A stretch of 64,000 nucleotides of DNA from positions 186,001 to 250,000 of the forward strand of contig JAHBVX010000002.1 of the NCBI GenBank assembly GCA_019637295.1, read 5' to 3'. The stretch is from Polyangiaceae bacterium (GTDB lineage Bacteria > Myxococcota_A > Polyangia > Polyangiales > Polyangiaceae). Below the pieces are notes generated by a model that saw nothing but the letters and a program-made list of their open reading frames with translations, made no database searches and had not been told where the DNA came from. Of the stretch, positions 1 through 64,000 are shown one piece after another (the stretch's first letter is position 1; every line of letters starts with the position of its first letter). The translations under genes and the position numbers were made by a program.

Positions 1-58
1 CGATCTGACGGCCGCCGGACACGGCCGGGAGGATAGCTCACTCGAGCCCCCGAGTCCG

Positions 59-1996
59 TCAGTTCGACCCGCAGCTGCAGTAGGGATCGGCCTTGGCGGC
101 CTTGGCGCAGATCCAGTCCCACGCGCCGGAGCAACAGTAGGCGTCCTTGGCGCAGACGGAGGCCGCGCACGAGGAGCAGCCCGTGGGCAGCGCGCTGCCG
201 GCCTCGCACTCGCTGTGCGAGCAGCTGCTCTGGCCGTCGGCGCACTCGCTCGCGCACGCGCCGGGGCTGTCTCCGGCGAGCTCCACGCAACCTTGATCCC
301 AGGTTCCGGACGGATCGCAACACGACGGCTTCTGGATGCACACCATGTTGGCGCAGCTGCTGCAGCCGACGTTCAAGGGCGCACCCACCTTGCACGGCGA
401 GTGGGCGCAACCGGCTGCGCCCTTCTTGCAGTCGGGGATCGGCACGAGCTGAAAGGCGCGGGCGATGAAGATCGCGGCTTCGGCGCGCGTGGTAGCGCGA
501 CCCGGACAGTACTCGGTGGAGCTGCAGCCCTGGGTGATGCAGTACGCGGCGAGGGTCTCGATCTCTTGGTACAGCCAGGAGCCGGCGGGCACGTCGTCGA
601 AGGACGGCTCCGTCGTGGTGACCAGATTCAGACCGGCGGCGCGCCGCACGAGCGCCGCCGCAGACGCGCGGTTGGCGGGCTCCGACGGACAGAAGCGCCC
701 GTTGCCGCAGCCGCTGGTCCAGCCCGCCGCCGCCGCCGCTTCGATGGCGCCGTAGGAGGGGGAGGACGGAGCGACGTCGCTGAAGGTCGGTTTCGCAGGA
801 GTCAGCGGCGAGAGTCCGGCGGCGCGCACCAGCATGGTGACCAGCTGCTCTCGCGTGATCGAGCAGCTGGCGCAATACAGGGGCGGCTCACTGCTGCAGC
901 CCTGGGTGATGCCCGCGTCGAGCAGCGCGATGGCTTCGTCGTGAGCAAACGACCCCGGCGGCATGTCGCGGAAGGGCTCCGACTCCGCGCCGGGGACGGG
1001 CGACGAACCGCAAGAGCAGCTGACCGTGCGCGGCGCGCCGACGAGCTGCTGTGGCTCCTTCGTCTCGGGGTCGATCGCGTACGCGTACACGCTGTGGTTC
1101 TTGCCGTCGCGCAGCGAGGACGGGAACGGCACGGAGTAACCGTGGTCGCAGGAGCCGAGGACCTTGCACAGATCTGCGCGAGGCAGCTCCGCCTTGGTCG
1201 TCACCTTCAGCGAGTGCTCCTTGTCGATGGGGCCGTCGAAGGTCAGGACGACTTCGATGGCTCCCGCGCCCGCGTCATCGTCGAAGGCCCAGCCCTCGAT
1301 GTTGGAGCAGCCAGCCGAGTCGAGGTAGCCGCGGGCGTTGGAGGCAGGCGCGTCGTCCACCCCGTTGCGCCGGATGGCCACGTACGCGCTGCCCAGGGTC
1401 TTGGACCCATAACGGCAGCCCGTCGAACAGCCAGCGCACTCGTACACCATGGCGCTCCCCGCCGACGTCCAGCGGTCGAAGAGCACGATGTGTCCGCCCG
1501 TGTTGGCCGCGTTGCGGTACACCAGCGCGTCCGCGGGCTGGAGATCCGCGCGCGCGATGCGCTTCCAGTGGATCTCGTTCCAGCGAAAGTGAGACGTGCT
1601 GTAGGGGTGGCTATACTTCGGGATGGGCGTCGGTCCGGGGACCTGCCACACCTTGGCCACATAGCCCGAGCAGTCGGCGCCATACTCGGGACCGCCGCCG
1701 GTGGCGGAGTGGGAGCACTTGGGGCAAGAGCCCGAGCACGAGCCCAGGAACTTCTTCTCGGTCGGATCCCACTGGTCGCGGCCCCACCAGTACGAGTAGC
1801 CGACGCCGGTCTGCGCCAGCGCGATGATCTCGGCGCGGCTCATCCCGGCCGTCACGGCCTGTTCGACGGTGGCTGTGGGCTCGGCCTCGCTCCCGGGGGC
1901 GTTCTCGCGATCGGCAGGATCGAAGGACGCACAGGCGATCGCGAGCGACAGCGCTAGGGTGGTGGAAGCCGCGGAGACGATGCGTCGAGCGATCAT
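59..1996 (-). CDS. Secreted NlpC/P60-like peptidase lipoprotein with SLH repeats
   Basis: The 645-residue product begins with a signal peptide ending in an AIAC lipobox (Cys22), so it is probably a lipoprotein. Residues about 52-210 resemble an NlpC/P60 or CHAP-type cysteine peptidase: DCSGY at 108-112 supplies the likely nucleophile Cys109, and GGHIVLF supplies His169, arguing for a peptidoglycan amidase or endopeptidase. Three S-layer-homology-like units follow in about residues 340-520 (each with an F-x-D-V/M-P start and a GxTxGC end), which would hold the protein to the envelope. The last 110 residues carry two Cys-rich modules with the shared core GCSSCA. The ATG at 1996 overlaps the stop of the upstream gene by 4 bp (ATGA), so the two are translationally coupled. 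Substrate is inferred from family only. Confidence 0.72.
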   Translation of the reverse strand: MIARRIVSAASTTLALSLAIACASFDPADRENAPGSEAEPTATVEQAVTAGMSRAEIIALAQTGVGYSYWWGRDQWDPTEKKFLGSCSGSCPKCSHSATGGGPEYGADCSGYVAKVWQVPGPTPIPKYSHPYSTSHFRWNEIHWKRIARADLQPADALVYRNAANTGGHIVLFDRWTSAGSAMVYECAGCSTGCRYGSKTLGSAYVAIRRNGVDDAPASNARGYLDSAGCSNIEGWAFDDDAGAGAIEVVLTFDGPIDKEHSLKVTTKAELPRADLCKVLGSCDHGYSVPFPSSLRDGKNHSVYAYAIDPETKEPQQLVGAPRTVSCSCGSSPVPGAESEPFRDMPPGSFAHDEAIALLDAGITQGCSSEPPLYCASCSITREQLVTMLVRAAGLSPLTPAKPTFSDVAPSSPSYGAIEAAAAAGWTSGCGNGRFCPSEPANRASAAALVRRAAGLNLVTTTEPSFDDVPAGSWLYQEIETLAAYCITQGCSSTEYCPGRATTRAEAAIFIARAFQLVPIPDCKKGAAGCAHSPCKVGAPLNVGCSSCANMVCIQKPSCCDPSGTWDQGCVELAGDSPGACASECADGQSSCSHSECEAGSALPTGCSSCAASVCAKDAYCCSGAWDWICAKAAKADPYCSCGSN

Positions 1997-2949
1997 GGCT
2001 GCACCTTCGAGACGCGGAAGAGCTCTTCGGTCGCGGTCATGACGTAGACGTTTCCGTCTGCGCCGAGGCGAACGTTGCGCAAGCCCGCGTGGGCTCCCTC
2101 GGCGACGGGAAGGTCGGCGCGGCTCTGCTCCTTTCCCTCCGGGGAGAGCCGAAGCAAGCGGCGTGACAGCGTCGGTGGCGTGTCGGGATCCGCTTGGGCC
2201 GCCTCGAGGGTGACGGCCAAGAGCAGCGAGCCCTTCGCGTCGAAGCCGAGCAGCGCGTGGTGGTTGACGCGGCTCGGGAAGCTCAGCGTGCCGAGCGGTG
2301 TCGGCCCGCCCGCGGGCAGCCCTAGCTCGAACAACTCGATGACGTTGGCGCGCGCGGTAGAGCTCACCGCTTCGCTCGCTCGAGTCAGCACGCCCGGCAG
2401 CACGTTGGACTCGACGGGCACGCCCGCTGCGTCGGCGATCTGCACCCGATGGGTGGTCTCGACCTGCACCCAGACGCCCGCTTCGTCGCGGACCAACCCG
2501 GCGACGCGGCCGGGCGTGGGCAGGTCGCCCTTGGGCAGCGTGACTTCGTTCGTCACCCCGCCGCTCGCAGACACGAACACGACGGCGGGCGCGACGAACA
2601 AGTCCAGCAGCAAGAAGCCCTCGTCGCCGCTCGGTGCGACGAGCTCGATGTCCTCGAACGCGCGGGCCGGTAGCTTGGTCTTCTTGGGCGTGGTCGAGCC
2701 CGGCGTGAAGGAGAGCACCTGATGACCTACCTGATCGAGCACGTGGACACGCCCGCTCGCGTCCACCGCGAAGCTGTTCGGGCTCTCGGGGGCGCCTTCC
2801 TCGGGCACGGTGATCCCGACCGTCTCCGCCGCGGCGTTTACCGCCAGGTCACCGGCTGGCGGCTGCGGCCCCGCCCCTCTCGTCTGCTCGCATCCGAGCG
2901 CCAGCACCATCAGCGGAACGAGGAGCCCCCCAAGGCGTCGCCTGGGCAT
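1993..2949 (-). CDS. Lipoprotein with predicted beta-propeller (NHL-like) repeats
   Basis: The start chosen is the ATG at 2949, giving MPRRRLGG, a hydrophobic stretch and the lipobox LALGC; an in-frame GTG at 2979 would add ten residues before an otherwise ordinary signal peptide. The mature part has repeated segments of the form VDASGRVHVLDQVGHQVLSF and LGADGNVYVMTATEELFRV, typical of NHL or related propeller blades that read out as surface-exposed binding domains. No catalytic residues were recognised. The gene overlaps the following peptidase gene by 4 bp and should share its mRNA, so the two may act together in the envelope. Function is otherwise unknown. Confidence 0.6.
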   Translation of the reverse strand: MPRRRLGGLLVPLMVLALGCEQTRGAGPQPPAGDLAVNAAAETVGITVPEEGAPESPNSFAVDASGRVHVLDQVGHQVLSFTPGSTTPKKTKLPARAFEDIELVAPSGDEGFLLLDLFVAPAVVFVSASGGVTNEVTLPKGDLPTPGRVAGLVRDEAGVWVQVETTHRVQIADAAGVPVESNVLPGVLTRASEAVSSTARANVIELFELGLPAGGPTPLGTLSFPSRVNHHALLGFDAKGSLLLAVTLEAAQADPDTPPTLSRRLLRLSPEGKEQSRADLPVAEGAHAGLRNVRLGADGNVYVMTATEELFRVSKVQP

Positions 2950-3102
2950 GAGTGGGACGTACAGCAACAACCTTGCCACGCCGTAGCGCGCGCTATCCGA
3001 CGCGAATCGTTCCAGCCGCGCCCCTCCGGCGCCAAGCCCTGGTTGGCGGTCGTGGCAACTCGGGGTTGCGGGTTGGCGTCACCGCGCCGCACCGGCAACT
3101 TC

Positions 3103-4035
3103 TCAGCGAAACGCGCGCGGTCGCGCGCCCATCGCCAGCGACTCGAGCAGGTCGAGGGCCACGCGCAGCGCCTCCGGGCGCTCCTCGACCGACGCGAGGT
3201 GCACCACCACGACGCTGTCGTTCGCATGCACTGACTCCGGAGCAACCTCGGCGATGAGCTCGGCGCCGCCCGCGGCGAGGCGCGCCAACGTCGCGGGCGG
3301 ATTGGTCGACGCCGAGTGATAGTGAAGGGGCAGGTCGATGCGTTGCTCCTCCGGCGTCGGGGTCAGCGCCGAGCGCTGAAAGCGAAATGCCTCCGTGGTA
3401 GCGCCCGTTCGCTGCGCGACGAGCACTGTGCGCGTGACCGCGCCTGGCTGTAGTTCGATCCGTGCCCACCCGTTGCGGATGGGGACCACGATGGACGCCT
3501 CGCCCCGGGCGTTGGGGGCCACCTGCCCTGCGAGCGCCGCCGCGAGCCAGTACCAACGCTGCAGCATGCGCTCGCCACCTCGCGCGACGGTGGCCATGGC
3601 ATCCAGCCACTTCGCGACGGTGGGCCAAGGGCGATCGTCGAGCCACTCCGCGGAGACGCGTCCGGAGCGAATCGACCCCTCGAGCCCAGACTCGAGGATC
3701 GCCGTGCGCGAGGCGCGGTCGAGGAAGCAGAGCGCCATCGCCGGATCCTCGCTGTCCAGCTCGTAGTAACGGAGGAAGCGGTCGTGCTCGGCGCCAGCGA
3801 GCTTGCGCACCGCGAAGCGAGCCTTCAGCTGAGGCGGGCAGGTCGCCGAGGCGACCAGGCTGTACTCGACCATGCCCAGGTGTGGCGTCCCCGAGGCCAC
3901 GATGTACGCGCCGCCGTAGCTGCCCATGACATACGACGCTCCCACGCTGGACCTCACGCTGGCGCCCAGCGCCGAAGCGATGTGCCTCAGGGTCTCGGGT
4001 GGAGGCGCGCTGACCAGCTCATCAAACGGGATCAT
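3103..4035 (-). CDS. Hypothetical protein, 310 residues
   Basis: No family was recognised. The product is soluble in appearance, with no signal peptide or membrane segment. It is Ala/Arg-rich with a mixed alpha/beta pattern, and the N-terminal third holds a Gly-rich stretch (SYGGAYIVASGTPHLGMVEY). The coding assignment rests on a long uninterrupted frame, a good ATG at 4035, and a 4-bp ATGA overlap with the stop of the methyltransferase gene upstream, which indicates co-expression. It may be a partner of that enzyme, but nothing in the sequence shows how. Confidence 0.55.
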   Translation of the reverse strand: MIPFDELVSAPPPETLRHIASALGASVRSSVGASYVMGSYGGAYIVASGTPHLGMVEYSLVASATCPPQLKARFAVRKLAGAEHDRFLRYYELDSEDPAMALCFLDRASRTAILESGLEGSIRSGRVSAEWLDDRPWPTVAKWLDAMATVARGGERMLQRWYWLAAALAGQVAPNARGEASIVVPIRNGWARIELQPGAVTRTVLVAQRTGATTEAFRFQRSALTPTPEEQRIDLPLHYHSASTNPPATLARLAAGGAELIAEVAPESVHANDSVVVVHLASVEERPEALRVALDLLESLAMGARPRAFR

Positions 4036-4895
4036 GCGCCTCGCTCATGCGCGACTGGCCCCACCGTCGCGCGCCACACGCGCGCCGGCGAGCGGATCGA
4101 CGCGAGTCGGCGGTCCACGTCCGGGGCGGCGACGGGCTCGGCGTGATCGAAGCCAGCGGCGCGAAAGAAGTCGCGCACGGCGTCGGTGCTCCCGAAGTCT
4201 TCGGCCACGCCGCGACCGCGGGTGACCAACCAAATGGCGCCACGCAGCACGCTCGCGGCAGCCGCGACGCGTGCGCCTCCTTCGCGCGCGCGCAGATCGC
4301 AGCCGAAGACACCGCCGCCGGCGTCACGCAGGCCGACCGCGATGGCCTCGACCAGACGCCGGCGCTCATCCATCGGGAAGTAGCCGAGCAGCCCCTCCGC
4401 GAGCACGACCGGGGCCCGGGCGGCTCCGAACGCGGCGCGCAGCTCCAACGCGAAGTCGTCACCGAGCACGTCCAGCGCCCGGTGCTCGAGGCGCGCTTCG
4501 AGGCGCGCCCGCTGCTCGGCGGACGCGGCGCGCGCGAGCAAGCGCCGCTTCTCGTCGATCATGTGGGGCAGATCCACCTCCACGTAGCGAGTGTCGCGGT
4601 CGAGCGCCCAGGTGACCCCGCGCCGGGACAGCCCCGCGCCGAGCTCCACGACCGCGTCGGGCTGAGCCTCTTCGAGCACCCGCTCGAGCGCGCGATGGCG
4701 GAGCTCGAGGTACTGCTCCATGCTCGGGACGCCCGGCAGCTGCGTCGCCAGCCACTCGCCGCTCAGCCGGAACGTCCAGAACAGCCGCCGCCCGCGCTCG
4801 GACGCGAACCAGTCGGCGTAGGGCATGCCCAGCCGATGCCAGACGTAGGAGGTGTAGTACGCCGTTGGACCGATGCGAGCGTCGCGTTCGGACAT
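4032..4895 (-). CDS. LCM/PPM1-type SAM-dependent methyltransferase
   Basis: The 287-residue product matches class I SAM-dependent methyltransferases of the leucine carboxyl methyltransferase (LCM, PPM1) family. VVELGAGLSRRG is the SAM-binding motif I, YVEVDLPHMI supplies the acidic motif II that contacts the ribose, and LAEGLLGYFP is the family post-motif with the Glu typical of LCM proteins. Bacterial members methylate small molecules or polyketide-like substrates as often as proteins, so the substrate here is open. Start is an ATG at 4895. It overlaps the unknown gene downstream by 4 bp, and a secreted small protein gene lies 32 bp upstream on the same strand. Confidence 0.75.
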   Translation of the reverse strand: MSERDARIGPTAYYTSYVWHRLGMPYADWFASERGRRLFWTFRLSGEWLATQLPGVPSMEQYLELRHRALERVLEEAQPDAVVELGAGLSRRGVTWALDRDTRYVEVDLPHMIDEKRRLLARAASAEQRARLEARLEHRALDVLGDDFALELRAAFGAARAPVVLAEGLLGYFPMDERRRLVEAIAVGLRDAGGGVFGCDLRAREGGARVAAAASVLRGAIWLVTRGRGVAEDFGSTDAVRDFFRAAGFDHAEPVAAPDVDRRLASIRSPARVWRATVGPVAHERGA

Positions 4896-4927
4896 ACCCG
4901 GTCGATACCAGCGCGGTCACCTGCCGG

Positions 4928-5341
4928 TCAATCAGGCCGCCAGTAGTACAGCCGCGCGTCCTGCACCCAGGCCAGGTACACGCCGTGGGCCATGCCGTGA
5001 TCGGTGCGGGACACGTCTCCGCCGAACAGCAAGCGCTGGCGCGTTCCGAGCTCGCCGCTGTATTCGTGGACCGGCGTCCGGGCCAGGAGGGGCGCCCGCA
5101 GGCGCCAGTAGTCCACGAAGCGACTGCCCCCCGAGCTTCCGCACAGCGCCAGCCGCTGGCCGTGGATGGCATGCTGCCACGCGCGCTCGACCACGTTCGC
5201 CGCGGGGGTTCCCGCAAGCGACGCGAGCGCATCGCGCACCACCGTCTCGTGCTCGTGCAAGATCCAAGCGCGCGCACGCGCCGGCCAGATGCAGAGCAAC
5301 ACCACCAGCCCCAAGCCCATCCAACCCGAACCGCCGCGCAC
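4928..5341 (-). CDS. Small secreted protein with a possible zinc-site N-terminus
   Basis: The 137-residue product starts at a GTG and has a clear signal peptide with an ARARA cleavage site, leaving Trp as the likely first or second mature residue, followed by ILHEHETVVRDAL. An N-terminal Trp followed by a His-rich helix is the zinc-binding layout of S1/P1 nucleases and zinc phospholipases C. At about 112 mature residues it is far too short for either family and the other ligands are not clear, although His residues recur near the C-terminus (DHGMAHG). It could be a truncated or divergent member, or unrelated. It is the first gene of the minus-strand run ending at 59. Confidence 0.45.
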   Translation of the reverse strand: MRGGSGWMGLGLVVLLCIWPARARAWILHEHETVVRDALASLAGTPAANVVERAWQHAIHGQRLALCGSSGGSRFVDYWRLRAPLLARTPVHEYSGELGTRQRLLFGGDVSRTDHGMAHGVYLAWVQDARLYYWRPD

Positions 5342-5400
5342 GGCCGCGATGGTAGAATTTGTCGGTCAGACGCGGAAGCGAATGCCGGCCGGGCCGACGG

Positions 5401-6160
5401 TCAATTGCACGGGTCGACGGCCGGCGGGGGATCGGCGACCACGCCACCGAGCTGAACCGAGATGGCGTCGAACCCGATCCCGACGCTGATGGCGTCACAC
5501 TCTTTGCTGGGATCGCCGTTGCTGCCGTCGCTCATGATGTCGCTGGCGGCGCGGAATGCCGCCAGCGCGCCGTCGAGCGTGGGACTACCGGGGCAGAGCT
5601 GGCCATCCGAGAAAGCCCCGGCGACCTTCGCGAACGCGCTGACGAGGTCCACCGTACGGATGATGCCCGAGATGGTACCCATGCTCGCGGAGGCGCCGCT
5701 GCCGGCGCCCGCCAACAGCATGGTCACCGTCGCGTCGCGGATCGGGACCAGCATGGGGGCACCCGCCAATCCCAGGTCGAAATCGATGATGCCCACGGAG
5801 GTGACCACCCAGGTCCCGGCGGTCACGTAGCTGTTCTGGAATGCCACCTTGGGGCTGTCGGTGCTGCCGTTCACGCTCGAAGCAGTGACGGGCCACACGT
5901 CCGAACCACTCCAGCTGGGCGGTCCTCCGCGGTCCGCACCACGAAACAGCCCGCCCGAGAGCTGCACTTGATTGGGCTGGGTATCGAGCGCGTCGAGGCG
6001 AATCAGCAGAGTCTGCTCGCCCTTGTCGAGTGATTCGTTCAGCGAGGCGGTGGGCGAGGTCCCACGCCACCCGCGCCGCCGCTGCCCACCGCTCCGCCGC
6101 TGCCCCCCGCTCCGATGCCACCGGTCGACGAGGCGGCTCCCCTTGCCCATGACACCTACC
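5401..6160 (-). pseudogene. 5'-truncated, frameshifted exported protein with Gly-rich linker
   Basis: From about 6055 down to 5401 an open frame encodes a coherent beta-rich protein ending in DPPPAVDPCN. Just upstream, a different minus-strand frame (about 6155 to 6060) reads GGIGAGGSGGAVGSGGAGG, the spacer that follows the lipobox in many proteins of this genome. Joining the spacer to the body needs a one-base shift near 6058. The spacer frame meets a TAG around 6165, so no signal peptide remains. The gene therefore seems to have lost its 5' end and to carry a frameshift, with the toxin-antitoxin module starting immediately beside the break. An assembly error would explain the shift but not the missing signal peptide. 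Confidence 0.6.
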
Positions 6161-6168
6161 ATGGTAGG
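6155..6168. promoter_or_regulatory. Perfect 14-bp palindrome, probable antitoxin operator
   Basis: CCTACCATGGTAGG is self-complementary over all 14 bases and ends 8 bases before the antitoxin ATG at 6177. Type II antitoxins with a ribbon-helix-helix fold usually repress their own promoter through such sites. The assignment is inference from position and symmetry. Confidence 0.5.
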
Positions 6169-6176
6169 CTCGCGGT

Positions 6177-6404
6177 ATGACCGCAGCCAAGCGCAAGGTC
6201 TCCGTGTCACTGGACGCGGATCTGGTCGAGGAACTCGAGGCGGCGGACGTCGCGCTTTCGACGCAAGTCAACGACGCGGTCCGCGACGCGCTTGCGCGGC
6301 GGGGCCGCCAGCGCCTCCTCGGCGAGCTACTCGCCGAGCTCGACCGCGAGCACGGGCCCGTTCCGCAGAAGCTCGTCGCGAAGTACGAGTCGCTGCTCTC
6401 GTGA
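6177..6404 (+). CDS. Type II toxin-antitoxin system antitoxin, ribbon-helix-helix type
   Basis: The 75-residue product begins KRKVSVSLDADLVEELE, the beta-strand and helix of a ribbon-helix-helix DNA-binding domain of the VapB/CcdA kind, and continues with a charged helical C-terminal half of the sort that wraps the toxin. It overlaps the PIN-domain gene by 4 bp (GTGA), the usual arrangement for a VapBC operon. The protein should neutralise the toxin and repress the operon, probably through the palindrome just upstream. Both genes look intact, unlike the debris on either side. Confidence 0.8.
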   Translation: MTAAKRKVSVSLDADLVEELEAADVALSTQVNDAVRDALARRGRQRLLGELLAELDREHGPVPQKLVAKYESLLS

Positions 6405-6820
6405 ACCGCTGCGTCGTCCTCGATGCGGAGGCGATGTCCGCGCTCGGAGACCGCCCCTCGCGGCGTCAACGCGAAGTCAGGGCCGCCCTGTCCGCTGCAG
6501 CGCGGCTAGCCCGCGACGTGATCGTCCCGGCGGTGGTGCTTGCCGAGCTCTATCGTGGCCGCGGGCACAGCCAGCTCGTGGACGCGTGCTTGTCGCGCGA
6601 GACGGGGATACACGTGCGGGTCACGGACCGCACCTTCGCCCGCTTCGTCGGTGGAGTCCTCGCCGCGGTGCGGGCGGGTTCCGCACTCATGGTGGATGCG
6701 CACGTCGTTGCGGCGGCCGTCGAGGCGGGTGGCGGCATCGTGCTCACGGCGGATCCAGAAGACATGGAGCGCCTGGCAGCGCCGTATCGCAATGTTCACG
6801 TGGTGGATATCAGCGGCTGA
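6401..6820 (+). CDS. PIN-domain ribonuclease toxin (VapC-like)
   Basis: The start is the GTG at 6401, inside the antitoxin stop region; it gives 139 residues, the standard VapC size. The acidic PIN residues are in place: Asp8 (VVLDAEAMSAL), Glu49 (VVLAELYRG), Asp99 (MVDAHVVAA) and Asp118 with Asp121 (TADPEDM). VapC toxins are magnesium-dependent endoribonucleases that cut tRNA or rRNA. The stop lies two bases before a 40-bp repeat shared with an IS91-like remnant at 12287, so the module sits directly against mobile DNA. The intact active site suggests a working toxin. Confidence 0.82.
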   Translation: MNRCVVLDAEAMSALGDRPSRRQREVRAALSAAARLARDVIVPAVVLAELYRGRGHSQLVDACLSRETGIHVRVTDRTFARFVGGVLAAVRAGSALMVDAHVVAAAVEAGGGIVLTADPEDMERLAAPYRNVHVVDISG

Positions 6821-6822
6821 AG

Positions 6823-6862
6823 CTGTCCAGTTCTCGGGTACGGGACCGTGGGCCGGGAGTGG
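6823..6862. repeat. 40-bp repeat, copy 1 (probable transposon end)
   Basis: This stretch matches 12287-12326 at 39 of 40 positions, in the same orientation. The core is CAGTTCTCGGGTACGGGACC. The second copy lies 3' of an IS91-like transposase remnant, which suggests the repeat is an element terminus. Here it sits between the toxin stop codon and an IS1634-like fragment, so it could instead belong to that element. Confidence 0.75.
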
Positions 6863-7174
6863 CACTTCACGATCTCGTCGAGACCATTGAGAGCAAGGAC
6901 TGGGCGCAAGGCGTGCCCATCGTCTTCGATCGCGCCATGGGCTCGGCGGGCGCGGTTGCGCGGCTCTGCAAGAGCGAGCTGCGCTTTCTGACGGCCGTGC
7001 GCCGCTCGGAGATCCACAGCTACACCGAGGAGCTGCCGAGCAAGACGCTGACCGACCTCGGGGGCAGTGAGGACGAGGTCGAGCGCAGGCGGCTGATCGC
7101 CGAGGCGGGCGCACGCATCAGCGCGGCCGGCATGCACAAGGTCGACGAGCAGCTCTACGTGCTCGACCTGGCAT
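6862..7174 (+). pseudogene. Internal fragment of an IS1634/IS4-type transposase
   Basis: The frame reads ETIESKDWAQGVPIVFDRAM and then GSAGAVARLCKSELRFLTAV, resembling the central DDE region of IS1634-type transposases, where an Asp-Arg-Gly/Ala-Met motif precedes a helix and a strand (here VFDRAM). Only about 100 residues remain out of some 500. No start codon belongs to it: on the left it runs into the 40-bp repeat and on the right into an HTH gene fragment in another frame. Confidence 0.5.
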
Positions 7175-7196
7175 CACCTCACGCGGCCTTCGCCTG

Positions 7197-7400
7197 GTGT
7201 CGGACACCCCTGAGCCCGACGTCGACGCCGACAAGCTCGAAGGGGGTGCGCTGTGGCTCTGCCGTGCCCGCGCCTATCGGGCCCAGCTCGAGGACAAGAC
7301 CTTCAAGACCCAATCGGAGATCGCCAAACACCTCGGGGTCACCCGGGCCCGCATGACCCAGATCATGACGTTGCTCCGGCTCGACGAGGCGGCGCGAATA
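7197..7400 (+). pseudogene. Helix-turn-helix protein, 3' end replaced by repeat
   Basis: A GTG at 7197 opens a frame with a clear helix-turn-helix, FKTQSEIAKHLGVTRARMTQ, followed by IMTLLRLDEAARI. Such short ParB- or Cro-like HTH proteins are often found beside site-specific recombinases. After about residue 66 the frame enters the 200-bp direct repeat at 7392, and the remaining translated residues are repeat-derived, so the native C-terminus is lost. Confidence 0.5.
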
Positions 7401-7591
7401 GTCGACCGAGCCCAGCTCGTAGCTGTTTCCACCCCGCGACGCCCCAGGTCGCCGTTTCACAGACGGAAGCGCGGAGGTGTACCCAATGATGCTCCAACCC
7501 TCACAACGAAACTGATCACCATGACTCGAGCTACGACGAAGCAGCCAAAAAAGAATGGAAAACGGTTGACGCCATTGCCGCCTCATAGTCG
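7392..7591. repeat. 200-bp direct repeat, copy 1
   Basis: The block from GCGCGAATAG to CCTCATAGTCG recurs at 9836-10035 with the same length and orientation. Within each copy the 7-mer ATAGTCG occurs close to both ends (7398-7404 and 7585-7591), as a target duplication would. No protein family could be assigned; a short plus frame starting ATG ACT CGA (MTRATTKQPKKNGKR) runs into the right border. The two copies bracket a 2.2-kb segment holding a protease fragment and a lipoprotein gene. Confidence 0.85.
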
Positions 7592-7703
7592 ACGCGACGA
7601 ACAGCACGGGGGAGCACCAATGCCGGCGCGGGGCAAGGTGAAGGTGACGTACAAGGTGAGGGTGCGGTGGTGTTGAGGTTGGTGTTGGTGCGGCGCGGGG
7701 ACG

Positions 7704-8477
7704 GTGGGGGGTGGCGACCGACGGCGCGAAGCACTCCACGACCGCCTCTGCAGCTTCAACGGCGGACCGGGTGGCAATGGCTGCTCATCTTACCACTACA
7801 ACTTCTCGGGGAGCTACTACTCGGACAGTTGCGAGTACGGGTCGGCTGCGTTCAATGAGGGGATCGCGAGCTTCTTCGGCATCCGCTCCGCGACCACGCA
7901 CGACACGAACGTGTGGGACTGCCGCTGCCGCGACAACAACCAAGGGATCTGCAGCCAGATGTCCAATAGCTTGACCACTCCGGACAGGGTCCAACTTTGC
8001 CCGGACCTGGATGGTGACTTCGTCGGCGTCGGAGACCGGTGGATCGTATCGAGCGCGACGTGCAAGCGACTCTACCGCACCAGCGGCTGCAACGACTGCC
8101 AAGCAGGCGGCGATGGGTACTGCACATCCGGCTGGAACGCGTTGTTGGGCTGGCGCAACGTGGTTCAAGTGATGCGCTTCATGTGGGACCTCATCGATAC
8201 CAACAACGAGGGTGGCAACGACGACGTCGACTACACCGCGGGGAGCCTTGTCACAGCAATGCAGTCCATGCCGACGGGCTGGGGCGACGACGGCTCGTGC
8301 CGCGAATCCGAGAAGGTGCCGGGGCAGTTCTGCAACCCCCTAATTGACGGCTATCCCGTGACCGGTGGCACGGGCTCGCGAGACGCCTACAATCCCAGGG
8401 ACATCTCGGACCTCTTGCCCGAGAATCTCGCTAACTTGATGGCCATCAACTGCGTCAGCTTCGCGACGGACAACTGA
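7704..8477 (+). pseudogene. C-terminal part of a secreted metalloprotease-like protein
   Basis: From about 7752 the frame encodes a Cys-rich polypeptide with FNEGIASFFG, resembling the third-ligand Glu helix of gluzincin metalloproteases (NE-x-x-A/S), then MWDLIDTNNEGGNDD, a stretch seen in large secreted proteases of this phylum. The HExxH zinc helix that should precede the Glu is absent: the frame starts only about 150 bases after the 200-bp repeat. Both the truncation and the family are inferred. Stop is at 8475-8477, nine bases before the next gene, so it was probably the first gene of a two-gene operon. Confidence 0.45.
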
Positions 8478-8485
8478 GGCGACCG

Positions 8486-9223
8486 ATGTCGACGACGAAT
8501 GAGAGACTATGTGCGGTGGTGGCGATCACGCTGGCGTTCAGCGGCGGAGGATGCAGCTCGGACGGGGGACCCACCGCAGCGAGCGGGAGCGACGCGGGGT
8601 CCAACTGCGAGCTGGGCGGGCTGCGGTTCATCATCGCCCTCGATCCCGAGCCCAAGATCACGGGTAGCCCAAACGTGTGGGAGGTGACGGGGCACATCGC
8701 TACGAAGACGGGCAAAGGCTTCACGTTGGACTCGTGCCGCCCTTCCGCGGCGTGCTCGCCGTCGCTCACGGAGGTGTCCTACGACGTGCACGGGAAGCTT
8801 TCGCCGCCGGATGTGGACTGGCCCATCGGTGCGTACGTCACCGTTCGGTATACCTCCGAGTTCTACGCGAGCGGCAGCACCATGGCGACGCTGAGTGTGC
8901 GCAACCTCCCGGCGTGGGACGGAGCGGCCAACCCGGTCTCGAGCAGCGAGCAGTGGTACCTGCTCGCCACGGAGGGCTATCTGACGCACCCTCAGGCGCC
9001 CTTCGAGGTTACAGAGGAGGCGGTCGCCGGGTGCCCGCGAAGCCACGCGGTGCGGATCCGGGCGCCCGGCGGAGAGTGGACGACCGTGGCTCAGGGGCAG
9101 TCCGGTTCGGTGATCGTCGACGACTGGAGCTATGACTTGTCCGTCGTCCGCGCGTACACGGCTCCCTGCTGCGACTATCCCCCGCCCTTCGCGTGGTGGG
9201 CCACGAGCACGCCGGTGGAGTGA
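8486..9223 (+). CDS. Hypothetical lipoprotein, 245 residues
   Basis: ATG at 8486 is preceded by a GAGG-type ribosome site. The product has a signal peptide ending in a GGGC lipobox and a short Gly/Ser/Asp spacer, then a beta-rich domain with several Cys residues (ELGGLRFIIALDPEPKITG, CPRSHAVRIRAPGGEW). The pattern suggests an extracellular beta-sandwich, but no family was recognised. It lies directly after the truncated protease gene and inside the segment bounded by the 200-bp repeats, so it may have been its substrate-binding or inhibitor partner. Confidence 0.6.
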   Translation: MSTTNERLCAVVAITLAFSGGGCSSDGGPTAASGSDAGSNCELGGLRFIIALDPEPKITGSPNVWEVTGHIATKTGKGFTLDSCRPSAACSPSLTEVSYDVHGKLSPPDVDWPIGAYVTVRYTSEFYASGSTMATLSVRNLPAWDGAANPVSSSEQWYLLATEGYLTHPQAPFEVTEEAVAGCPRSHAVRIRAPGGEWTTVAQGQSGSVIVDDWSYDLSVVRAYTAPCCDYPPPFAWWATSTPVE

Positions 9224-9835
9224 GCGGGGTGGTCACTCCGCCGCCGGGACCCTCATCCCGTCCCCCTCCGGGGATTCCGATGCGTCCCGCGCAGCCCGCA
9301 AGCCTTGTGACGCGTGAACACGCCGGCGGGCGAGCAAGACGGGATGAGGCGGCTGTCGAGCCTGTCACCCCCATGCACGCTTCTACCAAGACACCACGCA
9401 GCCGAGCACGTCGCGCGTCACCAGCGAAGGTCTTACCTGAATCACCTTCGCCGGTGGTGACTGCACCGACTGGCTCCGGGGCGAACGGGACTTTGAAGGG
9501 TCCCGTGGATTCCGCCCCTGCGCCCCGTAGCAGCCAGCGTCGCGCTCCGCGTAAGAAGAAATTGGCCGATCTCCCGCCCGCAGGTTTCCCTATGGGCACC
9601 CCCACGCGCTCGAACGGCGCAGTCAACTCGGGGGTAGACCGCGCCACCGTCAGTTCGCTCGCTGGACTCGAACCGATGCTTGGGCCGAAGGCTCCAAGCG
9701 CGCGTGTCGCGATCGAAGCGTGTCGCGAAGCGTGGTTCGTCCACGCGAAGCTAACTGAGTGGGGCAACGAGGTGTTGCTCACTTTGAACCCCGAATTGCG
9801 CCGGAGCCATCCACGGCAACACGCCGGCTTCATGA
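9224..9835 (+). pseudogene. Remnant DNA with an IS110-like transposase fragment
   Basis: No intact gene lies in this 612-base stretch. Between about 9697 and 9780 the plus strand reads ARVAIEACREAWFVHAKL then TEWGNEVLL, which looks like the N-terminal RuvC-like region of some IS110-family transposases. After EVLL the similarity stops and 58 bases later the 200-bp repeat begins. The bases before 9600 (Pro/Ser-rich in all frames) show nothing recognisable. Confidence 0.4.
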
Positions 9836-10035
9836 GCGCGAATAGTCGACCGAGCCCAGCTCGTAGCTGTTTCCACCCCGCGACGCCCCAGGTCGCCGTT
9901 TCACAGACGGAAGCGCGGAGGTGTACCCAATGATGCTCCAACCCTCACAACGAAACTGATCACCATGACTCGAGCTACGACGAAGCAGCCAAAAAAGAAT
10001 GGAAAACGGTTGACGCCATTGCCGCCTCATAGTCG
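9836..10035. repeat. 200-bp direct repeat, copy 2
   Basis: Second copy of the block at 7392-7591, same orientation, with ATAGTCG at 9842-9848 and 10029-10035. The left neighbour here is the IS110-like remnant and the right neighbour a DUF559 fragment, so the two copies do not share flanks. Confidence 0.85.
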
Positions 10036-10109
10036 GGATGAGAGGGCCCGAGCCGCGCGCAGCGCCAGCGAGCACGGCGAGCCGTGAAGTGGCGAACAAC
10101 GTGGGGGAG

Positions 10110-10240
10110 CAACAAGACCGCCATCCACCTCGACCACGACGCGAACGGCGGGCACGGCGAAGTCCGCGATGTAGCGGCCACCGAGCGGCACCTGCCGGCG
10201 GAAGCACACGCCGAGCTGGCCACGTGGATGGGGGCGTTTG
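10110..10240 (-). pseudogene. DUF559 endonuclease-domain fragment
   Basis: On the minus strand the frame reads LGVCFRRQVPLGGRYIADF then AVPAVRVVVEVDGG, the core of the DUF559 nuclease fold related to very-short-patch-repair enzymes, including the Asp of ADF and the Glu-x-Asp of VEVDG. About 40 residues remain of roughly 110. The frame then degenerates before reaching the repeat at 10035, and no start is attached upstream. Confidence 0.55.
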
Positions 10241-10276
10241 ACTCACGATCCTCGTCATCGATCTCGCCGATGGAGG

Positions 10277-10468
10277 TCACGGGTCGAGCGCGCGCAGATC
10301 GCAGAGGTCTTTCTCGCGGCCCGCCGCGCGCTTCGCTGCGATGATGTCGTCCCGACAGATCACGTGTACTACCGTGTCCCCCCAAGTGACCTCGAGGCGG
10401 CGGCCGTATGCAGCGACGAAGGCGACCCCGGGGATGGAGCGGAGTCCATGCCGGTCAGACGCGGGCAC
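10277..10468 (-). pseudogene. C-terminal fragment of a nucleotidyltransferase-like protein
   Basis: The 63-residue frame ends VHVICRDDIIAAKRAAGREK followed by DLCDLRALDP, the closing helix of many AbiEii- or MNT-like nucleotidyltransferases that occur in two-gene modules (Lys and Arg-Lys-Asp pattern). The catalytic N-terminal half, with the GG and DxD motifs, is missing. An N-terminal half of the same general family, also cut, lies at 24321-24518. Confidence 0.45.
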
Positions 10469-10483
10469 GGCGGGCCGGCGCCC

Positions 10484-10963
10484 TCATCGGGTCTCGAGCG
10501 GCTCCGCCGTGATCCCGACGAGTTCGAGCGCCCGACGCCCTTCGTCGTCGTGCGCAACCACGAGGTACTCATCGAACACCGCCAGAAAACCTGGATGGCC
10601 CGCAAGCTTTGCCCCCGCCGGAATCAGCACGTCGATTGGGAGCGAGACCGCGAGCGCCGCAGCTACCGCACGCAGCCCGGCCGCGTGAGCTGCATCCCGG
10701 GACGCGAACTCGGCGGCAGCGGCCGCCGAAGCGAAGAGCAACAGTCGTGAGCCCTCGGTGCAGACTGCCCCCGCCGAGTCGCTGGCGAACAGCTCGCCCG
10801 TGTCGACGAACCTTGCTTGAAACCAGTCATCGGCCGCCTCTACGAACTCCGGGTGAGCCGCGCGCCACGCGCGCAGCGTCTGAACCTCGGTGACCTCATC
10901 GTCGTAGGTTCGGTCCTCGGTCTCGACGAACCAACAACGTATCGCGCGCGGCGGAGTCGACAT
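10484..10963 (-). CDS. Hypothetical protein, 159 residues
   Basis: A complete frame from ATG at 10963 encodes an acidic soluble protein (start MSTPPRAIRCWFVETEDRTY). It contains an Ala-rich helical stretch around residues 78-110 and no signal peptide or membrane segment. No family was recognised. It is one of few intact genes in the accessory zone, lying just upstream of the nucleotidyltransferase fragment on the same strand. Confidence 0.5.
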   Translation of the reverse strand: MSTPPRAIRCWFVETEDRTYDDEVTEVQTLRAWRAAHPEFVEAADDWFQARFVDTGELFASDSAGAVCTEGSRLLLFASAAAAAEFASRDAAHAAGLRAVAAALAVSLPIDVLIPAGAKLAGHPGFLAVFDEYLVVAHDDEGRRALELVGITAEPLETR

Positions 10964-11018
10964 TGCGCGATGATAGCAGGACAGGTCGGCCTGTGGTCCG
11001 TCGCAAGCAAGTTTGGCG

Positions 11019-11036
11019 GTGGGGCTGTCGCCCCAC
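11019..11036 (-). terminator. Hairpin downstream of the NucS-like gene
   Basis: GTGGGGC and GCCCCAC form a perfect 7-bp stem around TGTC, five bases beyond the stop of the minus-strand nuclease gene. There is no U-run, so it is a terminator-like or mRNA-stabilising hairpin rather than a canonical intrinsic terminator. Confidence 0.4.
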
Positions 11037-11040
11037 TAGC

Positions 11041-11601
11041 TCAAACGGCCCGCGAGAACTCGAGCTGACCCGCGAGGACGGCTTCAGCGCTGTACGTCCA
11101 CACCTGAACGTTGGATTCCTTCGCCGCGCCTAACAATGGTCCGGAAGTCCGGTCGGTGAGAACCACAGGTTGCACGTCTTCGCTGCGCTTGGCGTGCTGT
11201 TCGCGGATCCAGTTCGTGTAGCCGAGCACCTGCGCGACGGCGCTGCGCGACGAGTTGGCCTGCTTGATCTCGAACACCCACCACATCCTCTTCCCTTCCT
11301 GGTACCCAAGCAAATCGATGTTGCTGTTCGGCGTGCACACCTGGCGCCGCTGAATGTGGTCGGCGTCAGGGTCCGCGAGCCTGACGCCCAGTTCGCGATA
11401 CAGCGTTCCCCGCTCCCACCGCTTCTCGAACTGCTCTTCGATGGCGCGCTCAGTCAAGCCGGCCTGCACCTTCCAGGTCTTTCGGTCGGGATTGAACCGC
11501 TTGAGGATGGTCCGCGCCGCGTCGCTTGGCAGATGAGCGCGGTACCTCGTCGGATCCGACAGCGCGGGCAAGGTCACGTCCAGCGAGCGAACAGCCTGCA
11601 C
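11041..11601 (-). CDS. NucS-like PD-(D/E)xK endonuclease-domain protein
   Basis: The 186-residue product has IEEQFEKRWERGTLYRELG at about 52-70, the helix that opens the C-terminal nuclease domain of NucS-type proteins, then NSNIDLLGYQ and WWVFEIKQANSSRSAVAQVL, giving the Asp...Glu-x-Lys catalytic signature and the following helix. Such domains cut branched or mismatched DNA or serve in defence islands. The N-terminal DNA-binding domain of full NucS is absent, so it may be a stand-alone nuclease or a shortened one. Start is the GTG at 11601, directly behind an AT-rich patch that may be its promoter. Confidence 0.55.
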   Translation of the reverse strand: MQAVRSLDVTLPALSDPTRYRAHLPSDAARTILKRFNPDRKTWKVQAGLTERAIEEQFEKRWERGTLYRELGVRLADPDADHIQRRQVCTPNSNIDLLGYQEGKRMWWVFEIKQANSSRSAVAQVLGYTNWIREQHAKRSEDVQPVVLTDRTSGPLLGAAKESNVQVWTYSAEAVLAGQLEFSRAV

Positions 11602-11640
11602 GAGATAACCTTATAGATATATAATGTCTAGTCGATATTG
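11602..11640 (-). promoter_or_regulatory. AT-rich island with palindrome upstream of the NucS-like gene
   Basis: This is an exceptionally AT-rich stretch in a very GC-rich window. TTATA-GATA-TATAA at 11611-11624 is a 5-bp-arm inverted repeat, and the minus strand offers a TATAAG hexamer at 11615-11610 only eight bases before the GTG start, compatible with a leaderless transcript. Its promoter role is inferred. Confidence 0.4.
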
Positions 11641-11769
11641 CGGCCGCCTTCCACGGTGCGGCGCACCAGCAGCCCCATGCTGGCGCATCCGAGCTGGCGG
11701 CCGCGCTGGAACCGGGTCGAGGAACCCGTGCCGGCGGAGCCGGCCCGCGTGTCGCGGTGAGGGGCGGGT

Positions 11770-12286
11770 TCAGCGCACGACGGGCGCGCAGCGCCGCTGG
11801 CCCCCGATCGTCAGGCAGTCGGAGAGCTGGTCGCAGCAGTCGTCGCGCAGAGTGCACGGCGCACCGTCGGGCGCGCAGCGGGCCGCGCATTGGTACCCGT
11901 CCGGCGCAGGTAGGCAGAAGCCGCTGCAGCACGCGGTCGGAAGCACGCACTCTGCTGCGCCCGAAGCACACGGCGGCAGCGGGTCGGGGTGGCAGCGCTT
12001 GGGACCGCTGCCGGGCGGATGCTCGCGGCAGCGAGTCTTGCCGGCTTGCTTACAGCACTGGGCGTCGTCGGCGCAGAGCTCGCCCAGGGGCAAACACTCG
12101 ATGGGCGGACCGCAGCGTTGGGCCCCGTCGGCTCCCACGACGCAGTGGCCCGTGCAGCACCGACTCGGGTCGTCACACAACTCGCAGCGCCCGCGGCACC
12201 CGCCCACCGGCGCGCAGCGCTTGTCGCCCTGACCGCTCTTGACGCACCGCCTGGAGCGGCGCGTAGGAAAATCGAACTGCCAAAAC
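11770..12286 (-). pseudogene. Cys-rich secreted protein, 5' end removed at a transposon end
   Basis: About 170 residues of a Cys-rich protein remain, with repeated units such as CGPPIECLPLGELCADDAQC and CLPAPDGYQCAARC, spaced like the disulfide-rich modules of other exported proteins of this group. The frame stays open into the 40-bp repeat at 12287, but the Cys pattern ends there and no signal peptide exists beyond it. The gene therefore appears to have been cut when the IS91-like element arrived. Confidence 0.55.
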
Positions 12287-12326
12287 CTGTCCAGTTCTCG
12301 GGTACGGGACCGTGGGGCGGGAGTGG
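12287..12326. repeat. 40-bp repeat, copy 2
   Basis: Matches 6823-6862 at 39 of 40 bases. It marks the exact point where the Cys-rich gene remnant stops, supporting its reading as a transposable-element end. Confidence 0.75.
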
Positions 12327-12466
12327 GCTGGGGTCGAGAACCGGATACGACCATCACGGATGGGGTGGTGCTGGGGTGGTGTTCGCGCGGGCCGGTGCGG
12401 AGGCGAGGTCGAATAGGAGTGGGTAGGCGCACCTTCGCCTCTGGGGAGGTCGCTCGCGCGCTGACC

Positions 12467-13512
12467 TCACCTGCTCGCCACTCCGAACGGCAACTGCAGC
12501 TGTTCGGGCGGCGCTGCAGCGGCCGTGCGCGGGACGGGTGGCGCCCTTGGCCCGAGCCCGTGCTCCGAGAGCAAGCGCGTGATGGCGCTGCGGCTCGTCG
12601 CGACTTCTGCCCAGCGCATGGGCCCCGAGCAGCGGGGACAGCTCTCGAGGTCAGCCGCGAACACATGGGCGAGCAACCACGCCCATCGCTTTCGCTTCGC
12701 TGGCGCGTCGTCTGTCTCGCCGAGCAGCGCGAGCTGATCGCCGCGTGCAGGCGGGGGCTTGGTCGCGGCCACATCGGGCACGGGTTGCGGAACGACGAGG
12801 CGCCGGCGCGATGAGTGGCTCGACAGTACCCCGAAGTAGCGGAGCAAGTGCCAGCGAGGCGGTGGCACGGCGGCGACGAGGCGCGCAATGAGGTCGTCGG
12901 GCTCGAGGAGCAGCGCGCGCGTGCCGTCACGCCACACCTTCTTGAAGGAGAGCTCGAGCTTGCCGTCGGGCCGGCGCGTGAGGCGGTCCTGGGCGACCGG
13001 TGGGCGCGTGATGTACTTACAAAGACGCTCCACTCTTCTGCGGTCCCGGCCGTCCACGACCTGGGCGGCGTGGAGGTTGATGCCGCGCACCTCGGCGATG
13101 GGCTCGTCGGTCGCGTCGGCGGCGCGCGGGCGCGCGGGTGGGTCCAGCGACGCTACGAGGCGGAGCGGCGGCTTGCCGGCCCGGTCACCGCTCACCGCGA
13201 CGCCCTGCGCGGCGGCGGCGTAGCAGGCCGCCAGGCCGGGCTCGTCGAGGCAGACCTCGGGCGCGTCACCGTCGTCTAGCTCGGGGTCGAGGCTCCGGCC
13301 GTGCGCGCGCAGAATGCGCTCGACGCGAGCCGCGGTGCGCGCGGCAACCTCGGCTATGTCGGCGTGCGTGGGCGCGCGGAGCTCGCGAAACTCGAGCGGA
13401 GAGCGCGGGTCATCGCTTGCGTGCACGTAGACGCCGTCGAGCACGAGGGCGTGGAAATGCACATTGAGCCGCAGCGCACTGTCCGTCCTCTGCACGGCGA
13501 CTACGGCCCCAG
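12467..13512 (-). pseudogene. IS91-family (HUH) transposase, N-terminally truncated
   Basis: The frame encodes about 348 residues of an IS91-type rolling-circle transposase. LRLNVHFHALVLDGVYVH carries the His-x-His metal motif of HUH enzymes, RLCKYITRPPVA the catalytic-Tyr region, and ADLESCPRCSGPMRW the C-terminal zinc knuckle common in the family. The N-terminal zinc-ribbon and the YFH-type entry segment are missing: transposase similarity begins at 13512, and the frame upstream (to 13909) is antisense to other genes. The coding part is otherwise unbroken, but without the N-terminus transposition activity is unlikely. Confidence 0.78.
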
Positions 13513-13690
13513 GGTGGGCTTGCGACAGCTCGAGGCGGACGTCGCCGACAAGATGGACGAGGCCTGGCGCGCGAAGGGCATCAAGAACCGCATGGAGTTC
13601 TTCCGGGGCGCCATCGGCCACTACCTCGCGCATCTCGGCGCGCGCGACGCGGCCGCGCTCTTCACGAACGTGGGCGCCACGAGCGCGTGA
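13513..13690 (+). pseudogene. Ribbon-helix-helix protein, 5' end lost
   Basis: The plus frame reads VGLRQLEADVADKMDEAW then RAKGIKNRMEFFRGAIGHYL, which fits a ribbon-helix-helix domain: a short strand, helix A, the KGIKNRMEF turn and helix B. About 58 residues remain to the TGA at 13688-13690. Its first strand abuts the IS91-like remnant exactly at 13512, so the start codon and promoter were removed. It was probably an antitoxin or plasmid-type regulator, paired with the two small genes downstream. Confidence 0.5.
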
Positions 13691-13706
13691 ACGCGGCGGA
13701 ATCGGT

Positions 13707-13743
13707 GGGGCGTCGGCGGGCCTACAACCGCCTCCGACGCCCC
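13707..13743 (+). terminator. 10-bp perfect stem-loop after the RHH remnant
   Basis: GGGGCGTCGG (13707-13716) pairs perfectly with CCGACGCCCC (13734-13743) around a 17-base loop, 17 bases past the stop of the ribbon-helix-helix remnant. No U-tract follows, so the terminator role is tentative. The rest of 13744-13889 shows nothing. Confidence 0.5.
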
Positions 13744-13889
13744 ATGTCCGCGGAACCTCGCGGCTATTCCAACCGCCTGAAAACACCTGCGAAGTCAACG
13801 TGTTCGGCCTTGCTAGGGGCGCAAACGGAAGCCTGTATGTCCTCACGCGACGGGCACTGGGCCCGGCGCAGAACGCGAGGACGACGACG

Positions 13890-14141
13890 ATGAAGATCAA
13901 GAGCACCACCGCCTTCTGCGCCTACGCTGACGCGCGCGCCAAGCACGCCACCGAGCAGGCCGCCGCGACGGCGCGCTTCATGGTGAAGGCGGTGAACAAG
14001 GACGGCTCGATCAGCCGCATGGCGCCTACCGGGAACAACTGGAAGTTCGACGCGTTCGCCACCGCCGAGGACGCGGAGAAGCGGCGGGCCCAGCTCGAGG
14101 CGATGAACCCCGGCTCGCGCTTCACGGTGGTGGCGCTGTGA
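13890..14141 (+). CDS. Small basic hypothetical protein, 83 residues
   Basis: ATG at 13890 follows AGGACGACGACG, a weak purine-rich ribosome site. The product is basic and compact (ARFMVKAVNKDGSISRM, AEDAEKRRAQLEAMNPGSRF), with the beta-beta-alpha look of small DUF proteins found on plasmids and phages. No family is assigned. It overlaps the next gene by 4 bp (GTGA), so the two form a unit and both look intact. Confidence 0.5.
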   Translation: MKIKSTTAFCAYADARAKHATEQAAATARFMVKAVNKDGSISRMAPTGNNWKFDAFATAEDAEKRRAQLEAMNPGSRFTVVAL

Positions 14142-14434
14142 GCAAGCCTAGCAGCATCACGATGACGAAGATCGTGAGCCAGGGCGAGAGCCGCTACGGA
14201 ACGCCCGAGCCGCAGATCGCGATCCGCTTCCCGAAGGGTACCAGCTACCGCGTCGTGAAGGCCGCGCTCCACAAGCTCGCCGCCGACGTCGAGCTGGCGA
14301 CGCCCGCGAGCGAGCGCTGGTGCGTGAACACCGACGACTTCAACGAGAGCGGGCGCGTGTACCTCGAGCTCGCCGACGCGACGCCCGCCGAGGCCGCGCG
14401 CGGGATGGCGATGCTCAAGGCGCTGGTGGGGTGA
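14138..14434 (+). CDS. Small hypothetical protein, 98 residues, coupled to its neighbour
   Basis: A GTG start inside the preceding stop gives 98 residues with one predicted beta-rich core (EPQIAIRFPKGTSYRVVKAA) and a closing helix (AEAARGMAMLKALVG). No family was recognised. It lies at the right edge of the accessory zone and converges on the FmdE-domain gene, whose stop is 34 bases away. Confidence 0.5.
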   Translation: MSKPSSITMTKIVSQGESRYGTPEPQIAIRFPKGTSYRVVKAALHKLAADVELATPASERWCVNTDDFNESGRVYLELADATPAEAARGMAMLKALVG

Positions 14435-14468
14435 GTGTGAGACCGGGCCGCGCGGAATGGACACCTCA

Positions 14469-15221
14469 CTACGGAAGTGGCTCTTCGCCGCCGCCGGGAA
14501 CTGCGCCGCGGAAGTCGTTGTCGCGTCGTCGTCCGAGGTCTCGGCACGGTGGCTCGGGCCATGCGTAGGGACCGGCATCGACTCGCATCACCGCTTCCAA
14601 GGGAGGTCGGCTGACGAGCCTCCTCGCGTACTCCCACTGCAAAGCCTGAAAGCGCTCGAGCTCCTCGGGCTCGGCGTGACCCGCCTCGATGCGTCGCATC
14701 TGCGCCCGCACATCGACCGGGTAGGTCTCGGGGCGGATCCTCACGCGGACCGTGGCGCCGGTCGACACTCGCTGCAGGACAAACTCGCTCTCGGTGAGCG
14801 CGGGGTCGATCAAGTGCGTACCGAAGCGAGCGCGCGCGCCGGTCAGGTACGCCGCGACGTCGCCGCCGCAGGCTGAGTTGTTGGAGGCGACTCGGAGATC
14901 GGTCCTGTCGATCGCGCCGTCGGGAAAGAGCGCGTCGAACGCGACGCGCAGCGAGACGGCTGCTTCGACGAGCCCTCCGCAGAAGTGTCCGTGAAAGCGG
15001 ATCAGATCCGCGAGGTCGATGTGCTTGGTCTCGCGCGCGTAGCGACCGTACTTGTTGACCGTGTCGCGTACCTCGAACACGGGCGCGTGCGGCGCGGTCG
15101 CCAGCCAGTCGGGGTAGTACGAGCCCGTCACATCCCGGGCTGGTCTCGGTGCACTCGCACAGCCGCCGGTCATCACCATGGTCGCGATGATGAGGCCCCC
15201 GAGGAGATGGCCGAGGTTCAC
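14469..15221 (-). CDS. FmdE-domain lipoprotein
   Basis: The 250-residue product starts at a GTG coupled by a 4-bp overlap to the CDF transporter gene. It has a signal peptide with Cys21 in a TGGC lipobox. Residues about 60-150 match the FmdE domain first seen in formylmethanofuran dehydrogenase subunit E: FHGHFCGGLVEAAV and NNSACGGDVAAY supply the conserved His and Cys ligands of its metal site. Stand-alone FmdE proteins bind zinc or molybdenum-type metals and are not proof of methanogenesis. Pairing with a metal exporter suggests extracytoplasmic metal binding or sensing. The final 20 residues are low-complexity. Confidence 0.7.
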   Translation of the reverse strand: MNLGHLLGGLIIATMVMTGGCASAPRPARDVTGSYYPDWLATAPHAPVFEVRDTVNKYGRYARETKHIDLADLIRFHGHFCGGLVEAAVSLRVAFDALFPDGAIDRTDLRVASNNSACGGDVAAYLTGARARFGTHLIDPALTESEFVLQRVSTGATVRVRIRPETYPVDVRAQMRRIEAGHAEPEELERFQALQWEYARRLVSRPPLEAVMRVDAGPYAWPEPPCRDLGRRRDNDFRGAVPGGGEEPLP

Positions 15222-16132
15222 AGCGCCTCCGCTGCACTGCGCGCGCAGCGGCGCCCGGAAGCTCCGTCGAGCTGAACGGTCACGTGCGAAATCCCGAACC
15301 GCTCCTGGAGCTCGTGCTCGAGCTCGCCGAAGAACGATGGTTCGCAGGCCGGCCAGGGCATCACGAGGTGCGCGGTCAGCGCGACCTCGGTCGTGCTCAT
15401 CGCCCAGACGTGGAGGTCGTGCACCGCCTCAACCTCGGGCAGCTCGCGGAGAAACGCGCGGACCTTCTCGAGGTCGATGTCGCGGGGCACACCATCCATC
15501 GCGAGGTGCAGCGCGTCACGGAGCAGGCGCCACGTCCCGTAGAGCACGACCGCCGAGACGAGCAGGCTGGTCGCAGGGTCGATCCACGCCGCCCCGGTGC
15601 GCCACACCAACGCTCCCGCGACGACGACGCCCGCGGACACCGCTGCGTCGGCGACGAGGTGAAGGAAGGCGCCGCGAACGTTCACGTCGCCCTTGCTCCC
15701 GCTGCGGAACATCAGCGCGGAGATTCCGTTCACCGCCACGCCGGCGGTCGCGACCCACATCATCGTGGTGCCATGTGGCGCGATCGGCGTGTGGAATCGC
15801 CCGATCGCTTCCCACGCCACGGCGCCGACCGCGGCCAGGAGCAAGACGGCGTTGGCGAGCGCTGCGAGCACCGTGGAGCGCCGGAAGCCGTACGTGTGCA
15901 AGTTCGACGGTGCGCGACGGGCGAGCGCTGAAGCGCCCCAAGCCATCGCGAGTCCGAGCACATCGCTGAGGTTGTGCGCGGCATCGGCCAAGAGCGCCGT
16001 CGAGTGGGCCAGCACCCCGAACACCGCTTCCAGCGCGACGAAGGCCACGTTGAGGCTGATGCCGACCAGGAAGGCGCGGCCGAGGCGGTTGGCCGCTGTC
16101 CCCAACGGGAGGTGCTCGTGTTCGTGGCTCAT
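15218..16132 (-). CDS. Cation diffusion facilitator (CzcD-like) metal transporter
   Basis: The start chosen is the ATG at 16132 (MSHEHEHLPLG); an upstream in-frame GTG at 16180 would add 16 residues without a better ribosome site. The 304-residue product has six membrane spans in the CDF pattern. HSTALLADAAHNLSDVLGL and HLVADAAVSAGVV carry the paired His/Asp (HxxxD) zinc site of TM2 and TM5, the N-terminus is His-rich, and a cytoplasmic C-terminal domain (VEAVHDLHVWAMSTTEVALT) follows. CDF proteins export zinc, cadmium or cobalt in exchange for protons. It is divergent from the YeeE operon across a 58-base gap that contains an inverted repeat. Confidence 0.9.
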   Translation of the reverse strand: MSHEHEHLPLGTAANRLGRAFLVGISLNVAFVALEAVFGVLAHSTALLADAAHNLSDVLGLAMAWGASALARRAPSNLHTYGFRRSTVLAALANAVLLLAAVGAVAWEAIGRFHTPIAPHGTTMMWVATAGVAVNGISALMFRSGSKGDVNVRGAFLHLVADAAVSAGVVVAGALVWRTGAAWIDPATSLLVSAVVLYGTWRLLRDALHLAMDGVPRDIDLEKVRAFLRELPEVEAVHDLHVWAMSTTEVALTAHLVMPWPACEPSFFGELEHELQERFGISHVTVQLDGASGRRCARSAAEAL

Positions 16133-16160
16133 CGCGGAGGGCCTCTCATCTATCACCCAC

Positions 16161-16181
16161 GATGGCACGAGATATGCCATC
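16161..16181. promoter_or_regulatory. Inverted repeat between the CDF and YeeE operons
   Basis: GATGGCA (16161-16167) and TGCCATC (16175-16181) are perfect 7-bp arms with centres 14 bases apart. The repeat sits in the only 58 bases between two divergent operons, ending 9 bases before the GTG of the YeeE fusion. It is a good candidate for a shared operator, for instance of an ArsR-type dimer, but no regulator is proven. Confidence 0.5.
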
Positions 16182-16190
16182 CATCTGGCG

Positions 16191-17204
16191 GTGCGGTCCT
16201 GGCTACTGCCCCTATCGGCGATTGCGCTCGCGGCGCTGGCGCGGCCCGTCTACGCCCAGTGCACCTCGAACGCTTCGTCGTGCGTGACCTGCCACGAAAC
16301 GCAAGGTTCGCGTCCGGTCCTGCAGAGCGCGCAACCTTGGCACGTCGACCACGGCTTCGGTGACCTCTGTGCCTCCTGCCATGCGGGTGACCCCGCGGCC
16401 TCGGCCAAGGAGCTGGCGCACGTCGGATTGCGGCAGCCGCTCGCCGATCCCGCGCTCTCCTGCGCCGGATGCCACGCGGACGACGCGTCAGCGCGCGCGG
16501 AGCGCTACCTGGCAGTAGCGACCAGCACCGCAGCGGCACCTCCTTCGAGCCCTCCGGCGAGTCCGAGTGCGGCAGCACCGCTTCGGTCCTCGACAGCCGA
16601 CCGCATCCTCGCGTCCCTGGCCGCGCTCCTGACGATCGCCCTCTACTTCCTGGTGAGGCGCGAGCCGGCGACCGACCGGCGCTCACTCCTGGCGTGGCTG
16701 CGCGCCAAGACCTGGAGCCCGTACGCCGCGGGCGTGCTGCTCGGCCTCGTCGTCGCGTTCTCCGAGGTCATCTGTGGTCGACCGCTCGCCGCGTCAGGCG
16801 CCTTCGACAAGCTCGCCGCCTATCCCGGCCGCTGGCTCTTCCCGTCGAGCCAGTACTACGGGCACATCATGACGCCGGGGATCACCTGGCAGGTGTGGCT
16901 CATCGTTGGCGTGCTCGCCGGCTCGTTCGCGTCGAGCAAGCTCTCGAGTGAGTCGCGCTGGCGATGGCTGCCTGACACGCAGTGGCAGCCGCGCTTCGGC
17001 GCGAGCCGCAGGCTGCGACTCGCCATCGCGTTCTTCGGCGCGGTGCTGGTGCAGGTGGGTGCAGGCATCGCGGGCGGATGCACGAGCGGCCTTGCCATCT
17101 CCGGTGGCGCCGCGCTCGCGCCCGCAGCCTTCCTGTTCATGGCCGGCATGTTCGCCGGGGGTATTCCCGCTGCGTGGTTCTGGTACCGCGGGAGGGCCGA
17201 CTGA
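16191..17204 (+). CDS. Triheme cytochrome c fused to YeeE/YedE transporter domain
   Basis: From the GTG at 16191 the product has 337 residues. A signal peptide (to about Gln23) is followed by three c-type heme sites: CVTCH (31-35), CASCH (60-64) and CAGCH (91-95). An Ala/Pro/Ser linker leads to membrane spans from about residue 130. SPYAAGVLLGLVVAFSEVIC and GAGIAGGCTSGLAISGG identify a YeeE/YedE (sulfur transport) half with its conserved Cys. YeeE-type proteins import thiosulfate or related sulfur species. The heme domain would lie outside the cytoplasm and could pass electrons to or from the substrate. The next gene overlaps by one base and provides the second YeeE half. No in-frame ATG is better placed. 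Confidence 0.82.
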   Translation: MRSWLLPLSAIALAALARPVYAQCTSNASSCVTCHETQGSRPVLQSAQPWHVDHGFGDLCASCHAGDPAASAKELAHVGLRQPLADPALSCAGCHADDASARAERYLAVATSTAAAPPSSPPASPSAAAPLRSSTADRILASLAALLTIALYFLVRREPATDRRSLLAWLRAKTWSPYAAGVLLGLVVAFSEVICGRPLAASGAFDKLAAYPGRWLFPSSQYYGHIMTPGITWQVWLIVGVLAGSFASSKLSSESRWRWLPDTQWQPRFGASRRLRLAIAFFGAVLVQVGAGIAGGCTSGLAISGGAALAPAAFLFMAGMFAGGIPAAWFWYRGRAD

Positions 17205-17746
17205 TGCTCGACATCGTGAAAGCGTTGGTGCTTGGTCTCCTGTTCGGCTGGTCGCTCCACAAGGCAGGGCTCACGCACTACGCGCGCATCGTGAACGTGT
17301 ATCGCTTCCGCGACATGACGGTGATGCGCTTCATGCTCACCGCGCTCGTGGTCGGCGCCTTCGGGATCCAGGCGGGCATCGACCTCGGCTTCGCCGCCAG
17401 CGCGCCCATCCCGCCCACGTCGATGCTGGCCAACGTCGTGGGCGGCGTGGTCTTCGGCGTGGGGATGGCCACGGCCGGCTACTGTCCGGGCACCATCGTC
17501 GCGGAGGCCGGCGAGGGACGCCTCGACGCCTGGGTGGCGGGCCTCTCGGGGCTCCTCGTGGGCGCGATCGTGTTCGGCTTGCTTCAGCCGGTGATCATGC
17601 CGACGCTTGCGCGGGTGGGGGCTCTCGGTCGCGTGACGTTCGCGAGCCTCGCGGGTGCGAGCCCGTGGCTGGTGCTGCTCGTCTTTGCGCAGGTCGTCGT
17701 GCTCGTGCTGATGCTCATCGCTCGCGTGGGGAGGAAGACGACGTGA
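17204..17746 (+). CDS. YeeE/YedE family protein, second half
   Basis: The 180-residue membrane protein starts at an ATG that overlaps the preceding TGA by one base. GVGMATAGYCPGTIVAEAGE is the hallmark of the second YeeE repeat, with the conserved Cys that handles the sulfur substrate, and five to six hydrophobic segments are visible. Two-gene YeeE systems, each protein giving half of the pore, are common. Here the partner carries the hemes. The stop is overlapped by the start of the pyruvate oxidoreductase gene (GTGA), tying transport and enzyme expression together. Confidence 0.85.
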   Translation: MLDIVKALVLGLLFGWSLHKAGLTHYARIVNVYRFRDMTVMRFMLTALVVGAFGIQAGIDLGFAASAPIPPTSMLANVVGGVVFGVGMATAGYCPGTIVAEAGEGRLDAWVAGLSGLLVGAIVFGLLQPVIMPTLARVGALGRVTFASLAGASPWLVLLVFAQVVVLVLMLIARVGRKTT

Positions 17747-20700
17747 CGAACCCGGTCCGCTACCGAACGCTCGATGCCAACGAGGCCGTCGCCGACGTCG
17801 CCTATCGCCTGAGCGAGGTCATCGCCATCTACCCGATCACGCCCGCCTCGATCATGGGGGAGCACGCCGACGCGTGGTCGGCCGATCGCCGCGCGAACCT
17901 GTGGGGCACGGTCCCCGAGGTGGTGGAGATGCAGTCCGAGGGCGGCGCAGCCGGAGCCGTGCACGGGTCCCTGCAGGCGGGAGCGCTCACGACGACGTTC
18001 ACCGCGTCGCAGGGCCTGCTGCTCATGCTGCCGGACCTCTTCAAGCTCGCCGGCGAGCTGACGTCGTTCTGCATGCACGTCGCGGCTCGCACCGTGGCGA
18101 CGCACGCGCTCTCGATCTTCGGCGACCACTCCGATGTGATGGCCGCGCGCAGCACGGGCATGGCGCTGCTCGCGTCGGGCTCGGCGCAGGAGGCGCAAGA
18201 TCTCGCGGCCATCGGCCACGCCGTGACGCTGCGCGCGCGCGTGCCGGTGCTCCACTTCTTCGACGGCTTTCGCACCTCGCACGAGATCATGAAGGTCGTG
18301 CCCCTCGAGGACGACGCGCTGCGCGCGCTCGTGAACCCCGAGGCACTCGCCGCTCATCGCGCGCGCGCCCTCGATCCGGATCGCCCTGTCGTACGCGGCA
18401 CCTCCCAGAACCCCGACGCGTACTTCCAGTCCCGCGAGGCCGTCGAGCCCTTCTACGCGCGCTTCCCTCAGGTGCTCGACGAAACGATGGCGCGCTTCGC
18501 CGAGCTCACCGGGCGGCGCTACAGACCGTTCGACTACGTCGGGCACACGGAGGCCGAGCGGGTTGTCGTGCTGATGGGTTCGGGCGCCGAGTGTGCGCAC
18601 GAATTGGTCGAGCATCTCGTGTCGCGCGGCGAGAAGGTCGGTGTTCTCAAGGTGCGGCTTTTCCGGCCGTTCTCGACAGAGCATCTACTCGCGGCGCTGC
18701 CGGCGTCGGTTCGTTCGCTCGCGGTGCTCGACCGCACGAAAGAGCCCGGCTCGTCGGGTGAGCCGCTCTATCAGGAGCTCACCGCCGCGCTCGTGGAGGC
18801 GATCGCCCGAGGGGAGCGCGCCTCGTTGCCGCGCATCGTGAACGGGCGCTACGGGCTCGCCTCGAAGGACCTGACGCCGGCGATGCTGCGGGCGGTGTTC
18901 GAGGAGCTCGCGGTGGCAAGCCCGAAGCACCGCTTCACAGTCGGCATCCGCGACGACGTCTCCGGCTCGTCGCTGCCCTTCGACGCAACCTTCGACATTG
19001 AGCCGGATGATGTGTCCCGTGCGCTGTTCTTCGGCCTGGGCGCGGACGGAACCGTCTCGGCCAACAAGGCCACCATCAAGATCATCGGAGAGGAGGCGGC
19101 GCTCTTCGCGCAGGGACACTTCGAGTACGACTCGCGCAAGGCGGGCTCCACGACCATCTCGCACCTGCGCTTCGGCCCGAGGCCCATCCGTTCGACGTAC
19201 CGGATCGCGCGCGCGCAGTTCATCGCGATCCACGATCCCGAATTCCTCGAGCGGCGCGACGTGCTGGCGGCGGCCATGCCCGGCGCCACGGTGCTGCTCA
19301 ACACGTCGTTGCCGGCCGAGAAGGTGTGGGACGCGCTGCCGCGCGAAGTGCAGGTCCGGCTCGTCGAGCAGCGCTGCCGGCTGTTCGTCATCGATGGCTA
19401 CGGCGTCGCCGAGCGCGCCGGCCTCGGTCGGCGCATCAACACCGTGATGCAGATCTGCTTCTTCTCGCTCGCCAAGGTGCTGCCGCTCGACGAAGCGATG
19501 AAGCATGTCCGGCGCTCGATCGAGGAGACGTGGGGACGCCGCGGCCCCGAGGTCGTCGAGCGCAACGTGGCCGCGCTCGACGCGGCGCTGGGTGCGCTAC
19601 GCGAGCTCCCCGTGCCGAGCACCGCGACCGCGGCGCGGACGCGTCGTCCAGCGGTGCCGCCAGAGGCGCCGGACTTCGTGCAGCGCGTGACTCGCCTGCT
19701 CATCGAGGGACGAGGCGACGAGCTGCCAGTGAGCGCGTTTCCGCCAGACGGAACGTGGCCGAGCGGGACGAGCAAGTTCGAGAAGCGCGCGCTCGCGCTC
19801 GAGATCCCGATCTGGCAGCCCGACGTGTGCGTGCAATGCAACTTCTGCTCGATGGTCTGCCCGCACGCGGCCATCCAGACCAAGGTGTTCGACCCGGCGC
19901 AGCTCGCGCGCGCGCCCGCGAGCTTCCGGTCGATGCCCGAGGCGTTCGAGCCCGCGCTCGACGGACTCCAGTACGCGGTGCAGGTCGCGCCCGAGGACTG
20001 CACCGGCTGCGGCCTGTGCATCGAGGTGTGTCCCGCGAAGGATCGTTTGAAGCCGCGTCGCAAGGCGCTCGTGCCCGAGCCACTCGCTGACCACCGCGAG
20101 GCACAGCGCGAGGCCTTCGCATTCTTCCAGACGCTCGAATCGGCGACGATCGCCGCTGTGCCCATCGACAAGCGCACCGCCGCGTTCCGTCTCCCGTTGT
20201 TCGAGTTCTCTGGCGCCTGCGCCGGCTGCGGTGAGACCCCGTATCTGCGCCTGCTCACACAGCTCTTCGGCGACCATCTCATCATCGCGAACGCCACGGG
20301 GTGCTCGTCGATCTACGGCGGCAACCTGCCGACGACCCCGTACACGACCAACGCCGAGGGACGCGGTCCGGCATGGTCCAACTCGCTATTCGAGGACAAC
20401 GCCGAGTTCGGACTCGGCATGCGCCTCGCGGTCGACGTCCGCGCCGAGCACGCTCGAACGCTGCTCAAGGGCGTCGCCGCGAGGCTCCCCGCTGCGCTCG
20501 TTGACGCGCTCCTTTCGCCCGGGTCAGGCGAGACCTGGATCGCCCAGCAGCGGCGCCGCGTGAAGGAGCTCGACGCGCTGCTGTCGGGCGATGCATCACC
20601 AGAGGCCGTCGCGCTGCGCGATCGCTCCTCCGCGCTCGTGCCGCGCAGCGTGTGGATCGTCGGTGGCGACGGGTGGGCGTACGACATCGGCTACGGCGGG

Positions 20701-21312
20701 CTCGATCACGTCCTCGCGTCGCACAAGAACGTCAACGTCCTCGTGCTCGACACCGAGGTGTACTCGAACACCGGCGGTCAGCAGTCCAAGGCGACCCCGC
20801 TCGGTGCGTCCGCCAAGTTCGCGACCGCGGGCAAGTCGGTGCGCAAGAAAGACCTCGGTCTGCTGGCCATGAGCTACGGCCACGTCTACGTCGCCCAGGT
20901 CGCGATGCAGGCACGCAGCGCGCAGACGGTGGAGGCGCTGCTCGAAGCGGAACGGCATCCTGGCCCGTCGATCGTCATCGCCCATAGCCCGTGCATCGCG
21001 CACGGCTACGACCTCGTGAACGCTCCGCTGCAGCAGAAGCGAGCCATCGCGAGCGGCATGTGGCCGCTGTATCGCTTCGACCCCAAGCGGGTCGACCGCG
21101 GTGAGGCGCCGCTCGTCCTCGACTCGGGCGCAGAGACGCTCGACGTCAGCGCCTACATGGAGACCGAGGCCCGCTTCCGCATGGTCGAGTTGCGCGATCC
21201 CGCGCGCTACGCGCACCTGGTCGACGCGGCTCGGGACGCGGCGCGGCAGCGGCGCGCGCTCTACGAGCAGCTGGCGCAGATCCACCTGCCGAAGGAGAAG
21301 AGCCATGCCTGA
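17743..21312 (+). CDS. nifJ: Pyruvate:ferredoxin (flavodoxin) oxidoreductase
   Basis: At 1189 residues this matches the single-chain enzyme that converts pyruvate and CoA to acetyl-CoA, CO2 and reduced ferredoxin. Domains run in the usual order: pyrimidine-binding domain I (IAIYPITPASIMGEHAD near the start), domain II, gamma domain (FFGLGADGTVSANKATIKII), a two-cluster ferredoxin domain at about 690-780 (CVQCNFCSMVCPHAA and CTGCGLCIEVCPAKD), and the TPP domain (GACAGCGETPYLRLL, VGGDGWAYDIGYGG, EVYSNTGGQQSKATPLG) with the cysteines of the third cluster, including the HSPCIAHG loop. GTG start coupled to YeeE. The enzyme is oxygen-sensitive in most hosts, implying micro- or anaerobic use. The symbol nifJ reflects the family; no nitrogen-fixation genes are nearby. 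Confidence 0.95.
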   Translation: MTNPVRYRTLDANEAVADVAYRLSEVIAIYPITPASIMGEHADAWSADRRANLWGTVPEVVEMQSEGGAAGAVHGSLQAGALTTTFTASQGLLLMLPDLFKLAGELTSFCMHVAARTVATHALSIFGDHSDVMAARSTGMALLASGSAQEAQDLAAIGHAVTLRARVPVLHFFDGFRTSHEIMKVVPLEDDALRALVNPEALAAHRARALDPDRPVVRGTSQNPDAYFQSREAVEPFYARFPQVLDETMARFAELTGRRYRPFDYVGHTEAERVVVLMGSGAECAHELVEHLVSRGEKVGVLKVRLFRPFSTEHLLAALPASVRSLAVLDRTKEPGSSGEPLYQELTAALVEAIARGERASLPRIVNGRYGLASKDLTPAMLRAVFEELAVASPKHRFTVGIRDDVSGSSLPFDATFDIEPDDVSRALFFGLGADGTVSANKATIKIIGEEAALFAQGHFEYDSRKAGSTTISHLRFGPRPIRSTYRIARAQFIAIHDPEFLERRDVLAAAMPGATVLLNTSLPAEKVWDALPREVQVRLVEQRCRLFVIDGYGVAERAGLGRRINTVMQICFFSLAKVLPLDEAMKHVRRSIEETWGRRGPEVVERNVAALDAALGALRELPVPSTATAARTRRPAVPPEAPDFVQRVTRLLIEGRGDELPVSAFPPDGTWPSGTSKFEKRALALEIPIWQPDVCVQCNFCSMVCPHAAIQTKVFDPAQLARAPASFRSMPEAFEPALDGLQYAVQVAPEDCTGCGLCIEVCPAKDRLKPRRKALVPEPLADHREAQREAFAFFQTLESATIAAVPIDKRTAAFRLPLFEFSGACAGCGETPYLRLLTQLFGDHLIIANATGCSSIYGGNLPTTPYTTNAEGRGPAWSNSLFEDNAEFGLGMRLAVDVRAEHARTLLKGVAARLPAALVDALLSPGSGETWIAQQRRRVKELDALLSGDASPEAVALRDRSSALVPRSVWIVGGDGWAYDIGYGGLDHVLASHKNVNVLVLDTEVYSNTGGQQSKATPLGASAKFATAGKSVRKKDLGLLAMSYGHVYVAQVAMQARSAQTVEALLEAERHPGPSIVIAHSPCIAHGYDLVNAPLQQKRAIASGMWPLYRFDPKRVDRGEAPLVLDSGAETLDVSAYMETEARFRMVELRDPARYAHLVDAARDAARQRRALYEQLAQIHLPKEKSHA

Positions 21313-22324
21313 CCTGTCGACCACCTGGCTCGGGCTCTCGCTCAAGAGCCCTCTCGTCGTGGCGGCGAGCCCGCTCTCGCGCGAACCGGACGCGGTCGCG
21401 CGTGCCGTCGATGCCGGCGCCGGCGCCGTCGTGATGCACTCGCTCTTCGAGGAGCAGCTCACGCACGATCAGATGGCAGCGCACCGCTTCATCGATGCGA
21501 CCGTCGACCTCGACGCCGAGACCCAGGGCATCCGCCCGGGTGCGCGCGCCTTTACCGTGGGCGTCGAGCCTTACCTGCGCGAGCTCGAGCGCATCAAGCG
21601 ACGCGTCGATGTGCCGGTCCTCGCATCGCTCAACGGCACCACGCCCGGCGGGTGGACGCGTTACGCCAAGCGTCTCGAGGAGGCTGGCGCCAACGCGCTC
21701 GAGCTCAACCTGTACGAGGTGGGTGGGCCCGAAGGCGAGACGGGCGCCGCCGTCGAAGCGCGCCAACTCGCGGTCGTGCAAGCCGTCGTGCAAGCCGTGA
21801 AGTTGCCGGTCACCGTGAAGCTGACGCCGTTTTATGCGGCGCTCACGGCGTTCGTGCGTGACCTCGAAACGGCCGGGGCGCGCGGCGTGGCCGTGTTCAA
21901 CCGCTTCTACCAGCCGGACATCTTGCTCGACACGCTCGACGTCGACAGGCAGCTTGTCCCGTCCACGCCCGCCGAACTGCCGCTACGGCTGCACGCGCTC
22001 GCGCGTCTGTCGGCGACCACGACGCTCTCGCTCGCGTGCACGGGCGGTGTGCACTCGGGCCTGGACGCGGCGAAGGCCATCCTGAGCGGAGCACACGTCG
22101 TGCAGCTCGCCTCCGTCCTGCTCGAGCACGGGCCGCAGCATGTCGCCGTGCTGCAGGGCGAGCTCGCCGGCTGGCTCGACGGCAAGGGCTATAAGTCCAG
22201 CGCGGAGGCGCGCGGCGTCCTCGATCTGCGGTCGGCGCCCGATCCGCACGCGTGGGAGCGCCTCAACTACACACGCATGCTCGACGGCTGGCGAGCGCGA
22301 GACAGCTGGAGGAGAAAGTCATGA
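21305..22324 (+). CDS. Dihydroorotate dehydrogenase-like flavoprotein
   Basis: ATG at 21305 overlaps the oxidoreductase end by 8 bp. The 339-residue product is a class 1 DHODH-type FMN barrel: LSLKSPLVVAASPLSREPDA at the N-terminus, LEEAGANALELNLYEV, VTVKLTPF and a TGGVHSGLDAAKAI phosphate-binding loop. The active-site base loop and orotate contacts of true PyrD are not convincing, and the neighbourhood has no pyrimidine genes. DHODH-like proteins next to pyruvate:ferredoxin oxidoreductase recur in bacteria and probably exchange electrons with ferredoxin or NAD(P). The substrate is unknown. Confidence 0.8.
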   Translation: MPDLSTTWLGLSLKSPLVVAASPLSREPDAVARAVDAGAGAVVMHSLFEEQLTHDQMAAHRFIDATVDLDAETQGIRPGARAFTVGVEPYLRELERIKRRVDVPVLASLNGTTPGGWTRYAKRLEEAGANALELNLYEVGGPEGETGAAVEARQLAVVQAVVQAVKLPVTVKLTPFYAALTAFVRDLETAGARGVAVFNRFYQPDILLDTLDVDRQLVPSTPAELPLRLHALARLSATTTLSLACTGGVHSGLDAAKAILSGAHVVQLASVLLEHGPQHVAVLQGELAGWLDGKGYKSSAEARGVLDLRSAPDPHAWERLNYTRMLDGWRARDSWRRKS

Positions 22325-22959
22325 GCGACGACAAGAAGAAGAGCTGGCACGGCATCCCGCGTGAAGAGATCCCGTGGCTGCCCACCGTGGACGCTGAAGC
22401 CTGCATCGGCTGCCAGCTTTGCTACGTGACCTGCGGCCGAGGCGTCTACGAGATGCGCGAAGGAGTTGCTGTCGCGACGGCTCCGATGGAGTGCGCCGTC
22501 GGCTGCTCCACCTGCGGCAACATCTGTCCGACGAGCGCCATCAGCTTCCCGACTCTCGACGCGGTGTGGAAGCTCGAGCGTGAGAAGCAGATCTTCAAGA
22601 CGGTGAAGAAAGAGGCGCTCAAGAAGCACGAGCGCGAGGACACCCTCAAGGCACGCGAGGCCGCCCAGCGAGCGGTGGCGCAGGTGGCGACCCGAGCCAA
22701 GGTCGAGATCGCTGGTGAGTTCGGGGACAAGCGCTTCCTTGTGCGGCTCGAGGAGCTCATCGGGAACAAGCCCTTCGACGTCGTGAACCTGAAGCTCGAG
22801 GTGCCCACCGTGAAGGGAGCGAGGCAGAAGGCGCCCTCCTACATGAGCTTCGAGGTCACCTCGGAGCAGCAGGAAGACATCAAGCCGTTCCTCGAGACGG
22901 TCAAAGGTCTCGTCCACGATGTGGGCCTGGTCCTGGTGTCGGCCACGCCGGTGGGCTGA
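22321..22959 (+). CDS. Two-[4Fe-4S] ferredoxin with long C-terminal extension
   Basis: ATG at 22321 overlaps the previous stop by 4 bp. Cys28/31/34/38 form a standard CxxCxxCxxxC site. Cys58/62/65/69 form a second site with an unusual three-residue first gap. These would be the electron acceptors of the oxidoreductase encoded upstream. Beyond residue 75 there is a charged helix (EREKQIFKTVKKEALKKHER) and then about 75 residues of mixed alpha/beta sequence (FDVVNLKLEVPTVKGARQKA ... LVLVSATPVG) without a recognised family. The extension could be a docking domain for the DHODH-like protein or the transporter. Confidence 0.82.
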   Translation: MSDDKKKSWHGIPREEIPWLPTVDAEACIGCQLCYVTCGRGVYEMREGVAVATAPMECAVGCSTCGNICPTSAISFPTLDAVWKLEREKQIFKTVKKEALKKHEREDTLKAREAAQRAVAQVATRAKVEIAGEFGDKRFLVRLEELIGNKPFDVVNLKLEVPTVKGARQKAPSYMSFEVTSEQQEDIKPFLETVKGLVHDVGLVLVSATPVG

Positions 22960-22984
22960 ACCCGAGCTTGACGGAGGTCGGGTG

Positions 22985-23194
22985 ATGCGGAATCGTATAT
23001 CTACGATGAACGAACGGACCGCCGCTGACTGTTGCCCTAAGCCGAGCCTCGAGCCTGACCTCCGGCCGGTGGAGGGCAAGGAGGCGGACGAGGAACTGGC
23101 CGCGCTCGCCAAGGCGATCGGCCATCCGGCTCGCGTCCAATCCTGCGCATCCTGGTCCGCGAGACCGCCTGCGTCTGCGGGGACATCGTGGACG
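22985..23194 (+). pseudogene. ArsR/SmtB-type regulator, frameshifted and cut by IS91-like DNA
   Basis: The gene starts at ATG 22985 or 23006, 25 or 46 bases past the ferredoxin stop. The first frame gives EELAALAKAIGHPARVQ, the N-terminal helix of ArsR proteins. One base is then missing near 23140: the neighbouring frame continues as LRILVRETACVCGDIV, containing the Cys-x-Cys metal or thiol site of the recognition region. The gene ends at 23194, where an IS91-like transposase remnant replaces the rest of the DNA-binding domain. The regulator is therefore dead, and the operon upstream may have lost its control. Confidence 0.75.
22992..23007. promoter_or_regulatory. Perfect inverted repeat at the ArsR-type gene start
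   Basis: ATCGTA-TATC-TACGAT has perfect 6-bp arms and overlaps the inner ATG at 23006 of the broken regulator gene. AT-rich inverted repeats at their own start are the usual operators of ArsR/SmtB repressors, so this is probably an autoregulatory site. Confidence 0.5.
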
Positions 23195-23965
23195 AACCAC
23201 GCCCATCGCTTTCGCTTCGCTGGCGCGTCGTCTGTCTCGCCGAGCAGCGCGAGCTGATCGCCGCGTGCAGGCGGGGGCTTGGTCGCGGCCACATCGGGCA
23301 CGGGCTTTGGAACGACGAGGCGCCGGCGCGATGAGTGGCTCGACAGTACCCCAAAGTAGCGGAGCAAGTGCCAGCGAGGCGGTGGCACGGCGGCGACGAG
23401 GCGCGCAATGAGGTCGTCGGGCTCGAGGAGCAGCGCGCGCGCCGTCACGCCACACCTTCTTGAAGGAGAGCTCGAGCTTGCCGTCGGGCCGGCGCGTGAG
23501 GCGGTCCTGGGCGACTGGTGGGCGCGTGATGTACTTACAAAGACGCTCCACTCTTCGGCGGTCCCGGCCGTCCACGACCTGGGCGCGCGGGTGGGTCCAG
23601 CGACGCTACGAGGCGGAGCGGCGGCTTGCCGGCCCGGTCACCGCTCACCGCGACGCCCTGCGCGGCGGCGGCGTAGCACGCCGCCAGGCCGGGCTCGTCG
23701 AAGACGAGCTCGGGCGGCGTGTCCTCACCGAGCTCGGGGTCGAGGCTCCGGCCATGCGCGCGTAGGATGCGCTCGACGCGGGCCGCGGTGCGCGCGGCAA
23801 CCTCGGCTATGTCGGCGTGCGTCGGCGCGCGGAGCTCGCGAAACTCGAGCGGAGAGCGCGGGTCATCGCTTGCGTGCACGTAGACGCCGTCGAGCACGAG
23901 GGCGTGGAAATGCACATTGAGCCGCAGCGCACTGTCCGTCCTCTGCACGGCGACTACGGCCCCAG
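23195..23965 (-). pseudogene. IS91-like transposase remnant, copy 2
   Basis: This 771-base block is near-identical to 12675-13512 of copy 1. Relative to it there is a 66-base in-frame deletion around 23585, a 2-base deletion near 23441 that shifts the frame, and about one extra base near 23715. The HUH motif (LRLNVHFHALVLDGVY) is preserved on the minus strand. The left end is cut inside the C-terminal part, with the 40-bp repeat missing; the right end stops at the same base as copy 1. Confidence 0.82.
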
Positions 23966-23977
23966 TTCGGTGAACGT

Positions 23978-24361
23978 ATGTTGCTCTCGCCTCTTCAGCA
24001 AAAGCACGACGAGCTCTTCAGGCGCGCCACCGGACTGCACGAGGGCGAAATCTACTTGCAAGGCGTTCGCGTGCCCGAACTCACTTGGCTTCGCAAACGG
24101 AAGATCCGAAAGGCTCTTCGTTCTCTGGCCGAAGTGCTTGAGATCCATCCGCACAACGGCTCCGCGATGTTCTTCGCTGGGAAAGCGCACCAGCGTCTTG
24201 GCGAACACGACACTGCCCTAGATTTCCTGACGCGTGCGCATGTCGCCATGCCGGACCAACCCGACCTGGCACGCGAGGCCTCTCTCGAAGCCATGCGCTG
24301 CCGACGCATCCCCGTCGCTCTCAAACTCTGCCAGGCCGCCGTAACTGGGACAGCGCGCTGA
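23978..24361 (+). pseudogene. TPR-like protein, probably 3'-truncated
   Basis: The 127-residue frame contains two TPR-like helical pairs (KALRSLAEVLEIHPHNGSAM and AHQRLGEHDTALDFLTRAHV). It begins 12 bases after the IS91-like remnant, so its own 5' region may be altered, and ends at a junction near 24350 where the sequence turns into an antisense nucleotidyltransferase gene that is also cut. The tail VTGTAR is junction-derived. It may still be translated as a short scaffold protein. Confidence 0.45.
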
Positions 24362-24518
24362 CGATGCGGCTGAGATTCTCGGGCGTGCGTCGATAGACGA
24401 CGTCGAGATCGAGAGTCGTACGGGCTGCACCGTGTGCCGCGGCGGCGACACCGCCGACGATGATGAACTCCACGCCCGCGTCGACGAGCCGAGCGATGAG
24501 TCCGCCGAAGTCCGTCAT
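24321..24518 (-). pseudogene. N-terminal fragment of a nucleotidyltransferase (MNT/AbiEii-like)
   Basis: The frame starts MTDFGGLIARLVDAGVEFII, then VGGVAAAAHGAARTTLDLDV, the Gly-Gly loop and DxD metal site of MNT-type nucleotidyltransferases. Only about 55 native residues remain before the junction near 24350; a full protein has about 150-200. It is coupled by a 4-bp overlap to the small gene upstream (24515-24691), a pairing typical of these modules. Confidence 0.65.
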
Positions 24519-24691
24519 CGCGCAGCGTTCATTCCACGCCGCAGCTCGTCGGTCAGCCGAAGCATGGCGACCATGCGCTCGAGCCTCTCTTGCGGCGTCC
24601 TACGCAGGTTTTCGACGAGAAGAGAGACATCGACGTCGCGCTTGTAGGCCTCGATCACGGGATCCTTCGGCAAGGCGTCGTCGGTTGCCAT
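24515..24691 (-). CDS. Small helical partner protein of the nucleotidyltransferase module
   Basis: ATG at 24691 gives 58 residues: an acidic start, DPVIEAYKRDVDVSLLVENL, then RRTPQERLERMVAMLRL and TDELRRGMN. Short proteins of this form (a DPVIE-x-YK-RDVD entry and a Leu/Arg-rich helix) regularly precede nucleotidyltransferase genes and may be their cognate regulators or antitoxins; that pairing is inferred from recollection of similar gene orders. The gene is intact although its partner is cut. Confidence 0.6.
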   Translation of the reverse strand: MATDDALPKDPVIEAYKRDVDVSLLVENLRRTPQERLERMVAMLRLTDELRRGMNAAR

Positions 24692-25290
24692 GAGTCGATC
24701 GTACGCGAGGCGGGCGCGTCGGTCCAGGCGCGGCGCTTAGCTCGCCATTCCGCGGCACTGCAGGTTCGACCGACCCAGTGAAGTGCCCAATGGGTCGGCG
24801 CTCCACAGTCGTGTCCCCTGCGCTCTCGATCCAGGTCGGGGAGGTGCTGGCGGTCTACGGAGCGCCGGAGAGGGTGGTGCCGATGACGCCGCACGTGGAG
24901 CGCTGGGCGCGGCAGTTCACCGGCGAGGCGAGGCGTCCATTGAGCGTGCAGGAGCACGTGATCGTCGAGGGTGACGTCCTCTACGTGTTGGGCTGGGCGC
25001 AGGAGTCAGCGGGCGTGCCCACTCTGCGAGACCATTCGCTATCAGCCAGACCTCGGGATAGCCCGAGGCGGTGGCGGGCTGCACGACGTGTGAGGCGGTG
25101 CCATCGGCGATGGGGGTCAGGACGAGCCGGGTCTCCGCCAGCGATGGGCTAACCAGCTGATAAGCCTTCCACAGAAGCGGTAGAAGCTCTTGTCCGACGG
25201 CGCGAGCGCCAGCGCGTGCAATGCCGGCGCTTCCGCCGGTGCCCGACGCGCCGCCGGGGGCGTTTCCGCGCCGCACCGGCCAGAGGAGCG
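24692..25290. other. Gene debris without an intact gene
   Basis: Two unrelated fragments are visible. On the plus strand (about 24808-25010) ALSIQVGEVLAVYGAPERVV and SVQEHVIVEGDVLYVLGWAQ resemble the end of a GIDE/BAM-like domain protein. On the minus strand (about 25192-25020) LPLLWKAYQLVSPSLAETRL and VLTPIADGTASHVVQPATAS form part of an unrecognised protein. Neither has a native start or stop. The stretch continues the rearranged zone to the right of the second IS91-like remnant. Confidence 0.45.
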
Positions 25291-26043
25291 TCAACCTTCG
25301 CTCAGCGCTGCCAGCGTTGCTTCGGCCAGGATCTCGCCGAGCACGGTGATGGTCGCGAGGCCTTCTTCGGCGCTCGCGCGGGCGGGGTAGCCGAAGTACG
25401 CGCGCGGTCCGCCGGCTTGTTCGAAGGTGGTTCGCCCCTCGCGGATCGCGAGGGACAGACTGCTTGGGTTGTCCGGCAGCGCGAGGCGCACGTCGTCGCG
25501 AACCCAGTCGGGGCGCGCCGCCATCACGATGGAGCCCTCGTACTGTCCAGCGTGACAGGCGCCGCTCTTGAACTCGTCGGTGAGCCGCAACGCCCAGGGC
25601 TTGCGGGTGACGTCGGGATACACCACGGTGAGCGAAGGCTCTGCGGCGAGGGACTCCTGGGCCGCGTACAGCGTCTGGATGTGGGTTGGCTCGAGGTGCG
25701 CGTTGGCCAGCACCAGCGCCCGCGCGCCGAAGCCCTGCAGCGCGCGACCGATGTCGGTTACCAGCGCGGCCGCCGTCTCGGAGCGAATGGAAATGGTCCC
25801 GGCGAATCCCGCCGCGTAGCCGGCGACGGTGTAGGCGAGCGCCGGCAAGATGACGACGGTGAGCCCCGCCGCAGCGAGTCTCGCTCCACCCGCCTCCGCC
25901 ATGGCCTCGGCGATGATCACGTCCGTGGCCAGCGGTAGGTGCGGACCGTGGGCCTCGGTGGCCCCGACCGGCAAGATGAAGATGGGCGCGCGCTCCCGCA
26001 GCGCCTCGATCGCGTCGTAGGAAACCTCGGCCAGTCGGATCAC
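25291..26043 (-). CDS. Creatininase-family amidohydrolase
   Basis: The GTG at 26043 gives 250 residues, the family's usual size, starting VIRLAEVSYDAIEALRER; frames upstream to 26148 have no domain content. FILPVGATEAHGPHLPLATD carries the Glu and His-x-x-His-type ligands that start the creatininase metal site. ALVLANAHLEPTHIQTLY and SGACHAGQYEGSIVMA supply the later His/Glu residues. Members hydrolyse cyclic amides such as creatinine or formamidopyrimidines; the exact substrate cannot be read. It is divergent from the lipoprotein gene at 26178. Confidence 0.82.
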   Translation of the reverse strand: MIRLAEVSYDAIEALRERAPIFILPVGATEAHGPHLPLATDVIIAEAMAEAGGARLAAAGLTVVILPALAYTVAGYAAGFAGTISIRSETAAALVTDIGRALQGFGARALVLANAHLEPTHIQTLYAAQESLAAEPSLTVVYPDVTRKPWALRLTDEFKSGACHAGQYEGSIVMAARPDWVRDDVRLALPDNPSSLSLAIREGRTTFEQAGGPRAYFGYPARASAEEGLATITVLGEILAEATLAALSEG

Positions 26044-26177
26044 GGCGGGGAGCTTAACTCCCCGACAGGCAGATGACGTAGAGTTGCTGCGACCTCGGAA
26101 CTTTCCACTCCGAGCGCAGCACTCACAGACGCCGCGTACACTGACCACACGAAGGCAGACTGCGCTACACTGTCGCG

Positions 26178-26948
26178 ATGGTGCGCTGGTCGGCTCTCCT
26201 CGCCCTGTTGCTGCTCGGGTGCGACGTCGGCTCCGCTCCGTCCTCGCGCAACGTCGAGCACGCGCTCACCGAGCTTGGCGCGGAGCTCGGCGGCCGCGAG
26301 GTGAAGGTGCTGGCCACCGAGGGCGGCGAGTCGATCCTCGGCGCACGCAGCGTGGCCTTACCGGACACGGACTCGCCCACGACTTGGGAGCTGTTCCGAT
26401 ACCGCGCCGGGCACGAGCGCGCGACGCCCCTGGGCCTCACCGCGCTGCTCGCCACCCCGACCCCTGCCGGCGTGCTCGTGGTCGCGACGGATCGCAGCCT
26501 GCTCCGGCTCGACGCTCGCGGCTGGCGGCGCATCGCGACCAACGTGCTCGGTCGGCCCGCGGTCTTGGGCTCACGGCTGGTCATCTCGCGAGCGGGAGAC
26601 GAACCGGGGCAGAGCGAGCTCGTCGTGATCGAGCCGTCGGGCTCGCTACGCACCCTCGCGCCGGCGCCGGGCCCCGACGACTTGCCCATCGCGCTGCCGG
26701 ATGGGCGGGTCGCGTTCGTGTCCGGTCGCACCGGCGTCGCGTCGCTGTGGGTGGTGCATCCGGATCGCGGTGCTGCCGAGCAACTCACCAATCGCGGAGT
26801 GACGCCCGGGCGCGGGCTCGTGGGCTTCGTGCCCCCGCCGGCCACGGTGCTCTCGGTCGACGCCGTGGGGATCGAATACGACGACGGCGAGGGCGGCGTC
26901 CACGTCGTGGATCACCGCAGCGGCGTCACGGTCCGGAGGCAGCCGTGA
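26178..26948 (+). CDS. Lipoprotein with TolB-like propeller repeats
   Basis: The 256-residue product has a short signal peptide with the lipobox LLLGC. Repeats of the form LPDGRVAFVSGRTGVASLWV and LVVIEPSGSLRTLAP suggest a six-bladed TolB/WD40-like beta-propeller, probably a protein-binding surface on the inner face of the envelope. The stop overlaps the GTG of the M23 peptidase gene by 4 bp, so it may act with that enzyme. Confidence 0.65.
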   Translation: MVRWSALLALLLLGCDVGSAPSSRNVEHALTELGAELGGREVKVLATEGGESILGARSVALPDTDSPTTWELFRYRAGHERATPLGLTALLATPTPAGVLVVATDRSLLRLDARGWRRIATNVLGRPAVLGSRLVISRAGDEPGQSELVVIEPSGSLRTLAPAPGPDDLPIALPDGRVAFVSGRTGVASLWVVHPDRGAAEQLTNRGVTPGRGLVGFVPPPATVLSVDAVGIEYDDGEGGVHVVDHRSGVTVRRQP

Positions 26949-28156
26949 AGGCGGGAGCCATCCAGCTCGCGCTCGCGGCGGCGCTGCTCGCGGCGCCGGC
27001 GAGCGCACAGCAGTACCGCTTCCCGATCGAGCTGCCGAGCTCCGGCACCCAGCCCTACATCACCGCCTACCGTGATCTCGACGGCAGCACCGCGCTGAAG
27101 GACTGGAACTGCGGCACTCACACCTACAACGGGCACAAGGGCACCGACATCGGCATCGGTAGCTTCCCGGTGATGGACGCGGGCAGCCGCTGGATCGTCG
27201 CGGCGGCGCCGGGCAAGGTCGTGGTCGTCAACGACGGCTGCGCCGATCGCTGCACCACGGGAGACTGCGGCTGCGGCTCGGGCTTCGGCAACTACGTCAA
27301 GGTGGAGCACGCCGACGGCAAGTCCACCTACTACGCGCACATGATGAAGGGCTCCCTGCAGGTCGCGGTCGGCAACGACGTGAGCTGCGGTCAGCACCTC
27401 GGCAAGGTCGGCTCGAGCGGCAACTCCACCGGTCCGCACCTGCACTTCGAGGTGCGCTACGCGACCAACACGTCCGACGATCCCTACTCCGGGAGCTGCG
27501 GCGGTCCGGCGTCGTTCTGGGTCAGCCAAGGCGCGTACAAGGGTCTGCCGTCGGATCAATGCGAGAAGCCCGCCGAGGTCGACGCCGCGAAGCTCATCGC
27601 GCTCGTGCCCGCCCCGGGTACGGAGGTCACCGCGGGCGCGAGCTTCGAGGCCTCGTTCACCTACGAGAACACCGGCAACACGACCTGGTCATCCGCGGGC
27701 AGCTACTCGCTGGCCCACGACGCGGGCGAGAGCTTCGGCGCCTCGGGCGGCGTGGGCCTGCAGGGCGGCGCGAGCGTGTCCGCTGGTCAGAGCCAGGTGT
27801 TCACCGTCACGCTCAGCGCCCCGACGAGCCCCGGGAGTCACTCGGGCTCCTTCCGCATGACCCGCGGCGCGACGCGCTTCGGCGACACCGCGACGCTCGA
27901 GATCCAGGTGCTCGGGGCGCCCTCGAGCGGAGGCGCCGGCGCGGGGACGGGCGGCGAGGGTGCGGGCTGGAGCCAAGGCAGCGGAGGGCTCGTCACCGGC
28001 AGCGGCGGCAAGGGCTCGGGGCAGCAGTCCACGGTCATGGCGGGGGAGTCGGAGGGGTGCGCGTGCCGCGCCGCGGGCGCTGCCCGCCCCGCCGGCGCGG
28101 TGTGGCTCTTGGCCGCTGCGCTGCTGCTCGCGCTCCGGCGTCGCCGCTCCGCTTGA
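26945..28156 (+). CDS. M23 (LytM) peptidase with MYXO-CTERM anchor
   Basis: The 403-residue protein has a signal peptide (cleavage after ASA), an M23 zinc peptidase domain with His64 and Asp68 (HKGTDIGI), His132 and HLHFEV (His165, His167), and then a beta-sandwich of the NBR1/Ig type (ENTGNTTWSSAGSYSLAHD) near 240-330. A Gly/Ser-rich spacer leads to a MYXO-CTERM tail: ESEGCACR, a hydrophobic helix and RRRR. That sorting signal is found only in this phylum and places the enzyme on the cell surface. M23 enzymes cut peptidoglycan cross-links. Start is a GTG coupled to the lipoprotein gene. Confidence 0.88.
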   Translation: MKAGAIQLALAAALLAAPASAQQYRFPIELPSSGTQPYITAYRDLDGSTALKDWNCGTHTYNGHKGTDIGIGSFPVMDAGSRWIVAAAPGKVVVVNDGCADRCTTGDCGCGSGFGNYVKVEHADGKSTYYAHMMKGSLQVAVGNDVSCGQHLGKVGSSGNSTGPHLHFEVRYATNTSDDPYSGSCGGPASFWVSQGAYKGLPSDQCEKPAEVDAAKLIALVPAPGTEVTAGASFEASFTYENTGNTTWSSAGSYSLAHDAGESFGASGGVGLQGGASVSAGQSQVFTVTLSAPTSPGSHSGSFRMTRGATRFGDTATLEIQVLGAPSSGGAGAGTGGEGAGWSQGSGGLVTGSGGKGSGQQSTVMAGESEGCACRAAGAARPAGAVWLLAAALLLALRRRRSA

Positions 28157-28187
28157 CGCGCCTTTGGCTCCTGCGTTTCGTTCCCAC

Positions 28188-29735
<1,548 letters not shown>

Positions 29736-29738
29736 GCG

Positions 29739-30050
29739 TCAGTCGCCGTGGGGTGGCGGGCTCGAGATGGCGCTCGACTCCAGCGACAGCAGCCGGTCGA
29801 GCAGCACTTCGTCGCGTCGCGTGATGGCGAGCTTCAGCAGGTTGGAGCGACGGTCCCCCGATGGAAGATCCGCGAGCAGCACCTTCGCGCGGCGGATCAG
29901 CGCATCGACGCTGGCTCGGCGCGTGACGCCGTCGCTCGCCGGGGCACCGGGGGCTTCGACCCGCGGGCGCACGGACGAGCGCTCGTCGGCGATGTCGGCG
30001 TCGTCCGGCGGCGCGGGCGGGTAGGGGGTCTTGGTGGCGGAGCCGGTCAT
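29739..30050 (-). CDS. Small hypothetical protein, 103 residues
   Basis: Translated from ATG 30050, the product starts MTGSATKTPYPPAPPDDADI and continues with a helical, charged core (RRASVDALIRRAKVLLADLP). No family is recognised. The gene converges on the ligase with only three bases between stops. Longer upstream frames look non-coding. Confidence 0.45.
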   Translation of the reverse strand: MTGSATKTPYPPAPPDDADIADERSSVRPRVEAPGAPASDGVTRRASVDALIRRAKVLLADLPSGDRRSNLLKLAITRRDEVLLDRLLSLESSAISSPPPHGD

Positions 30051-30381
30051 GGGGGACTTTCGTTGCGGTCGGTCAACCGTCGGAGTGCAGAAACCGTTCC
30101 CAGGATCGACGCCCGAGCGGAAGAATCGATCCAATCGGCGCATTTCCCTGGATTTTTCGAGGATTGCCGCGGTGGCCGGCCGGCGGGACGGTTGGAGGAC
30201 CCTGGCGCGAGCGGCCTGGCGCCGCCCACGAGCCTGAACAGATTGCGTAGCGGGGGGCCCAATTCCGTCACGCGGATTGGAGCACGGAATCGGACGCTCT
30301 CGCGTTGCCGATCACGATCGGCATTCCTAGAATTTTTGCGTTCGGAGACCCGGGGGTACCGGCTCCGAGCGGAGTGCTCCA
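30051..30381 (+). promoter_or_regulatory. 331-base gap with promoter and inverted repeats
   Basis: The gap between divergent genes holds a plausible promoter toward the hydroxylase: TTGCCG (30305-30310), 17 bases, TAGAAT (30328-30333). The palindrome GCCGAT-CACG-ATCGGC (30307-30322) overlaps the -35 and spacer, as a repressor site would. A second, perfect 10-bp inverted repeat, ATTGGAGCAC at 30276-30285 and GTGCTCCAAT at 30374-30383, brackets the promoter and reaches the start codon. The segment 30051-30270 shows nothing else. Confidence 0.45.
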
Positions 30382-30987
30382 ATGATGCGTGCCAGCAACG
30401 AGTCACCGCGAATGTTCGACAGCGACGTCGTCGACTTCTTCTCCCGTACTCACCCCATCGTCGTCCCCCTCCTCTACGTGCCGGCCACCGTCGCGTTGCT
30501 CTGGTACGGAGTCGCGCGCGCTGGCGTCGGCGCTGCGGCGAGCGTGCTGTACTTTCTGCTCGGACTCGTCGTCTGGTCCCTCTCGGAGTACTGGCTGCAC
30601 CGCACCGTCTTCCACTGGCAGCCCAACGCGCGCTGGGGAGCGCGCATGCACTTCCTCATCCACGGCGTGCACCACCGGTGGCCCCGGGACAAGTACCGCC
30701 TGGTCATGCCCCCCGCGGCGAGCCTGCTGGCCGCGGCGCTGTTCTTCGGGCTGTTCTATCTGCTGCTGGGCGCCCGCGTCGTCTGGCCGTTTCACGCGGG
30801 TTTCGTGGTCGGGTACGTGACGTACGACCTGACGCACTATTACATCCACCACTACAACCCGAAGTCGAGCTACGGTCGGCGCCTGAAGAGGCACCACATG
30901 CTGCACCACTTCAAGGACACCGACTCTCGCTTCGGCGTCTCGACCCCGGTCTGGGACTCCGTGTTCGGAACCCGAGGACAGCCATGA
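30382..30987 (+). CDS. Fatty acid hydroxylase (FA2H/sterol desaturase superfamily)
   Basis: The 201-residue integral membrane protein has the eight-His di-iron pattern of fatty acid 2-hydroxylases: HRTVFH, HGVHH, HYYIHH and HHMLHH, set between four hydrophobic segments. These enzymes add a hydroxyl to fatty acyl chains of sphingolipids or other membrane lipids using oxygen. ATG at 30382 is followed by another Met at 30385 and a third at 30412; the first is inside an inverted repeat. It starts a three-gene run with 4-bp overlaps. Confidence 0.85.
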   Translation: MMRASNESPRMFDSDVVDFFSRTHPIVVPLLYVPATVALLWYGVARAGVGAAASVLYFLLGLVVWSLSEYWLHRTVFHWQPNARWGARMHFLIHGVHHRWPRDKYRLVMPPAASLLAAALFFGLFYLLLGARVVWPFHAGFVVGYVTYDLTHYYIHHYNPKSSYGRRLKRHHMLHHFKDTDSRFGVSTPVWDSVFGTRGQP

Positions 30988-31346
30988 CGGACGAGCCGGA
31001 AGACAGAGACGAAGAGCTCGACCCGAGCGAGTATGTGATGCCCGTCGTGCCCGCGGAGCTCGGCATCGATCCGTTGCTGCTCGCCATCGTGCACTGCGCC
31101 GCGTTCTTGGACTTCGCCGAAGAGGCGCTGGTCGAGCCCGACGCCGCCGGCGACGCCCTCGAGCACATCGGGCTGTACGTGCAGCGCCTCGCGCCGGAGC
31201 GCGTCGCGGCGCTCACCGCCGACCTCGAGCGGCTGGTCTCGCACGCCGAGGCCGAGAGCTGGCCCACGCCCATGATCGAGTTCGTCACGGACTTCTTGTA
31301 CAGCTGCGGCATCGGCGACGAGCGCGACGACGACGAACCGTCGTGA
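30984..31346 (+). CDS. Acidic hypothetical protein, 120 residues
   Basis: ATG at 30984 overlaps the hydroxylase stop. The product is strongly acidic at both ends (DEPEDRDEELDPSEY and DERDDDEPS) and helical in the middle (LLLAIVHCAAFLDFAEEALV). No family is recognised. Coupling on both sides (the next gene also starts inside its stop) marks it as part of the hydroxylase operon. Confidence 0.6.
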   Translation: MTDEPEDRDEELDPSEYVMPVVPAELGIDPLLLAIVHCAAFLDFAEEALVEPDAAGDALEHIGLYVQRLAPERVAALTADLERLVSHAEAESWPTPMIEFVTDFLYSCGIGDERDDDEPS

Positions 31347-31708
31347 GTCGACTACACCACGTCGCGCTGGGCGCCATCGACGTGGAGCGCGTCGCGAGCT
31401 TCTACCGCGATGTCCTCGACCTGCCCGAGACAGCCCGTCACGAGGACGCCCGCGGCCTGCGCAGCGTCTGGCTCTCCCTGGGCCCGTCGGTGCTCATGAT
31501 CGAGCGCACGGACGAGCCGCTCCGCCGCGTGCAGGGCGTGGGAGCCGGGCCGTTTCTGCTCGCGCTCACCGCTCCCTCCGGCGCCGAAGCGGCCCTCCTG
31601 CGCCTCGGCGTCGTGATCGAGTCCCGCAGCGAGTACACGCTGTACTTCCGTGATCCCGAGGGCAACCGCGTCGCCCTCAGCCGCTATCCGCTGCCCGCGG
31701 GCGCCTAG
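31343..31708 (+). CDS. VOC (glyoxalase/bleomycin-resistance) superfamily protein
   Basis: The GTG at 31343 gives 121 residues with one VOC module: LHHVALGAIDVERVASFYRD at the start, VLMIERTDEPL in the centre and YTLYFRDPEGNRVALSRYPL at the end, with His and Glu residues in the usual metal positions. VOC proteins are metal-dependent isomerases, dioxygenases or drug-binding proteins, and the single-module length suggests a homodimer. Substrate unknown; co-transcribed with the fatty acid hydroxylase. Confidence 0.8.
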   Translation: MSRLHHVALGAIDVERVASFYRDVLDLPETARHEDARGLRSVWLSLGPSVLMIERTDEPLRRVQGVGAGPFLLALTAPSGAEAALLRLGVVIESRSEYTLYFRDPEGNRVALSRYPLPAGA

Positions 31709-31756
31709 CGCCGCGGCTCGACCGCTGCGCCACGGCTGCATTATCGTGAGCCCACC

Positions 31757-32581
31757 ATGTCGAAGCTCGCGCACCTGCTCCTGGAGCAGGACGGACCCGT
31801 CGCCACCCTCACGCTCAATCGCCCGGAGCGGCTGAACGCGTACACCACGGCCATGGGCATCGAGCTGTTCTCGACCCTGGCGGAGCTCGACGCGAAGGAC
31901 GACGTGCGCGTGATCTTGATCACCGGGGCGGGTCGCGCGTTCTGCGCCGGCGCGGATCTGGAGCCGAAGGGGGCGACCTTCAGCGGCGAGCGCACCTGGC
32001 AGAGCGCCGCTGAGCTGCAGCAGCGCGTGGCTCCCTGGCGCCTGCGCACGCCCATCATCGCCGTCATCAACGGCCCGGCCGTGGGCATCGGCGCGACGCT
32101 GCCGCTGTCGTGGGATCTGCGCATCGCCTCGGACCGCGCGCGCATGGGCTTCGTGTTCACGCGCCGCGGGATCCTGCCCGAGGCGGGCAGCACCTGGCTC
32201 CTGCCGCGGCTGGTCGGGCTGGCCAAGGCGATGGACCTCTTGCTCACCGGTCGCATCCTCGGCGCACAGGAGGCGCTCGACTACGGCCTGGTCAGCCGCG
32301 TGGTCCCCCACGACGACTTGATGACCGTCGCCCGGGAGATGGCGCGGGACATCGCCGAGAACACCGCGCCTCTGTCGGTGGCGCTGACGCGTACGCTGCT
32401 GTGGCAGCAGCTCCTCGAGGCCGATCCAGTGGCCGCCAAGGCGCGCGAGGACGAGCTGTTCTACTGGCTCGGCAAGCAAGCCGACGCGGCCGAAGGCGTG
32501 ACGGCGTTCCTCGAGAAGCGCGCGCCGGCCTGGACGCTGAGCAAGAACCAGCGCGCTCCCGGCGAGGACGAGCCGCGGTGA
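31757..32581 (+). CDS. Enoyl-CoA hydratase/isomerase family protein
   Basis: The 274-residue crotonase-fold protein has ITGAGRAFCAGADLEPKGAT (first oxyanion-hole and substrate loop) and AVINGPAVGIGATLPLSWDL (second oxyanion hole). GILPEAGSTWLLPRLVG has one of the two catalytic Glu positions; the first Glu of classical hydratases is replaced near GIGATLPL, so isomerase or other chemistry is possible. It overlaps the next gene by 4 bp. Confidence 0.87.
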   Translation: MSKLAHLLLEQDGPVATLTLNRPERLNAYTTAMGIELFSTLAELDAKDDVRVILITGAGRAFCAGADLEPKGATFSGERTWQSAAELQQRVAPWRLRTPIIAVINGPAVGIGATLPLSWDLRIASDRARMGFVFTRRGILPEAGSTWLLPRLVGLAKAMDLLLTGRILGAQEALDYGLVSRVVPHDDLMTVAREMARDIAENTAPLSVALTRTLLWQQLLEADPVAAKAREDELFYWLGKQADAAEGVTAFLEKRAPAWTLSKNQRAPGEDEPR

Positions 32582-32949
32582 GTAGCCCGTACTACTTCGA
32601 GCAGCCGCCCGGCGAAGTCCCCGCGCCGCCGGTCTGGCTCTGGTACCGCGTGTACGCCGCCGCCATGTGCGTGATGTACTTGCTGATCGGCGCGGGCTGC
32701 ATCGGCCTCTATTTCGTGGCGCCGCCGAGCCCGGATCGGCTCTTCATCATCGTGATGGCGGTCATCAGCCTTCCCTTCGCGCTCCTGTTCGGCGCGGCCC
32801 TGGCGCTGCCCAAGAAGCCCTGGGCCTACTGGGTTCACTTGGCGCTGATGGGGCTCGGCATGACCAGCGCGTGCTGCATGCTGGCGAGCGGGCCGCTGAT
32901 CTGGTTCTGGCTCAAGCCCGAGGCCAAGGCGATGTTCGGGGTGCGCTGA
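32578..32949 (+). CDS. Small membrane protein, four predicted spans
   Basis: A GTG start within the hydratase stop gives 123 residues. After a Pro-rich cytoplasmic entry (PYYFEQPPGEVPAPPVWLW) there are four hydrophobic segments, two of them paired around a Pro-rich loop (FVAPPSPDRLF and ALPKKPWAYW). No family is recognised. Its stop is 10 bases from the convergent sigma factor gene. Confidence 0.6.
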   Translation: MSSPYYFEQPPGEVPAPPVWLWYRVYAAAMCVMYLLIGAGCIGLYFVAPPSPDRLFIIVMAVISLPFALLFGAALALPKKPWAYWVHLALMGLGMTSACCMLASGPLIWFWLKPEAKAMFGVR

Positions 32950-32958
32950 GCGGCGCGC

Positions 32959-33945
32959 TCACTTGGAGTCGAAGGAGCCGCCCTTCTGCTGCAGCACGGG
33001 CGCCTTCTTCTGTTGGGGCGGCTCGGATAGCTTGTTCGGCACAGCGGTCGTGAGCGGCTTCGGCGGAGCCTTCTTCTTCACGTCCTGGGGGGCGACCGGG
33101 GGCGCCGGCGGCGGCTCCTTCAGCTCGGTGGGCTCCGGCGGGGCCGGGCGACGCGCGCCCGCGGCGGCCGCGCGCGCTCGGACCACGGGCTCCTCGCTCT
33201 CACCGCTCGGATCCAGCCGTCGCGCCTCGTCGAGACCGCGCTCGCAGGCGTCCCAGCGCTCGGCGCTGCACTGATCGAGCGCTGCTCGACGCAGCTCCCG
33301 GGCGAGCTCTTCGGGCGGCAGCGCCGCCGGTTCACCGGCGATCTCGTCCACGCCGGAGGGCTGCGAGCGCAGCACGGCGAGGCTGGCGATCACGATCGCC
33401 GCCACTACCGCGGCGGCCGCGAGCTGCGCCGCCCAGCGGGAGCGAAAGTGACGTCGCAAACGCGAGACGCGCTGCCGCAGCGTGGGCGCGGGAACAGCTG
33501 CTTCCTCGGCGAGGTGCTCGAGCTTCTCGCCGTCTCCTTCGCGCAGCATCCACTCGAGGGTGCTGTGCGACTCACCCTGGGGCAGCTCACGCTCCGCCCA
33601 ACGAAGCAGATCCCGCGCGCTGACCGGCGCGCTCTCCGCCTCTGCTGCTTCGCTCTCGAGGTCGCTCGGCAGCTCGCGTTTGCCGCGACGGTAGGTGTCC
33701 ACGATCTTGTTGCGCGCGATGCGGTGGACCCAACGCCGCACCTCGGTGGGGTCATCCGGCCCGCGCTCCGCCGCGAGCGCGTCCGCCAACGTTGCCTGCA
33801 CGACGTCGTCCGCCTCGTGCTCCGGGACCCGACGCCGCGCATAGCGCAGCAGCGCGCGGTACAGGTCTGGATCGGCCAAGGCGCTGTGGCGCGACGCAGA
33901 CGGTTGGGCGGCGGGCGGCTCGGGCATGCGGACGGCGGTGGACAT
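32959..33945 (-). CDS. ECF-type sigma factor with membrane segment and Pro/Lys tail
   Basis: The first 170 residues form a sigma-70 region 2 (YRALLRYARRRVPEHEADDV ... RRWVHRIARNKIVDTYRR) and a region 4 (LEHLAEEAAVPAPTLRQRVS). Directly after it a single membrane span (AAQLAAAAVVAAIVIASLAV) leads to about 130 residues rich in Glu, Arg, Pro and Lys that should face the other side. A sigma factor tethered in this way may be held at the membrane and released by proteolysis, or the tail may serve as its own anti-sigma. A 42-bp block over its start recurs at 35089. Confidence 0.8.
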   Translation of the reverse strand: MSTAVRMPEPPAAQPSASRHSALADPDLYRALLRYARRRVPEHEADDVVQATLADALAAERGPDDPTEVRRWVHRIARNKIVDTYRRGKRELPSDLESEAAEAESAPVSARDLLRWAERELPQGESHSTLEWMLREGDGEKLEHLAEEAAVPAPTLRQRVSRLRRHFRSRWAAQLAAAAVVAAIVIASLAVLRSQPSGVDEIAGEPAALPPEELARELRRAALDQCSAERWDACERGLDEARRLDPSGESEEPVVRARAAAAGARRPAPPEPTELKEPPPAPPVAPQDVKKKAPPKPLTTAVPNKLSEPPQQKKAPVLQQKGGSFDSK

Positions 33946-33978
33946 CCACCGCCCTCATCGCGACGATGGCTCAGTGTG
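33937..33978. repeat. 42-bp duplicated block over the sigma factor start
   Basis: The minus strand reads GAGCCATCGTCGCGATGAG then GGCGGTGGATGTCCACC; ATGTCCACC is the start of the sigma factor. The same block lies at 35089-35130 with about six mismatches. It contains the start region and upstream DNA of the sigma gene, so it may carry an autoregulated promoter element. Confidence 0.7.
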
Positions 33979-34059
33979 TGACCGCTGCCGAGACACTTTC
34001 TGCAAATGCCAATGATTTCAGAGGCCTGCAGGAGCGTGACGCCAGCCAGCCCGGGGGCC

Positions 34060-34923
34060 TCAGCCGCGGGGCTCGCGCAGCTCGAGCTCGGCAAGGCGCG
34101 CTTCCGCCTCGAGGCGCGCTTGGCGGTCGGCTGCGGCTTCCTCGCGAGCGCGCGTTTCGCCCTCGCGAGCGCGCGTTTCGCCCTCGCGAGCGCGCGCTTC
34201 GGCCTCGCGAGCGCGAGCTTCGGCCTCGCGAGCGCGCGCTTCGGCCTCGCGAGCGCGAGCTTCGGCCTCGCGAGCGCGACCGGCTTCGCGCTGCGCGTGC
34301 TCGGCACGCGTGAGCCAGGGCTCGGCCCGATCGGGATCCGCGCTGATGGCTAGAGGGCGAGCGCCGACCCAGGCCTCGAGGGCCGGTGAGAAGACGGGAC
34401 CCGGGCCTGCGAACACGCGAGTGAACACACCTTCGCGTTGGAGCCACTGCTGCACCGCGTAGGGCCCGCCGTGGGTCGCCGGTCCGTACAGCTCCGGATC
34501 GAGCACCAGGAGTTCTTCGGCGCCACACGCGGCGTACCGCTCTTGGATGCGACCATAGTCCTTGTACGGGTGGCTTTGGCTGACGACCTCGATCGAGAGC
34601 TTGGGCGGAGCGTGACCGGGCTTCCACAGTCTCAGGCTGGTCAGCTCCTCGTCGGACGCGGGCCTGGGCGCGATCAAGGCGACGTCGGGATCGATGCCGA
34701 CCTTGGGGTGCTCCTGCACGAACCTCAGCGCCAGGTTGCGCGTGACGATGGCGTCGACGCCCGTCCGACCCACCCAGTGTTCGAGCAGTTCGACGAGCCG
34801 GCGCACCGCTAGATCATGCAGCCGTGACTCGGGCACGGGCCCCTCCGGCAGCACCCAGGACTGAAGCTCCGGATGAAGATCGTACCGCAGCGACACCTGC
34901 AGCGAAGACTGGGCCATGGGCAT
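34060..34923 (-). CDS. Uma2-family nuclease with heptad-repeat C-terminus
   Basis: Residues about 10-190 form a Uma2/DUF820 PD-(D/E)xK nuclease domain. KVGIDPDVALIAPRP and PPKLSIEVVSQSHPYKDYGR carry the Asp and Glu metal ligands, and YAACGAEELLVLDPE is the next family strand. The last 90 residues are six perfect or near-perfect AREAEAR/AREGETR heptads plus flanks, predicting a long charged coiled coil. Uma2 proteins are abundant in cyanobacteria and myxobacteria without firm cellular roles; the tail suggests oligomerisation. ATG at 34923 (a second Met at 34917 is possible). Confidence 0.8.
   Translation of the reverse strand: MPMAQSSLQVSLRYDLHPELQSWVLPEGPVPESRLHDLAVRRLVELLEHWVGRTGVDAIVTRNLALRFVQEHPKVGIDPDVALIAPRPASDEELTSLRLWKPGHAPPKLSIEVVSQSHPYKDYGRIQERYAACGAEELLVLDPELYGPATHGGPYAVQQWLQREGVFTRVFAGPGPVFSPALEAWVGARPLAISADPDRAEPWLTRAEHAQREAGRAREAEARAREAEARAREAEARAREAEARAREGETRAREGETRAREEAAADRQARLEAEARLAELELREPRG
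34141..34278. repeat. 21-bp in-frame tandem repeat in the Uma2 tail
   Basis: About 6.5 copies of a 21-base unit (plus strand CTCGCGAGCGCGCGTTTCG followed by two bases) encode the heptads. Two unit versions (TTTCGCC and CTTCGGC) are grouped, indicating growth by unequal crossing over. Confidence 0.9.
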
Positions 34924-35088
34924 CCAACTCTACCTCGCCTTCGGTGCAGCGGCAGTGCAGCGCTCGTGCTAGCGGGATTCAGCCGCAAACCGGCGCTGAC
35001 AGGGGTGGCCGCCATGGCGCGCTGGCGGCGGATGGCCAGGGGCGGTGGCGGGTGGGACACCGACTGTCGGTGGTGCAGCGCGTTGATC

Positions 35089-35130
35089 GGTGGACATCCA
35101 TCCCGCTCATCGCGAAGATGGCTCGGTGCG
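35089..35130. repeat. Orphan copy of the sigma factor start block
   Basis: Minus strand: GAGCCATCTTCGCGATGAG then CGGGATGGATGTCCACC, matching 33937-33978. From its ATG a 43-codon frame (MSTDQRAAPPTVG ...) keeps the Pro/Ala-rich character of the sigma N-terminus but stops at about 34967 without sigma regions. It looks like a decayed duplicate. Confidence 0.65.
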
Positions 35131-35153
35131 AAGCGTTGCACGGACGGCGCGCC

Positions 35154-36440
35154 GTGAAGCCTGAGACCTGGGTGATCGAGCGCCTGGTGCCGGGGGGAGA
35201 CGGCATGAGTCGGCTCGGCGATGGGCGAGTCGGGTTCGCGAGCGAGACCGCGCCCGGGGACCGCCTGCGAGTGCTCGAGGTGGAGGACCGACGGCAGTGG
35301 GTGCGCGCCACGAAGTGGGAGCTGCTCGAGGGCGGCCCACAGCGGGTGACGCCCGCTTGTCGCTACGCCACCGAGTGCGGCGGCTGCGACTTCATGCACC
35401 TGTCGGACGCGGGGCAGCTCGCGGCGAAGCGTGAGCTGCTCACGCAGGCCCTCACGCGTACGGGCAAGCTCGCGCCCTTGCCCGAGCCGATCGAGATCGA
35501 GCCCAGCCCGGCCCGGACGGGCTACCGCTCACGCCTGCGCGTGCACGTCGATCGCCGAGGGGAGGTGGGTCTCTACGCCAAGGCGTCGCACGCGCTGGTG
35601 CCGATCGAGCAGTGTCTGGTCTCGAGCGACGCGGTCAACGCCGGGCTCGCGCAGCTGCGCGGCGCGCTGCGCCAGCACACCGCGGCCGCCAGGCTCGTGG
35701 CCGAGGTGGAGATCCGCTCCTCCGCGCTCGCGCCGCAGCTCCTGTTCGCGCTCCGAGGCCACGCCGAAGTCGCGGGCAACAGCCAACCGCTCGGAGCTCT
35801 GCTCGCCGCGCTCGCGCCTCATCCCGCCGTGCTGGTTTCCGAGCACGGCGCGGCGGACGTCGTGCAGCACCACGCGCTCGGCGACGGCGTGACGCTGCAG
35901 ATCGAGCCGGCGGCGTTCGCGCAGGTGAACTGGGGCGTCAACCTGGCGCTGGTGGAGGCGCTGTGCGGCGGGGTGGAGGCGCGCGGCGCGCGGCGCTTCC
36001 TCGACCTGTATGCGGGCGCTGGCAACTTCACCTTGCCCCTGCTGGCGCGGGGTCTGTCGGGGATCGCGGTCGAGCTGGACGGCGCCGCCATCCGCTCGGC
36101 CCGCCGCGCCGCGACGGCGCAGGGGCTCGACCCCAAGGTGTTCCGCAGCGGCGACGTGCGCCGGGTGCTCCCGCGACTCGAGAAGAGGCTGCGCTTCGAG
36201 GTCGTGATCGTCGATCCGCCGCGGCGCGGCGCCGGTGAATTGCTGCACGAGATCTCGGCGCTCGGCGCGCGGGCGGTGGCCTACGTGGGCTGCGATCCGG
36301 TGACGCTTGCGCGCGACGTCGGGGCGCTGTGCCGTCAGGGCTACAGGCTCGAGTCCGTGCGCGGGTTCGACATGTTCCCCCACACGCATCATTTCGAGAC
36401 CTTGGCCTGGCTCGCGCGCGAGGCGGGCGGCGGGGCTTGA
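35154..36440 (+). CDS. TrmA/RlmD-type RNA 5-methyluridine methyltransferase
   Basis: The GTG at 35154 gives 428 residues starting VKPETWVIERLVPGGDGMSR, which is the family TRAM domain. The ATG at 35118 lies inside the duplicated sigma block and is less likely. CRYATECGGCDFMHL supplies three cysteines of the iron-sulfur site, FLDLYAGAGNFTLPL is SAM motif I, VDPPRRGAGE motif IV, and YVGCDPVTLARDV holds the catalytic Cys. Such enzymes methylate U in rRNA or tRNA; the exact site cannot be told. It is a stand-alone gene. Confidence 0.87.
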   Translation: MKPETWVIERLVPGGDGMSRLGDGRVGFASETAPGDRLRVLEVEDRRQWVRATKWELLEGGPQRVTPACRYATECGGCDFMHLSDAGQLAAKRELLTQALTRTGKLAPLPEPIEIEPSPARTGYRSRLRVHVDRRGEVGLYAKASHALVPIEQCLVSSDAVNAGLAQLRGALRQHTAAARLVAEVEIRSSALAPQLLFALRGHAEVAGNSQPLGALLAALAPHPAVLVSEHGAADVVQHHALGDGVTLQIEPAAFAQVNWGVNLALVEALCGGVEARGARRFLDLYAGAGNFTLPLLARGLSGIAVELDGAAIRSARRAATAQGLDPKVFRSGDVRRVLPRLEKRLRFEVVIVDPPRRGAGELLHEISALGARAVAYVGCDPVTLARDVGALCRQGYRLESVRGFDMFPHTHHFETLAWLAREAGGGA

Positions 36441-36471
36441 AGCGGTGGGCGCGCGGTGACACTCTCGGGGG

Positions 36472-37827
36472 ATGCGCATCACTTACTCATCCGTCCTTCG
36501 CACTCGGATCTTGGCGCTGCTCGCCGCCAGCAGCATGGCGTCCGTCGCGTGTGGCTCCGACGACGAGACCCAGGGCGGCACCGGCGGGACGGCGTCCGGC
36601 GGGGTCGGCGGCAGCGGGACCGGGGGCTCCGGCGGCGCCACCGGCGGCAGCGCGGGTGTAGGGGGCGGGACAGGGGGAGCCGCTGGTGTCGGCGGCGCGT
36701 CCGGCGGCGGCGGAGCGTCGGGCAGCGCGGGCTCGTCGGGCAGCGCGGGCTCGTCGGGCAGCGCGGGCAGCGCCGGCAGCGCCGGCAGCGCCGGCAGCGC
36801 GGGCACCGGCGGCCTCACCATCAACGGCACCGTGGACTGCAATGGCTGCACCCCGTGGGAGAGCTGCTGGCCGCTGGGCTCGGTGCCCGTGTCGGGCGGT
36901 TCGGAGCAGACCACCTGCCCCCAAGGTCACGAGGTCGCCACCGCGAGCTACCCGCACTGCAACGGCGGAGTGTGGTTCAGTGGGCCCAATCAGGTCGGCA
37001 ACAGCTGCTGCTATACGACCCAGACGTGCGTGGTTGGCCGACCGTTCTTGGTGCGCGGCGAGCTGCGGATGGCCGCGACGGTGGAGCGCGCCGACTGGTG
37101 TGCGCCCGTTGGCGCTGCGGCGTCGCTGGACCGAGCCGCGCGTGAGGCCATCGCTCAGGCCTGGCTGACGGACGCGCGCCTGGAGCACGCGTCGGTGGCC
37201 GCGTTCGCTCGACTGACCCTCGAGCTCTTGGCACACGGCGCTCCGGCGGACTTGGTGCAGGGCTCGCAGCTCGCATCGTTGGACGAGATCGAGCACGCCC
37301 GGGCGTGCTTCGCGCTGGCGTCACGCTTCGCTGGGCGTGCCCTCGGGCCTGCGGCGCTGAGCCTCGAGCACGCGCTCGATGCCTCGACCCTGGAGTCGCT
37401 CGTCGAGACGACCTTCGAAGAGGGGTGCGTGGGCGAGACCGTGGCGGCGCTGGTCGCCCAGGCGGCGCTCGAGCGCGCGACGGACGCTGAAGTGAGGGAG
37501 ACCTTGACGCGCATCGTGCGCGACGAGTCCACGCACGCGGAGCTGTCCTGGCGCATCGTGGCTTGGGCGCTGCGAGTAGGCGGCGCTCGGATGCGAGAGG
37601 TCGTCGAGCGCACGCTCGCGCGAGTGCTCCGCGCCGCCGAGGGCGCGCCCATCCCCGCGCCGGACGCCGAGCTCGCCACGCTGCACGCCTTCGGCCGTCT
37701 GTCCGAGCAGGAGCTTGGCTGGGTGCGGCGGGAGGCGCTGAGCGACGTCGTCGTGCCCTGCGTGCAGGTGTTGCTCGAGCCCCCCGCGTCCCGCGACGTG
37801 GTGGAGCCAGCCATCGCCACTGGGTGA
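36472..37827 (+). CDS. Ferritin-like-domain lipoprotein with Gly/Ser linker
   Basis: A signal peptide with lipobox ASVAC is followed by about 85 residues of Gly/Ser/Ala repeats (GSAGSSGSAGS units), a Cys-rich segment of about 75 residues (CNGCTPWESCWPLG, CCYTTQTC), and a four-helix ferritin-like domain at about 220-380. Di-iron ligands are visible as LEHASVAAFAR, DEIEHARACF, EEGCVGETVAAL and RDESTHAELSWR. The fold would bind iron or another metal pair outside the cytoplasm. A clear paralogue with the same GRPFLV entry and domain is encoded at 59413-60837. Confidence 0.78.
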   Translation: MRITYSSVLRTRILALLAASSMASVACGSDDETQGGTGGTASGGVGGSGTGGSGGATGGSAGVGGGTGGAAGVGGASGGGGASGSAGSSGSAGSSGSAGSAGSAGSAGSAGTGGLTINGTVDCNGCTPWESCWPLGSVPVSGGSEQTTCPQGHEVATASYPHCNGGVWFSGPNQVGNSCCYTTQTCVVGRPFLVRGELRMAATVERADWCAPVGAAASLDRAAREAIAQAWLTDARLEHASVAAFARLTLELLAHGAPADLVQGSQLASLDEIEHARACFALASRFAGRALGPAALSLEHALDASTLESLVETTFEEGCVGETVAALVAQAALERATDAEVRETLTRIVRDESTHAELSWRIVAWALRVGGARMREVVERTLARVLRAAEGAPIPAPDAELATLHAFGRLSEQELGWVRREALSDVVVPCVQVLLEPPASRDVVEPAIATG

Positions 37828-37888
37828 CAGCTCGCCAGGCTTTGGCCTATCCTCCCCGAAGGCGCGACGGGCGCGCCCGGAGTCAACC

Positions 37889-38344
37889 ATGAGCGATTCG
37901 ACGAAGCTGCCCACGACCCTTGGCGATCTGATGACCCGTGACGTGATCACGGGACGCGCGGACGAGCCCATCGAGGATCTCCGCATCGGTATGGAGCGCT
38001 ATCGGTTTCGTCACCTGCCCATCGTCGAGGATGGCAAGCTGATTGGCCTCGTCACGCGTTCGGATCTGCTCCACGCGTCGTCCACCTGGCTGTCGGACGC
38101 CGCTGCTGCGCGTGATGCGCTCATCGGCAAGCAACCCCTGGGCAAGATCATGCAGCGCGAGGTGATCACCATGCGGCCGGACGAGCCCCTGCTCGATGCA
38201 GCCAAGGTGATGTGGGAAGGTCAGCTCGGCTGCGTGCCCGTCACCGACGACGAGAACAACTTGCTGGGCATCGTCACCACGACGGACTTCCTCAAGCTCG
38301 CGGTGCAGCTGCTGGGCGGGAAGATCAAGGACCCGCCGACTTGA
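37889..38344 (+). CDS. Tandem CBS-domain protein
   Basis: The 151-residue product is two CBS domains: LGDLMTRDVITGRADEPIED with LPIVEDGKLIGLVTRSDLL, and IMQREVITMRPDEPLLDAAK with VPVTDDENNLLGIVTTTDFL. Paired CBS modules bind adenine nucleotides and act as energy or ligand sensors for partner proteins. No effector domain is present, and neighbours give no clue to the partner. Confidence 0.88.
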   Translation: MSDSTKLPTTLGDLMTRDVITGRADEPIEDLRIGMERYRFRHLPIVEDGKLIGLVTRSDLLHASSTWLSDAAAARDALIGKQPLGKIMQREVITMRPDEPLLDAAKVMWEGQLGCVPVTDDENNLLGIVTTTDFLKLAVQLLGGKIKDPPT

Positions 38345-38389
38345 CGAGGGTCAACTAGACGCTGCTGACCAAGACCCGACCAGGGCGGC

Positions 38390-39595
38390 TCAGCGGGGCA
38401 GCAGGACCGAGGTGCAGCCGAGCTCGATGCGCACCTCGCCCTTGGTGCCCTCGATCGCCGTGCAGCTCGCCGGACAAAGCGCGATCTCCGTCGGGCTGGT
38501 CGGGTCGTCGTAGTACCAGCCGCCCAGGGTCGGATCACACTGCGCCGGACCGCTGACTTTGTAGATCAGCGTGGGCGTGCCGGACGGTGGCGTAAACCAG
38601 ACGTTGACCTGGTTCGGGTTGAGGGTCTCCCCGGGCCCGGGCTTGGGCATCTTGAACGTGCAGCCCAGGGCCTGGCCCTGGATGGCCTCGATGGCTGCCA
38701 GGAACTCCGCGCCAGCGTTGTTCGGATCCACGATCAGCGCCTGTCCTGTGCCGCCGGACTGCGCGATGCTGTGCAGGCCCGAGACGTTGACGCCCGAGTT
38801 GTTGATTCCGATGACGAAGGTCGCCACCGAGGGGCTGCCGTTGAAGGCGCCCGCGGCGACCTGGGCGACGTTCTGCGTATTGCTGCTGCAGTCGTTGGGA
38901 TTGCCGTCCGTGGCCAAGACGATGATCACCTTGCGGTCCGGGTTCTGCGCGGCGTGCGCGCTCACGGCTTGAGCGGCGGCCTGCATCGCGGGCAGCGTGG
39001 GGGTGCCCCCTCCGGGCGAGGTGCCGTTGAGCGCAGCGGTGATCTTGCTCGCGACCGCCGGGAGCTGCTCGATGAACACGGCCGGCGGCAGGTAGTCGTT
39101 GACGCTGCAGCCCGAGTCGCCCGCGGGGACGCAGTAGGGTCCGAAGGGCATGCAGCCCGTGGGGCAGCTCGGCGGTACGCTGCCCAGGCAGTTGGCGCCG
39201 GACGCGGTGCCAGGCGGGAAGAACTGCAGCCCCATGCCGGTGCCGACCGAGCCCGGCGCGTTCACGAACGTGATGAACGCTTGCTTGGTCGCGTCCCACA
39301 AGGTCTGCCCGCCGGCTTGAGTCGACATGGAGCCCGAGCGATCGAACACGATGTACATGTCCAGCGGGATGCGCTCGCCGTTGTTGATGGACGTCGCGCA
39401 CGCCGCGTCCCCGAGGGGCGAGCCGTCGTTGCCGGCGCTGCCGTCGGGGACGATGATCCCGCCGCCGGTCCCGCTGCTCGCGCCGGACGCCGCCGAGCCG
39501 CCGCCGCCGCCGTTGCCGCCAGTGCCGCTGCTGCCACCGTCAGCGCTGCAGGCAGCGCCGAGAGCCAAGGGGAAGACCCACGCCAGGACCCGCAT
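38390..39595 (-). CDS. Lipoprotein with von Willebrand factor A domain
   Basis: ATG at 39595 (MRVLAWVFPLALGAAC) gives a good signal peptide and lipobox; a start at 39631 would add 12 residues. A Gly/Ser-rich spacer precedes a VWA domain with the metal-adhesion site DRSGSMS, a Thr-containing loop (GGGTPTLPAMQAA) and VIIVLATDGNPNDC. The C-terminal third holds an extra Cys-containing domain. Surface VWA proteins bind ligands in adhesion or motility; partner unknown. Confidence 0.82.
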   Translation of the reverse strand: MRVLAWVFPLALGAACSADGGSSGTGGNGGGGGSAASGASSGTGGGIIVPDGSAGNDGSPLGDAACATSINNGERIPLDMYIVFDRSGSMSTQAGGQTLWDATKQAFITFVNAPGSVGTGMGLQFFPPGTASGANCLGSVPPSCPTGCMPFGPYCVPAGDSGCSVNDYLPPAVFIEQLPAVASKITAALNGTSPGGGTPTLPAMQAAAQAVSAHAAQNPDRKVIIVLATDGNPNDCSSNTQNVAQVAAGAFNGSPSVATFVIGINNSGVNVSGLHSIAQSGGTGQALIVDPNNAGAEFLAAIEAIQGQALGCTFKMPKPGPGETLNPNQVNVWFTPPSGTPTLIYKVSGPAQCDPTLGGWYYDDPTSPTEIALCPASCTAIEGTKGEVRIELGCTSVLLPR

Positions 39596-39711
39596 GCGGT
39601 AGAGAGTGAGCCAAGCCGGCTTCGGTGTCAAAGCCAGCGGCGGGCATCGCCGGGGGATCGCCCCTGGGTTAGGGTCGCAGCGTGAGGGCGACGCCGATAG
39701 GAGGGTGCTGA

Positions 39712-41199
39712 GTGTCCACGTCGTACGCCGCCGCGGCCCGGCTCGTGCGCGTGCTCGTGCGCGCGTTCTTCCGTCGAATCGAGGTCGTGGGCAGCGACAA
39801 CGTCCCGCCGAGCGGGGGCGGGCTGCTCATCGCCTGGCACCCCAACGGCCTGATCGACCCCGCGCTCATCCTGTCCCGAATGCCGCGTCGCGTCGCGTTC
39901 GGCGCGCGCCACGGGCTGTTCCGCGTGCCCGTCGTCGGTGCGCTGCTGCGCGCGGTGGGCGCTGTCCCCATCTTCCGGGCGGCGGATGCGGCAGGCAGCG
40001 CCGAGGAGCGCAGGCGTCACAACCAGCTGAGCCTGGCGGCGCTGGCTCGCGCCATCTCGGACGGTGACTTCGCGGCGCTCTTCCCGGAGGGAGTGAGCCA
40101 CGACGCGCCGCACTTGATGGAGCTGCGGACAGGGGCTGCGCGCCTGTACTACGAGGCCCGTCGCGCTACGGCGCCGGGCAAGCCCCTGCCCGTGATCGTG
40201 CCGGTGGGCCTGCACTACGATGACAAGCGCGCGTTCCGATCCAGCGCGCTGGTGACCTTCGAAGCACCTCTCCGGCTCCCTGCTCACCTCGACGTCACGC
40301 CTGAGGCCGGCGAGTCAGACGACGTCGAGCGCGAGCGGGCGCGCCAGCTCACCGCCGAGATGGAGCGCGCGCTCACGGAGGTGATTCACGCCACCGAGAG
40401 CTGGGAGCTGCACCACCGCATGCATCGCGCGCGCAAGTTGGTGCGCGCCGAGCGCGGCCGTCGCGCCGGAAAACGCCTGGAGCGTCCGGACATGGTGGAG
40501 CGGGCGCTGGGGTTCGCGCGGGTGTGGGCGGGGTACTACCAGCGGCGACGGTCGCACCCGGACGAAGTCGCGACGCTCGAAGCAAGGCTCGCCAGCTACG
40601 ACGCGGATTTGCGCGCCCTCGCTCTCGAGGACCACGAGCTCGACGCCGATCCGCGCCTCGGCTCGCTGTGGCTCCCGGCGCTGCTGGCGCTGCAGGTGGT
40701 CACCGTCTACCTGCTGCTGCCTCCGATCCTGCTGGTTGGCTACCTGGTGAACGTCCCGGTGGCGCTCCTCTTGGTGGGGGTCTCGCGACTGGTGTCGAAC
40801 GCGTACAAAGACGAGGCGACGGTGAAGGTGCTGCTTGGCGCGCTGCTCTTCCCTGTGGTTTGGGTCGGCGCGGGCATCGTCGCGGCGCGGGCGCACATCG
40901 AGCTGCGCGCCTCGATCCCGGCCCTGCCCGACGTTCCCGTGCTCACCGGCGTGGTGTTCGCGCTCGTCGCCGCGCTCGGCGGCGCGGTGGCCCTGCGTTA
41001 CCTGCGGGTGGCCCGGGAGACGGCGCGCGCCGTACGCATCCGTCTGTTTCGGCCGTGGCGGAAGCGCGCGACGGCTCGGCTGCTCGCGGAGCGGGCGGCG
41101 CTGTACGAGGCGATCACGGGCCTCGCCGAGGGGCTCGAGCTCCCAGGGCAGGTCGGCGATGACGGGCGCGTGGTGCGGGGCGCAGGCCGCAGTGGGTAG
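39712..41199 (+). CDS. PlsC-type acyltransferase with membrane C-terminal half
   Basis: GTG at 39712 has a strong ribosome site (GGAGGG, six bases away). HPNGLID is the HX4D catalytic motif of glycerophosphate acyltransferases, and LFPEGVSHD corresponds to the EGxS acyl-acceptor motif. After residue 250 a charged helix leads to three or four membrane spans (ALLALQVVTVYLLLPPILLV and others), giving 495 residues, about double the size of PlsC. It may acylate a lysophospholipid. It is divergent from the VWA lipoprotein. Confidence 0.8.
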   Translation: MSTSYAAAARLVRVLVRAFFRRIEVVGSDNVPPSGGGLLIAWHPNGLIDPALILSRMPRRVAFGARHGLFRVPVVGALLRAVGAVPIFRAADAAGSAEERRRHNQLSLAALARAISDGDFAALFPEGVSHDAPHLMELRTGAARLYYEARRATAPGKPLPVIVPVGLHYDDKRAFRSSALVTFEAPLRLPAHLDVTPEAGESDDVERERARQLTAEMERALTEVIHATESWELHHRMHRARKLVRAERGRRAGKRLERPDMVERALGFARVWAGYYQRRRSHPDEVATLEARLASYDADLRALALEDHELDADPRLGSLWLPALLALQVVTVYLLLPPILLVGYLVNVPVALLLVGVSRLVSNAYKDEATVKVLLGALLFPVVWVGAGIVAARAHIELRASIPALPDVPVLTGVVFALVAALGGAVALRYLRVARETARAVRIRLFRPWRKRATARLLAERAALYEAITGLAEGLELPGQVGDDGRVVRGAGRSG

Positions 41200-41247
41200 G
41201 AGTGCTCGGCTAGCAACCGGAGGTTCATCGCTGTAGAGTGCCTTGTC

Positions 41248-42360
41248 ATGTGGGTTCGCTCCGGGCTCGTGCTGCTGACGGCGAGCGGGACGCTGGGGTG
41301 CACCGGCGAAGGCGCCTCGCCAGCGGGAGGTGTCGACGCGGGCGCGGACGGGTCGAGCGCGGACGCGAGCCTCGGGCCCCCGTTCGCCGTCACCGCCTTC
41401 GACCGAGCGCGCATCGGTAGCGATCCGAGTGGTCCGAACTTCCAGCGCGCCGCGGCTGCGGTCGACCTGGGTGCAGGTCCTTTCGAACGGGTCACGCTCA
41501 CGGTGCAGCTCGACACGACCTGTTATCCATTCGAGTCGTGGCAGGCCAATCCGCCCCCGGCAGGACAGAATTGGCCCGCGGACTGTGACGCCTTCGATCG
41601 CAATTTCGAGATCGTGCTCGACGAGCCCGCAGACGGCGCGCCCGGGCCGCCCGGCATCGAGCTGGAACGGGCCATCACGCCCTTCGGCGGTCCGATGACG
41701 CTCACCATCGACGTCACCGACGTGGCCAACGCCAAGCCCGGCGTGCGCGAGCTCGCGGTGCGCATCCCCACGTGGTCGGACGGCGCGGGGCAGGTGAGCG
41801 GCAGCAACGGGGGCTGGTTCGTCAGCGCGAGCTTCGACGTCGTGCCGGGCGGCGCGCCGCGCTCCGTGCTGGCGGTGGTGCCGCTCTTCTACGGCTCGCA
41901 AACGACCCACGAAGGTGTGGGGCCCCTCGCGTTCGAGCTCCCGGCGGGCACGACGAGCGCGCGCATCGACTATCGAGCTACCGGTCATGGCGGCGTGCTC
42001 GGGGGCAGCGGGTGCGTGGGCCCGGCCGAGGAGTTCTGCGTGCGCAACCACTCTTTGTTCGTGGACGACGTGCTGGCGGCCGACTTCGCGGCTTGGCGGG
42101 ACGACTGCGACGAGCTGTGCACGCTGACCCATCAGGGGCCGGTAGGCGGTGGGTTCGACTACTGCCTCGAGAACCCCTGCGGTGCGATCCAGAGCGTGCG
42201 TGCCTCTCGCGCGAACTGGTGTCCCGGCAGCGTCACGCCGCCGGCCGGCGTGACGGTCCCCGCGGCGAGCGGCTCACGCACCTTCCGCTGGAGCCTGTCC
42301 GACTTCGCTCAGGGCGGCAGCTGGCGCGTGTCGGCGGTGCTCGTGGCCTACGGAGGATGA
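41248..42360 (+). CDS. PNGase F-like lipoprotein
   Basis: Signal peptide with lipobox TLGC, then an acidic spacer and two beta-sandwich domains that match peptide-N-glycosidase F: FDRNFEIVLDEPADG and GIELERAITPFGGPMTLTID in the N-domain, FELPAGTTSARIDYRATGHG and RANWCPGSVTPPAGV in the C-domain. PNGase F enzymes release N-glycans from glycoproteins, and a lipid-anchored form in a predatory or scavenging bacterium could strip host or prey glycans. Catalytic Asp/Glu equivalents look present but cannot be confirmed by eye. It overlaps the kinase gene by 4 bp. Confidence 0.68.
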   Translation: MWVRSGLVLLTASGTLGCTGEGASPAGGVDAGADGSSADASLGPPFAVTAFDRARIGSDPSGPNFQRAAAAVDLGAGPFERVTLTVQLDTTCYPFESWQANPPPAGQNWPADCDAFDRNFEIVLDEPADGAPGPPGIELERAITPFGGPMTLTIDVTDVANAKPGVRELAVRIPTWSDGAGQVSGSNGGWFVSASFDVVPGGAPRSVLAVVPLFYGSQTTHEGVGPLAFELPAGTTSARIDYRATGHGGVLGGSGCVGPAEEFCVRNHSLFVDDVLAADFAAWRDDCDELCTLTHQGPVGGGFDYCLENPCGAIQSVRASRANWCPGSVTPPAGVTVPAASGSRTFRWSLSDFAQGGSWRVSAVLVAYGG

Positions 42361-45332
42361 TGGCGGTGCACACCCCCGACGGCTCACAGTACGGCGTCCT
42401 GGAGCGGGTGGCGACGGGCGCGCCCCTGTCGGACACGCTGCTCTCCATCGCCAAGCTGGTGGAGGCGCAAGGGCCCGAGCTCGTGTGCTCCATCCTGCTG
42501 TTCGACACGGAGCGTCGAACGCTGCGTCACGGCGCCGCCCCGAGTCTGCCGCCGGACGCCATCGAGCGCATCGACGGCGTGGTGGTTGGTCTCGGCGTCG
42601 GCTCCTGTGGGACCGCCGCCCAGCTCGGCGACGAGGTGATCGTGGAGGACATCGCGACACACCCCTACTGGGAGTTGTACCGCGACATCGTGCTACCTCA
42701 CGGCCTCCGCGCCTGCTGGTCCACGCCGATCTTCTCGGCGGAGCGAGAGTTGCTCGGGACCTTCGCCTTGTACCTTCGCGAGTCGCGGGGGCCGACGCCG
42801 GTCGAGCGGGAGCTGGTGGCCAGCGCGACCCACCTGGCTGCCATCGCCATCCTGCGCGAGCGCTCCGAGCGTCTGCTGCGTCAGAGCGAAGCGCGGGCCC
42901 GGCAGCTCGCGCGTCTGTACTCGGTCTCCAGCCGAGTGAACGAAGCCATCGCGCGCCTGCGGGAGCCGGCGGACCTCTACGACGTAGCGTGCCGAATCCC
43001 CGTCGAGCAAGGGCTGGCCGAGCTGGCGTGGGTCGGGCTGTACGACGAGGCGAGGGACGAGGTCGTCCCGGTGGCGCGCTTCGGACGGGATGACGGCTAT
43101 GTGGACGCCATCCGCCTGCGGTTGCGAGACGCCGCCATTGGGCAGGGGCCTGCAGCGACCGCCTTGCGAACGGGCGGGCCGGCGGTCACGAACGACGTGG
43201 CGACCGACCCGGACTTCCACTATCGCGAAGAGGCGCTGGCCCGCGGCCTCCGATCCTGCGCGGTCTTTCCGCTGCACGAAGGTGACCAGCCCGTGGGGGT
43301 GCTGGCGCTGTACGGCGCCGAGGCGGGACTGTTCCGTGAGGAAGAGGTGAGGGTGCTGGCGGCGCTGGCCGACGACATCTCCTTCGCGCTCGGTTCCGCC
43401 GCCAGCGAACGGGAGCGCCAGCGGCTGGTGAGCGCGCTCGGCGAGCGGGTCAAGGAGCTGACCCTGCTGCACCGCGCCGCGCGGGTGCTGCAGCCGGAGC
43501 GTCCGGTGGACGCGGCGTTGCTCGCCGACCTGGTCGAGCTCGTCCCGGCGGCCTGGCAGTTCCCCGACCTCTGTGCGGCGCGGATCCAGTGGGGGAGTCT
43601 CGAGGCGAAGACCGGCGCGTTTCGTGAGACGCCGTGGCAGCTCTCAGCGCGCTTTGGCCAGCTCGGCGCGATCGACGTGGTCTACCTCGAGCAACCGCCG
43701 GTCGCCGAGCCGGAGCCGTTCCTGAGCGAGGAGCGCGAGCTGGTGCGCTCTCTGGGCGATCTCTTGGCCTCACACTTCCGGCGCGCGGCTGCCGAGCACG
43801 CCCTGCGTCAGAACGAGGAGCTGCTCCGCATCGCCGGGCAAGCCGCGCGCCTCGGCGCGTGGAGCCTCGCGCTGCCGGGAGGCGCAATCACCTGGTCCGA
43901 AGAGGTGTGCGCGATTCACGACCTGCCGCCCGGCACGTCCCCCACGCTGGAGGAGCTGGTGCAGTTCTGTGTGCCCGAGTGGCGCAGCGCTCTACTCCAA
44001 GCCGTGCAGGACGCCGTGGCTGGTGGCGGCGGTTTCGATCGTGAGCTCGAGATCGAGACCGCCCAGGGTCGACGGGTGTGGGTGCGGGTCATGGGTAACC
44101 CCGAGTACGACGCGAGCGGCAGGTGCGTCCGACTGCAGGGGGCCATCCAAGACGTGAGCGAAAGGCGGCAGCTCGAGGCGGAGCTCCGGCAGGCGCAGAA
44201 GATGGAAGCCATTGGCCAGCTCGCCGGAGGCATCGCTCACGACTTCAACAACTTGCTCTCCGTGATCTTGAGCTACGCAGTGCTGGTGCGGGATGGACTG
44301 GCCGCGTCGGATCCGGCGCGGGAGGACCTGGACGAGATCGCCCGGGCGTCGACTCGCGCCGCCGAGCTCACGCAGCAGCTGTTGGCGTTCAGCCGCAAGC
44401 AAGTGCTCGAGCCGCAGGAGCTGGACCTGGGCCGCGTGCTCGTGCACCTGCAGAAGATGGTGGTGCGGTTGATCGGCCCGAACGTGCGCCTGTCGCTGAG
44501 GCCGTCCCCGGCCCTGGGGCTGATCTGGGCGGACCCGGGGCAGATCGAGCAGGTGATCCTGAACCTGGTGGTCAACGCCCGTGACGCCATGAACGGCGCC
44601 GGCAGCATCACCCTCGAGACCCAGAACATGCGCGTAGAGGCGGGGCAGACGCGCGAGGTGGAGCCCGGCGACTACGTCTTGCTCAGCGTCACCGACACCG
44701 GCGCGGGCATGGATGAGCACACCCGCGCACGCATCTTCGAGCCCTTCTTCACGACGAAGGAGCTGGGCAAGGGCACCGGGCTCGGCCTCTCCACCGTGTG
44801 GGGCATCGTCACCCAAAGTGGCGGTCACATCGTCGTCGAGAGCGAGGTCGGGCAGGGCACGACGTTTCGCATCTACCTGCGCCGCGTCGACCGGTCCGCG
44901 CGTGAGGAGCTGGTACGGCGCGAGTCGCGGCTGCCGCGTCCGGCGACCCTGCGAGGTACCGAGACCATCTTGCTGGTCGAGGATCAAGACCAGGTCCGCG
45001 TGCTCGCGCGCGAGATCCTCGAGCGCGCTGGCTACCGGGTGCTCGACGCGCAGAACGGCGGGGAGGCGTTCCTGATCGCGGAGCAGCACGACGGCTGTAT
45101 TCACTTGCTCCTCACCGACGTCGTCATGCCGCGCATGAGCGGACCGGAGCTCGCGCTCCGGATCACGGCGATGCGCCCCGACTTGCGAGTGCTCTACATG
45201 TCGGGCTACGCCGAGGACGAGTCGATTCAGCGCGAGGGGGTCGGGGCCGACAACGCGTTCCTGGCCAAACCCTTCACTCCCGAGAAGCTGCTGGGCGCGG
45301 TGCGCGGCGCGCTCGGCGCGGCAGGGCGCTGA
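42357..45332 (+). CDS. GAF-PAS hybrid sensor histidine kinase
   Basis: The 991-residue cytoplasmic protein starts MMAVHTPDG. GAF domains lie at about 15-165 and 185-350, and a third GAF-like region at 365-475. A PAS domain (about 485-605) leads to HisKA with His628 in GIAHDFNNLLSVI, a HATPase domain with Asn740, DTGAGMDE and GTGLGLSTVWG, and a C-terminal receiver with Asp921 (LLTDVVMP), Thr/Ser949 and Lys971. No membrane segment is present, so it senses soluble ligands. Coupling to the PNGase F-like gene by ATGA is unusual and suggests joint expression. Confidence 0.9.
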   Translation: MMAVHTPDGSQYGVLERVATGAPLSDTLLSIAKLVEAQGPELVCSILLFDTERRTLRHGAAPSLPPDAIERIDGVVVGLGVGSCGTAAQLGDEVIVEDIATHPYWELYRDIVLPHGLRACWSTPIFSAERELLGTFALYLRESRGPTPVERELVASATHLAAIAILRERSERLLRQSEARARQLARLYSVSSRVNEAIARLREPADLYDVACRIPVEQGLAELAWVGLYDEARDEVVPVARFGRDDGYVDAIRLRLRDAAIGQGPAATALRTGGPAVTNDVATDPDFHYREEALARGLRSCAVFPLHEGDQPVGVLALYGAEAGLFREEEVRVLAALADDISFALGSAASERERQRLVSALGERVKELTLLHRAARVLQPERPVDAALLADLVELVPAAWQFPDLCAARIQWGSLEAKTGAFRETPWQLSARFGQLGAIDVVYLEQPPVAEPEPFLSEERELVRSLGDLLASHFRRAAAEHALRQNEELLRIAGQAARLGAWSLALPGGAITWSEEVCAIHDLPPGTSPTLEELVQFCVPEWRSALLQAVQDAVAGGGGFDRELEIETAQGRRVWVRVMGNPEYDASGRCVRLQGAIQDVSERRQLEAELRQAQKMEAIGQLAGGIAHDFNNLLSVILSYAVLVRDGLAASDPAREDLDEIARASTRAAELTQQLLAFSRKQVLEPQELDLGRVLVHLQKMVVRLIGPNVRLSLRPSPALGLIWADPGQIEQVILNLVVNARDAMNGAGSITLETQNMRVEAGQTREVEPGDYVLLSVTDTGAGMDEHTRARIFEPFFTTKELGKGTGLGLSTVWGIVTQSGGHIVVESEVGQGTTFRIYLRRVDRSAREELVRRESRLPRPATLRGTETILLVEDQDQVRVLAREILERAGYRVLDAQNGGEAFLIAEQHDGCIHLLLTDVVMPRMSGPELALRITAMRPDLRVLYMSGYAEDESIQREGVGADNAFLAKPFTPEKLLGAVRGALGAAGR

Positions 45333-45336
45333 CGCG

Positions 45337-46815
45337 TCACTTGCGGATCAAGTCGCCGAAGTCTCCGTCCGAGGTGGCAGCCGAGGACGGCTTGGCCTTC
45401 GGCGGCGTGCGCGTGGGCCTCTGCGCCGCTGGCTCGGGCTTGGTCGAGGAGTCTTTCGCGATCGCGGCGTGGGCGTCGACCCCACCGTCTGGCGGCGCTG
45501 CGCTGGGAGGCGACGGCGTCGTGCTCGCGGAGGGCGTCGTCGCCACCTCGGTCGCGGGTGGCTCGGGCTGCGTCACGCTCGGCGCGGCCGCTGCGCGGGC
45601 GGGTCCGTCGCCGAGCGCCTGCCATGCGCCGAGACCTGCTGCGCTCAGCCCCAGGGCGGCACCAACCAACCAGGCCAGCGGAGCCCAGCGACGCGAAGGG
45701 CGCGCGTCGGACACGGAAGCGTGGGTCAGCTCCGAGCGCTCCTGCGCGTCGTCGTCTCCGCGGCGCTCCACCGTCGGGAGGCTGACTCGCTCCGATGTGG
45801 AGGCGGCCTCGACCGCGTCGCGCACGCCCTCGAGCTCGGCCGAGGAGGAGACGCTCTCCATCTCCGCGACGCGCCTGGCGCGCTGGTCGAGGGTGTCGTG
45901 GGCGATGCGCCCCATCCACTCGCTGACGTCGGCCGTGGGGGCGGGCGCGAGCGCGCCCTCGAGGGCGCGAGCAAACTCGCGCGCGGTCTCGAAGCGGTCC
46001 GAAGCAGCCGGCGCCAGGCCGCGCATCACGATGGCGTCCACCGCCGCGGGCAACCCCGGCGCGTACTGGCTTGGTGGCGGGACTTTCCCGGTGAGGATCT
46101 TGGTCACGATCGCGCCGGCGTCCGCGCTCGCGTACAGCCGCAGGCCGGTGAAGGACTCCCAGGCCACGATGGCGGCCGCGTAGATGTCCGTCCGCCGATC
46201 CACCGTCTCCTCGCGCAGCTGCTCGGGCGACATGTAGGCCAGCTTCCCCTTGAGCTGCCCCTCCTGGGTGGACTGTAGCCGGTTGGTGGCCTTGGCCACC
46301 CCGAAGTCGGTGACCCGCGCCACGCCGTCTGCACCCACCAGGATGTTCTGGGGGGAGACATCTCGGTGGACGATGAGCAGCGGCTCGTCTCGCTCGGAGC
46401 GGGCCTCGTGGGCGGCGTGCAGGCCGTACAGGGTGTGGGCCAGGATGGTGACCACGATGTTTGCCGGTAGCGGTTTGCCAGCGCTGGTCTTGAGCAGCTT
46501 GGCGAGGGACTCGCCCTCGACGTAGTCCATGACCAGGAACAGCTCACCGTCCAGGGTCACCACGTCGAGCACCGGCACGACATTGGGGTGACGGACGCGC
46601 GCCGCGAGCCGCGCCTCGTCCAGGAACATGGAGACGAACTCGGGATCCTTGGCGTAGGTCGCGTGCAAGCGCTTGATGGCGACGGTGCGGGAGAAGCCAA
46701 CCGGGCCGAGCAGACGGCCCAGGTGGACGGTGGCCATGCCGCCCGCGGCGATCTCCGAGAACAAGGCGTAGCGCCCGACGACGCGGACGGACTCATCCCG
46801 GGCAGAGGAACTCAA
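45337..46815 (-). CDS. Membrane-anchored Ser/Thr protein kinase (PknB-type)
   Basis: An N-terminal kinase domain (about 14-285) has every signature: AAGGMATVHLG loop, VAIKRL, HRDVSPQNIL catalytic loop, DFGVAK and YMSPEQ. A Ser/Glu-rich linker leads to one membrane span near 390-410 and a Pro/Ala/Thr-rich outer segment without known sensor domain. Its stop is 4 bases from the hybrid kinase stop (convergent). Upstream on the same strand are the Cys-rich lipoprotein and TPR/PEGA-type genes, forming an operon. Confidence 0.9.
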   Translation of the reverse strand: MSSSARDESVRVVGRYALFSEIAAGGMATVHLGRLLGPVGFSRTVAIKRLHATYAKDPEFVSMFLDEARLAARVRHPNVVPVLDVVTLDGELFLVMDYVEGESLAKLLKTSAGKPLPANIVVTILAHTLYGLHAAHEARSERDEPLLIVHRDVSPQNILVGADGVARVTDFGVAKATNRLQSTQEGQLKGKLAYMSPEQLREETVDRRTDIYAAAIVAWESFTGLRLYASADAGAIVTKILTGKVPPPSQYAPGLPAAVDAIVMRGLAPAASDRFETAREFARALEGALAPAPTADVSEWMGRIAHDTLDQRARRVAEMESVSSSAELEGVRDAVEAASTSERVSLPTVERRGDDDAQERSELTHASVSDARPSRRWAPLAWLVGAALGLSAAGLGAWQALGDGPARAAAAPSVTQPEPPATEVATTPSASTTPSPPSAAPPDGGVDAHAAIAKDSSTKPEPAAQRPTRTPPKAKPSSAATSDGDFGDLIRK

Positions 46816-46857
46816 AGCCCAGCCATCCTAGCAGATCCCGAGGCGGACCCGCCCCCG

Positions 46858-48066
46858 TCAGTCCGACGGCGGGAGCGCCGTGTTGCAGTACCCAGTGGTG
46901 CTGCACTGACCGGAGCTGCACTGGCACTCGATGAGCTGGCCGTTGCCGCAGTCGAGCTTCCCGCACCGGCCCGGGAAGGTACCCGCGCACGTGCAGCCGC
47001 AGCGCCCATCGATGCCGCCGCCCCCGCAGGTGGACGGCTTGGGGCAGGCGCCGCAGTTGAGGGTCGTACCACAACCATCGGACACCAGGCCGCAAGTACG
47101 GTTCTGCTGCTCGCAGCTCTTGGGCACGCAGGCGACGGCGGTGCACTTCCCGTCGTTGCACTGCTGGCCACCTGGACACGTGCCGCACTGGATGGTCTGA
47201 CCGCAGCCGTTGGGGAAGCTGCCGCAGCTCGCGCCGATCAGATCGCAGGTCTTCGGCGTGCAGCCACAGGCGTTGGGCGTCCCCGCCCCGCCGCAACTGT
47301 TCGGCGCGGTGCAGGTCCCGCAGTCGAGCGTGCCGCCGCAGCCGTCCGGCGCCGAGCCGCACGCGACGCCGAGCTGAGCGCACGTCTTGGCGGCGCAGCC
47401 GCAGCGGTTCGCCTCGCCGCCGCCGCCGCAGCTCTTCGGCGCGGTGCACGAGCCGCACTGCAAGACGTTGCCGCAGCCATCCGAGATGGTCCCACAATCG
47501 GCCTGCTCGCCGGCACAGGTCTTCGCGGTGCAGCTGCCGGCTCCACACTGGTTGGGTCCGAGCGCACCACACGTCTGGTTGCTCGCGCACTGACCGCACG
47601 TGAGGACGTTGCCGCAGCCGTCCGGGACGCTGCCGCAGTTGGCGCCCTGCGCCTGGCAGCTCTGAGGCGTACACTTGCACTGCCCCGTCGCCGAGCAGTC
47701 GTCGCCGCCGGCGCAGCCGCCGCAGTCGTTCTGGCCGCCGCAGCCGTCGTCGTGCGTGCCGCACTCCACCCCGAGGGCCGCGCACAGCTTGGGTTCACAG
47801 CGGCAGACGAAGCCGGCGCCAGTGTTGTCGCAGCGCTGGCCGGGCTCACACTCGCCGCAGCTGAGCACACCGCCGCAGCCGTCGGGCTGCACGCCGCAGG
47901 TGGCGCCGAGTAGCTCGCAGCTCACCGGGGTGCAGCCTGCGTTGCCTCCCACGCCGCCGTCTAGCGTAGACACGTACTCGAGCTCGTCCCAGTCTCGAGA
48001 GCAAGCGAACAGCAAGAGCAATGGAACGTACAGCAGCGTGGCGAGGGTGCGACGCCAGGTGATCAA
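46858..48066 (-). CDS. Lipoprotein of tandem Cys-rich modules
   Basis: The start is the TTG at 48066, overlapping the upstream stop (TTGA) and preceded by GGAGG six bases away; no ATG or GTG fits the signal peptide (TLATLLYVPLLLLFACS, lipobox LFAC). The mature 380 residues are about seven units of 40-48 residues of the form C-x-P-x-SC ... CG-x3-DGCGG-x-L-x-CG-x-C, as in many surface proteins of this phylum. No enzyme domain is visible. The modules may form a rigid, disulfide-rich stalk. Confidence 0.75.
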   Translation of the reverse strand: MITWRRTLATLLYVPLLLLFACSRDWDELEYVSTLDGGVGGNAGCTPVSCELLGATCGVQPDGCGGVLSCGECEPGQRCDNTGAGFVCRCEPKLCAALGVECGTHDDGCGGQNDCGGCAGGDDCSATGQCKCTPQSCQAQGANCGSVPDGCGNVLTCGQCASNQTCGALGPNQCGAGSCTAKTCAGEQADCGTISDGCGNVLQCGSCTAPKSCGGGGEANRCGCAAKTCAQLGVACGSAPDGCGGTLDCGTCTAPNSCGGAGTPNACGCTPKTCDLIGASCGSFPNGCGQTIQCGTCPGGQQCNDGKCTAVACVPKSCEQQNRTCGLVSDGCGTTLNCGACPKPSTCGGGGIDGRCGCTCAGTFPGRCGKLDCGNGQLIECQCSSGQCSTTGYCNTALPPSD

Positions 48067-49043
48067 AACGAACCTCCGAGGCTCACGCGGTGAGGGTCGA
48101 CGGTGAGAGTGACGCGCGCGGACTGCCGTGCGCGCTCCCGCGGCCCGAGCAGCACCAGTGACACGCCGGTCGCCAGCGCCACGCTGCCCAGGATGATGCC
48201 AAACTGTCCGATGCGCTCGTCGCGTTTGCCCTCGTCGGCGAGGGCGCGCGCGCGCTCGGGGCAGCGGTTGCCATCGCACTGTGCCTTGACGTCGTCGAAG
48301 GTGCTCCCGCTCCTGACGTAGAAGTACGCGCCGGCAGCCCCGAGCAGGACACCCGCTCCTGCCGTGATCCAACCGACGGTCGCCAGAGAGCCGGCGCGCT
48401 GCTCGCTGGGTCCCTTGCCGGGGCCTTCGGCGACCGCGGCGGGCCGACTCGCAGCTCCGGCGCTCGCCGGGTCCGCGGCCGGCTCCGACCACGAGACGCT
48501 CACGCGCGCGACCTGTCCCTCGACGAGGGTAGCCGTTGCGGCAACGGTCGCGCCGTTCGGCGCGGTTCCCTCCAGGCGTTGCTCCCCGGGATCGAGGGGC
48601 AGCGGCGTGCCGAGCGCGGCGACCGCGAGCGGCGCGCCGTTCAGGCGCAGCTCCGCGCCGGGTGGCGTCTGGCCCGTCACCTCCACGATCAGCCTCGGCA
48701 GCCGGGGCTCGAGGGCATCGAGCCGTGCGCGCGCCACCTTGACCCGCGCGTCGTCCCCCGCCCGCGCGCTGACCTCGACCAGCTCCCGGTAGCGTGCGTA
48801 CGCGCTGGCCACCCGCCCGAGCTTCTCCTCGGCCATGGCCAGGCCCTGCAGCGCTCCCCGCGCGGGCTCGAGCGCGTAGCTGGCCTTGAACTTGTCGGCT
48901 GCCGCCGCGAAGTCGCCGTCCTTGGCGAGCTGGACGGCCTCTTGGAACAACGCGTCTGCAGCGGCAGACTGCGCCTGCGCAGTGGACGCGAGCGCGACGA
49001 CCAAGGCGCTTGCAGTGACGAGTCGAGTCAGGCGACGCACCAT
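48063..49043 (-). CDS. Exported TPR/PEGA-type protein
   Basis: ATG at 49043 gives MVRRLTRLVTASALVVALAS with a cleavage site after AQA. Residues 28-110 form TPR-like helices (ADALFQEAVQLAKDGDFAAA). A PEGA-like beta domain follows (LIVEVTGQTPPGAELRLNG). A hydrophobic pair near 225-250 and 280-300 may span the inner membrane. Such proteins usually accompany membrane Ser/Thr kinases in Myxococcota, and the order here (this gene, Cys-rich lipoprotein, kinase) fits that. Confidence 0.7.
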   Translation of the reverse strand: MVRRLTRLVTASALVVALASTAQAQSAAADALFQEAVQLAKDGDFAAAADKFKASYALEPARGALQGLAMAEEKLGRVASAYARYRELVEVSARAGDDARVKVARARLDALEPRLPRLIVEVTGQTPPGAELRLNGAPLAVAALGTPLPLDPGEQRLEGTAPNGATVAATATLVEGQVARVSVSWSEPAADPASAGAASRPAAVAEGPGKGPSEQRAGSLATVGWITAGAGVLLGAAGAYFYVRSGSTFDDVKAQCDGNRCPERARALADEGKRDERIGQFGIILGSVALATGVSLVLLGPRERARQSARVTLTVDPHRVSLGGSF

Positions 49044-49149
49044 GGTCAAGCGTGAAGACTAGCCCAGAGACCCGCCGGGCGGAACCCGCGCGCGCGGGTA
49101 GGTTCTGGACGCACACTGGCGCCCCACCGCAGCGCCAGCCAAGGCTCGA

Positions 49150-50322
49150 TCAGGGCTGAACACCGAGGTAGCTCGCGAGCGCCTGCGTGGCGATCTCCTC
49201 CGTGGTGGACTCGTCCCAGTCGGCGTTGATGCACACGGCGACGGCGAAGCGCGCGCTCGGCACGACGTAGAGCGACGTGAGGAAGCCGCCCATGGAGCCG
49301 CTGTGGGACGCGATCACGCCGGCGGGCGAGGGCTCGAGGAACAGGCCGAGGCCCATGAAGCCACCGAGCCTGCCGCTGAGCATGTCCGCCGTCGTCGCGT
49401 CCTCGAGCACGCCGCTCATCGGGAACAAGACGCGGGCGAACTTCGCGAGATCGACCACGCTGGCGTACAGACCGCCGAAGGGCTCGAAGAAGGGCGTGCT
49501 GTACAGGGGGTAGGTCTGGACTGCGCCATCGACCACCATGTGGGGCGCCGCGTGATCGCGCGCCTGGGCCTCGAGGTGCGAGAACGTGGCGGTCGTCATG
49601 CCGGCGGGGGACAGCACGCGATCGTCGACGACCTGGGCGTAAGGAGCTTGGCCGAGGCGCTCGACCAGCAGACCGAGCACGGCGTAGCCGAAGTTCGAGT
49701 ACGTGAACTGCGACCCTGGCTCGAAGTCGAGCTGCAAGTCTTGGTACTGCAGCAAGTAGCTCGAGATGGCGTTGGGCGACGGATCCGAGAACGGGCTGTA
49801 CGTCTCGTCGGCGTAGTTCGGGTACCCGGACGAGTGCGTGAGCATCTGCTCCGTGGTCATTGCGCTCGCCGGCCAGGGACCGCTGACGACGAGCTCGGGG
49901 ATGAGCGTCGTGGGGTGAGCAGCCAGTGACCAGTGGCCATCCTGAACGAGCGACATGAGCGCCGTCGCAGTGACGGGCTTGGACACGGACGCGACCGAGA
50001 ACACGGTGTCGCGAGTCACCGGCTCGCTCTGCCCTTGCCGGCGCACGCCCACGCCGTCGGCGAACAGCTCGCCGTCGGTCACGACCGCGAGCGCGCCCCC
50101 CGGCGTGCCCGAGCTCGCGAGGCGAGCCGCGAGCGCGTCGCGCAGCGCCGCGAAGCGCGCCGTCGCGGCCTCCTTCGCGCTGGACGTGTCGGCAGGGCTG
50201 GGCTGACGAGGGGCGCCCGGGCTCGGGGCCGGAGGCGAGCCGTCGGGCCCTCCCACCGCCGGGCCGCACGCGACCGCAACGGACAGCAGAGCCACCGAGC
50301 GCAGCGAGCCGATTCGGGTCAT
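49150..50322 (-). CDS. Serine hydrolase of the class C beta-lactamase/esterase family
   Basis: A lipoprotein-type signal (VAVACG) and Pro-rich spacer precede a 330-residue beta-lactamase-like domain. SVSK is the catalytic Ser-x-x-Lys, YSNFGY the Tyr-x-Asn motif, and HSGSMGGF the third motif where class C lactamases have KTG. That combination is typical of esterases or D-aminopeptidases rather than antibiotic-degrading lactamases. It is divergent from the EAL regulator. Confidence 0.82.
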   Translation of the reverse strand: MTRIGSLRSVALLSVAVACGPAVGGPDGSPPAPSPGAPRQPSPADTSSAKEAATARFAALRDALAARLASSGTPGGALAVVTDGELFADGVGVRRQGQSEPVTRDTVFSVASVSKPVTATALMSLVQDGHWSLAAHPTTLIPELVVSGPWPASAMTTEQMLTHSSGYPNYADETYSPFSDPSPNAISSYLLQYQDLQLDFEPGSQFTYSNFGYAVLGLLVERLGQAPYAQVVDDRVLSPAGMTTATFSHLEAQARDHAAPHMVVDGAVQTYPLYSTPFFEPFGGLYASVVDLAKFARVLFPMSGVLEDATTADMLSGRLGGFMGLGLFLEPSPAGVIASHSGSMGGFLTSLYVVPSARFAVAVCINADWDESTTEEIATQALASYLGVQP

Positions 50323-50470
50323 GCCGGTGGCTCAGCAAGTTTGGGGCCAGGTTCATCTCTGGGCACGCGACGCCGAAAATCGCGGCAATCTTCCGGCTTG
50401 GGTCGCGCGGGTCCGGACGCCCCCGGGGTGGGCTCCGGATGGTGTGATACCTTTGGAGAGCCGGGGAGCA

Positions 50471-51628
50471 ATGCTGGACGCGGACACGCTGAACGTACTC
50501 GTGGTTGATGATGACGATCTCGTCCGCGGTGCTTACGCGCGCGTGCTCCAAGGGTCCGGGTTTCACGTCCACCTCGTCGCCAGTGGCCAGGAAGCGCTCG
50601 CGGTGCTCGGCAGCGTCGAGCTCGATGCGGTCCTCAGCGACATCTCCATGCCGGGGATGGACGGTGTGCAGCTCTTGCGGCAGGTCCGCCAGCGCGCGCC
50701 GGATCTGCCCGTGCTGCTCGTCACGGGGCTGCCGAGCCTCGAGACCGCCACCGAGGCCATCGACTACGGCGTGATGAAGTACCTGACCAAGCCCGTGGCG
50801 CCGGACAAGCTGGTCGACGCGGTGGAGCGCGCGTGTCGGCTGTCTCGCTTGGGGCGTGCCAAGCGGGAGGCGCTGCGAGAGCTCGGCACCGTCATCGGCG
50901 AAGGCTCGGATCGCGCTGGACTCGAGGCGAGCTTCGAGCGCGCGCTCGCCTCGCTGTGGATGGCGCTGCAGCCCATCGTGAGCGCGACGGATCATCAAGT
51001 GTTCGGCTACGAGGCGCTGTTGCGCACGGAGGAGCCCACGCTCCCGCACCCGGGCGCCGTGCTCGACGCCGCCAGCAGGCTCGGCCAGCTCCCGCGGCTC
51101 GGTCGCGTCGTGCGAGCGCGAGCCGTGGAGGCCTTCGCGGTGGCGGAGCCGACCTGGCTCTTGTTCTTGAACCTGCACCCACAGGATCTGCTCGACGAGT
51201 CGCTGCTCGATCTCGGCGAACCCATCACGTCGCTCGCAGAGCGGATCGTGTTCGAGCTCACCGAGCGCGTGAGCCTGGATCAGGTCCCCGGCGCCCGCGA
51301 GCGCTTGGCCCGACTCCGGAGTTTTGGTTATCGCATCGCGGTGGACGACCTGGGCGCTGGCTACGCGGGGCTGGCCAGCTTCGTGCAGATGGATCCCGAG
51401 TTCGTCAAGCTCGACCTGTCTCTCGTCCGGGACGTACACCAGAGCGGCATCAAGCGCCGGCTCGTCAGGTCCCTCACTGCGGTGTGTCAGGACATGGGCC
51501 TGGGCGTGATCGCCGAGGGCGTGGAGTCGCCCGAGGAGCGCGACGCGCTCGTGGGCCTGGGCGTCGATCTCCTGCAGGGCTATCACTTTGCCCGGCCCGG
51601 CCGGCCGCTGCCCACTCCGGCGTGGTAG
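50471..51628 (+). CDS. Receiver-EAL cyclic-di-GMP phosphodiesterase
   Basis: ATG at 50471 follows GGGGAG by four bases. Residues 8-125 are a receiver with Asp13-16, phosphoacceptor Asp57 (LSDISMPG) and KYLTKPV. From about 160 an EAL domain has the full metal and catalytic set: YEALLR, FLNLHP, ELTERV, VDDLGAGYAGL, VKLDLSL, EGVE and LLQGYHFARP. It should hydrolyse c-di-GMP under phosphorylation control. No cognate kinase is adjacent. Confidence 0.9.
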   Translation: MLDADTLNVLVVDDDDLVRGAYARVLQGSGFHVHLVASGQEALAVLGSVELDAVLSDISMPGMDGVQLLRQVRQRAPDLPVLLVTGLPSLETATEAIDYGVMKYLTKPVAPDKLVDAVERACRLSRLGRAKREALRELGTVIGEGSDRAGLEASFERALASLWMALQPIVSATDHQVFGYEALLRTEEPTLPHPGAVLDAASRLGQLPRLGRVVRARAVEAFAVAEPTWLLFLNLHPQDLLDESLLDLGEPITSLAERIVFELTERVSLDQVPGARERLARLRSFGYRIAVDDLGAGYAGLASFVQMDPEFVKLDLSLVRDVHQSGIKRRLVRSLTAVCQDMGLGVIAEGVESPEERDALVGLGVDLLQGYHFARPGRPLPTPAW

Positions 51629-51663
51629 CGACGTCGCGCGCGAAGCCGGTCTCAGGGGAGGCG

Positions 51664-53031
51664 CTACAGGTCGTTCGAGTGGTGGCGCGGCGTGAGGTTC
51701 GAGCGTGCCGTCGCCAGCAGGCCGCGCCCCTTCGGTCGCAGAGTGACCGAAGGTCGAAACTCGAGACGCGCGCCGGGCTCCAGCTCCAAGTGAAACCTCT
51801 GGCCGATGGTCGCCAGCAGCAGGACGGCCTCGAGCATGGCGAAGTGGCTACCCACGCACACGCGCGGGCCGCCACCGAAGGGAAAGTAGGCGAAGCGGGG
51901 CAGCGCACGGGCACGCTCCGGTAGGAAGCGGTCCGGGTCGAACGCCTCCGGATCCGGGAAGAAGCGCGGATCTCGGTGGACGACCCACTGCGACATGACG
52001 AGCTCGGTGCCTGCCGGGATGTCGTGACCGCCGAGGCGCACGTCCCTCAGGGGTTGGCGCCCGATGGCCCACACCGGCGGGTGCAGGCGCATGGACTCCT
52101 TGATGATGCGTTCGGTGAGCGACAAGTCACGTGCGGATGTCGCGTCAGGGGGTTCGTCGCCGAGGACCTGGACGAGCTCCTGCTGGAAGCGACGTCTGAG
52201 GTCGGAATGAGTCCCAAGCGCGTAGAAGGCGTGCGTGAGGGCCAGGGCAGTGGTCTCGTGCCCGGCGAGCAACAGCGTCATGCACTCGTCCCTCAGCTCC
52301 CGGTCCGAGAGGCCGACGCCCTGCTCGTCTCGGGCGTGGACCAGAGCACCCAGCAAGTCTCCGCCCTCCGCCGGTTCAGCACGGCGTCGCGCGATCATGC
52401 GAAGCAGGATCGCATCGATGCGCGCGATGGCGCGGGACAGTCGCAGGTTGTTCGGCGTGGGCAGCCAGGGCGGGACCAGCAGTACGGACTCGAGGGCCTC
52501 GGCGAAGAAGTGATTGAGCACCTCCATCCCCCTCTCGACGGTGGCTTCGTCGCCGGGGGCCAGCTGAGTGTGGAACAGCGTGCGACACACGACGTCCAGC
52601 GTCAGCCGAGACATCTCCTGGTGGACGTTGAGGGAGCCACCCGCTCGCCACGACCCGATGCGCTGCAGCGCGGCGTCCACCATCGTCCCGGCCTGCGCCG
52701 CGATGCGCTGTGGGGTGAACGCGAAGGCAGCGAGCTTGCGATGCCGCTTCCAGTGCTCCCCCTCGCTCGTGACCAGGCCCTGGCCCAGGGCTCGCGCGAG
52801 GTCCTGGGTGAAGCGATCCTTGCGGTAGTCCGCCGCGCACCTGACCAGGACTTGTTCGATGTCCTCGGGATCCGCGAGCTGCACCACGAAGCGGTGGAGC
52901 AGTCGGAAGCGACTGACCGGGCCGTAGCGTCGCGCCGTCTCGGTCAAGAACCCGAGGGAGTCCCGCTCGAGTTCGAGCAAGCTGCCGAGTGCGGGCAACC
53001 CGCGCGGGCCGGGGATCGCGCTGCCGCTCAC
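51664..53031 (-). CDS. Cytochrome P450
   Basis: Starting at GTG 53031 (overlapping the lipoprotein stop), the 455-residue protein has the Pro-rich hinge IPGPRGLPALGS, I-helix LLLAGHETTALALTHAFY, the K-helix Glu-x-x-Arg (KESMRLHPP) and the heme loop FGGGPRVCVG with the axial Cys. No membrane anchor is visible, as in soluble bacterial P450s. Similarity in layout to CYP4/102-like fatty acid or terpene hydroxylases is only impressionistic. No ferredoxin gene lies nearby. Confidence 0.92.
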   Translation of the reverse strand: MSGSAIPGPRGLPALGSLLELERDSLGFLTETARRYGPVSRFRLLHRFVVQLADPEDIEQVLVRCAADYRKDRFTQDLARALGQGLVTSEGEHWKRHRKLAAFAFTPQRIAAQAGTMVDAALQRIGSWRAGGSLNVHQEMSRLTLDVVCRTLFHTQLAPGDEATVERGMEVLNHFFAEALESVLLVPPWLPTPNNLRLSRAIARIDAILLRMIARRRAEPAEGGDLLGALVHARDEQGVGLSDRELRDECMTLLLAGHETTALALTHAFYALGTHSDLRRRFQQELVQVLGDEPPDATSARDLSLTERIIKESMRLHPPVWAIGRQPLRDVRLGGHDIPAGTELVMSQWVVHRDPRFFPDPEAFDPDRFLPERARALPRFAYFPFGGGPRVCVGSHFAMLEAVLLLATIGQRFHLELEPGARLEFRPSVTLRPKGRGLLATARSNLTPRHHSNDL

Positions 53032-54221
53032 TCCTCGCAGCACACCGTGTACGCTCCGGTGGGCACGGCGAAGCCGGTCATCTCGCCGCCGGTGCAGCCG
53101 GTGTGCTCGACGTTCGCGCTCACCATGCGGAGCCCGGTCACGAACACCTCGCTGCCTGTGTTGCAGCATGTGTTCGCGCCAAAGGCCGTGCAGCTCAAGC
53201 TAGTGCTCGAGCACTGCGCGGCGCTGAACGCCTGCACCTCCACGTTGCACTTTGGGCTGCACGCGCAGGGCGTACACTGCCGAGTGTCGGTGAAGCCCGT
53301 GAAGTAGGTGGACGACTTGGAATAGCCGCCGGGGCAGCTGTGCTGCCCGGCGCGCCACACGCAGCGCGGCGGCGGCTTGGGCGGCGCGCACTTCTGTCCG
53401 CTGGGGCAGCCGGAGGGTGACGGCGCCTCGCAGAGCTTGTGCTGCACGCTCCACTGCGGCGGAGGCAACGTCGTGGAGCTGATCGACCCGCACGCGCCTA
53501 CCGGTGTCACCTCCAGCGAGCCGATGTTCTGGCCGTTGACCGCCTGACAGGTCGCGCCGACCGTCAGCTGAGTGAGCACGGTGCCGCAGGAGGCGCCAGG
53601 GTCGAGTCCGACCTGCGCGCTGCAGGAGGGCCCGCCGCACTGGCACGAGCACGCGCCGGGCGCCGTGAGCCCTTGGTTGGCGTTCTGCACCGTCGTCGGA
53701 TAGGTGCCGCTGCAGGTGGGCGCGACGACCACGGGACCGCTCCAGTCGGTGGGCACCGTGATGCAGCCACCCGTGCACGTGCCGCCGGTGCCGCCGGTCG
53801 CGACGCCGCCGGTGCCGCCGGTCGCGACGCCGCCGGTGCCGCCGGTCGCGACGCCGCCGGTGCCACCCGTCGCGACGCCGCCGGTGCCACCCGTCGCGAC
53901 GCCGCCGGTGCCACCCGTCGCGACGCCGCCGGTGCCACCCGTCGCGATACCTCCCGCTCCTGCCGCGCCGCCGCTTGCGCCCGCGGCTCCACCGGCTCCC
54001 GCCAGGGCGCCGGTGCCCGCGCTGCCTGCGGAGGCGCCGGTGCCGCCGGTCGCGACGCCGCCGGTGCCGCCGGCTCCGCCGCTCGCGCCGCCGTCCGGTC
54101 CGCCGCTGCCTCCCATGGCGCTCCCCGCGGCGCCTCCCGCGCCCGGCGCCGTCGAGAAGTCGTCCCCACCGCAGCCCAACACGAGCGCTAGCGAGACCGC
54201 GCTCCACGCTCTGACGCCCAT
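53028..54221 (-). CDS. Lipoprotein with Gly/Thr/Ala octapeptide repeats and Cys-rich domain
   Basis: ATG at 54221 gives MGVRAWSAVSLALVLGCGG, signal peptide and lipobox. About 130 residues of Gly-rich spacer include seven copies of GGVATGGT. The C-terminal 250 residues hold about 25 cysteines (CTGGCITVPTDWSGPVV, CSCQCGGPSCSAQVG) in an unrecognised fold. Overlap with the P450 start by 4 bp is odd for an exported protein and an intracellular oxidase, and hints that they serve one pathway, or merely share a promoter. Confidence 0.68.
   Translation of the reverse strand: MGVRAWSAVSLALVLGCGGDDFSTAPGAGGAAGSAMGGSGGPDGGASGGAGGTGGVATGGTGASAGSAGTGALAGAGGAAGASGGAAGAGGIATGGTGGVATGGTGGVATGGTGGVATGGTGGVATGGTGGVATGGTGGVATGGTGGTCTGGCITVPTDWSGPVVVAPTCSGTYPTTVQNANQGLTAPGACSCQCGGPSCSAQVGLDPGASCGTVLTQLTVGATCQAVNGQNIGSLEVTPVGACGSISSTTLPPPQWSVQHKLCEAPSPSGCPSGQKCAPPKPPPRCVWRAGQHSCPGGYSKSSTYFTGFTDTRQCTPCACSPKCNVEVQAFSAAQCSSTSLSCTAFGANTCCNTGSEVFVTGLRMVSANVEHTGCTGGEMTGFAVPTGAYTVCCEE
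53781..53948. repeat. Seven-copy 24-bp coding tandem repeat
   Basis: Units of 24 bases encode GGVATGGT. The first three units read GTGCCGCCGGTC and the next four GTGCCACCCGTC on the plus strand, so two unit versions expanded in blocks. Likely to vary in copy number. Confidence 0.9.
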
Positions 54222-54322
54222 GAGTGAGCAGTGTAGCCGAGCCCGGGCGCGCCGACCACACGACAGAGACAAGGCCGTCGACGCCGGCGCGGGCAAGCGG
54301 GTCTTCGCAGGACCGTGAGCCG

Positions 54323-54982
54323 TCACATCCCCAGGATCGCGGCCATCTTCGCCTGGGCGTCGGTTGCGCTCGAGGCCTCGACATAGCTGTGCAGCCGTCC
54401 ATCGACGCTCGGCAGCCCCGTGATGCACCAGCCCGGGATGTCGGGCTGGGGTTCGAGCTTGCCGAAGGGATCGATGCCCGCGACGAAGTACTCGCCCACC
54501 GCGTCGGGGCCCTCGGGCGGCGCGTAGTAGGCGTGACCGCCATAGCTCACGCGCGTGAGCGCGGGCCCAGCGCCTACCGCCACGACGTCGAACGTGACGT
54601 GGGCGCCGCCCGCGCCGGAGCACTCTTCGTCGATGCGCGTCACCTTCACCACCGCGACCGCACACGACGCGGCGATGACGGCCTCGACCCCGGCGTCGAC
54701 GGTGCCTCCTTCCTGGCAACTCCCGCCGCCATCCGCGGCGCCGGTGCCGCCTCCGCCGCTGGCGCCTCCGCCTCCACTGGCGCCACCGCTGCCTCCGGAG
54801 CCGACGCTGCCGTCCACGCTGCCTCCAGCACCCGCAGTCGCGGCGTCGCTGCCGCCGCTCGAGGCGTCGCCAGCGGCCGCGCCGGAGCCGCCCGCGCCGT
54901 CACCGGAGGTTTGTCCGGAGCAGGCCGCGACCAACGCGAGCGCCGCCCCACCCACGGAGCTCAGCCAGGTCCCTCGAGTCAT
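54323..54982 (-). CDS. Hypothetical lipoprotein, 219 residues
   Basis: ATG at 54982 yields MTRGTWLSSVGGAALALVAACSG with lipobox VAAC and a Gly/Ser/Ala spacer of about 60 residues. The remaining 130 residues form a small beta-rich domain (SCAVAVVKVTRIDEECSGAG, VSYGGHAYYAPPEGPDAV) that recalls secreted TIMP-like or netrin-like modules, but the match is weak. It lies 71 bases downstream of tRNA-fMet on the same strand. Confidence 0.6.
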   Translation of the reverse strand: MTRGTWLSSVGGAALALVAACSGQTSGDGAGGSGAAAGDASSGGSDAATAGAGGSVDGSVGSGGSGGASGGGGASGGGGTGAADGGGSCQEGGTVDAGVEAVIAASCAVAVVKVTRIDEECSGAGGAHVTFDVVAVGAGPALTRVSYGGHAYYAPPEGPDAVGEYFVAGIDPFGKLEPQPDIPGWCITGLPSVDGRLHSYVEASSATDAQAKMAAILGM

Positions 54983-55053
54983 GGCGGGAGTGTACCGCGT
55001 CTGGGTGCGCTCGGCGCCGCCGCCGCGTGACCGCGTGGTGCAGGCCGGAACGT

Positions 55054-55130
<77 letters not shown>

Positions 55131-55143
55131 TCAGAGGATGCGC

Positions 55144-55171
55144 AAGATAGTCCTCGGCTGGGCCGAGTCAA
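55144..55171 (-). promoter_or_regulatory. Promoter of tRNA-fMet
   Basis: On the minus strand TTGACT (55171-55166), a 16-base spacer and TATCTT (55149-55144) end 13 bases before the tRNA 5' end. The spacer contains CTCGGC-CCA-GCCGAG, a 6-bp inverted repeat of unknown meaning that borrows CT from the -35. Confidence 0.6.
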
Positions 55172-55244
55172 GCGGAAAGGCCGGCGGCGCCGGCCGCCCC
55201 GGCCTGGGTTGCGGCGGGGCGCCGGAGGCTGCGATCATCGCGGC

Positions 55245-56351
55245 ATGGTGCGCTCCCCCGCCGTGGTCTCGCTGACGGCTGTCGTCGCCCTCGGCGCGGC
55301 CGGCTGCGTGCAGCCGATCGACGAGGAACAGAGCTCGGTCGGGGAGGTCACGCGGGACTGCCTGGTGCCGGCGCCCGAGGGTGTGGAGGGCCTCGGGGCG
55401 CCGGTGTCCCTCGAGTACGCGAGCGAGTCGCTGTGGATCTGGGAGGAGCTGCGGCTCGACGGCGGCGGCGTCGTGCCGAACGCGAGCGCGCGGGTGACCA
55501 GCGCGAGCGCCGTGTGCGCCGGAGGTCCGGCGCTGAGCCGCGACGGACAGGGCGCTCCCCTCACGCTCTTGGCCTTGAGCGCCGCCGAAGAAGCACAGAA
55601 CGCGGCGCGCACCGACGGACGGCGCTTGGTCTTGGTCCCGACCGGGGGCTTCGTGCACGCGGGAGTCGGCTACCTGTTTTACGATCACGTGCTGAAGGGG
55701 CCAGGGATCTTCGACGCCGACGTGCTCGGCGCCGGGATCTGCGTGCTGCCCGAGGGAGCGAGCAGCTGCGATCGCGTGATGGACTCAGCGGGCGGTGGCG
55801 GCGAGGAGACCGTGCTGTTCGCGCCCCGCGAGCGCGTGCTCAACCGCGGCGGTCTCGTCGCTCCGGTCGCCTCCGGCGGGGGAGGGACGGAGCAGCGAGC
55901 TCTGGTGTACGGCTGCCGGGGCGAGGCGGCGTTTCTGAGCGTCTGTACCGTGACGGGCGCGCCGCTCGATCGGCTCACGGAGCCCGAGGCCTACCAGCTG
56001 CACAACGACTTCGACGGCTGGACGGACGAGCTGACGGCGGCGTCGTCGATCGTGGACGAGCTCGGGCCGGTGACCGTGTCGCGCTACGAGGGCGAGTACC
56101 TAATGACGGTGCTCGACATCTTCGAGGCAAAGGTGTTCTTGCGTCCTGCCAAGACGGCGACCGGCGGCTTCGGGCGGCGCATCTTCGCGTTCGACGTGCT
56201 GCCATCGTCGTTCTTTCCTGGCGGAGGGCGCGAGCACTCGGGTCTGCGCACCGCCTCGCGCACCCTTCACCTGACCTACACGACGGACGACCCCCGGGGC
56301 AGCGGGCTGCACCTCGTCAGCTTTCGCGCCTTCGGCGATTTGGGACCCTGA
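55245..56351 (+). CDS. Lipoprotein of unknown function (DUF4185-like features)
   Basis: ATG at 55245 starts a signal peptide with lipobox GAAGC. The mature protein is beta-rich, with blade-like segments (GYLFYDHVLKGPGIFDADVL, TAASSIVDELGPVTVSRYEG, YEGEYLMTVLDIFEAKVFL) that resemble the five-bladed propellers of DUF4185 or glycosidase-like proteins. No catalytic residues can be named. It overlaps the following outer-membrane-type gene by one base. Confidence 0.55.
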   Translation: MVRSPAVVSLTAVVALGAAGCVQPIDEEQSSVGEVTRDCLVPAPEGVEGLGAPVSLEYASESLWIWEELRLDGGGVVPNASARVTSASAVCAGGPALSRDGQGAPLTLLALSAAEEAQNAARTDGRRLVLVPTGGFVHAGVGYLFYDHVLKGPGIFDADVLGAGICVLPEGASSCDRVMDSAGGGGEETVLFAPRERVLNRGGLVAPVASGGGGTEQRALVYGCRGEAAFLSVCTVTGAPLDRLTEPEAYQLHNDFDGWTDELTAASSIVDELGPVTVSRYEGEYLMTVLDIFEAKVFLRPAKTATGGFGRRIFAFDVLPSSFFPGGGREHSGLRTASRTLHLTYTTDDPRGSGLHLVSFRAFGDLGP

Positions 56352-57274
56352 TGCGAGTGCGCCGCTCGACGTCGCGTGTGCTCGCGCTCGCTGCGTTCGC
56401 GTTGGCGAGCGTCGAAGGCCCAGCTGCGCGGGCGGACGACGGCGAGCCGCCGGATTTCGAGTGGCTCAGCCCGGCCAGAGAGATCTCGCGCTCGTGGTCG
56501 GCGTCCCGGGACGCGCCGGTGATGACGATGACCGTCTTGCCGCGTCCGGTGCTGATGGGGGGCGGCGAGCTCGCCTTGGCGACTCGGCGCTGGCCCGGGC
56601 TGACCCTGCGCTCGGGATTCGGCGGGTTCGTGGAGCTGGAGTTCGACGGTGAGACGGACGGCTTCCACTTCGGGCCCGTACCCGGCTCGAGCACCGGGCA
56701 GATCCTGTGGCGCGGCGCGTACGCGTTCTACGCCGCCGTGGTCCCCACCCGGCTCGGCCCCCGCATGTGCGAGGGGTGCGCCCTGGAGGCGACCCTGCAG
56801 TACCGGCACGAGAGCCAGCACTACACCGGTAGCAACCACGGCGGCGCTGGCGACGACGTGACCGAGCAGCCCTACGTGGGTGACGACGTGATCCTCGACG
56901 TCGCGTTCAGTCAGCGCGTGGGCGACTTCTACTTGGCCGAGCGCGCCATCGGCATGTGGTTTCTGCCCGAGCGGTCCAGCTACGCCGGGGGGGTCGGCGC
57001 GGACTTGCACGCGCGGTTCATCGCGGGCAAGTGGGTGCATCCCTTCACGTCCTTGTACGGCGAGTACCTGCTCGGGGATGACCTGAGCGGCCGGGTCTAT
57101 CCGGACGCGTATCGCCTGCGTGGACTGCTGGGCGTGGCGCTGCCGTCGAACCTGGGCGACGTGCTCGTGTTCGGCTTCGGCGACGTGGGTCACCGCTACG
57201 GCGTCCGCATCCTGACCGAGGAAGCCACGATGGGCGTCGGGGTGCGGCTGGCGATCGGCACGCAGCAGCGCTGA
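56351..57274 (+). CDS. Probable outer-membrane beta-barrel protein
   Basis: The 307-residue product has a signal peptide (ARA cleavage) and then alternating hydrophobic/polar strands with aromatic girdles, for example LEATLQYRHESQHYTGSNHG and VFGFGDVGHRYGVRI, expected of a beta-barrel of 10-14 strands. No porin or transporter family is recognised. Its ATG overlaps the lipoprotein stop by one base, suggesting a surface complex of barrel and lipoprotein. Confidence 0.6.
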   Translation: MRVRRSTSRVLALAAFALASVEGPAARADDGEPPDFEWLSPAREISRSWSASRDAPVMTMTVLPRPVLMGGGELALATRRWPGLTLRSGFGGFVELEFDGETDGFHFGPVPGSSTGQILWRGAYAFYAAVVPTRLGPRMCEGCALEATLQYRHESQHYTGSNHGGAGDDVTEQPYVGDDVILDVAFSQRVGDFYLAERAIGMWFLPERSSYAGGVGADLHARFIAGKWVHPFTSLYGEYLLGDDLSGRVYPDAYRLRGLLGVALPSNLGDVLVFGFGDVGHRYGVRILTEEATMGVGVRLAIGTQQR

Positions 57275-57358
57275 GGCTCGCGGGGGGCTGGCAGCGCCAC
57301 TTGACGCGCGCGCCCGACGCGAGCACCTCCGCTCCCCGGACCTGAACAGGAGCCCCCC

Positions 57359-58165
57359 ATGACTGGCACTCTGACCGAGACCCTGACCACCCGCGGCATC
57401 GACATCGGGCTGAAGATCCTGGGAGCGTTCATCGGCTACATGATCGGCCGCTGGCTGATTAGCTTCGCGGTCTCGCTGATGAAGCGCGCCCTGACGGCGA
57501 GGAACGTCGACGCCACGCTGCAGCGTTACCTGGGCAACATCGTCTCGGTGCTGTTGCACATCGCCCTGGTGGTGGCGATCCTCGGCTACTTCGGCATCCA
57601 GACCACCTCTTTCGCGGCGTTGTTCGCGGCGGCCGGTGTGGCCATCGGCATGGCCTGGAGCGGGCTGCTCGGCAACTTCGCAGCGGGTGTGTTCCTGGTC
57701 ATCCTGCGGCCGATCAAGGTCGGCGACTTCGTCTCGATCGGCGGAATGCTGGGCACGGTGAAGGAGATCGGTCTCTTCGTCACGGTCATCGACACGCCCG
57801 ACAACGTCGAGACCTACCTGGGGAACACGAAGGTCCTGGGGGATACCATCCACAACTACTCCGCCAACCCCTACCGTCGCGTGGACCTGAAGGCGCAGCT
57901 CGATCACACGGCCAACGTCGCCGACACCATCACCCGGCTCAAGGCCAAGCTGGTCGCGATCCCCAACGTCATCGCCGAGCCCGCTCCGGACGTCGAGATC
58001 CTGGAGTACTCCCTCGCTGGCCCGGTGCTCGCCGTCCGGCCGTACACGCACACGGACCACTACTGGCAGGTGTACTTCGAGACCAACCGGGTGATCAGCG
58101 AGGTGGGCAGCGAAGCGGCCCTCCAGCCGCCAAAGCAGCACTTCGGGATCCGCAACGTCAGCTGA
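57359..58165 (+). CDS. Small-conductance mechanosensitive channel (MscS family)
   Basis: The 268-residue protein has three membrane spans; the third (FAALFAAAGVAIGMAWSGLL) is the Gly/Ala-rich pore helix of MscS, followed by the beta domain entry RPIKVGDFVSIGGMLGTVKE and the C-terminal alpha/beta vestibule (YSANPYRRVDLKAQLDHTAN). It would open on membrane tension to release solutes. AGGAG precedes the ATG by eight bases. Single-gene unit. Confidence 0.92.
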   Translation: MTGTLTETLTTRGIDIGLKILGAFIGYMIGRWLISFAVSLMKRALTARNVDATLQRYLGNIVSVLLHIALVVAILGYFGIQTTSFAALFAAAGVAIGMAWSGLLGNFAAGVFLVILRPIKVGDFVSIGGMLGTVKEIGLFVTVIDTPDNVETYLGNTKVLGDTIHNYSANPYRRVDLKAQLDHTANVADTITRLKAKLVAIPNVIAEPAPDVEILEYSLAGPVLAVRPYTHTDHYWQVYFETNRVISEVGSEAALQPPKQHFGIRNVS

Positions 58166-58187
58166 GGCTCCCGGGTCACGCTCGCGG

Positions 58188-59408
58188 TCACGGCACGCGG
58201 ATCAAGAACAGATCCATGGGCTCGTCCGTACCAGCGACCAGGGTGCGGGGGAGATGCGGAAACGTGAAGTTACCGTACAGGGGTCGGTGCGCCGCTAGGC
58301 GCTTCTGGCCGCGGTCGACGTCGTACACGTGTAGGCCTTGTCCGCTGCCCACGGTGAGCAGGGCGCCGCCGTGGGTGAAGGCCGGCATACTCCCGCTGTA
58401 CCACTTCATGCCGTCCAGCCTGCGCACGCTGCGCGCCTCGAAATCGACGAGCGCGTAGCCGTCGTTCACTCCGTCCGGCCTGGGCGCGTAGCGGAACATG
58501 GCGCGCTTGCCGCTCGGGTCGAAGACCACATACTGGTCCGAGCTGGGACGGGACCAGACGTTCTCGATCGCTCCGTCCGGGTAGCGAACACACGAGAAGC
58601 CGGCGTCGGTGCCGGTGCACAGGCGATCTCCGGAGCTTGCCAGCGCTCCGGCCACGCCCGACCCGGGTGATGGATCTCTGGGCAAGGCGAGCTGTCGGCC
58701 CTGCTCGTCCACGAACCAACGTCGATCGTAGGTCTCGACCAACCAGCGTGTGCCGTCCAGCGACGCGTGACACGAGTCCGCAGCCCGAGCGCCGCCCATG
58801 GGCACCGGTGAGCCGCCCGCCAACGGCAAGCGAAGCAGGCGGGCGTCGTCCTGCTTGGACGACGTGTGAAAGACGACCTCGTCGGGGCCGCGGAAGCGCG
58901 CCGCGCAGGTCGGCAGCTCGCTCTTGGCGCGAAGCGCGCCGCTGGCGACGTCGAACACGCGCAGCGGTCCCTGGTAACTCCAGAGTGCGACGTGGCGTCC
59001 GTCCACCGAGAACGCCGCAGCACCGTTGTCGACATCGACCTCGATGCCGCCAGGCTGCGCGGGGGTGATCAGGCGCGAGTCGCTGCCGAGCTCGAGCACC
59101 CAGCTCTTCTCGTCCGGCGAGAGCGCCGTGATCTTCGCCTGCTTGGCGATCGGCTGCACCCGGAGCGCCGGTCCCGCGGCAAAGCGCAGCGCGGGTAGCT
59201 CGCTGAAGGTCACGAGCGCAGGCTGGCTCGGGGGCGTGAGCTCGGTCGTGGCTCCCGGAGGCTCGGGAGGCGCTGGCTGCGCGGGTTGCCAGGAGGCCGG
59301 AGCCGGCGCGTGCGAGCCTGGTCCCGCTCGCCGCGCGCCGGGATCGCACGCGGCGCCGAGCGTGCACAGGATGCAGCCGAGAACCGCCACCGTCCGGGCG
59401 CGCAACAT
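58188..59408 (-). CDS. Lipoprotein with WD40/TolB-type propeller
   Basis: Signal peptide with lipobox LGAAC and a Pro-rich spacer precede about 330 residues of propeller-like repeats (ALSPDEKSWVLELGSDSRLI, VDNGAAAFSVDGRHVALWSY, VFDPSGKRAMFRYAPRPDGV). It is probably a binding protein. It starts four bases after the ferritin-like lipoprotein stop and should share that transcript. Confidence 0.65.
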   Translation of the reverse strand: MLRARTVAVLGCILCTLGAACDPGARRAGPGSHAPAPASWQPAQPAPPEPPGATTELTPPSQPALVTFSELPALRFAAGPALRVQPIAKQAKITALSPDEKSWVLELGSDSRLITPAQPGGIEVDVDNGAAAFSVDGRHVALWSYQGPLRVFDVASGALRAKSELPTCAARFRGPDEVVFHTSSKQDDARLLRLPLAGGSPVPMGGARAADSCHASLDGTRWLVETYDRRWFVDEQGRQLALPRDPSPGSGVAGALASSGDRLCTGTDAGFSCVRYPDGAIENVWSRPSSDQYVVFDPSGKRAMFRYAPRPDGVNDGYALVDFEARSVRRLDGMKWYSGSMPAFTHGGALLTVGSGQGLHVYDVDRGQKRLAAHRPLYGNFTFPHLPRTLVAGTDEPMDLFLIRVP

Positions 59409-59412
59409 GCGG

Positions 59413-60837
59413 TCATCCTAGGCGAAGGTCCGTCCGTGGGGAACTCGCCGGTCGCGGCGTGCTGCCGGCCCGCTCGAGATCGAGCAGCGCGGCGGCGCAG
59501 GGCGCGACGGCGCGGTCGAGAGCGTCACGGTGCAGCTCCGCGCGCTCGCGTTCGGAACACGCGCCGAGCGACCGGTAGCGCGCGGCCTCGAGCCGCGGCG
59601 GCGGTAGCGGCCGCGCCGCGACGTGAGCGATGGCGTCCGCGAACGCGCGTCGCGCGGGCTCGACCAGCCGCGGCTCGGCGCGCACGAGCCAGCGCACGAA
59701 GCGCCACGCCAGCTCGGCGTGACGGCTCTCCTCTTCGGCGATGGCCGCGAGCACGCCCGCGAGCACGGGGTCCTCTGCGTGTACCGCGGCGTGGGCCGCC
59801 TCCGCGGCGGCCAGCGTCTCGCCGATGCAACCCTCGCGGATGACGTCGCACAGAACGCGCTCGGCATCGAGGGGCGGCAGCGCGCCGTCCAGGTCGAGCG
59901 GCCCGGGTCCGCGCAGCGCGCCAGCATACGAGCTGGCCAGCGCGAAGGCGACCCGAGCGTGGCGCGTCTCGTCCGCTTGGGCGGCGGTGGACGCCTCGAC
60001 TAGCTCGACGGGAGCGCCGAGTCCGAGCAGTTGCAGGGTGAAGCGCGCGAAGGCGGCGATGGACGCGTGCTCCATCAACCCCACGGCGGTCCAGTGTCGA
60101 TCGAGCTCGGCGCGCTCGCCGGCGGTCAGCCCCTCGAGCTGCGGCGCGCACTCCAGCGCGAAGTCGGCCCGCTCCGTCACCGCCGCCACGCGCGCGAGGC
60201 CGCCGACGAGGAAGGGTCGCCCGAGGCCTGCACACCCGTCGTAGGCACAGATGAACCCGCTCGAGCCGGGCACGCAGATCATTCCCGGCTGACAGTCTGC
60301 CGCGCTGCTGCACTCGTCGCCGCGTGTCTGGCAAGCAAGCCGACTCGACACGCAGCTGCCGACCGGGGTCACGCACTCGAGACCGTCGCCGCACTCCGCG
60401 CTCGTGCCGCAGTCGGCCGGGACGCATTGTCCCACCGGATCTCCGCACAGACAGCGCTGCCCCTCGGCGCAGTCGGCGTCCGTCGAGCACCCGTAGGCGC
60501 AAGAACACGTCGGGGGGGCTCCACCGCCGCCGGGCCAATACCTGCAGTAGCCGTTCGGTTGGTCTGCGCAGTCGGTGTCGGCTTGGCACTGCTGGTCGGT
60601 CGCGCTGCAGGCCTGCGCGCGCGGCACGTAGGGACAGGCGACCGCGGCGCGTCGGCGCACCATGCCGCCCTCGCATTGGTCCACTCCGGTGTCCTCGCCA
60701 CCCACCAGGATGGGCTGGGGGTTCTTGCATCGCGGGGACGCAGCCTCCTCGCTGCTCCCGCCGCAGGAAGCGGCGGCGACCCCGAGCGCCGACAGCAACC
60801 AGCGCGCGGTCACGTCCACGGAGTGAAATCGTCTCAT
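59413..60837 (-). CDS. Ferritin-like-domain lipoprotein with Cys-rich linker
   Basis: ATG at 60837 gives a signal peptide with lipobox AAASC. A linker of about 150 residues holds some 24 cysteines in short modules (CSTDADCAEGQRCLCG, CSSAADCQPGMICVPG). GRPFLVGGLARVAAVTERAD opens a ferritin-like domain with ligands in LMEHASIAAFAR, ADETRHARVAF, REGCIGETLAAAE and AEEESRHAELAWR. It is a paralogue of the 36472-37827 product, which has a Gly/Ser linker instead, so the domain is constant and the spacer is exchanged. It is followed within four bases by a propeller lipoprotein gene. Confidence 0.8.
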   Translation of the reverse strand: MRRFHSVDVTARWLLSALGVAAASCGGSSEEAASPRCKNPQPILVGGEDTGVDQCEGGMVRRRAAVACPYVPRAQACSATDQQCQADTDCADQPNGYCRYWPGGGGAPPTCSCAYGCSTDADCAEGQRCLCGDPVGQCVPADCGTSAECGDGLECVTPVGSCVSSRLACQTRGDECSSAADCQPGMICVPGSSGFICAYDGCAGLGRPFLVGGLARVAAVTERADFALECAPQLEGLTAGERAELDRHWTAVGLMEHASIAAFARFTLQLLGLGAPVELVEASTAAQADETRHARVAFALASSYAGALRGPGPLDLDGALPPLDAERVLCDVIREGCIGETLAAAEAAHAAVHAEDPVLAGVLAAIAEEESRHAELAWRFVRWLVRAEPRLVEPARRAFADAIAHVAARPLPPPRLEAARYRSLGACSERERAELHRDALDRAVAPCAAALLDLERAGSTPRPASSPRTDLRLG

Positions 60838-60902
60838 GTCGTCGGCTCCCGGTGAGAGGCGCCCGAGTCTAGCGCGCCCGTGCGCGGAGAAGAAGGCGTG
60901 CC

Positions 60903-61478
60903 TCACTGCGCGCAGGTTGCGCCGATCGCGACGCGGACCTTCTGCTCGCGAGCGCCCTCGCGGATCACGACGTCGGCGCAGCCGGGCGCTTTGACCCAGA
61001 ATCCCCCAGCGAAGGCGAGCCATGGACGAGGCCCAGCGCAGCCCGTGACACGCACGCGGGACACCGGGTCTTGCTTGTTGCCCCAGACGAGCCGAAGCGA
61101 CGAGCCTCGAGGGACGACCAACTCGAACCTCGCGCCTGACTTCACGAGCAGCCCCGATTTCGCAAAGAGCGAATCCGAGGTGTGTCGTGCGGTCTGGAGC
61201 GGGACGCCGCCCGGACCGATTCCGCCCAGAGCCACCACGTCGAGGATGGGCGTGTGTGACGGCGGGACCTGCTCGAGCGCCTCGATGGATTGGGAGCAGG
61301 CAAGGGTCAGCTCGGTCGCGTCGGCAGGCGTCATGGCGCGCGGGGCCCTCGCCGATGCGCTCGCCACCGGGGTCAGCGGCGGAAGCGGCTCGCCCGCGGC
61401 CGGACTCGCGCCGCCACAGCCCACGACGGCGACGAGGATGAGCACGAGCGAAGAGCAAGCGTGCAGCGGAGACTCCAT
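60903..61478 (-). CDS. Hypothetical lipoprotein, 191 residues
   Basis: ATG at 61478 gives MESPLHACSSLVLILVAVVG with lipobox VVGC. The mature part is a beta-rich domain (SGARFELVVPRGSSLRLVWG, FAGGFWVKAPGCADVVIREG) with three cysteines. No family recognised. It starts 11 bases past the SUFU-type gene stop on the same strand, so it belongs to that operon. Confidence 0.6.
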   Translation of the reverse strand: MESPLHACSSLVLILVAVVGCGGASPAAGEPLPPLTPVASASARAPRAMTPADATELTLACSQSIEALEQVPPSHTPILDVVALGGIGPGGVPLQTARHTSDSLFAKSGLLVKSGARFELVVPRGSSLRLVWGNKQDPVSRVRVTGCAGPRPWLAFAGGFWVKAPGCADVVIREGAREQKVRVAIGATCAQ

Positions 61479-61489
61479 CCCCGTCGCCG

Positions 61490-62283
61490 CTACCAGGAGC
61501 GCCACCAGGGTTTCGTCGGCGGGTTCAGCCGTGCGGCAGGTACCCCACGCTGCCCTCCGTAGATCGCCGAGCGCTGCGGCGAAGCGTCGAGGAATGCAGC
61601 TGCCCCACGGCGTCGAATGAGCTCCTCTTCCTCGGCGGTGATGGGAACGAGAACCAACAATCGCACCGGATCGCCGTCGAGGCTCAGATGCTCGTGGAGC
61701 TTGCTCTCCGGCAACGTACTCGGGGGGGCAAGAGCAAGAACGCCGAGATGGTCGGGTCGTCGAGGAACGCGACCCGGCCCTGCCCGATGACACACACCGG
61801 GACTACCTGGGTGGGCGCGAGGAACGTGTCTTCGAGGAAGGGGTACTTGGCGTAGTGAAGCAGGACGTCCGCCCCGAAGGCGATGAGGTCGCGGTTCTCC
61901 GCGACGGCCTCGTGGTCGAGATACAGGGCGAGCTCGACGCGGCAGCAATCCGCCGGCGTGCCCGAGGGGACCGCCATGCGCTCGTTGCTCATCCCCAGGG
62001 TGGCGAGGGTGGTGAAGGTGCGCGCTGGAGAGCTGGGAGGAGCGCCCTCGAGCGCGCCCGGCATGATGACCAGGGGTGGGTCGCGCGGCGGCGGCTCGTC
62101 GTAGACGTGGACGTTGACCACGAACGGGGGCGTCGGGATCGGCAACGTGACGACCGAGAGCGCGGTGCCGCCGAACGACTGCTGATATGCGGGTGCGCGG
62201 AGCTCGTCGTAGGCGTTCGCGTCGTAGTCCGGCGCCGGCCTGGCCGCGCGTTTCTCGAGGTAGTCCTGCCAGAGTTTCTCCAC
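61490..62283 (-). pseudogene. SUFU-domain protein interrupted by a frameshift
   Basis: From the GTG at 62283 the first frame reads through a Suppressor-of-fused-type core (TLATLGMSNERMAVPSG, VELALYLDHEAV, YPFLEDTFLAPTQVVPV) to AFLLLPP. The family continues in the next frame: STLPESKLHEHLSLDGDPVR then LLVLVPITAEEEELIRRRG. The shift falls in a run of seven C (plus strand G, 61723-61729); one more C would restore a 264-residue protein. SUFU proteins of bacteria often act as immunity or toxin-associated factors. A homopolymer sequencing error is as likely as a true mutation. Confidence 0.78.
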
Positions 62284-62413
62284 GTGTGCCTCCCTCGGCG
62301 GGCGAGCTCGCGCCGTCGACGGCGACGGCGCCTCCCAGTCTCGCACGCCTCGAAGGCCGCGTCCGAAGGAAGGCCGTGCCACCCCTCGCGCCCGTCTGGC
62401 CCAGTGACTTGCC

Positions 62414-63529
62414 TCACGTCGCGCGGAACAGGGTCTCCAGCGCTTCCGCGCCGGGGACGCCCTCGAAGCGCAGCTCGACGAGCTCGGCGCCGCTGATGCC
62501 GAGCCCGAGGGAGATGGCGTGGGTGATCTGCGGGAGCAGCCAGCTCGGTGTGTCGTTCAAGATGTCGAACATGGGATCTGGCGTCGGTACGGCGGCGCTC
62601 TTCAGCTCTCGGCGCAGCACGGCGGCGCCGAAGGCATCGAGGGCGACGCGATCGCGGCTGGCCGCCAGCAGGCCAGGGTTGGTCACGACGCGATCGGCGA
62701 GCACGCCCTCGGGGCCGCCGCTGACCATGGCGGTGAGCGCGTCCAGGATGCACAGGGTGGGCGTGAAAGCGCCGTTCAGGATGGCGATGTCGCGGGACAA
62801 ACGATCCGGGTCGCCCTCGTTGAAGTGCAGCGGATCTCGCGAGTCGTCGCCGATGGCGCCGATCAGGTTCTTCATCGCGAGCGAGAAGGCGGCCCAGCGG
62901 TGGTTCTTGCAAACCGGCAGATCGATGAAGTGGTCCGCCTCGACGATGCGCTTCATGACCAAGACGCCGCCCTCGGCGCTCCACGTCTCTTCCCACTCGG
63001 GGGGCTGCACCAAGAGCCACGCGGACGGATCCTCGCTGGGCCGCGGCGCGGGGTAGACCTCGTCGGCGCCGGCGTCGAGCGCGGTCTCCTCGAGACCCGA
63101 GAGCTGAAAGACGGACACCGAGTCCGACTGACGCCAGGAGCGATCCCCCACCACGATGTGCGCCGGGCGGCGCGAGCGCACCGCGCGGATCACGGCGGCG
63201 AGCACCGCGTGCGACGTGACGATGCCCGGCAAGCCGGTGGTGACGCCGTGTACGGCGTTCGGCTTGATGAACACCGTCTGACCGGGGCCGATCGCGCCGA
63301 GCCCACCGGCCAGAGCGATGGCGCGGCGCACCGCGTGATCGACGTCCGTCGGGTCCGGCGCGCCGACCACGCCCACTGCCGCCCGGCCCGGCTCGACGGG
63401 GACCGGCGCGTAGCGGCCGTCGTCGCGCGCGGGCTCGTCGTCCGCGCCGCAGCCACTGGCGGCCGCGAGCAGCGCCGCGGAGGTCGCTCCCAAGAAGCTT
63501 CGCCGAGACAGATCGTCGTCACCCGCCAT
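62414..63529 (-). CDS. Tat-exported DUF362-domain protein
   Basis: MAGDDDLSRRSFLGATSAAL is a twin-arginine signal, and AAASGC a lipobox, so the protein is probably a Tat lipoprotein. The body matches DUF362: TVFIKPNAVHGVTTGLPGIV, HFIDLPVCKNHRWAAFSLAM, KNLIGAIGDD. Many DUF362 proteins carry ferredoxin domains, but this one has none. Tat export suggests a cofactor or early folding. Role unknown. Confidence 0.82.
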   Translation of the reverse strand: MAGDDDLSRRSFLGATSAALLAAASGCGADDEPARDDGRYAPVPVEPGRAAVGVVGAPDPTDVDHAVRRAIALAGGLGAIGPGQTVFIKPNAVHGVTTGLPGIVTSHAVLAAVIRAVRSRRPAHIVVGDRSWRQSDSVSVFQLSGLEETALDAGADEVYPAPRPSEDPSAWLLVQPPEWEETWSAEGGVLVMKRIVEADHFIDLPVCKNHRWAAFSLAMKNLIGAIGDDSRDPLHFNEGDPDRLSRDIAILNGAFTPTLCILDALTAMVSGGPEGVLADRVVTNPGLLAASRDRVALDAFGAAVLRRELKSAAVPTPDPMFDILNDTPSWLLPQITHAISLGLGISGAELVELRFEGVPGAEALETLFRAT

Positions 63530-63666
63530 GACCCGACGTGTACACGAGCGGCGGGCGGGCGCCAAACGCGGTGACCCGAAGCCCGAGCTCGTGTCGGTGA
63601 GGGCTGTCTTCTCCGGCGCTCGCTCGAGCCGCGCGCGGTTCCGCGCCGCACCAACAAAGGCGAGCG

Positions 63667-64000
63667 TCAGTCCTTCGTGCACGCGGGGACGTCGAGCTTG
63701 CCGCTGGCGTCGATGGGGTAGCCGGTGTGCTCCCACTTCGCCGCGAAGGTGACCTCGACGCGGCCGTCTCTCTCTTTGCCCAGCGTCCACTTCGGCGGCG
63801 TCTGGGCGGAGCCGAAGCCGGCGCTCATCTGCGCGGTGAAGAGGGCGCCGCGTAGGAAGGCGCTGTCGGGCGCGCCCTTGCGCGCCGTGACCGCGAGGAT
63901 GGCGTCGACGTTCCAGGGTTGGCGCTCGCAGGACAGCGGTGAGGTCGACAAGACGAGGGTGTCTTCGCCGCCTGCGCGACGCTCGAGCAACGCGCCGACG
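63667..64000 (-). CDS. Partial hypothetical protein at the right edge
   Basis: At least 111 C-terminal residues are visible and the frame continues past 64000. Segments LVLSTSPLSCERQPWNVDAI and VEVTFAAKWEHTGYPIDASG suggest a beta-rich secreted domain with a closing Cys (PACTKD). The N-terminus is outside the window, so signal and family cannot be judged. It lies 137 bases upstream of the DUF362 gene on the same strand. Confidence 0.55.
   Translation of the reverse strand, partial: VGALLERRAGGEDTLVLSTSPLSCERQPWNVDAILAVTARKGAPDSAFLRGALFTAQMSAGFGSAQTPPKWTLGKERDGRVEVTFAAKWEHTGYPIDASGKLDVPACTKD

Follow-up and report, generated by a model that had tools for sequence, protein, structure and literature searches.

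Introduction

Can a YeeE-type sulfur channel carry its own hemes, and if so, what would they do there? This question is raised by a gene in the window, i.e., the whole 64,000-nucleotide stretch of a Polyangiaceae contig (JAHBVX010000002.1) analyzed here. In a first-pass annotation, made from the letters of the DNA, the product of this gene was read as a triheme cytochrome c domain joined to a YeeE/YedE membrane domain, with the hemes on an outer part of the chain. The handling of sulfane sulfur at the bacterial inner membrane and its tie to respiration are poorly understood, and no report of a heme-YeeE fusion or of a triheme-YeeE gene pair was found in open-access PMC full text.

Results and Discussion

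Architecture of the fusion gene

Translation from the GTG start gave a product of 337 amino acids. The three CXXCH motifs and the GGCTSG motif, as annotated, were confirmed on one chain. The features of the gene and of the second YeeE gene are as follows.

16191..17204, + strand: fusion gene, signal peptide - triheme domain - linker - membrane helix - YeeE C-terminal half (translation, Pfam, alignment)
16191..16256, + strand: likely signal peptide, residues 1-22, ending ...YA before QC (by eye and alignment, with no predictor behind the call)
16260..16262, + strand: Cys24, extra conserved cysteine just past the signal peptide, outside any CXXCH (alignment)
16281..16295, + strand: heme site 1, CVTCH, residues 31-35
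16368..16382, + strand: heme site 2, CASCH, residues 60-64
16461..16475, + strand: heme site 3, CAGCH, residues 91-95
16596..16661, + strand: membrane helix, residues 136-157, tethering the heme domain to the YeeE half (hydropathy; 135-156 in a low-confidence model)
16713..17189, + strand: YeeE C-terminal half, residues 175-333 (Pfam, alignment)
17204..17746, + strand: YeeE N-terminal half (PF04143, 70.1 bits, profile positions 10-151; DUF6691, 28.6 bits vs. 27)

The signal-peptide-like N-terminus ends in ...VYAQC, and a Pro/Ala/Ser-rich linker lies between the heme sites and the hydrophobic helix. The annotated YeeE/YedE domain was borne out by a match to PF04143 (Sulf_transp) scoring 70.0 bits (cut-off 27). 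Residues 130-325 aligned with positions 124-309 of the 310-position profile, and the fusion therefore holds the C-terminal half of the family. GGCTSG comprises residues 295-300, and its cysteine, Cys297, is encoded at 17079-17081. The stop codon of the fusion overlaps the ATG of the gene at 17204-17746.

The whole architecture was kept in four relatives at 60-74% identity and in a fifth at 38%, which argues that the reading frame is real. The local GC content of 0.65-0.72 leaves long chance frames (the stop-to-stop frame here spans 513 amino acids), but an artefact of frame choice or assembly is practically out of the question, as the four full-length relatives stem from independent assemblies and the fifth from another phylum. 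Conservation of the GTG start, which the annotation had put up for checking, held in part: at the chosen starts, GTG was found in the fused relatives L026, L027, and L029, and ATG in L028 and L037.

With a signal peptide ahead and the hydrophobic helix 136-157 behind, the hemes likely lie on the outer (periplasmic) side; export of the heme domain we infer from the signal-peptide-like start. The same arrangement was found in two phyla, in agreement with the outer heme-bearing domain of the annotation. At the level of sequence, we regard the parts, their order, their likely sidedness, and the joint conservation of the triheme-YeeE pair as established. An AlphaFold2 model of the fusion (20-row alignment) reached a pLDDT of 60.8 and a pTM of 0.41, the heme part being mostly at about 50 or below. 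A Foldseek search with this poor model, which is a basis for no conclusion, gave no match at E 0.001 or better.

The triheme domain

Three CXXCH motifs behind a signal-peptide-like start, kept in relatives, qualify the domain as a c-type cytochrome with predicted heme attachment. Three loci above the PF01578 cytochrome c assembly cut-off were found in the window genome. None of the curated Pfam cut-offs was passed by the heme part; the best match was PF14522 Cytochrome_C7 (17.8 bits vs. 24.8), and Cytochrom_c3_2 (14.9 vs. 25) and Paired_CXXCH_1 (15.6 vs. 20.6) were below cut-off as well. As the PDB matches of the heme profile were weak (best E 0.0089, octaheme nitrite reductase), no family is named for the domain.

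Cys24 was present in 22/22 collected rows, which had been gathered from 23 loci by a regular expression that required this residue; L080, which the expression passed over, has it too, as GQC (by eye). Furthermore, the three heme sites, W50, H51, H54, D58, and H77 were invariant in the 22 rows. The third heme site takes the form CX4CH in L031 and L080. The three conserved histidines outside the CXXCH motifs could be far-side heme ligands, which would free Cys24 for sulfur chemistry. Alternatively, Cys24 could itself be a heme ligand, by analogy with TsdA and SoxA, for which small multiheme domains with a cysteine-ligated heme have been described. DsrJ is a triheme sulfur cytochrome with cysteine ligation. 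The domain resembles TsdA, SoxA, and DsrJ in its small size, its several heme sites, and its additional conserved cysteine and differs from them in that no sequence match exceeded the cut-offs.

Seven weaker triheme relatives were looked at, and none had Cys24. Four of these were without YeeE in the stretch, and three were found beside a trio of heme part and both YeeE halves. Because copies without Cys24 also sit beside trios, its absence marks a paralogue, not a missing YeeE. In L091-L094, weak matches from Chloroflexota, a triheme part with a C-terminal helix (by eye) was seen; a counterpart of Cys24 and, within the stretch, YeeE were both absent.

An additional, diverged triheme gene, likewise lacking Cys24, was observed upstream of the trio at L085:7916-8500, L086:6979-7518, and L089:9423-9953 (minus strand).

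The two YeeE halves and their cysteines

The YeeE domain is split, with the C-half on 16191-17204 and the N-half on 17204-17746, and the unit requires both genes. In profile alignments, Cys297 of the fusion coincided with TsuA Cys293, the first functional cysteine, and Cys94 of the N-half (17483-17485) with TsuA Cys91, the second. According to a section of PMC11073785, Cys293, Cys91, and Cys22 of TsuA are lined up across the membrane, Cys22 adjoining the cytoplasmic partner YeeD. This third, cytoplasmic site is occupied by Thr24 in the window N-half, and a cysteine was found there in none of 21 N-halves. As the counterparts of Cys293 and Cys91 are kept and that of Cys22 is gone, the relay has retained its outer part, on the heme side, and lost its inner part.

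With the NCBIfam TsuA model NF041049 (cut-off 645), the fusion and the N-half scored 23.5 and 33.3 bits, and with NF052577 (cut-off 400) 17.7 and 48.7 bits. Owing to these scores and to the Cys22 site, the pair was not filed as a TsuA thiosulfate transporter. No TusA/YeeD gene was present among the five window neighbors scanned, which, together with the missing Cys22 counterpart in 21/21 N-halves, counts against a simple reading as uptake, the process to which the annotation had tied a possible redox step, and suggests that uptake may not occur.

The N-half profile matched PDB 6leo at E 9.6e-13. For a model of the N-half (pLDDT 69.8, pTM 0.54), the best Foldseek match was 6lep at E 1.5. In VIA-align, four TsuA entries ranked at the top with Z scores of 6.4-7.4, possibly just a common arrangement according to the tool; the comparison with TsuA residues 1-185 gave a middling Z of 7.4 over 165 residues (rmsd 3.8). 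As such scores may reflect a mere common arrangement, the likeness of the N-half to TsuA rests on the sequence match.

Compared with the TsuA/YeeE thiosulfate transporter (PDB 6leo, 8k1r), two of the functional cysteines and the N-half profile match are thus shared, whereas the protein is split and heme-bearing here, with Thr at the Cys22 site and without TusA/YeeD in the scanned neighbors. PmpA and PmpB are similarly encoded by two half-genes with one conserved cysteine each, equivalent to TsuA Cys293 and Cys91, in the part of PMC11582611 devoted to them, where PmpB is described with the Cys91 counterpart alone. Unlike in PmpA/PmpB, the C-half is preceded here, on the same chain, by a signal peptide, the triheme part, and one more membrane helix. 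Judging by a single alignment, in which the Pfam match begins at residue 130 (profile position 124), this tether helix may fill the place of the central helix missing from PmpAB. We classify the pair as a split YeeE of the PmpAB type that bears hemes, a form for which the search of open-access PMC full text gave no earlier report.

Conservation and linkage of the pair

A scan of the genome contig collection with the fusion protein, which finds close relatives only, returned 12 loci. Five were fused likewise (L026, L027, L028, and L029 from Myxococcota, L037 from Chloroflexota). In six, the triheme gene immediately preceded that of the YeeE C-half: L031 (Myxococcota), L033-L036 (Chloroflexota), and L032, whose contig coordinates are those of G051, from the window's order. 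The contig of L030 begins inside the gene and leaves its fusion state undecided. Counting the window, 6/13 loci were fused, 6/13 adjacent, and 1/13 undecided. The separate triheme genes of the split loci end in a C-terminal hydrophobic stretch of their own. The annotation had considered that homologues might place the heme part on a separate gene; half of the 12 loci do so, and the separate gene is the immediate neighbor, which argues for a functional link.

A heme profile, derived from loci that the fusion protein had retrieved, was searched against 377 Myxococcota and 400 Chloroflexota genomes. Matches down to the threshold of E 1e-6 came from 11 of the Myxococcota genomes, six of the 11 being strong (E 1.4e-24 or better), and from 15 of the Chloroflexota genomes, with 10 strong loci in nine genomes (E 3.1e-21 or better). 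The weak loci (E about 1e-12 to 1e-6) comprised five from Myxococcota, all multiheme proteins with 4 to 11 CXXCH, and 11 from Chloroflexota, five of which were inspected for their context (L091-L094 and the one upstream of the trio in L085). In 14 of the 16 strong loci, the triheme part was either joined to a YeeE C-half (three loci, one of them L081, described below) or encoded beside one (11 split loci); without the five loci used in the profile, the count was 9/11. The other two strong triheme loci were without YeeE in the stretch (L084:8327-8917 and L088:4262-7138), so the cytochrome can occur in the absence of the channel.

As a control, YeeE C-halves of Myxococcota outside the heme clade were inspected in loci of 2-4 kb. 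A frame with three CXXCH was found in 0/12 of these loci, and a frame with two in 4/12. Similarly, 0/17 Chloroflexota N-half loci of another kind had a frame with two or more CXXCH. The triheme-YeeE unit is rare but stays together.

On the minus strand of L081 (G137), at about 5703-6404, a fused relative was observed whose frame is broken inside the YeeE half. No N-half was found on its contig, and L081 stands outside the 21 N-halves and the tree.

A tree of 51 YeeE C-halves was made with a cleaned C-half profile. The heme-linked C-halves formed one group of 22 rows with a support of 88/63, which is not strong; two of these rows, L007 and L009, lie at contig ends and are undecided. The group was set off by a branch of 1.29 with a support of 100/99. 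Fused rows were found on two branches, a Myxococcota group (100/98) and L037 within Chloroflexota, and therefore at least two changes took place. Fusion and splitting of the same neighbors is a classical sign that the triheme domain and YeeE work together. One YeeE clade, found in two phyla (Myxococcota and Chloroflexota), thus has the triheme domain as a conserved partner on its outer side.

A second C-half profile match in L036 was rejected as spurious; the profile that gave it contained heme-protein tails.

Genomic context in the window and in Myxococcota

The neighboring genes in the window are the following.

17743..21312, + strand: pyruvate:ferredoxin/flavodoxin oxidoreductase (NifJ type), its start overlapping the N-half stop
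21305..22324, + strand: dihydroorotate dehydrogenase-like flavoprotein, overlapping
22321..22959, + strand: 4Fe-4S ferredoxin-like protein, overlapping
14469..15221, - strand: FmdE-domain protein with a lipoprotein-like start (by eye), adjoining a CDF-type cation exporter

The genes at 17743-22959 overlap end-to-start with the YeeE N-half gene and form one apparent operon with it. For the three downstream genes, the CDF transporter, and the FmdE protein, no relative was found in the loci of the 23 relatives (tblastn, E 1e-5). As these neighbors are not conserved, the conserved unit is the triheme-YeeE pair.

Two direct copies of a Y2_Tnp (PF04986) transposase gene were observed at 12663-13427 and 23183-23880 of the window, about 10.5 kb apart and 93, 97, and 98% identical over three stretches. 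They bracket the triheme-YeeE operon and the CDF and FmdE genes. The block between them may have been moved in; the base composition, which is even, gave no sign of foreign origin.

In the other Myxococcota loci, the pair was accompanied by an FAD/Rieske oxidoreductase (L026), a PHB regulator (L027), a hybrid kinase (L028), a PEGA protein (L029), a peroxiredoxin (L030), an AcrB-type pump (L031), and an epimerase (L080). No shared neighbor was seen among the Myxococcota loci scanned, so that the context gives no support in the window and in this phylum.

At L032:4288-6561, a protoglobin-histidine kinase gene overlaps that of the N-half and precedes a response regulator gene; together they may form a heme-YeeE signaling set.

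Genomic context in Chloroflexota

Behind the trio, a molybdenum enzyme with 61-67% identity to that of L033 was encoded in 10 of the 12 Chloroflexota loci (L033, L035, L036, L082, L083, L085, L086, L087, L089, and L090; L086 is cut by the contig end). The L033 enzyme scored best with NCBIfam PhsA, at 624.4 bits below the cut-off of 694, and its best PDB match was 2vpw, 'thiosulfate reductase' (E 4e-141). No relative of it was found in L034, L037, or the nine Myxococcota loci (0/9) within the stretches examined, and no Psr/Phs-type molybdenum enzyme gene lies beside the pair in the window. In the window genome, the best match to the L033 enzyme had 31% identity (E 5.7e-41).

The molybdenum enzyme gene is followed by genes for Fe-S, NrfD- or HmcC-type, ExtP-like cytochrome b, ExtM-like multiheme, and Rieske proteins, the completeness of the set varying among loci. 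In Candidatus Thermonerobacter, a PF04143 gene pair lies downstream of psrABC in an account within PMC6338057. YeeE-type genes thus stand by psrABC there much as in the present Chloroflexota loci, and a heme partner goes unmentioned in that account (PMC6338057).

A second heme-YeeE set was noticed at L035:26-4234, comprising a six-CXXCH cytochrome b561-domain protein, a YeeE C-half, and a fusion of N-half and rhodanese.

A candidate selenocysteine in relatives

In 8/21 N-halves, all from Chloroflexota, an in-frame TGA was found exactly where the second channel cysteine is otherwise encoded.

L033:9735, L035:8841, L036:9748, L082:9676, L083:9862, + strand: TGA at the N-half cysteine, candidate selenocysteine
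L087:8259, L089:7295, L090:7076, - strand: TGA at the N-half cysteine, candidate selenocysteine

The coding pattern PGTC[AV]AG runs on past the TGA in these eight N-halves. The window N-half has TGT at that codon and no TGA. When the N-half profile was applied to the same 400 Chloroflexota genomes, six of eight strong matches had one TGA and two had none; these six cases belong to the eight above, and the count therefore adds a control but no further cases. The control consisted of 17 weaker N-half matches of another kind, in which a stop was found in 0/17.

SelB and tRNA-Sec were over the cut-off in 19/21 genomes, namely 7/8 TGA genomes, 11/12 Cys genomes (the window's own included), and G802. 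In the eighth TGA genome, G409, a short SelB piece was found on a small contig, and no tRNA-Sec exceeded the cut-off. The selenocysteine machinery permits reading through the TGA and does not single this reading out. Furthermore, every one of the eight loci has other called genes that end in TGA. A SECIS-type hairpin could be folded at one place after the TGA with 87.5% of cells paired, which 185/500 shuffles reached. Between 1.8% and 63.8% of synonymous shuffles attained the folding energies past the TGA, which were equally low in some Cys genes. Rfam SECIS models gave no match in the TGA relatives. All eight TGA loci carry the molybdenum enzyme, and L085 and L086 have the molybdenum enzyme with Cys.

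A predicted selenocysteine in a PF04143 protein is listed in an excerpt of PMC13188914 for the selenoprotein YeeE/YedE WP_012471001.1 (motif GUxSG), and the selenoprotein YeeE/YedE family also appears in a portion of PMC9312934. That motif fits the C-half GGCTSG cysteine, whereas the TGA described here is at the N-half GYCPGT cysteine and occurs in relatives only. The TGA at the second cysteine points to redox or nucleophilic chemistry there, if it is indeed decoded.

Possible function and alternatives

Redox sulfur chemistry at the outer face would be the best reading of the triheme-YeeE pair. We tentatively favor, at somewhat less than an even chance, a split YeeE channel with a tethered periplasmic triheme cytochrome c that exchanges electrons with sulfane sulfur on the outer channel cysteines. 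The two genes would together form the channel, the C-half chain bearing the membrane-anchored cytochrome on its periplasmic side. Sulfane sulfur (thiosulfate, polysulfide, or persulfide) would be held on Cys297 and its partner Cys94, the latter being replaced by a putative selenocysteine in relatives. The hemes would swap electrons with the held sulfur; its oxidation or reduction would take place at the outer face, and it would then be handed on or set free. The electron partners in Chloroflexota would be the Psr/Phs-like molybdenum complex together with the adjoining cytochrome b and multiheme proteins; in the window organism, they would be periplasmic carriers. A heme-coupled chalcogen group-translocator, which we consider rather doubtful, would have the outer Cys297 and Cys/Sec94 bind sulfane sulfur and the tethered triheme part oxidize or reduce it, with the tether helix as the missing central helix.

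It is unlikely that the triheme protein is an electron relay between periplasmic partners, for instance the molybdenum complex and the cytochrome b or multiheme proteins, and is merely anchored on YeeE, the two sharing one pathway without step-by-step coupling. Such a relay would fit L088, a molybdenum cluster with the triheme gene directly before the PhsA-like gene and without YeeE, as well as L084, where the triheme gene occurs without YeeE and without the molybdenum enzyme. It would also fit the 11 of 12 Chloroflexota trio loci that have the hemes on their own chain. However, the nine Myxococcota loci, L034, and L037 are without such a molybdenum enzyme in the stretch and yet keep the triheme-YeeE link, and the occurrence of fusion on two branches also speaks against mere anchoring.

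We see a low probability that the unit is a SoxT1B-like sensor of outside sulfur or redox state, whose hemes would report oxidant or sulfur status. SoxT1B is described as a signal-transducing module in one part of PMC11582611. The globin-coupled histidine kinase of L032 favors sensing, and a PAS/hybrid kinase gene, encoded on the opposite strand, follows the pair in L028. In addition, an ArsR-type regulator is encoded just upstream of the triheme gene in 10/10 trio loci with the molybdenum enzyme, the ArsR domain having been scanned in L033 and L082 and the rest counted as relatives; ArsR-type sulfane-sulfur repressors have been reported in a Hyphomicrobium with SoxT. Against a sensor, a same-strand overlapping kinase was found in one Myxococcota locus, the other scanned neighbors being unrelated, and three hemes together with a respiratory cluster suggest flux.

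More doubtful still is another chalcogen (selenite, tellurite, or selenide) as the substrate, the unit taking part in its reduction or uptake. YedE is a predicted selenium-related transporter in a passage of PMC9312934, and the 19/21 genomes with SelB and tRNA-Sec are in keeping with selenium use. Proteins of the L082 cluster, with relatives in most loci of the molybdenum type, match ExtP (210.9 of 290) and ExtM (149 of 800) of the Geobacter selenite/tellurite cluster featured in a portion of PMC5877670. However, the molybdenum enzyme of the same clusters best matches PhsA, and the ExtP, ExtM, and PhsA matches are all below the curated cut-offs.

Conclusions

For a membrane process as little understood as sulfane sulfur handling, a YeeE clade with a near-constant triheme partner, sometimes on one chain, offers a direct connection of a sulfur channel with electron transfer that can be put to the test. 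The candidate selenocysteine form marks a channel residue that may do chemistry. If the group-translocator were true, the pair would transport sulfur at the membrane and have a respiratory path for electrons built into it, and a selenocysteine form would occur in Chloroflexota.
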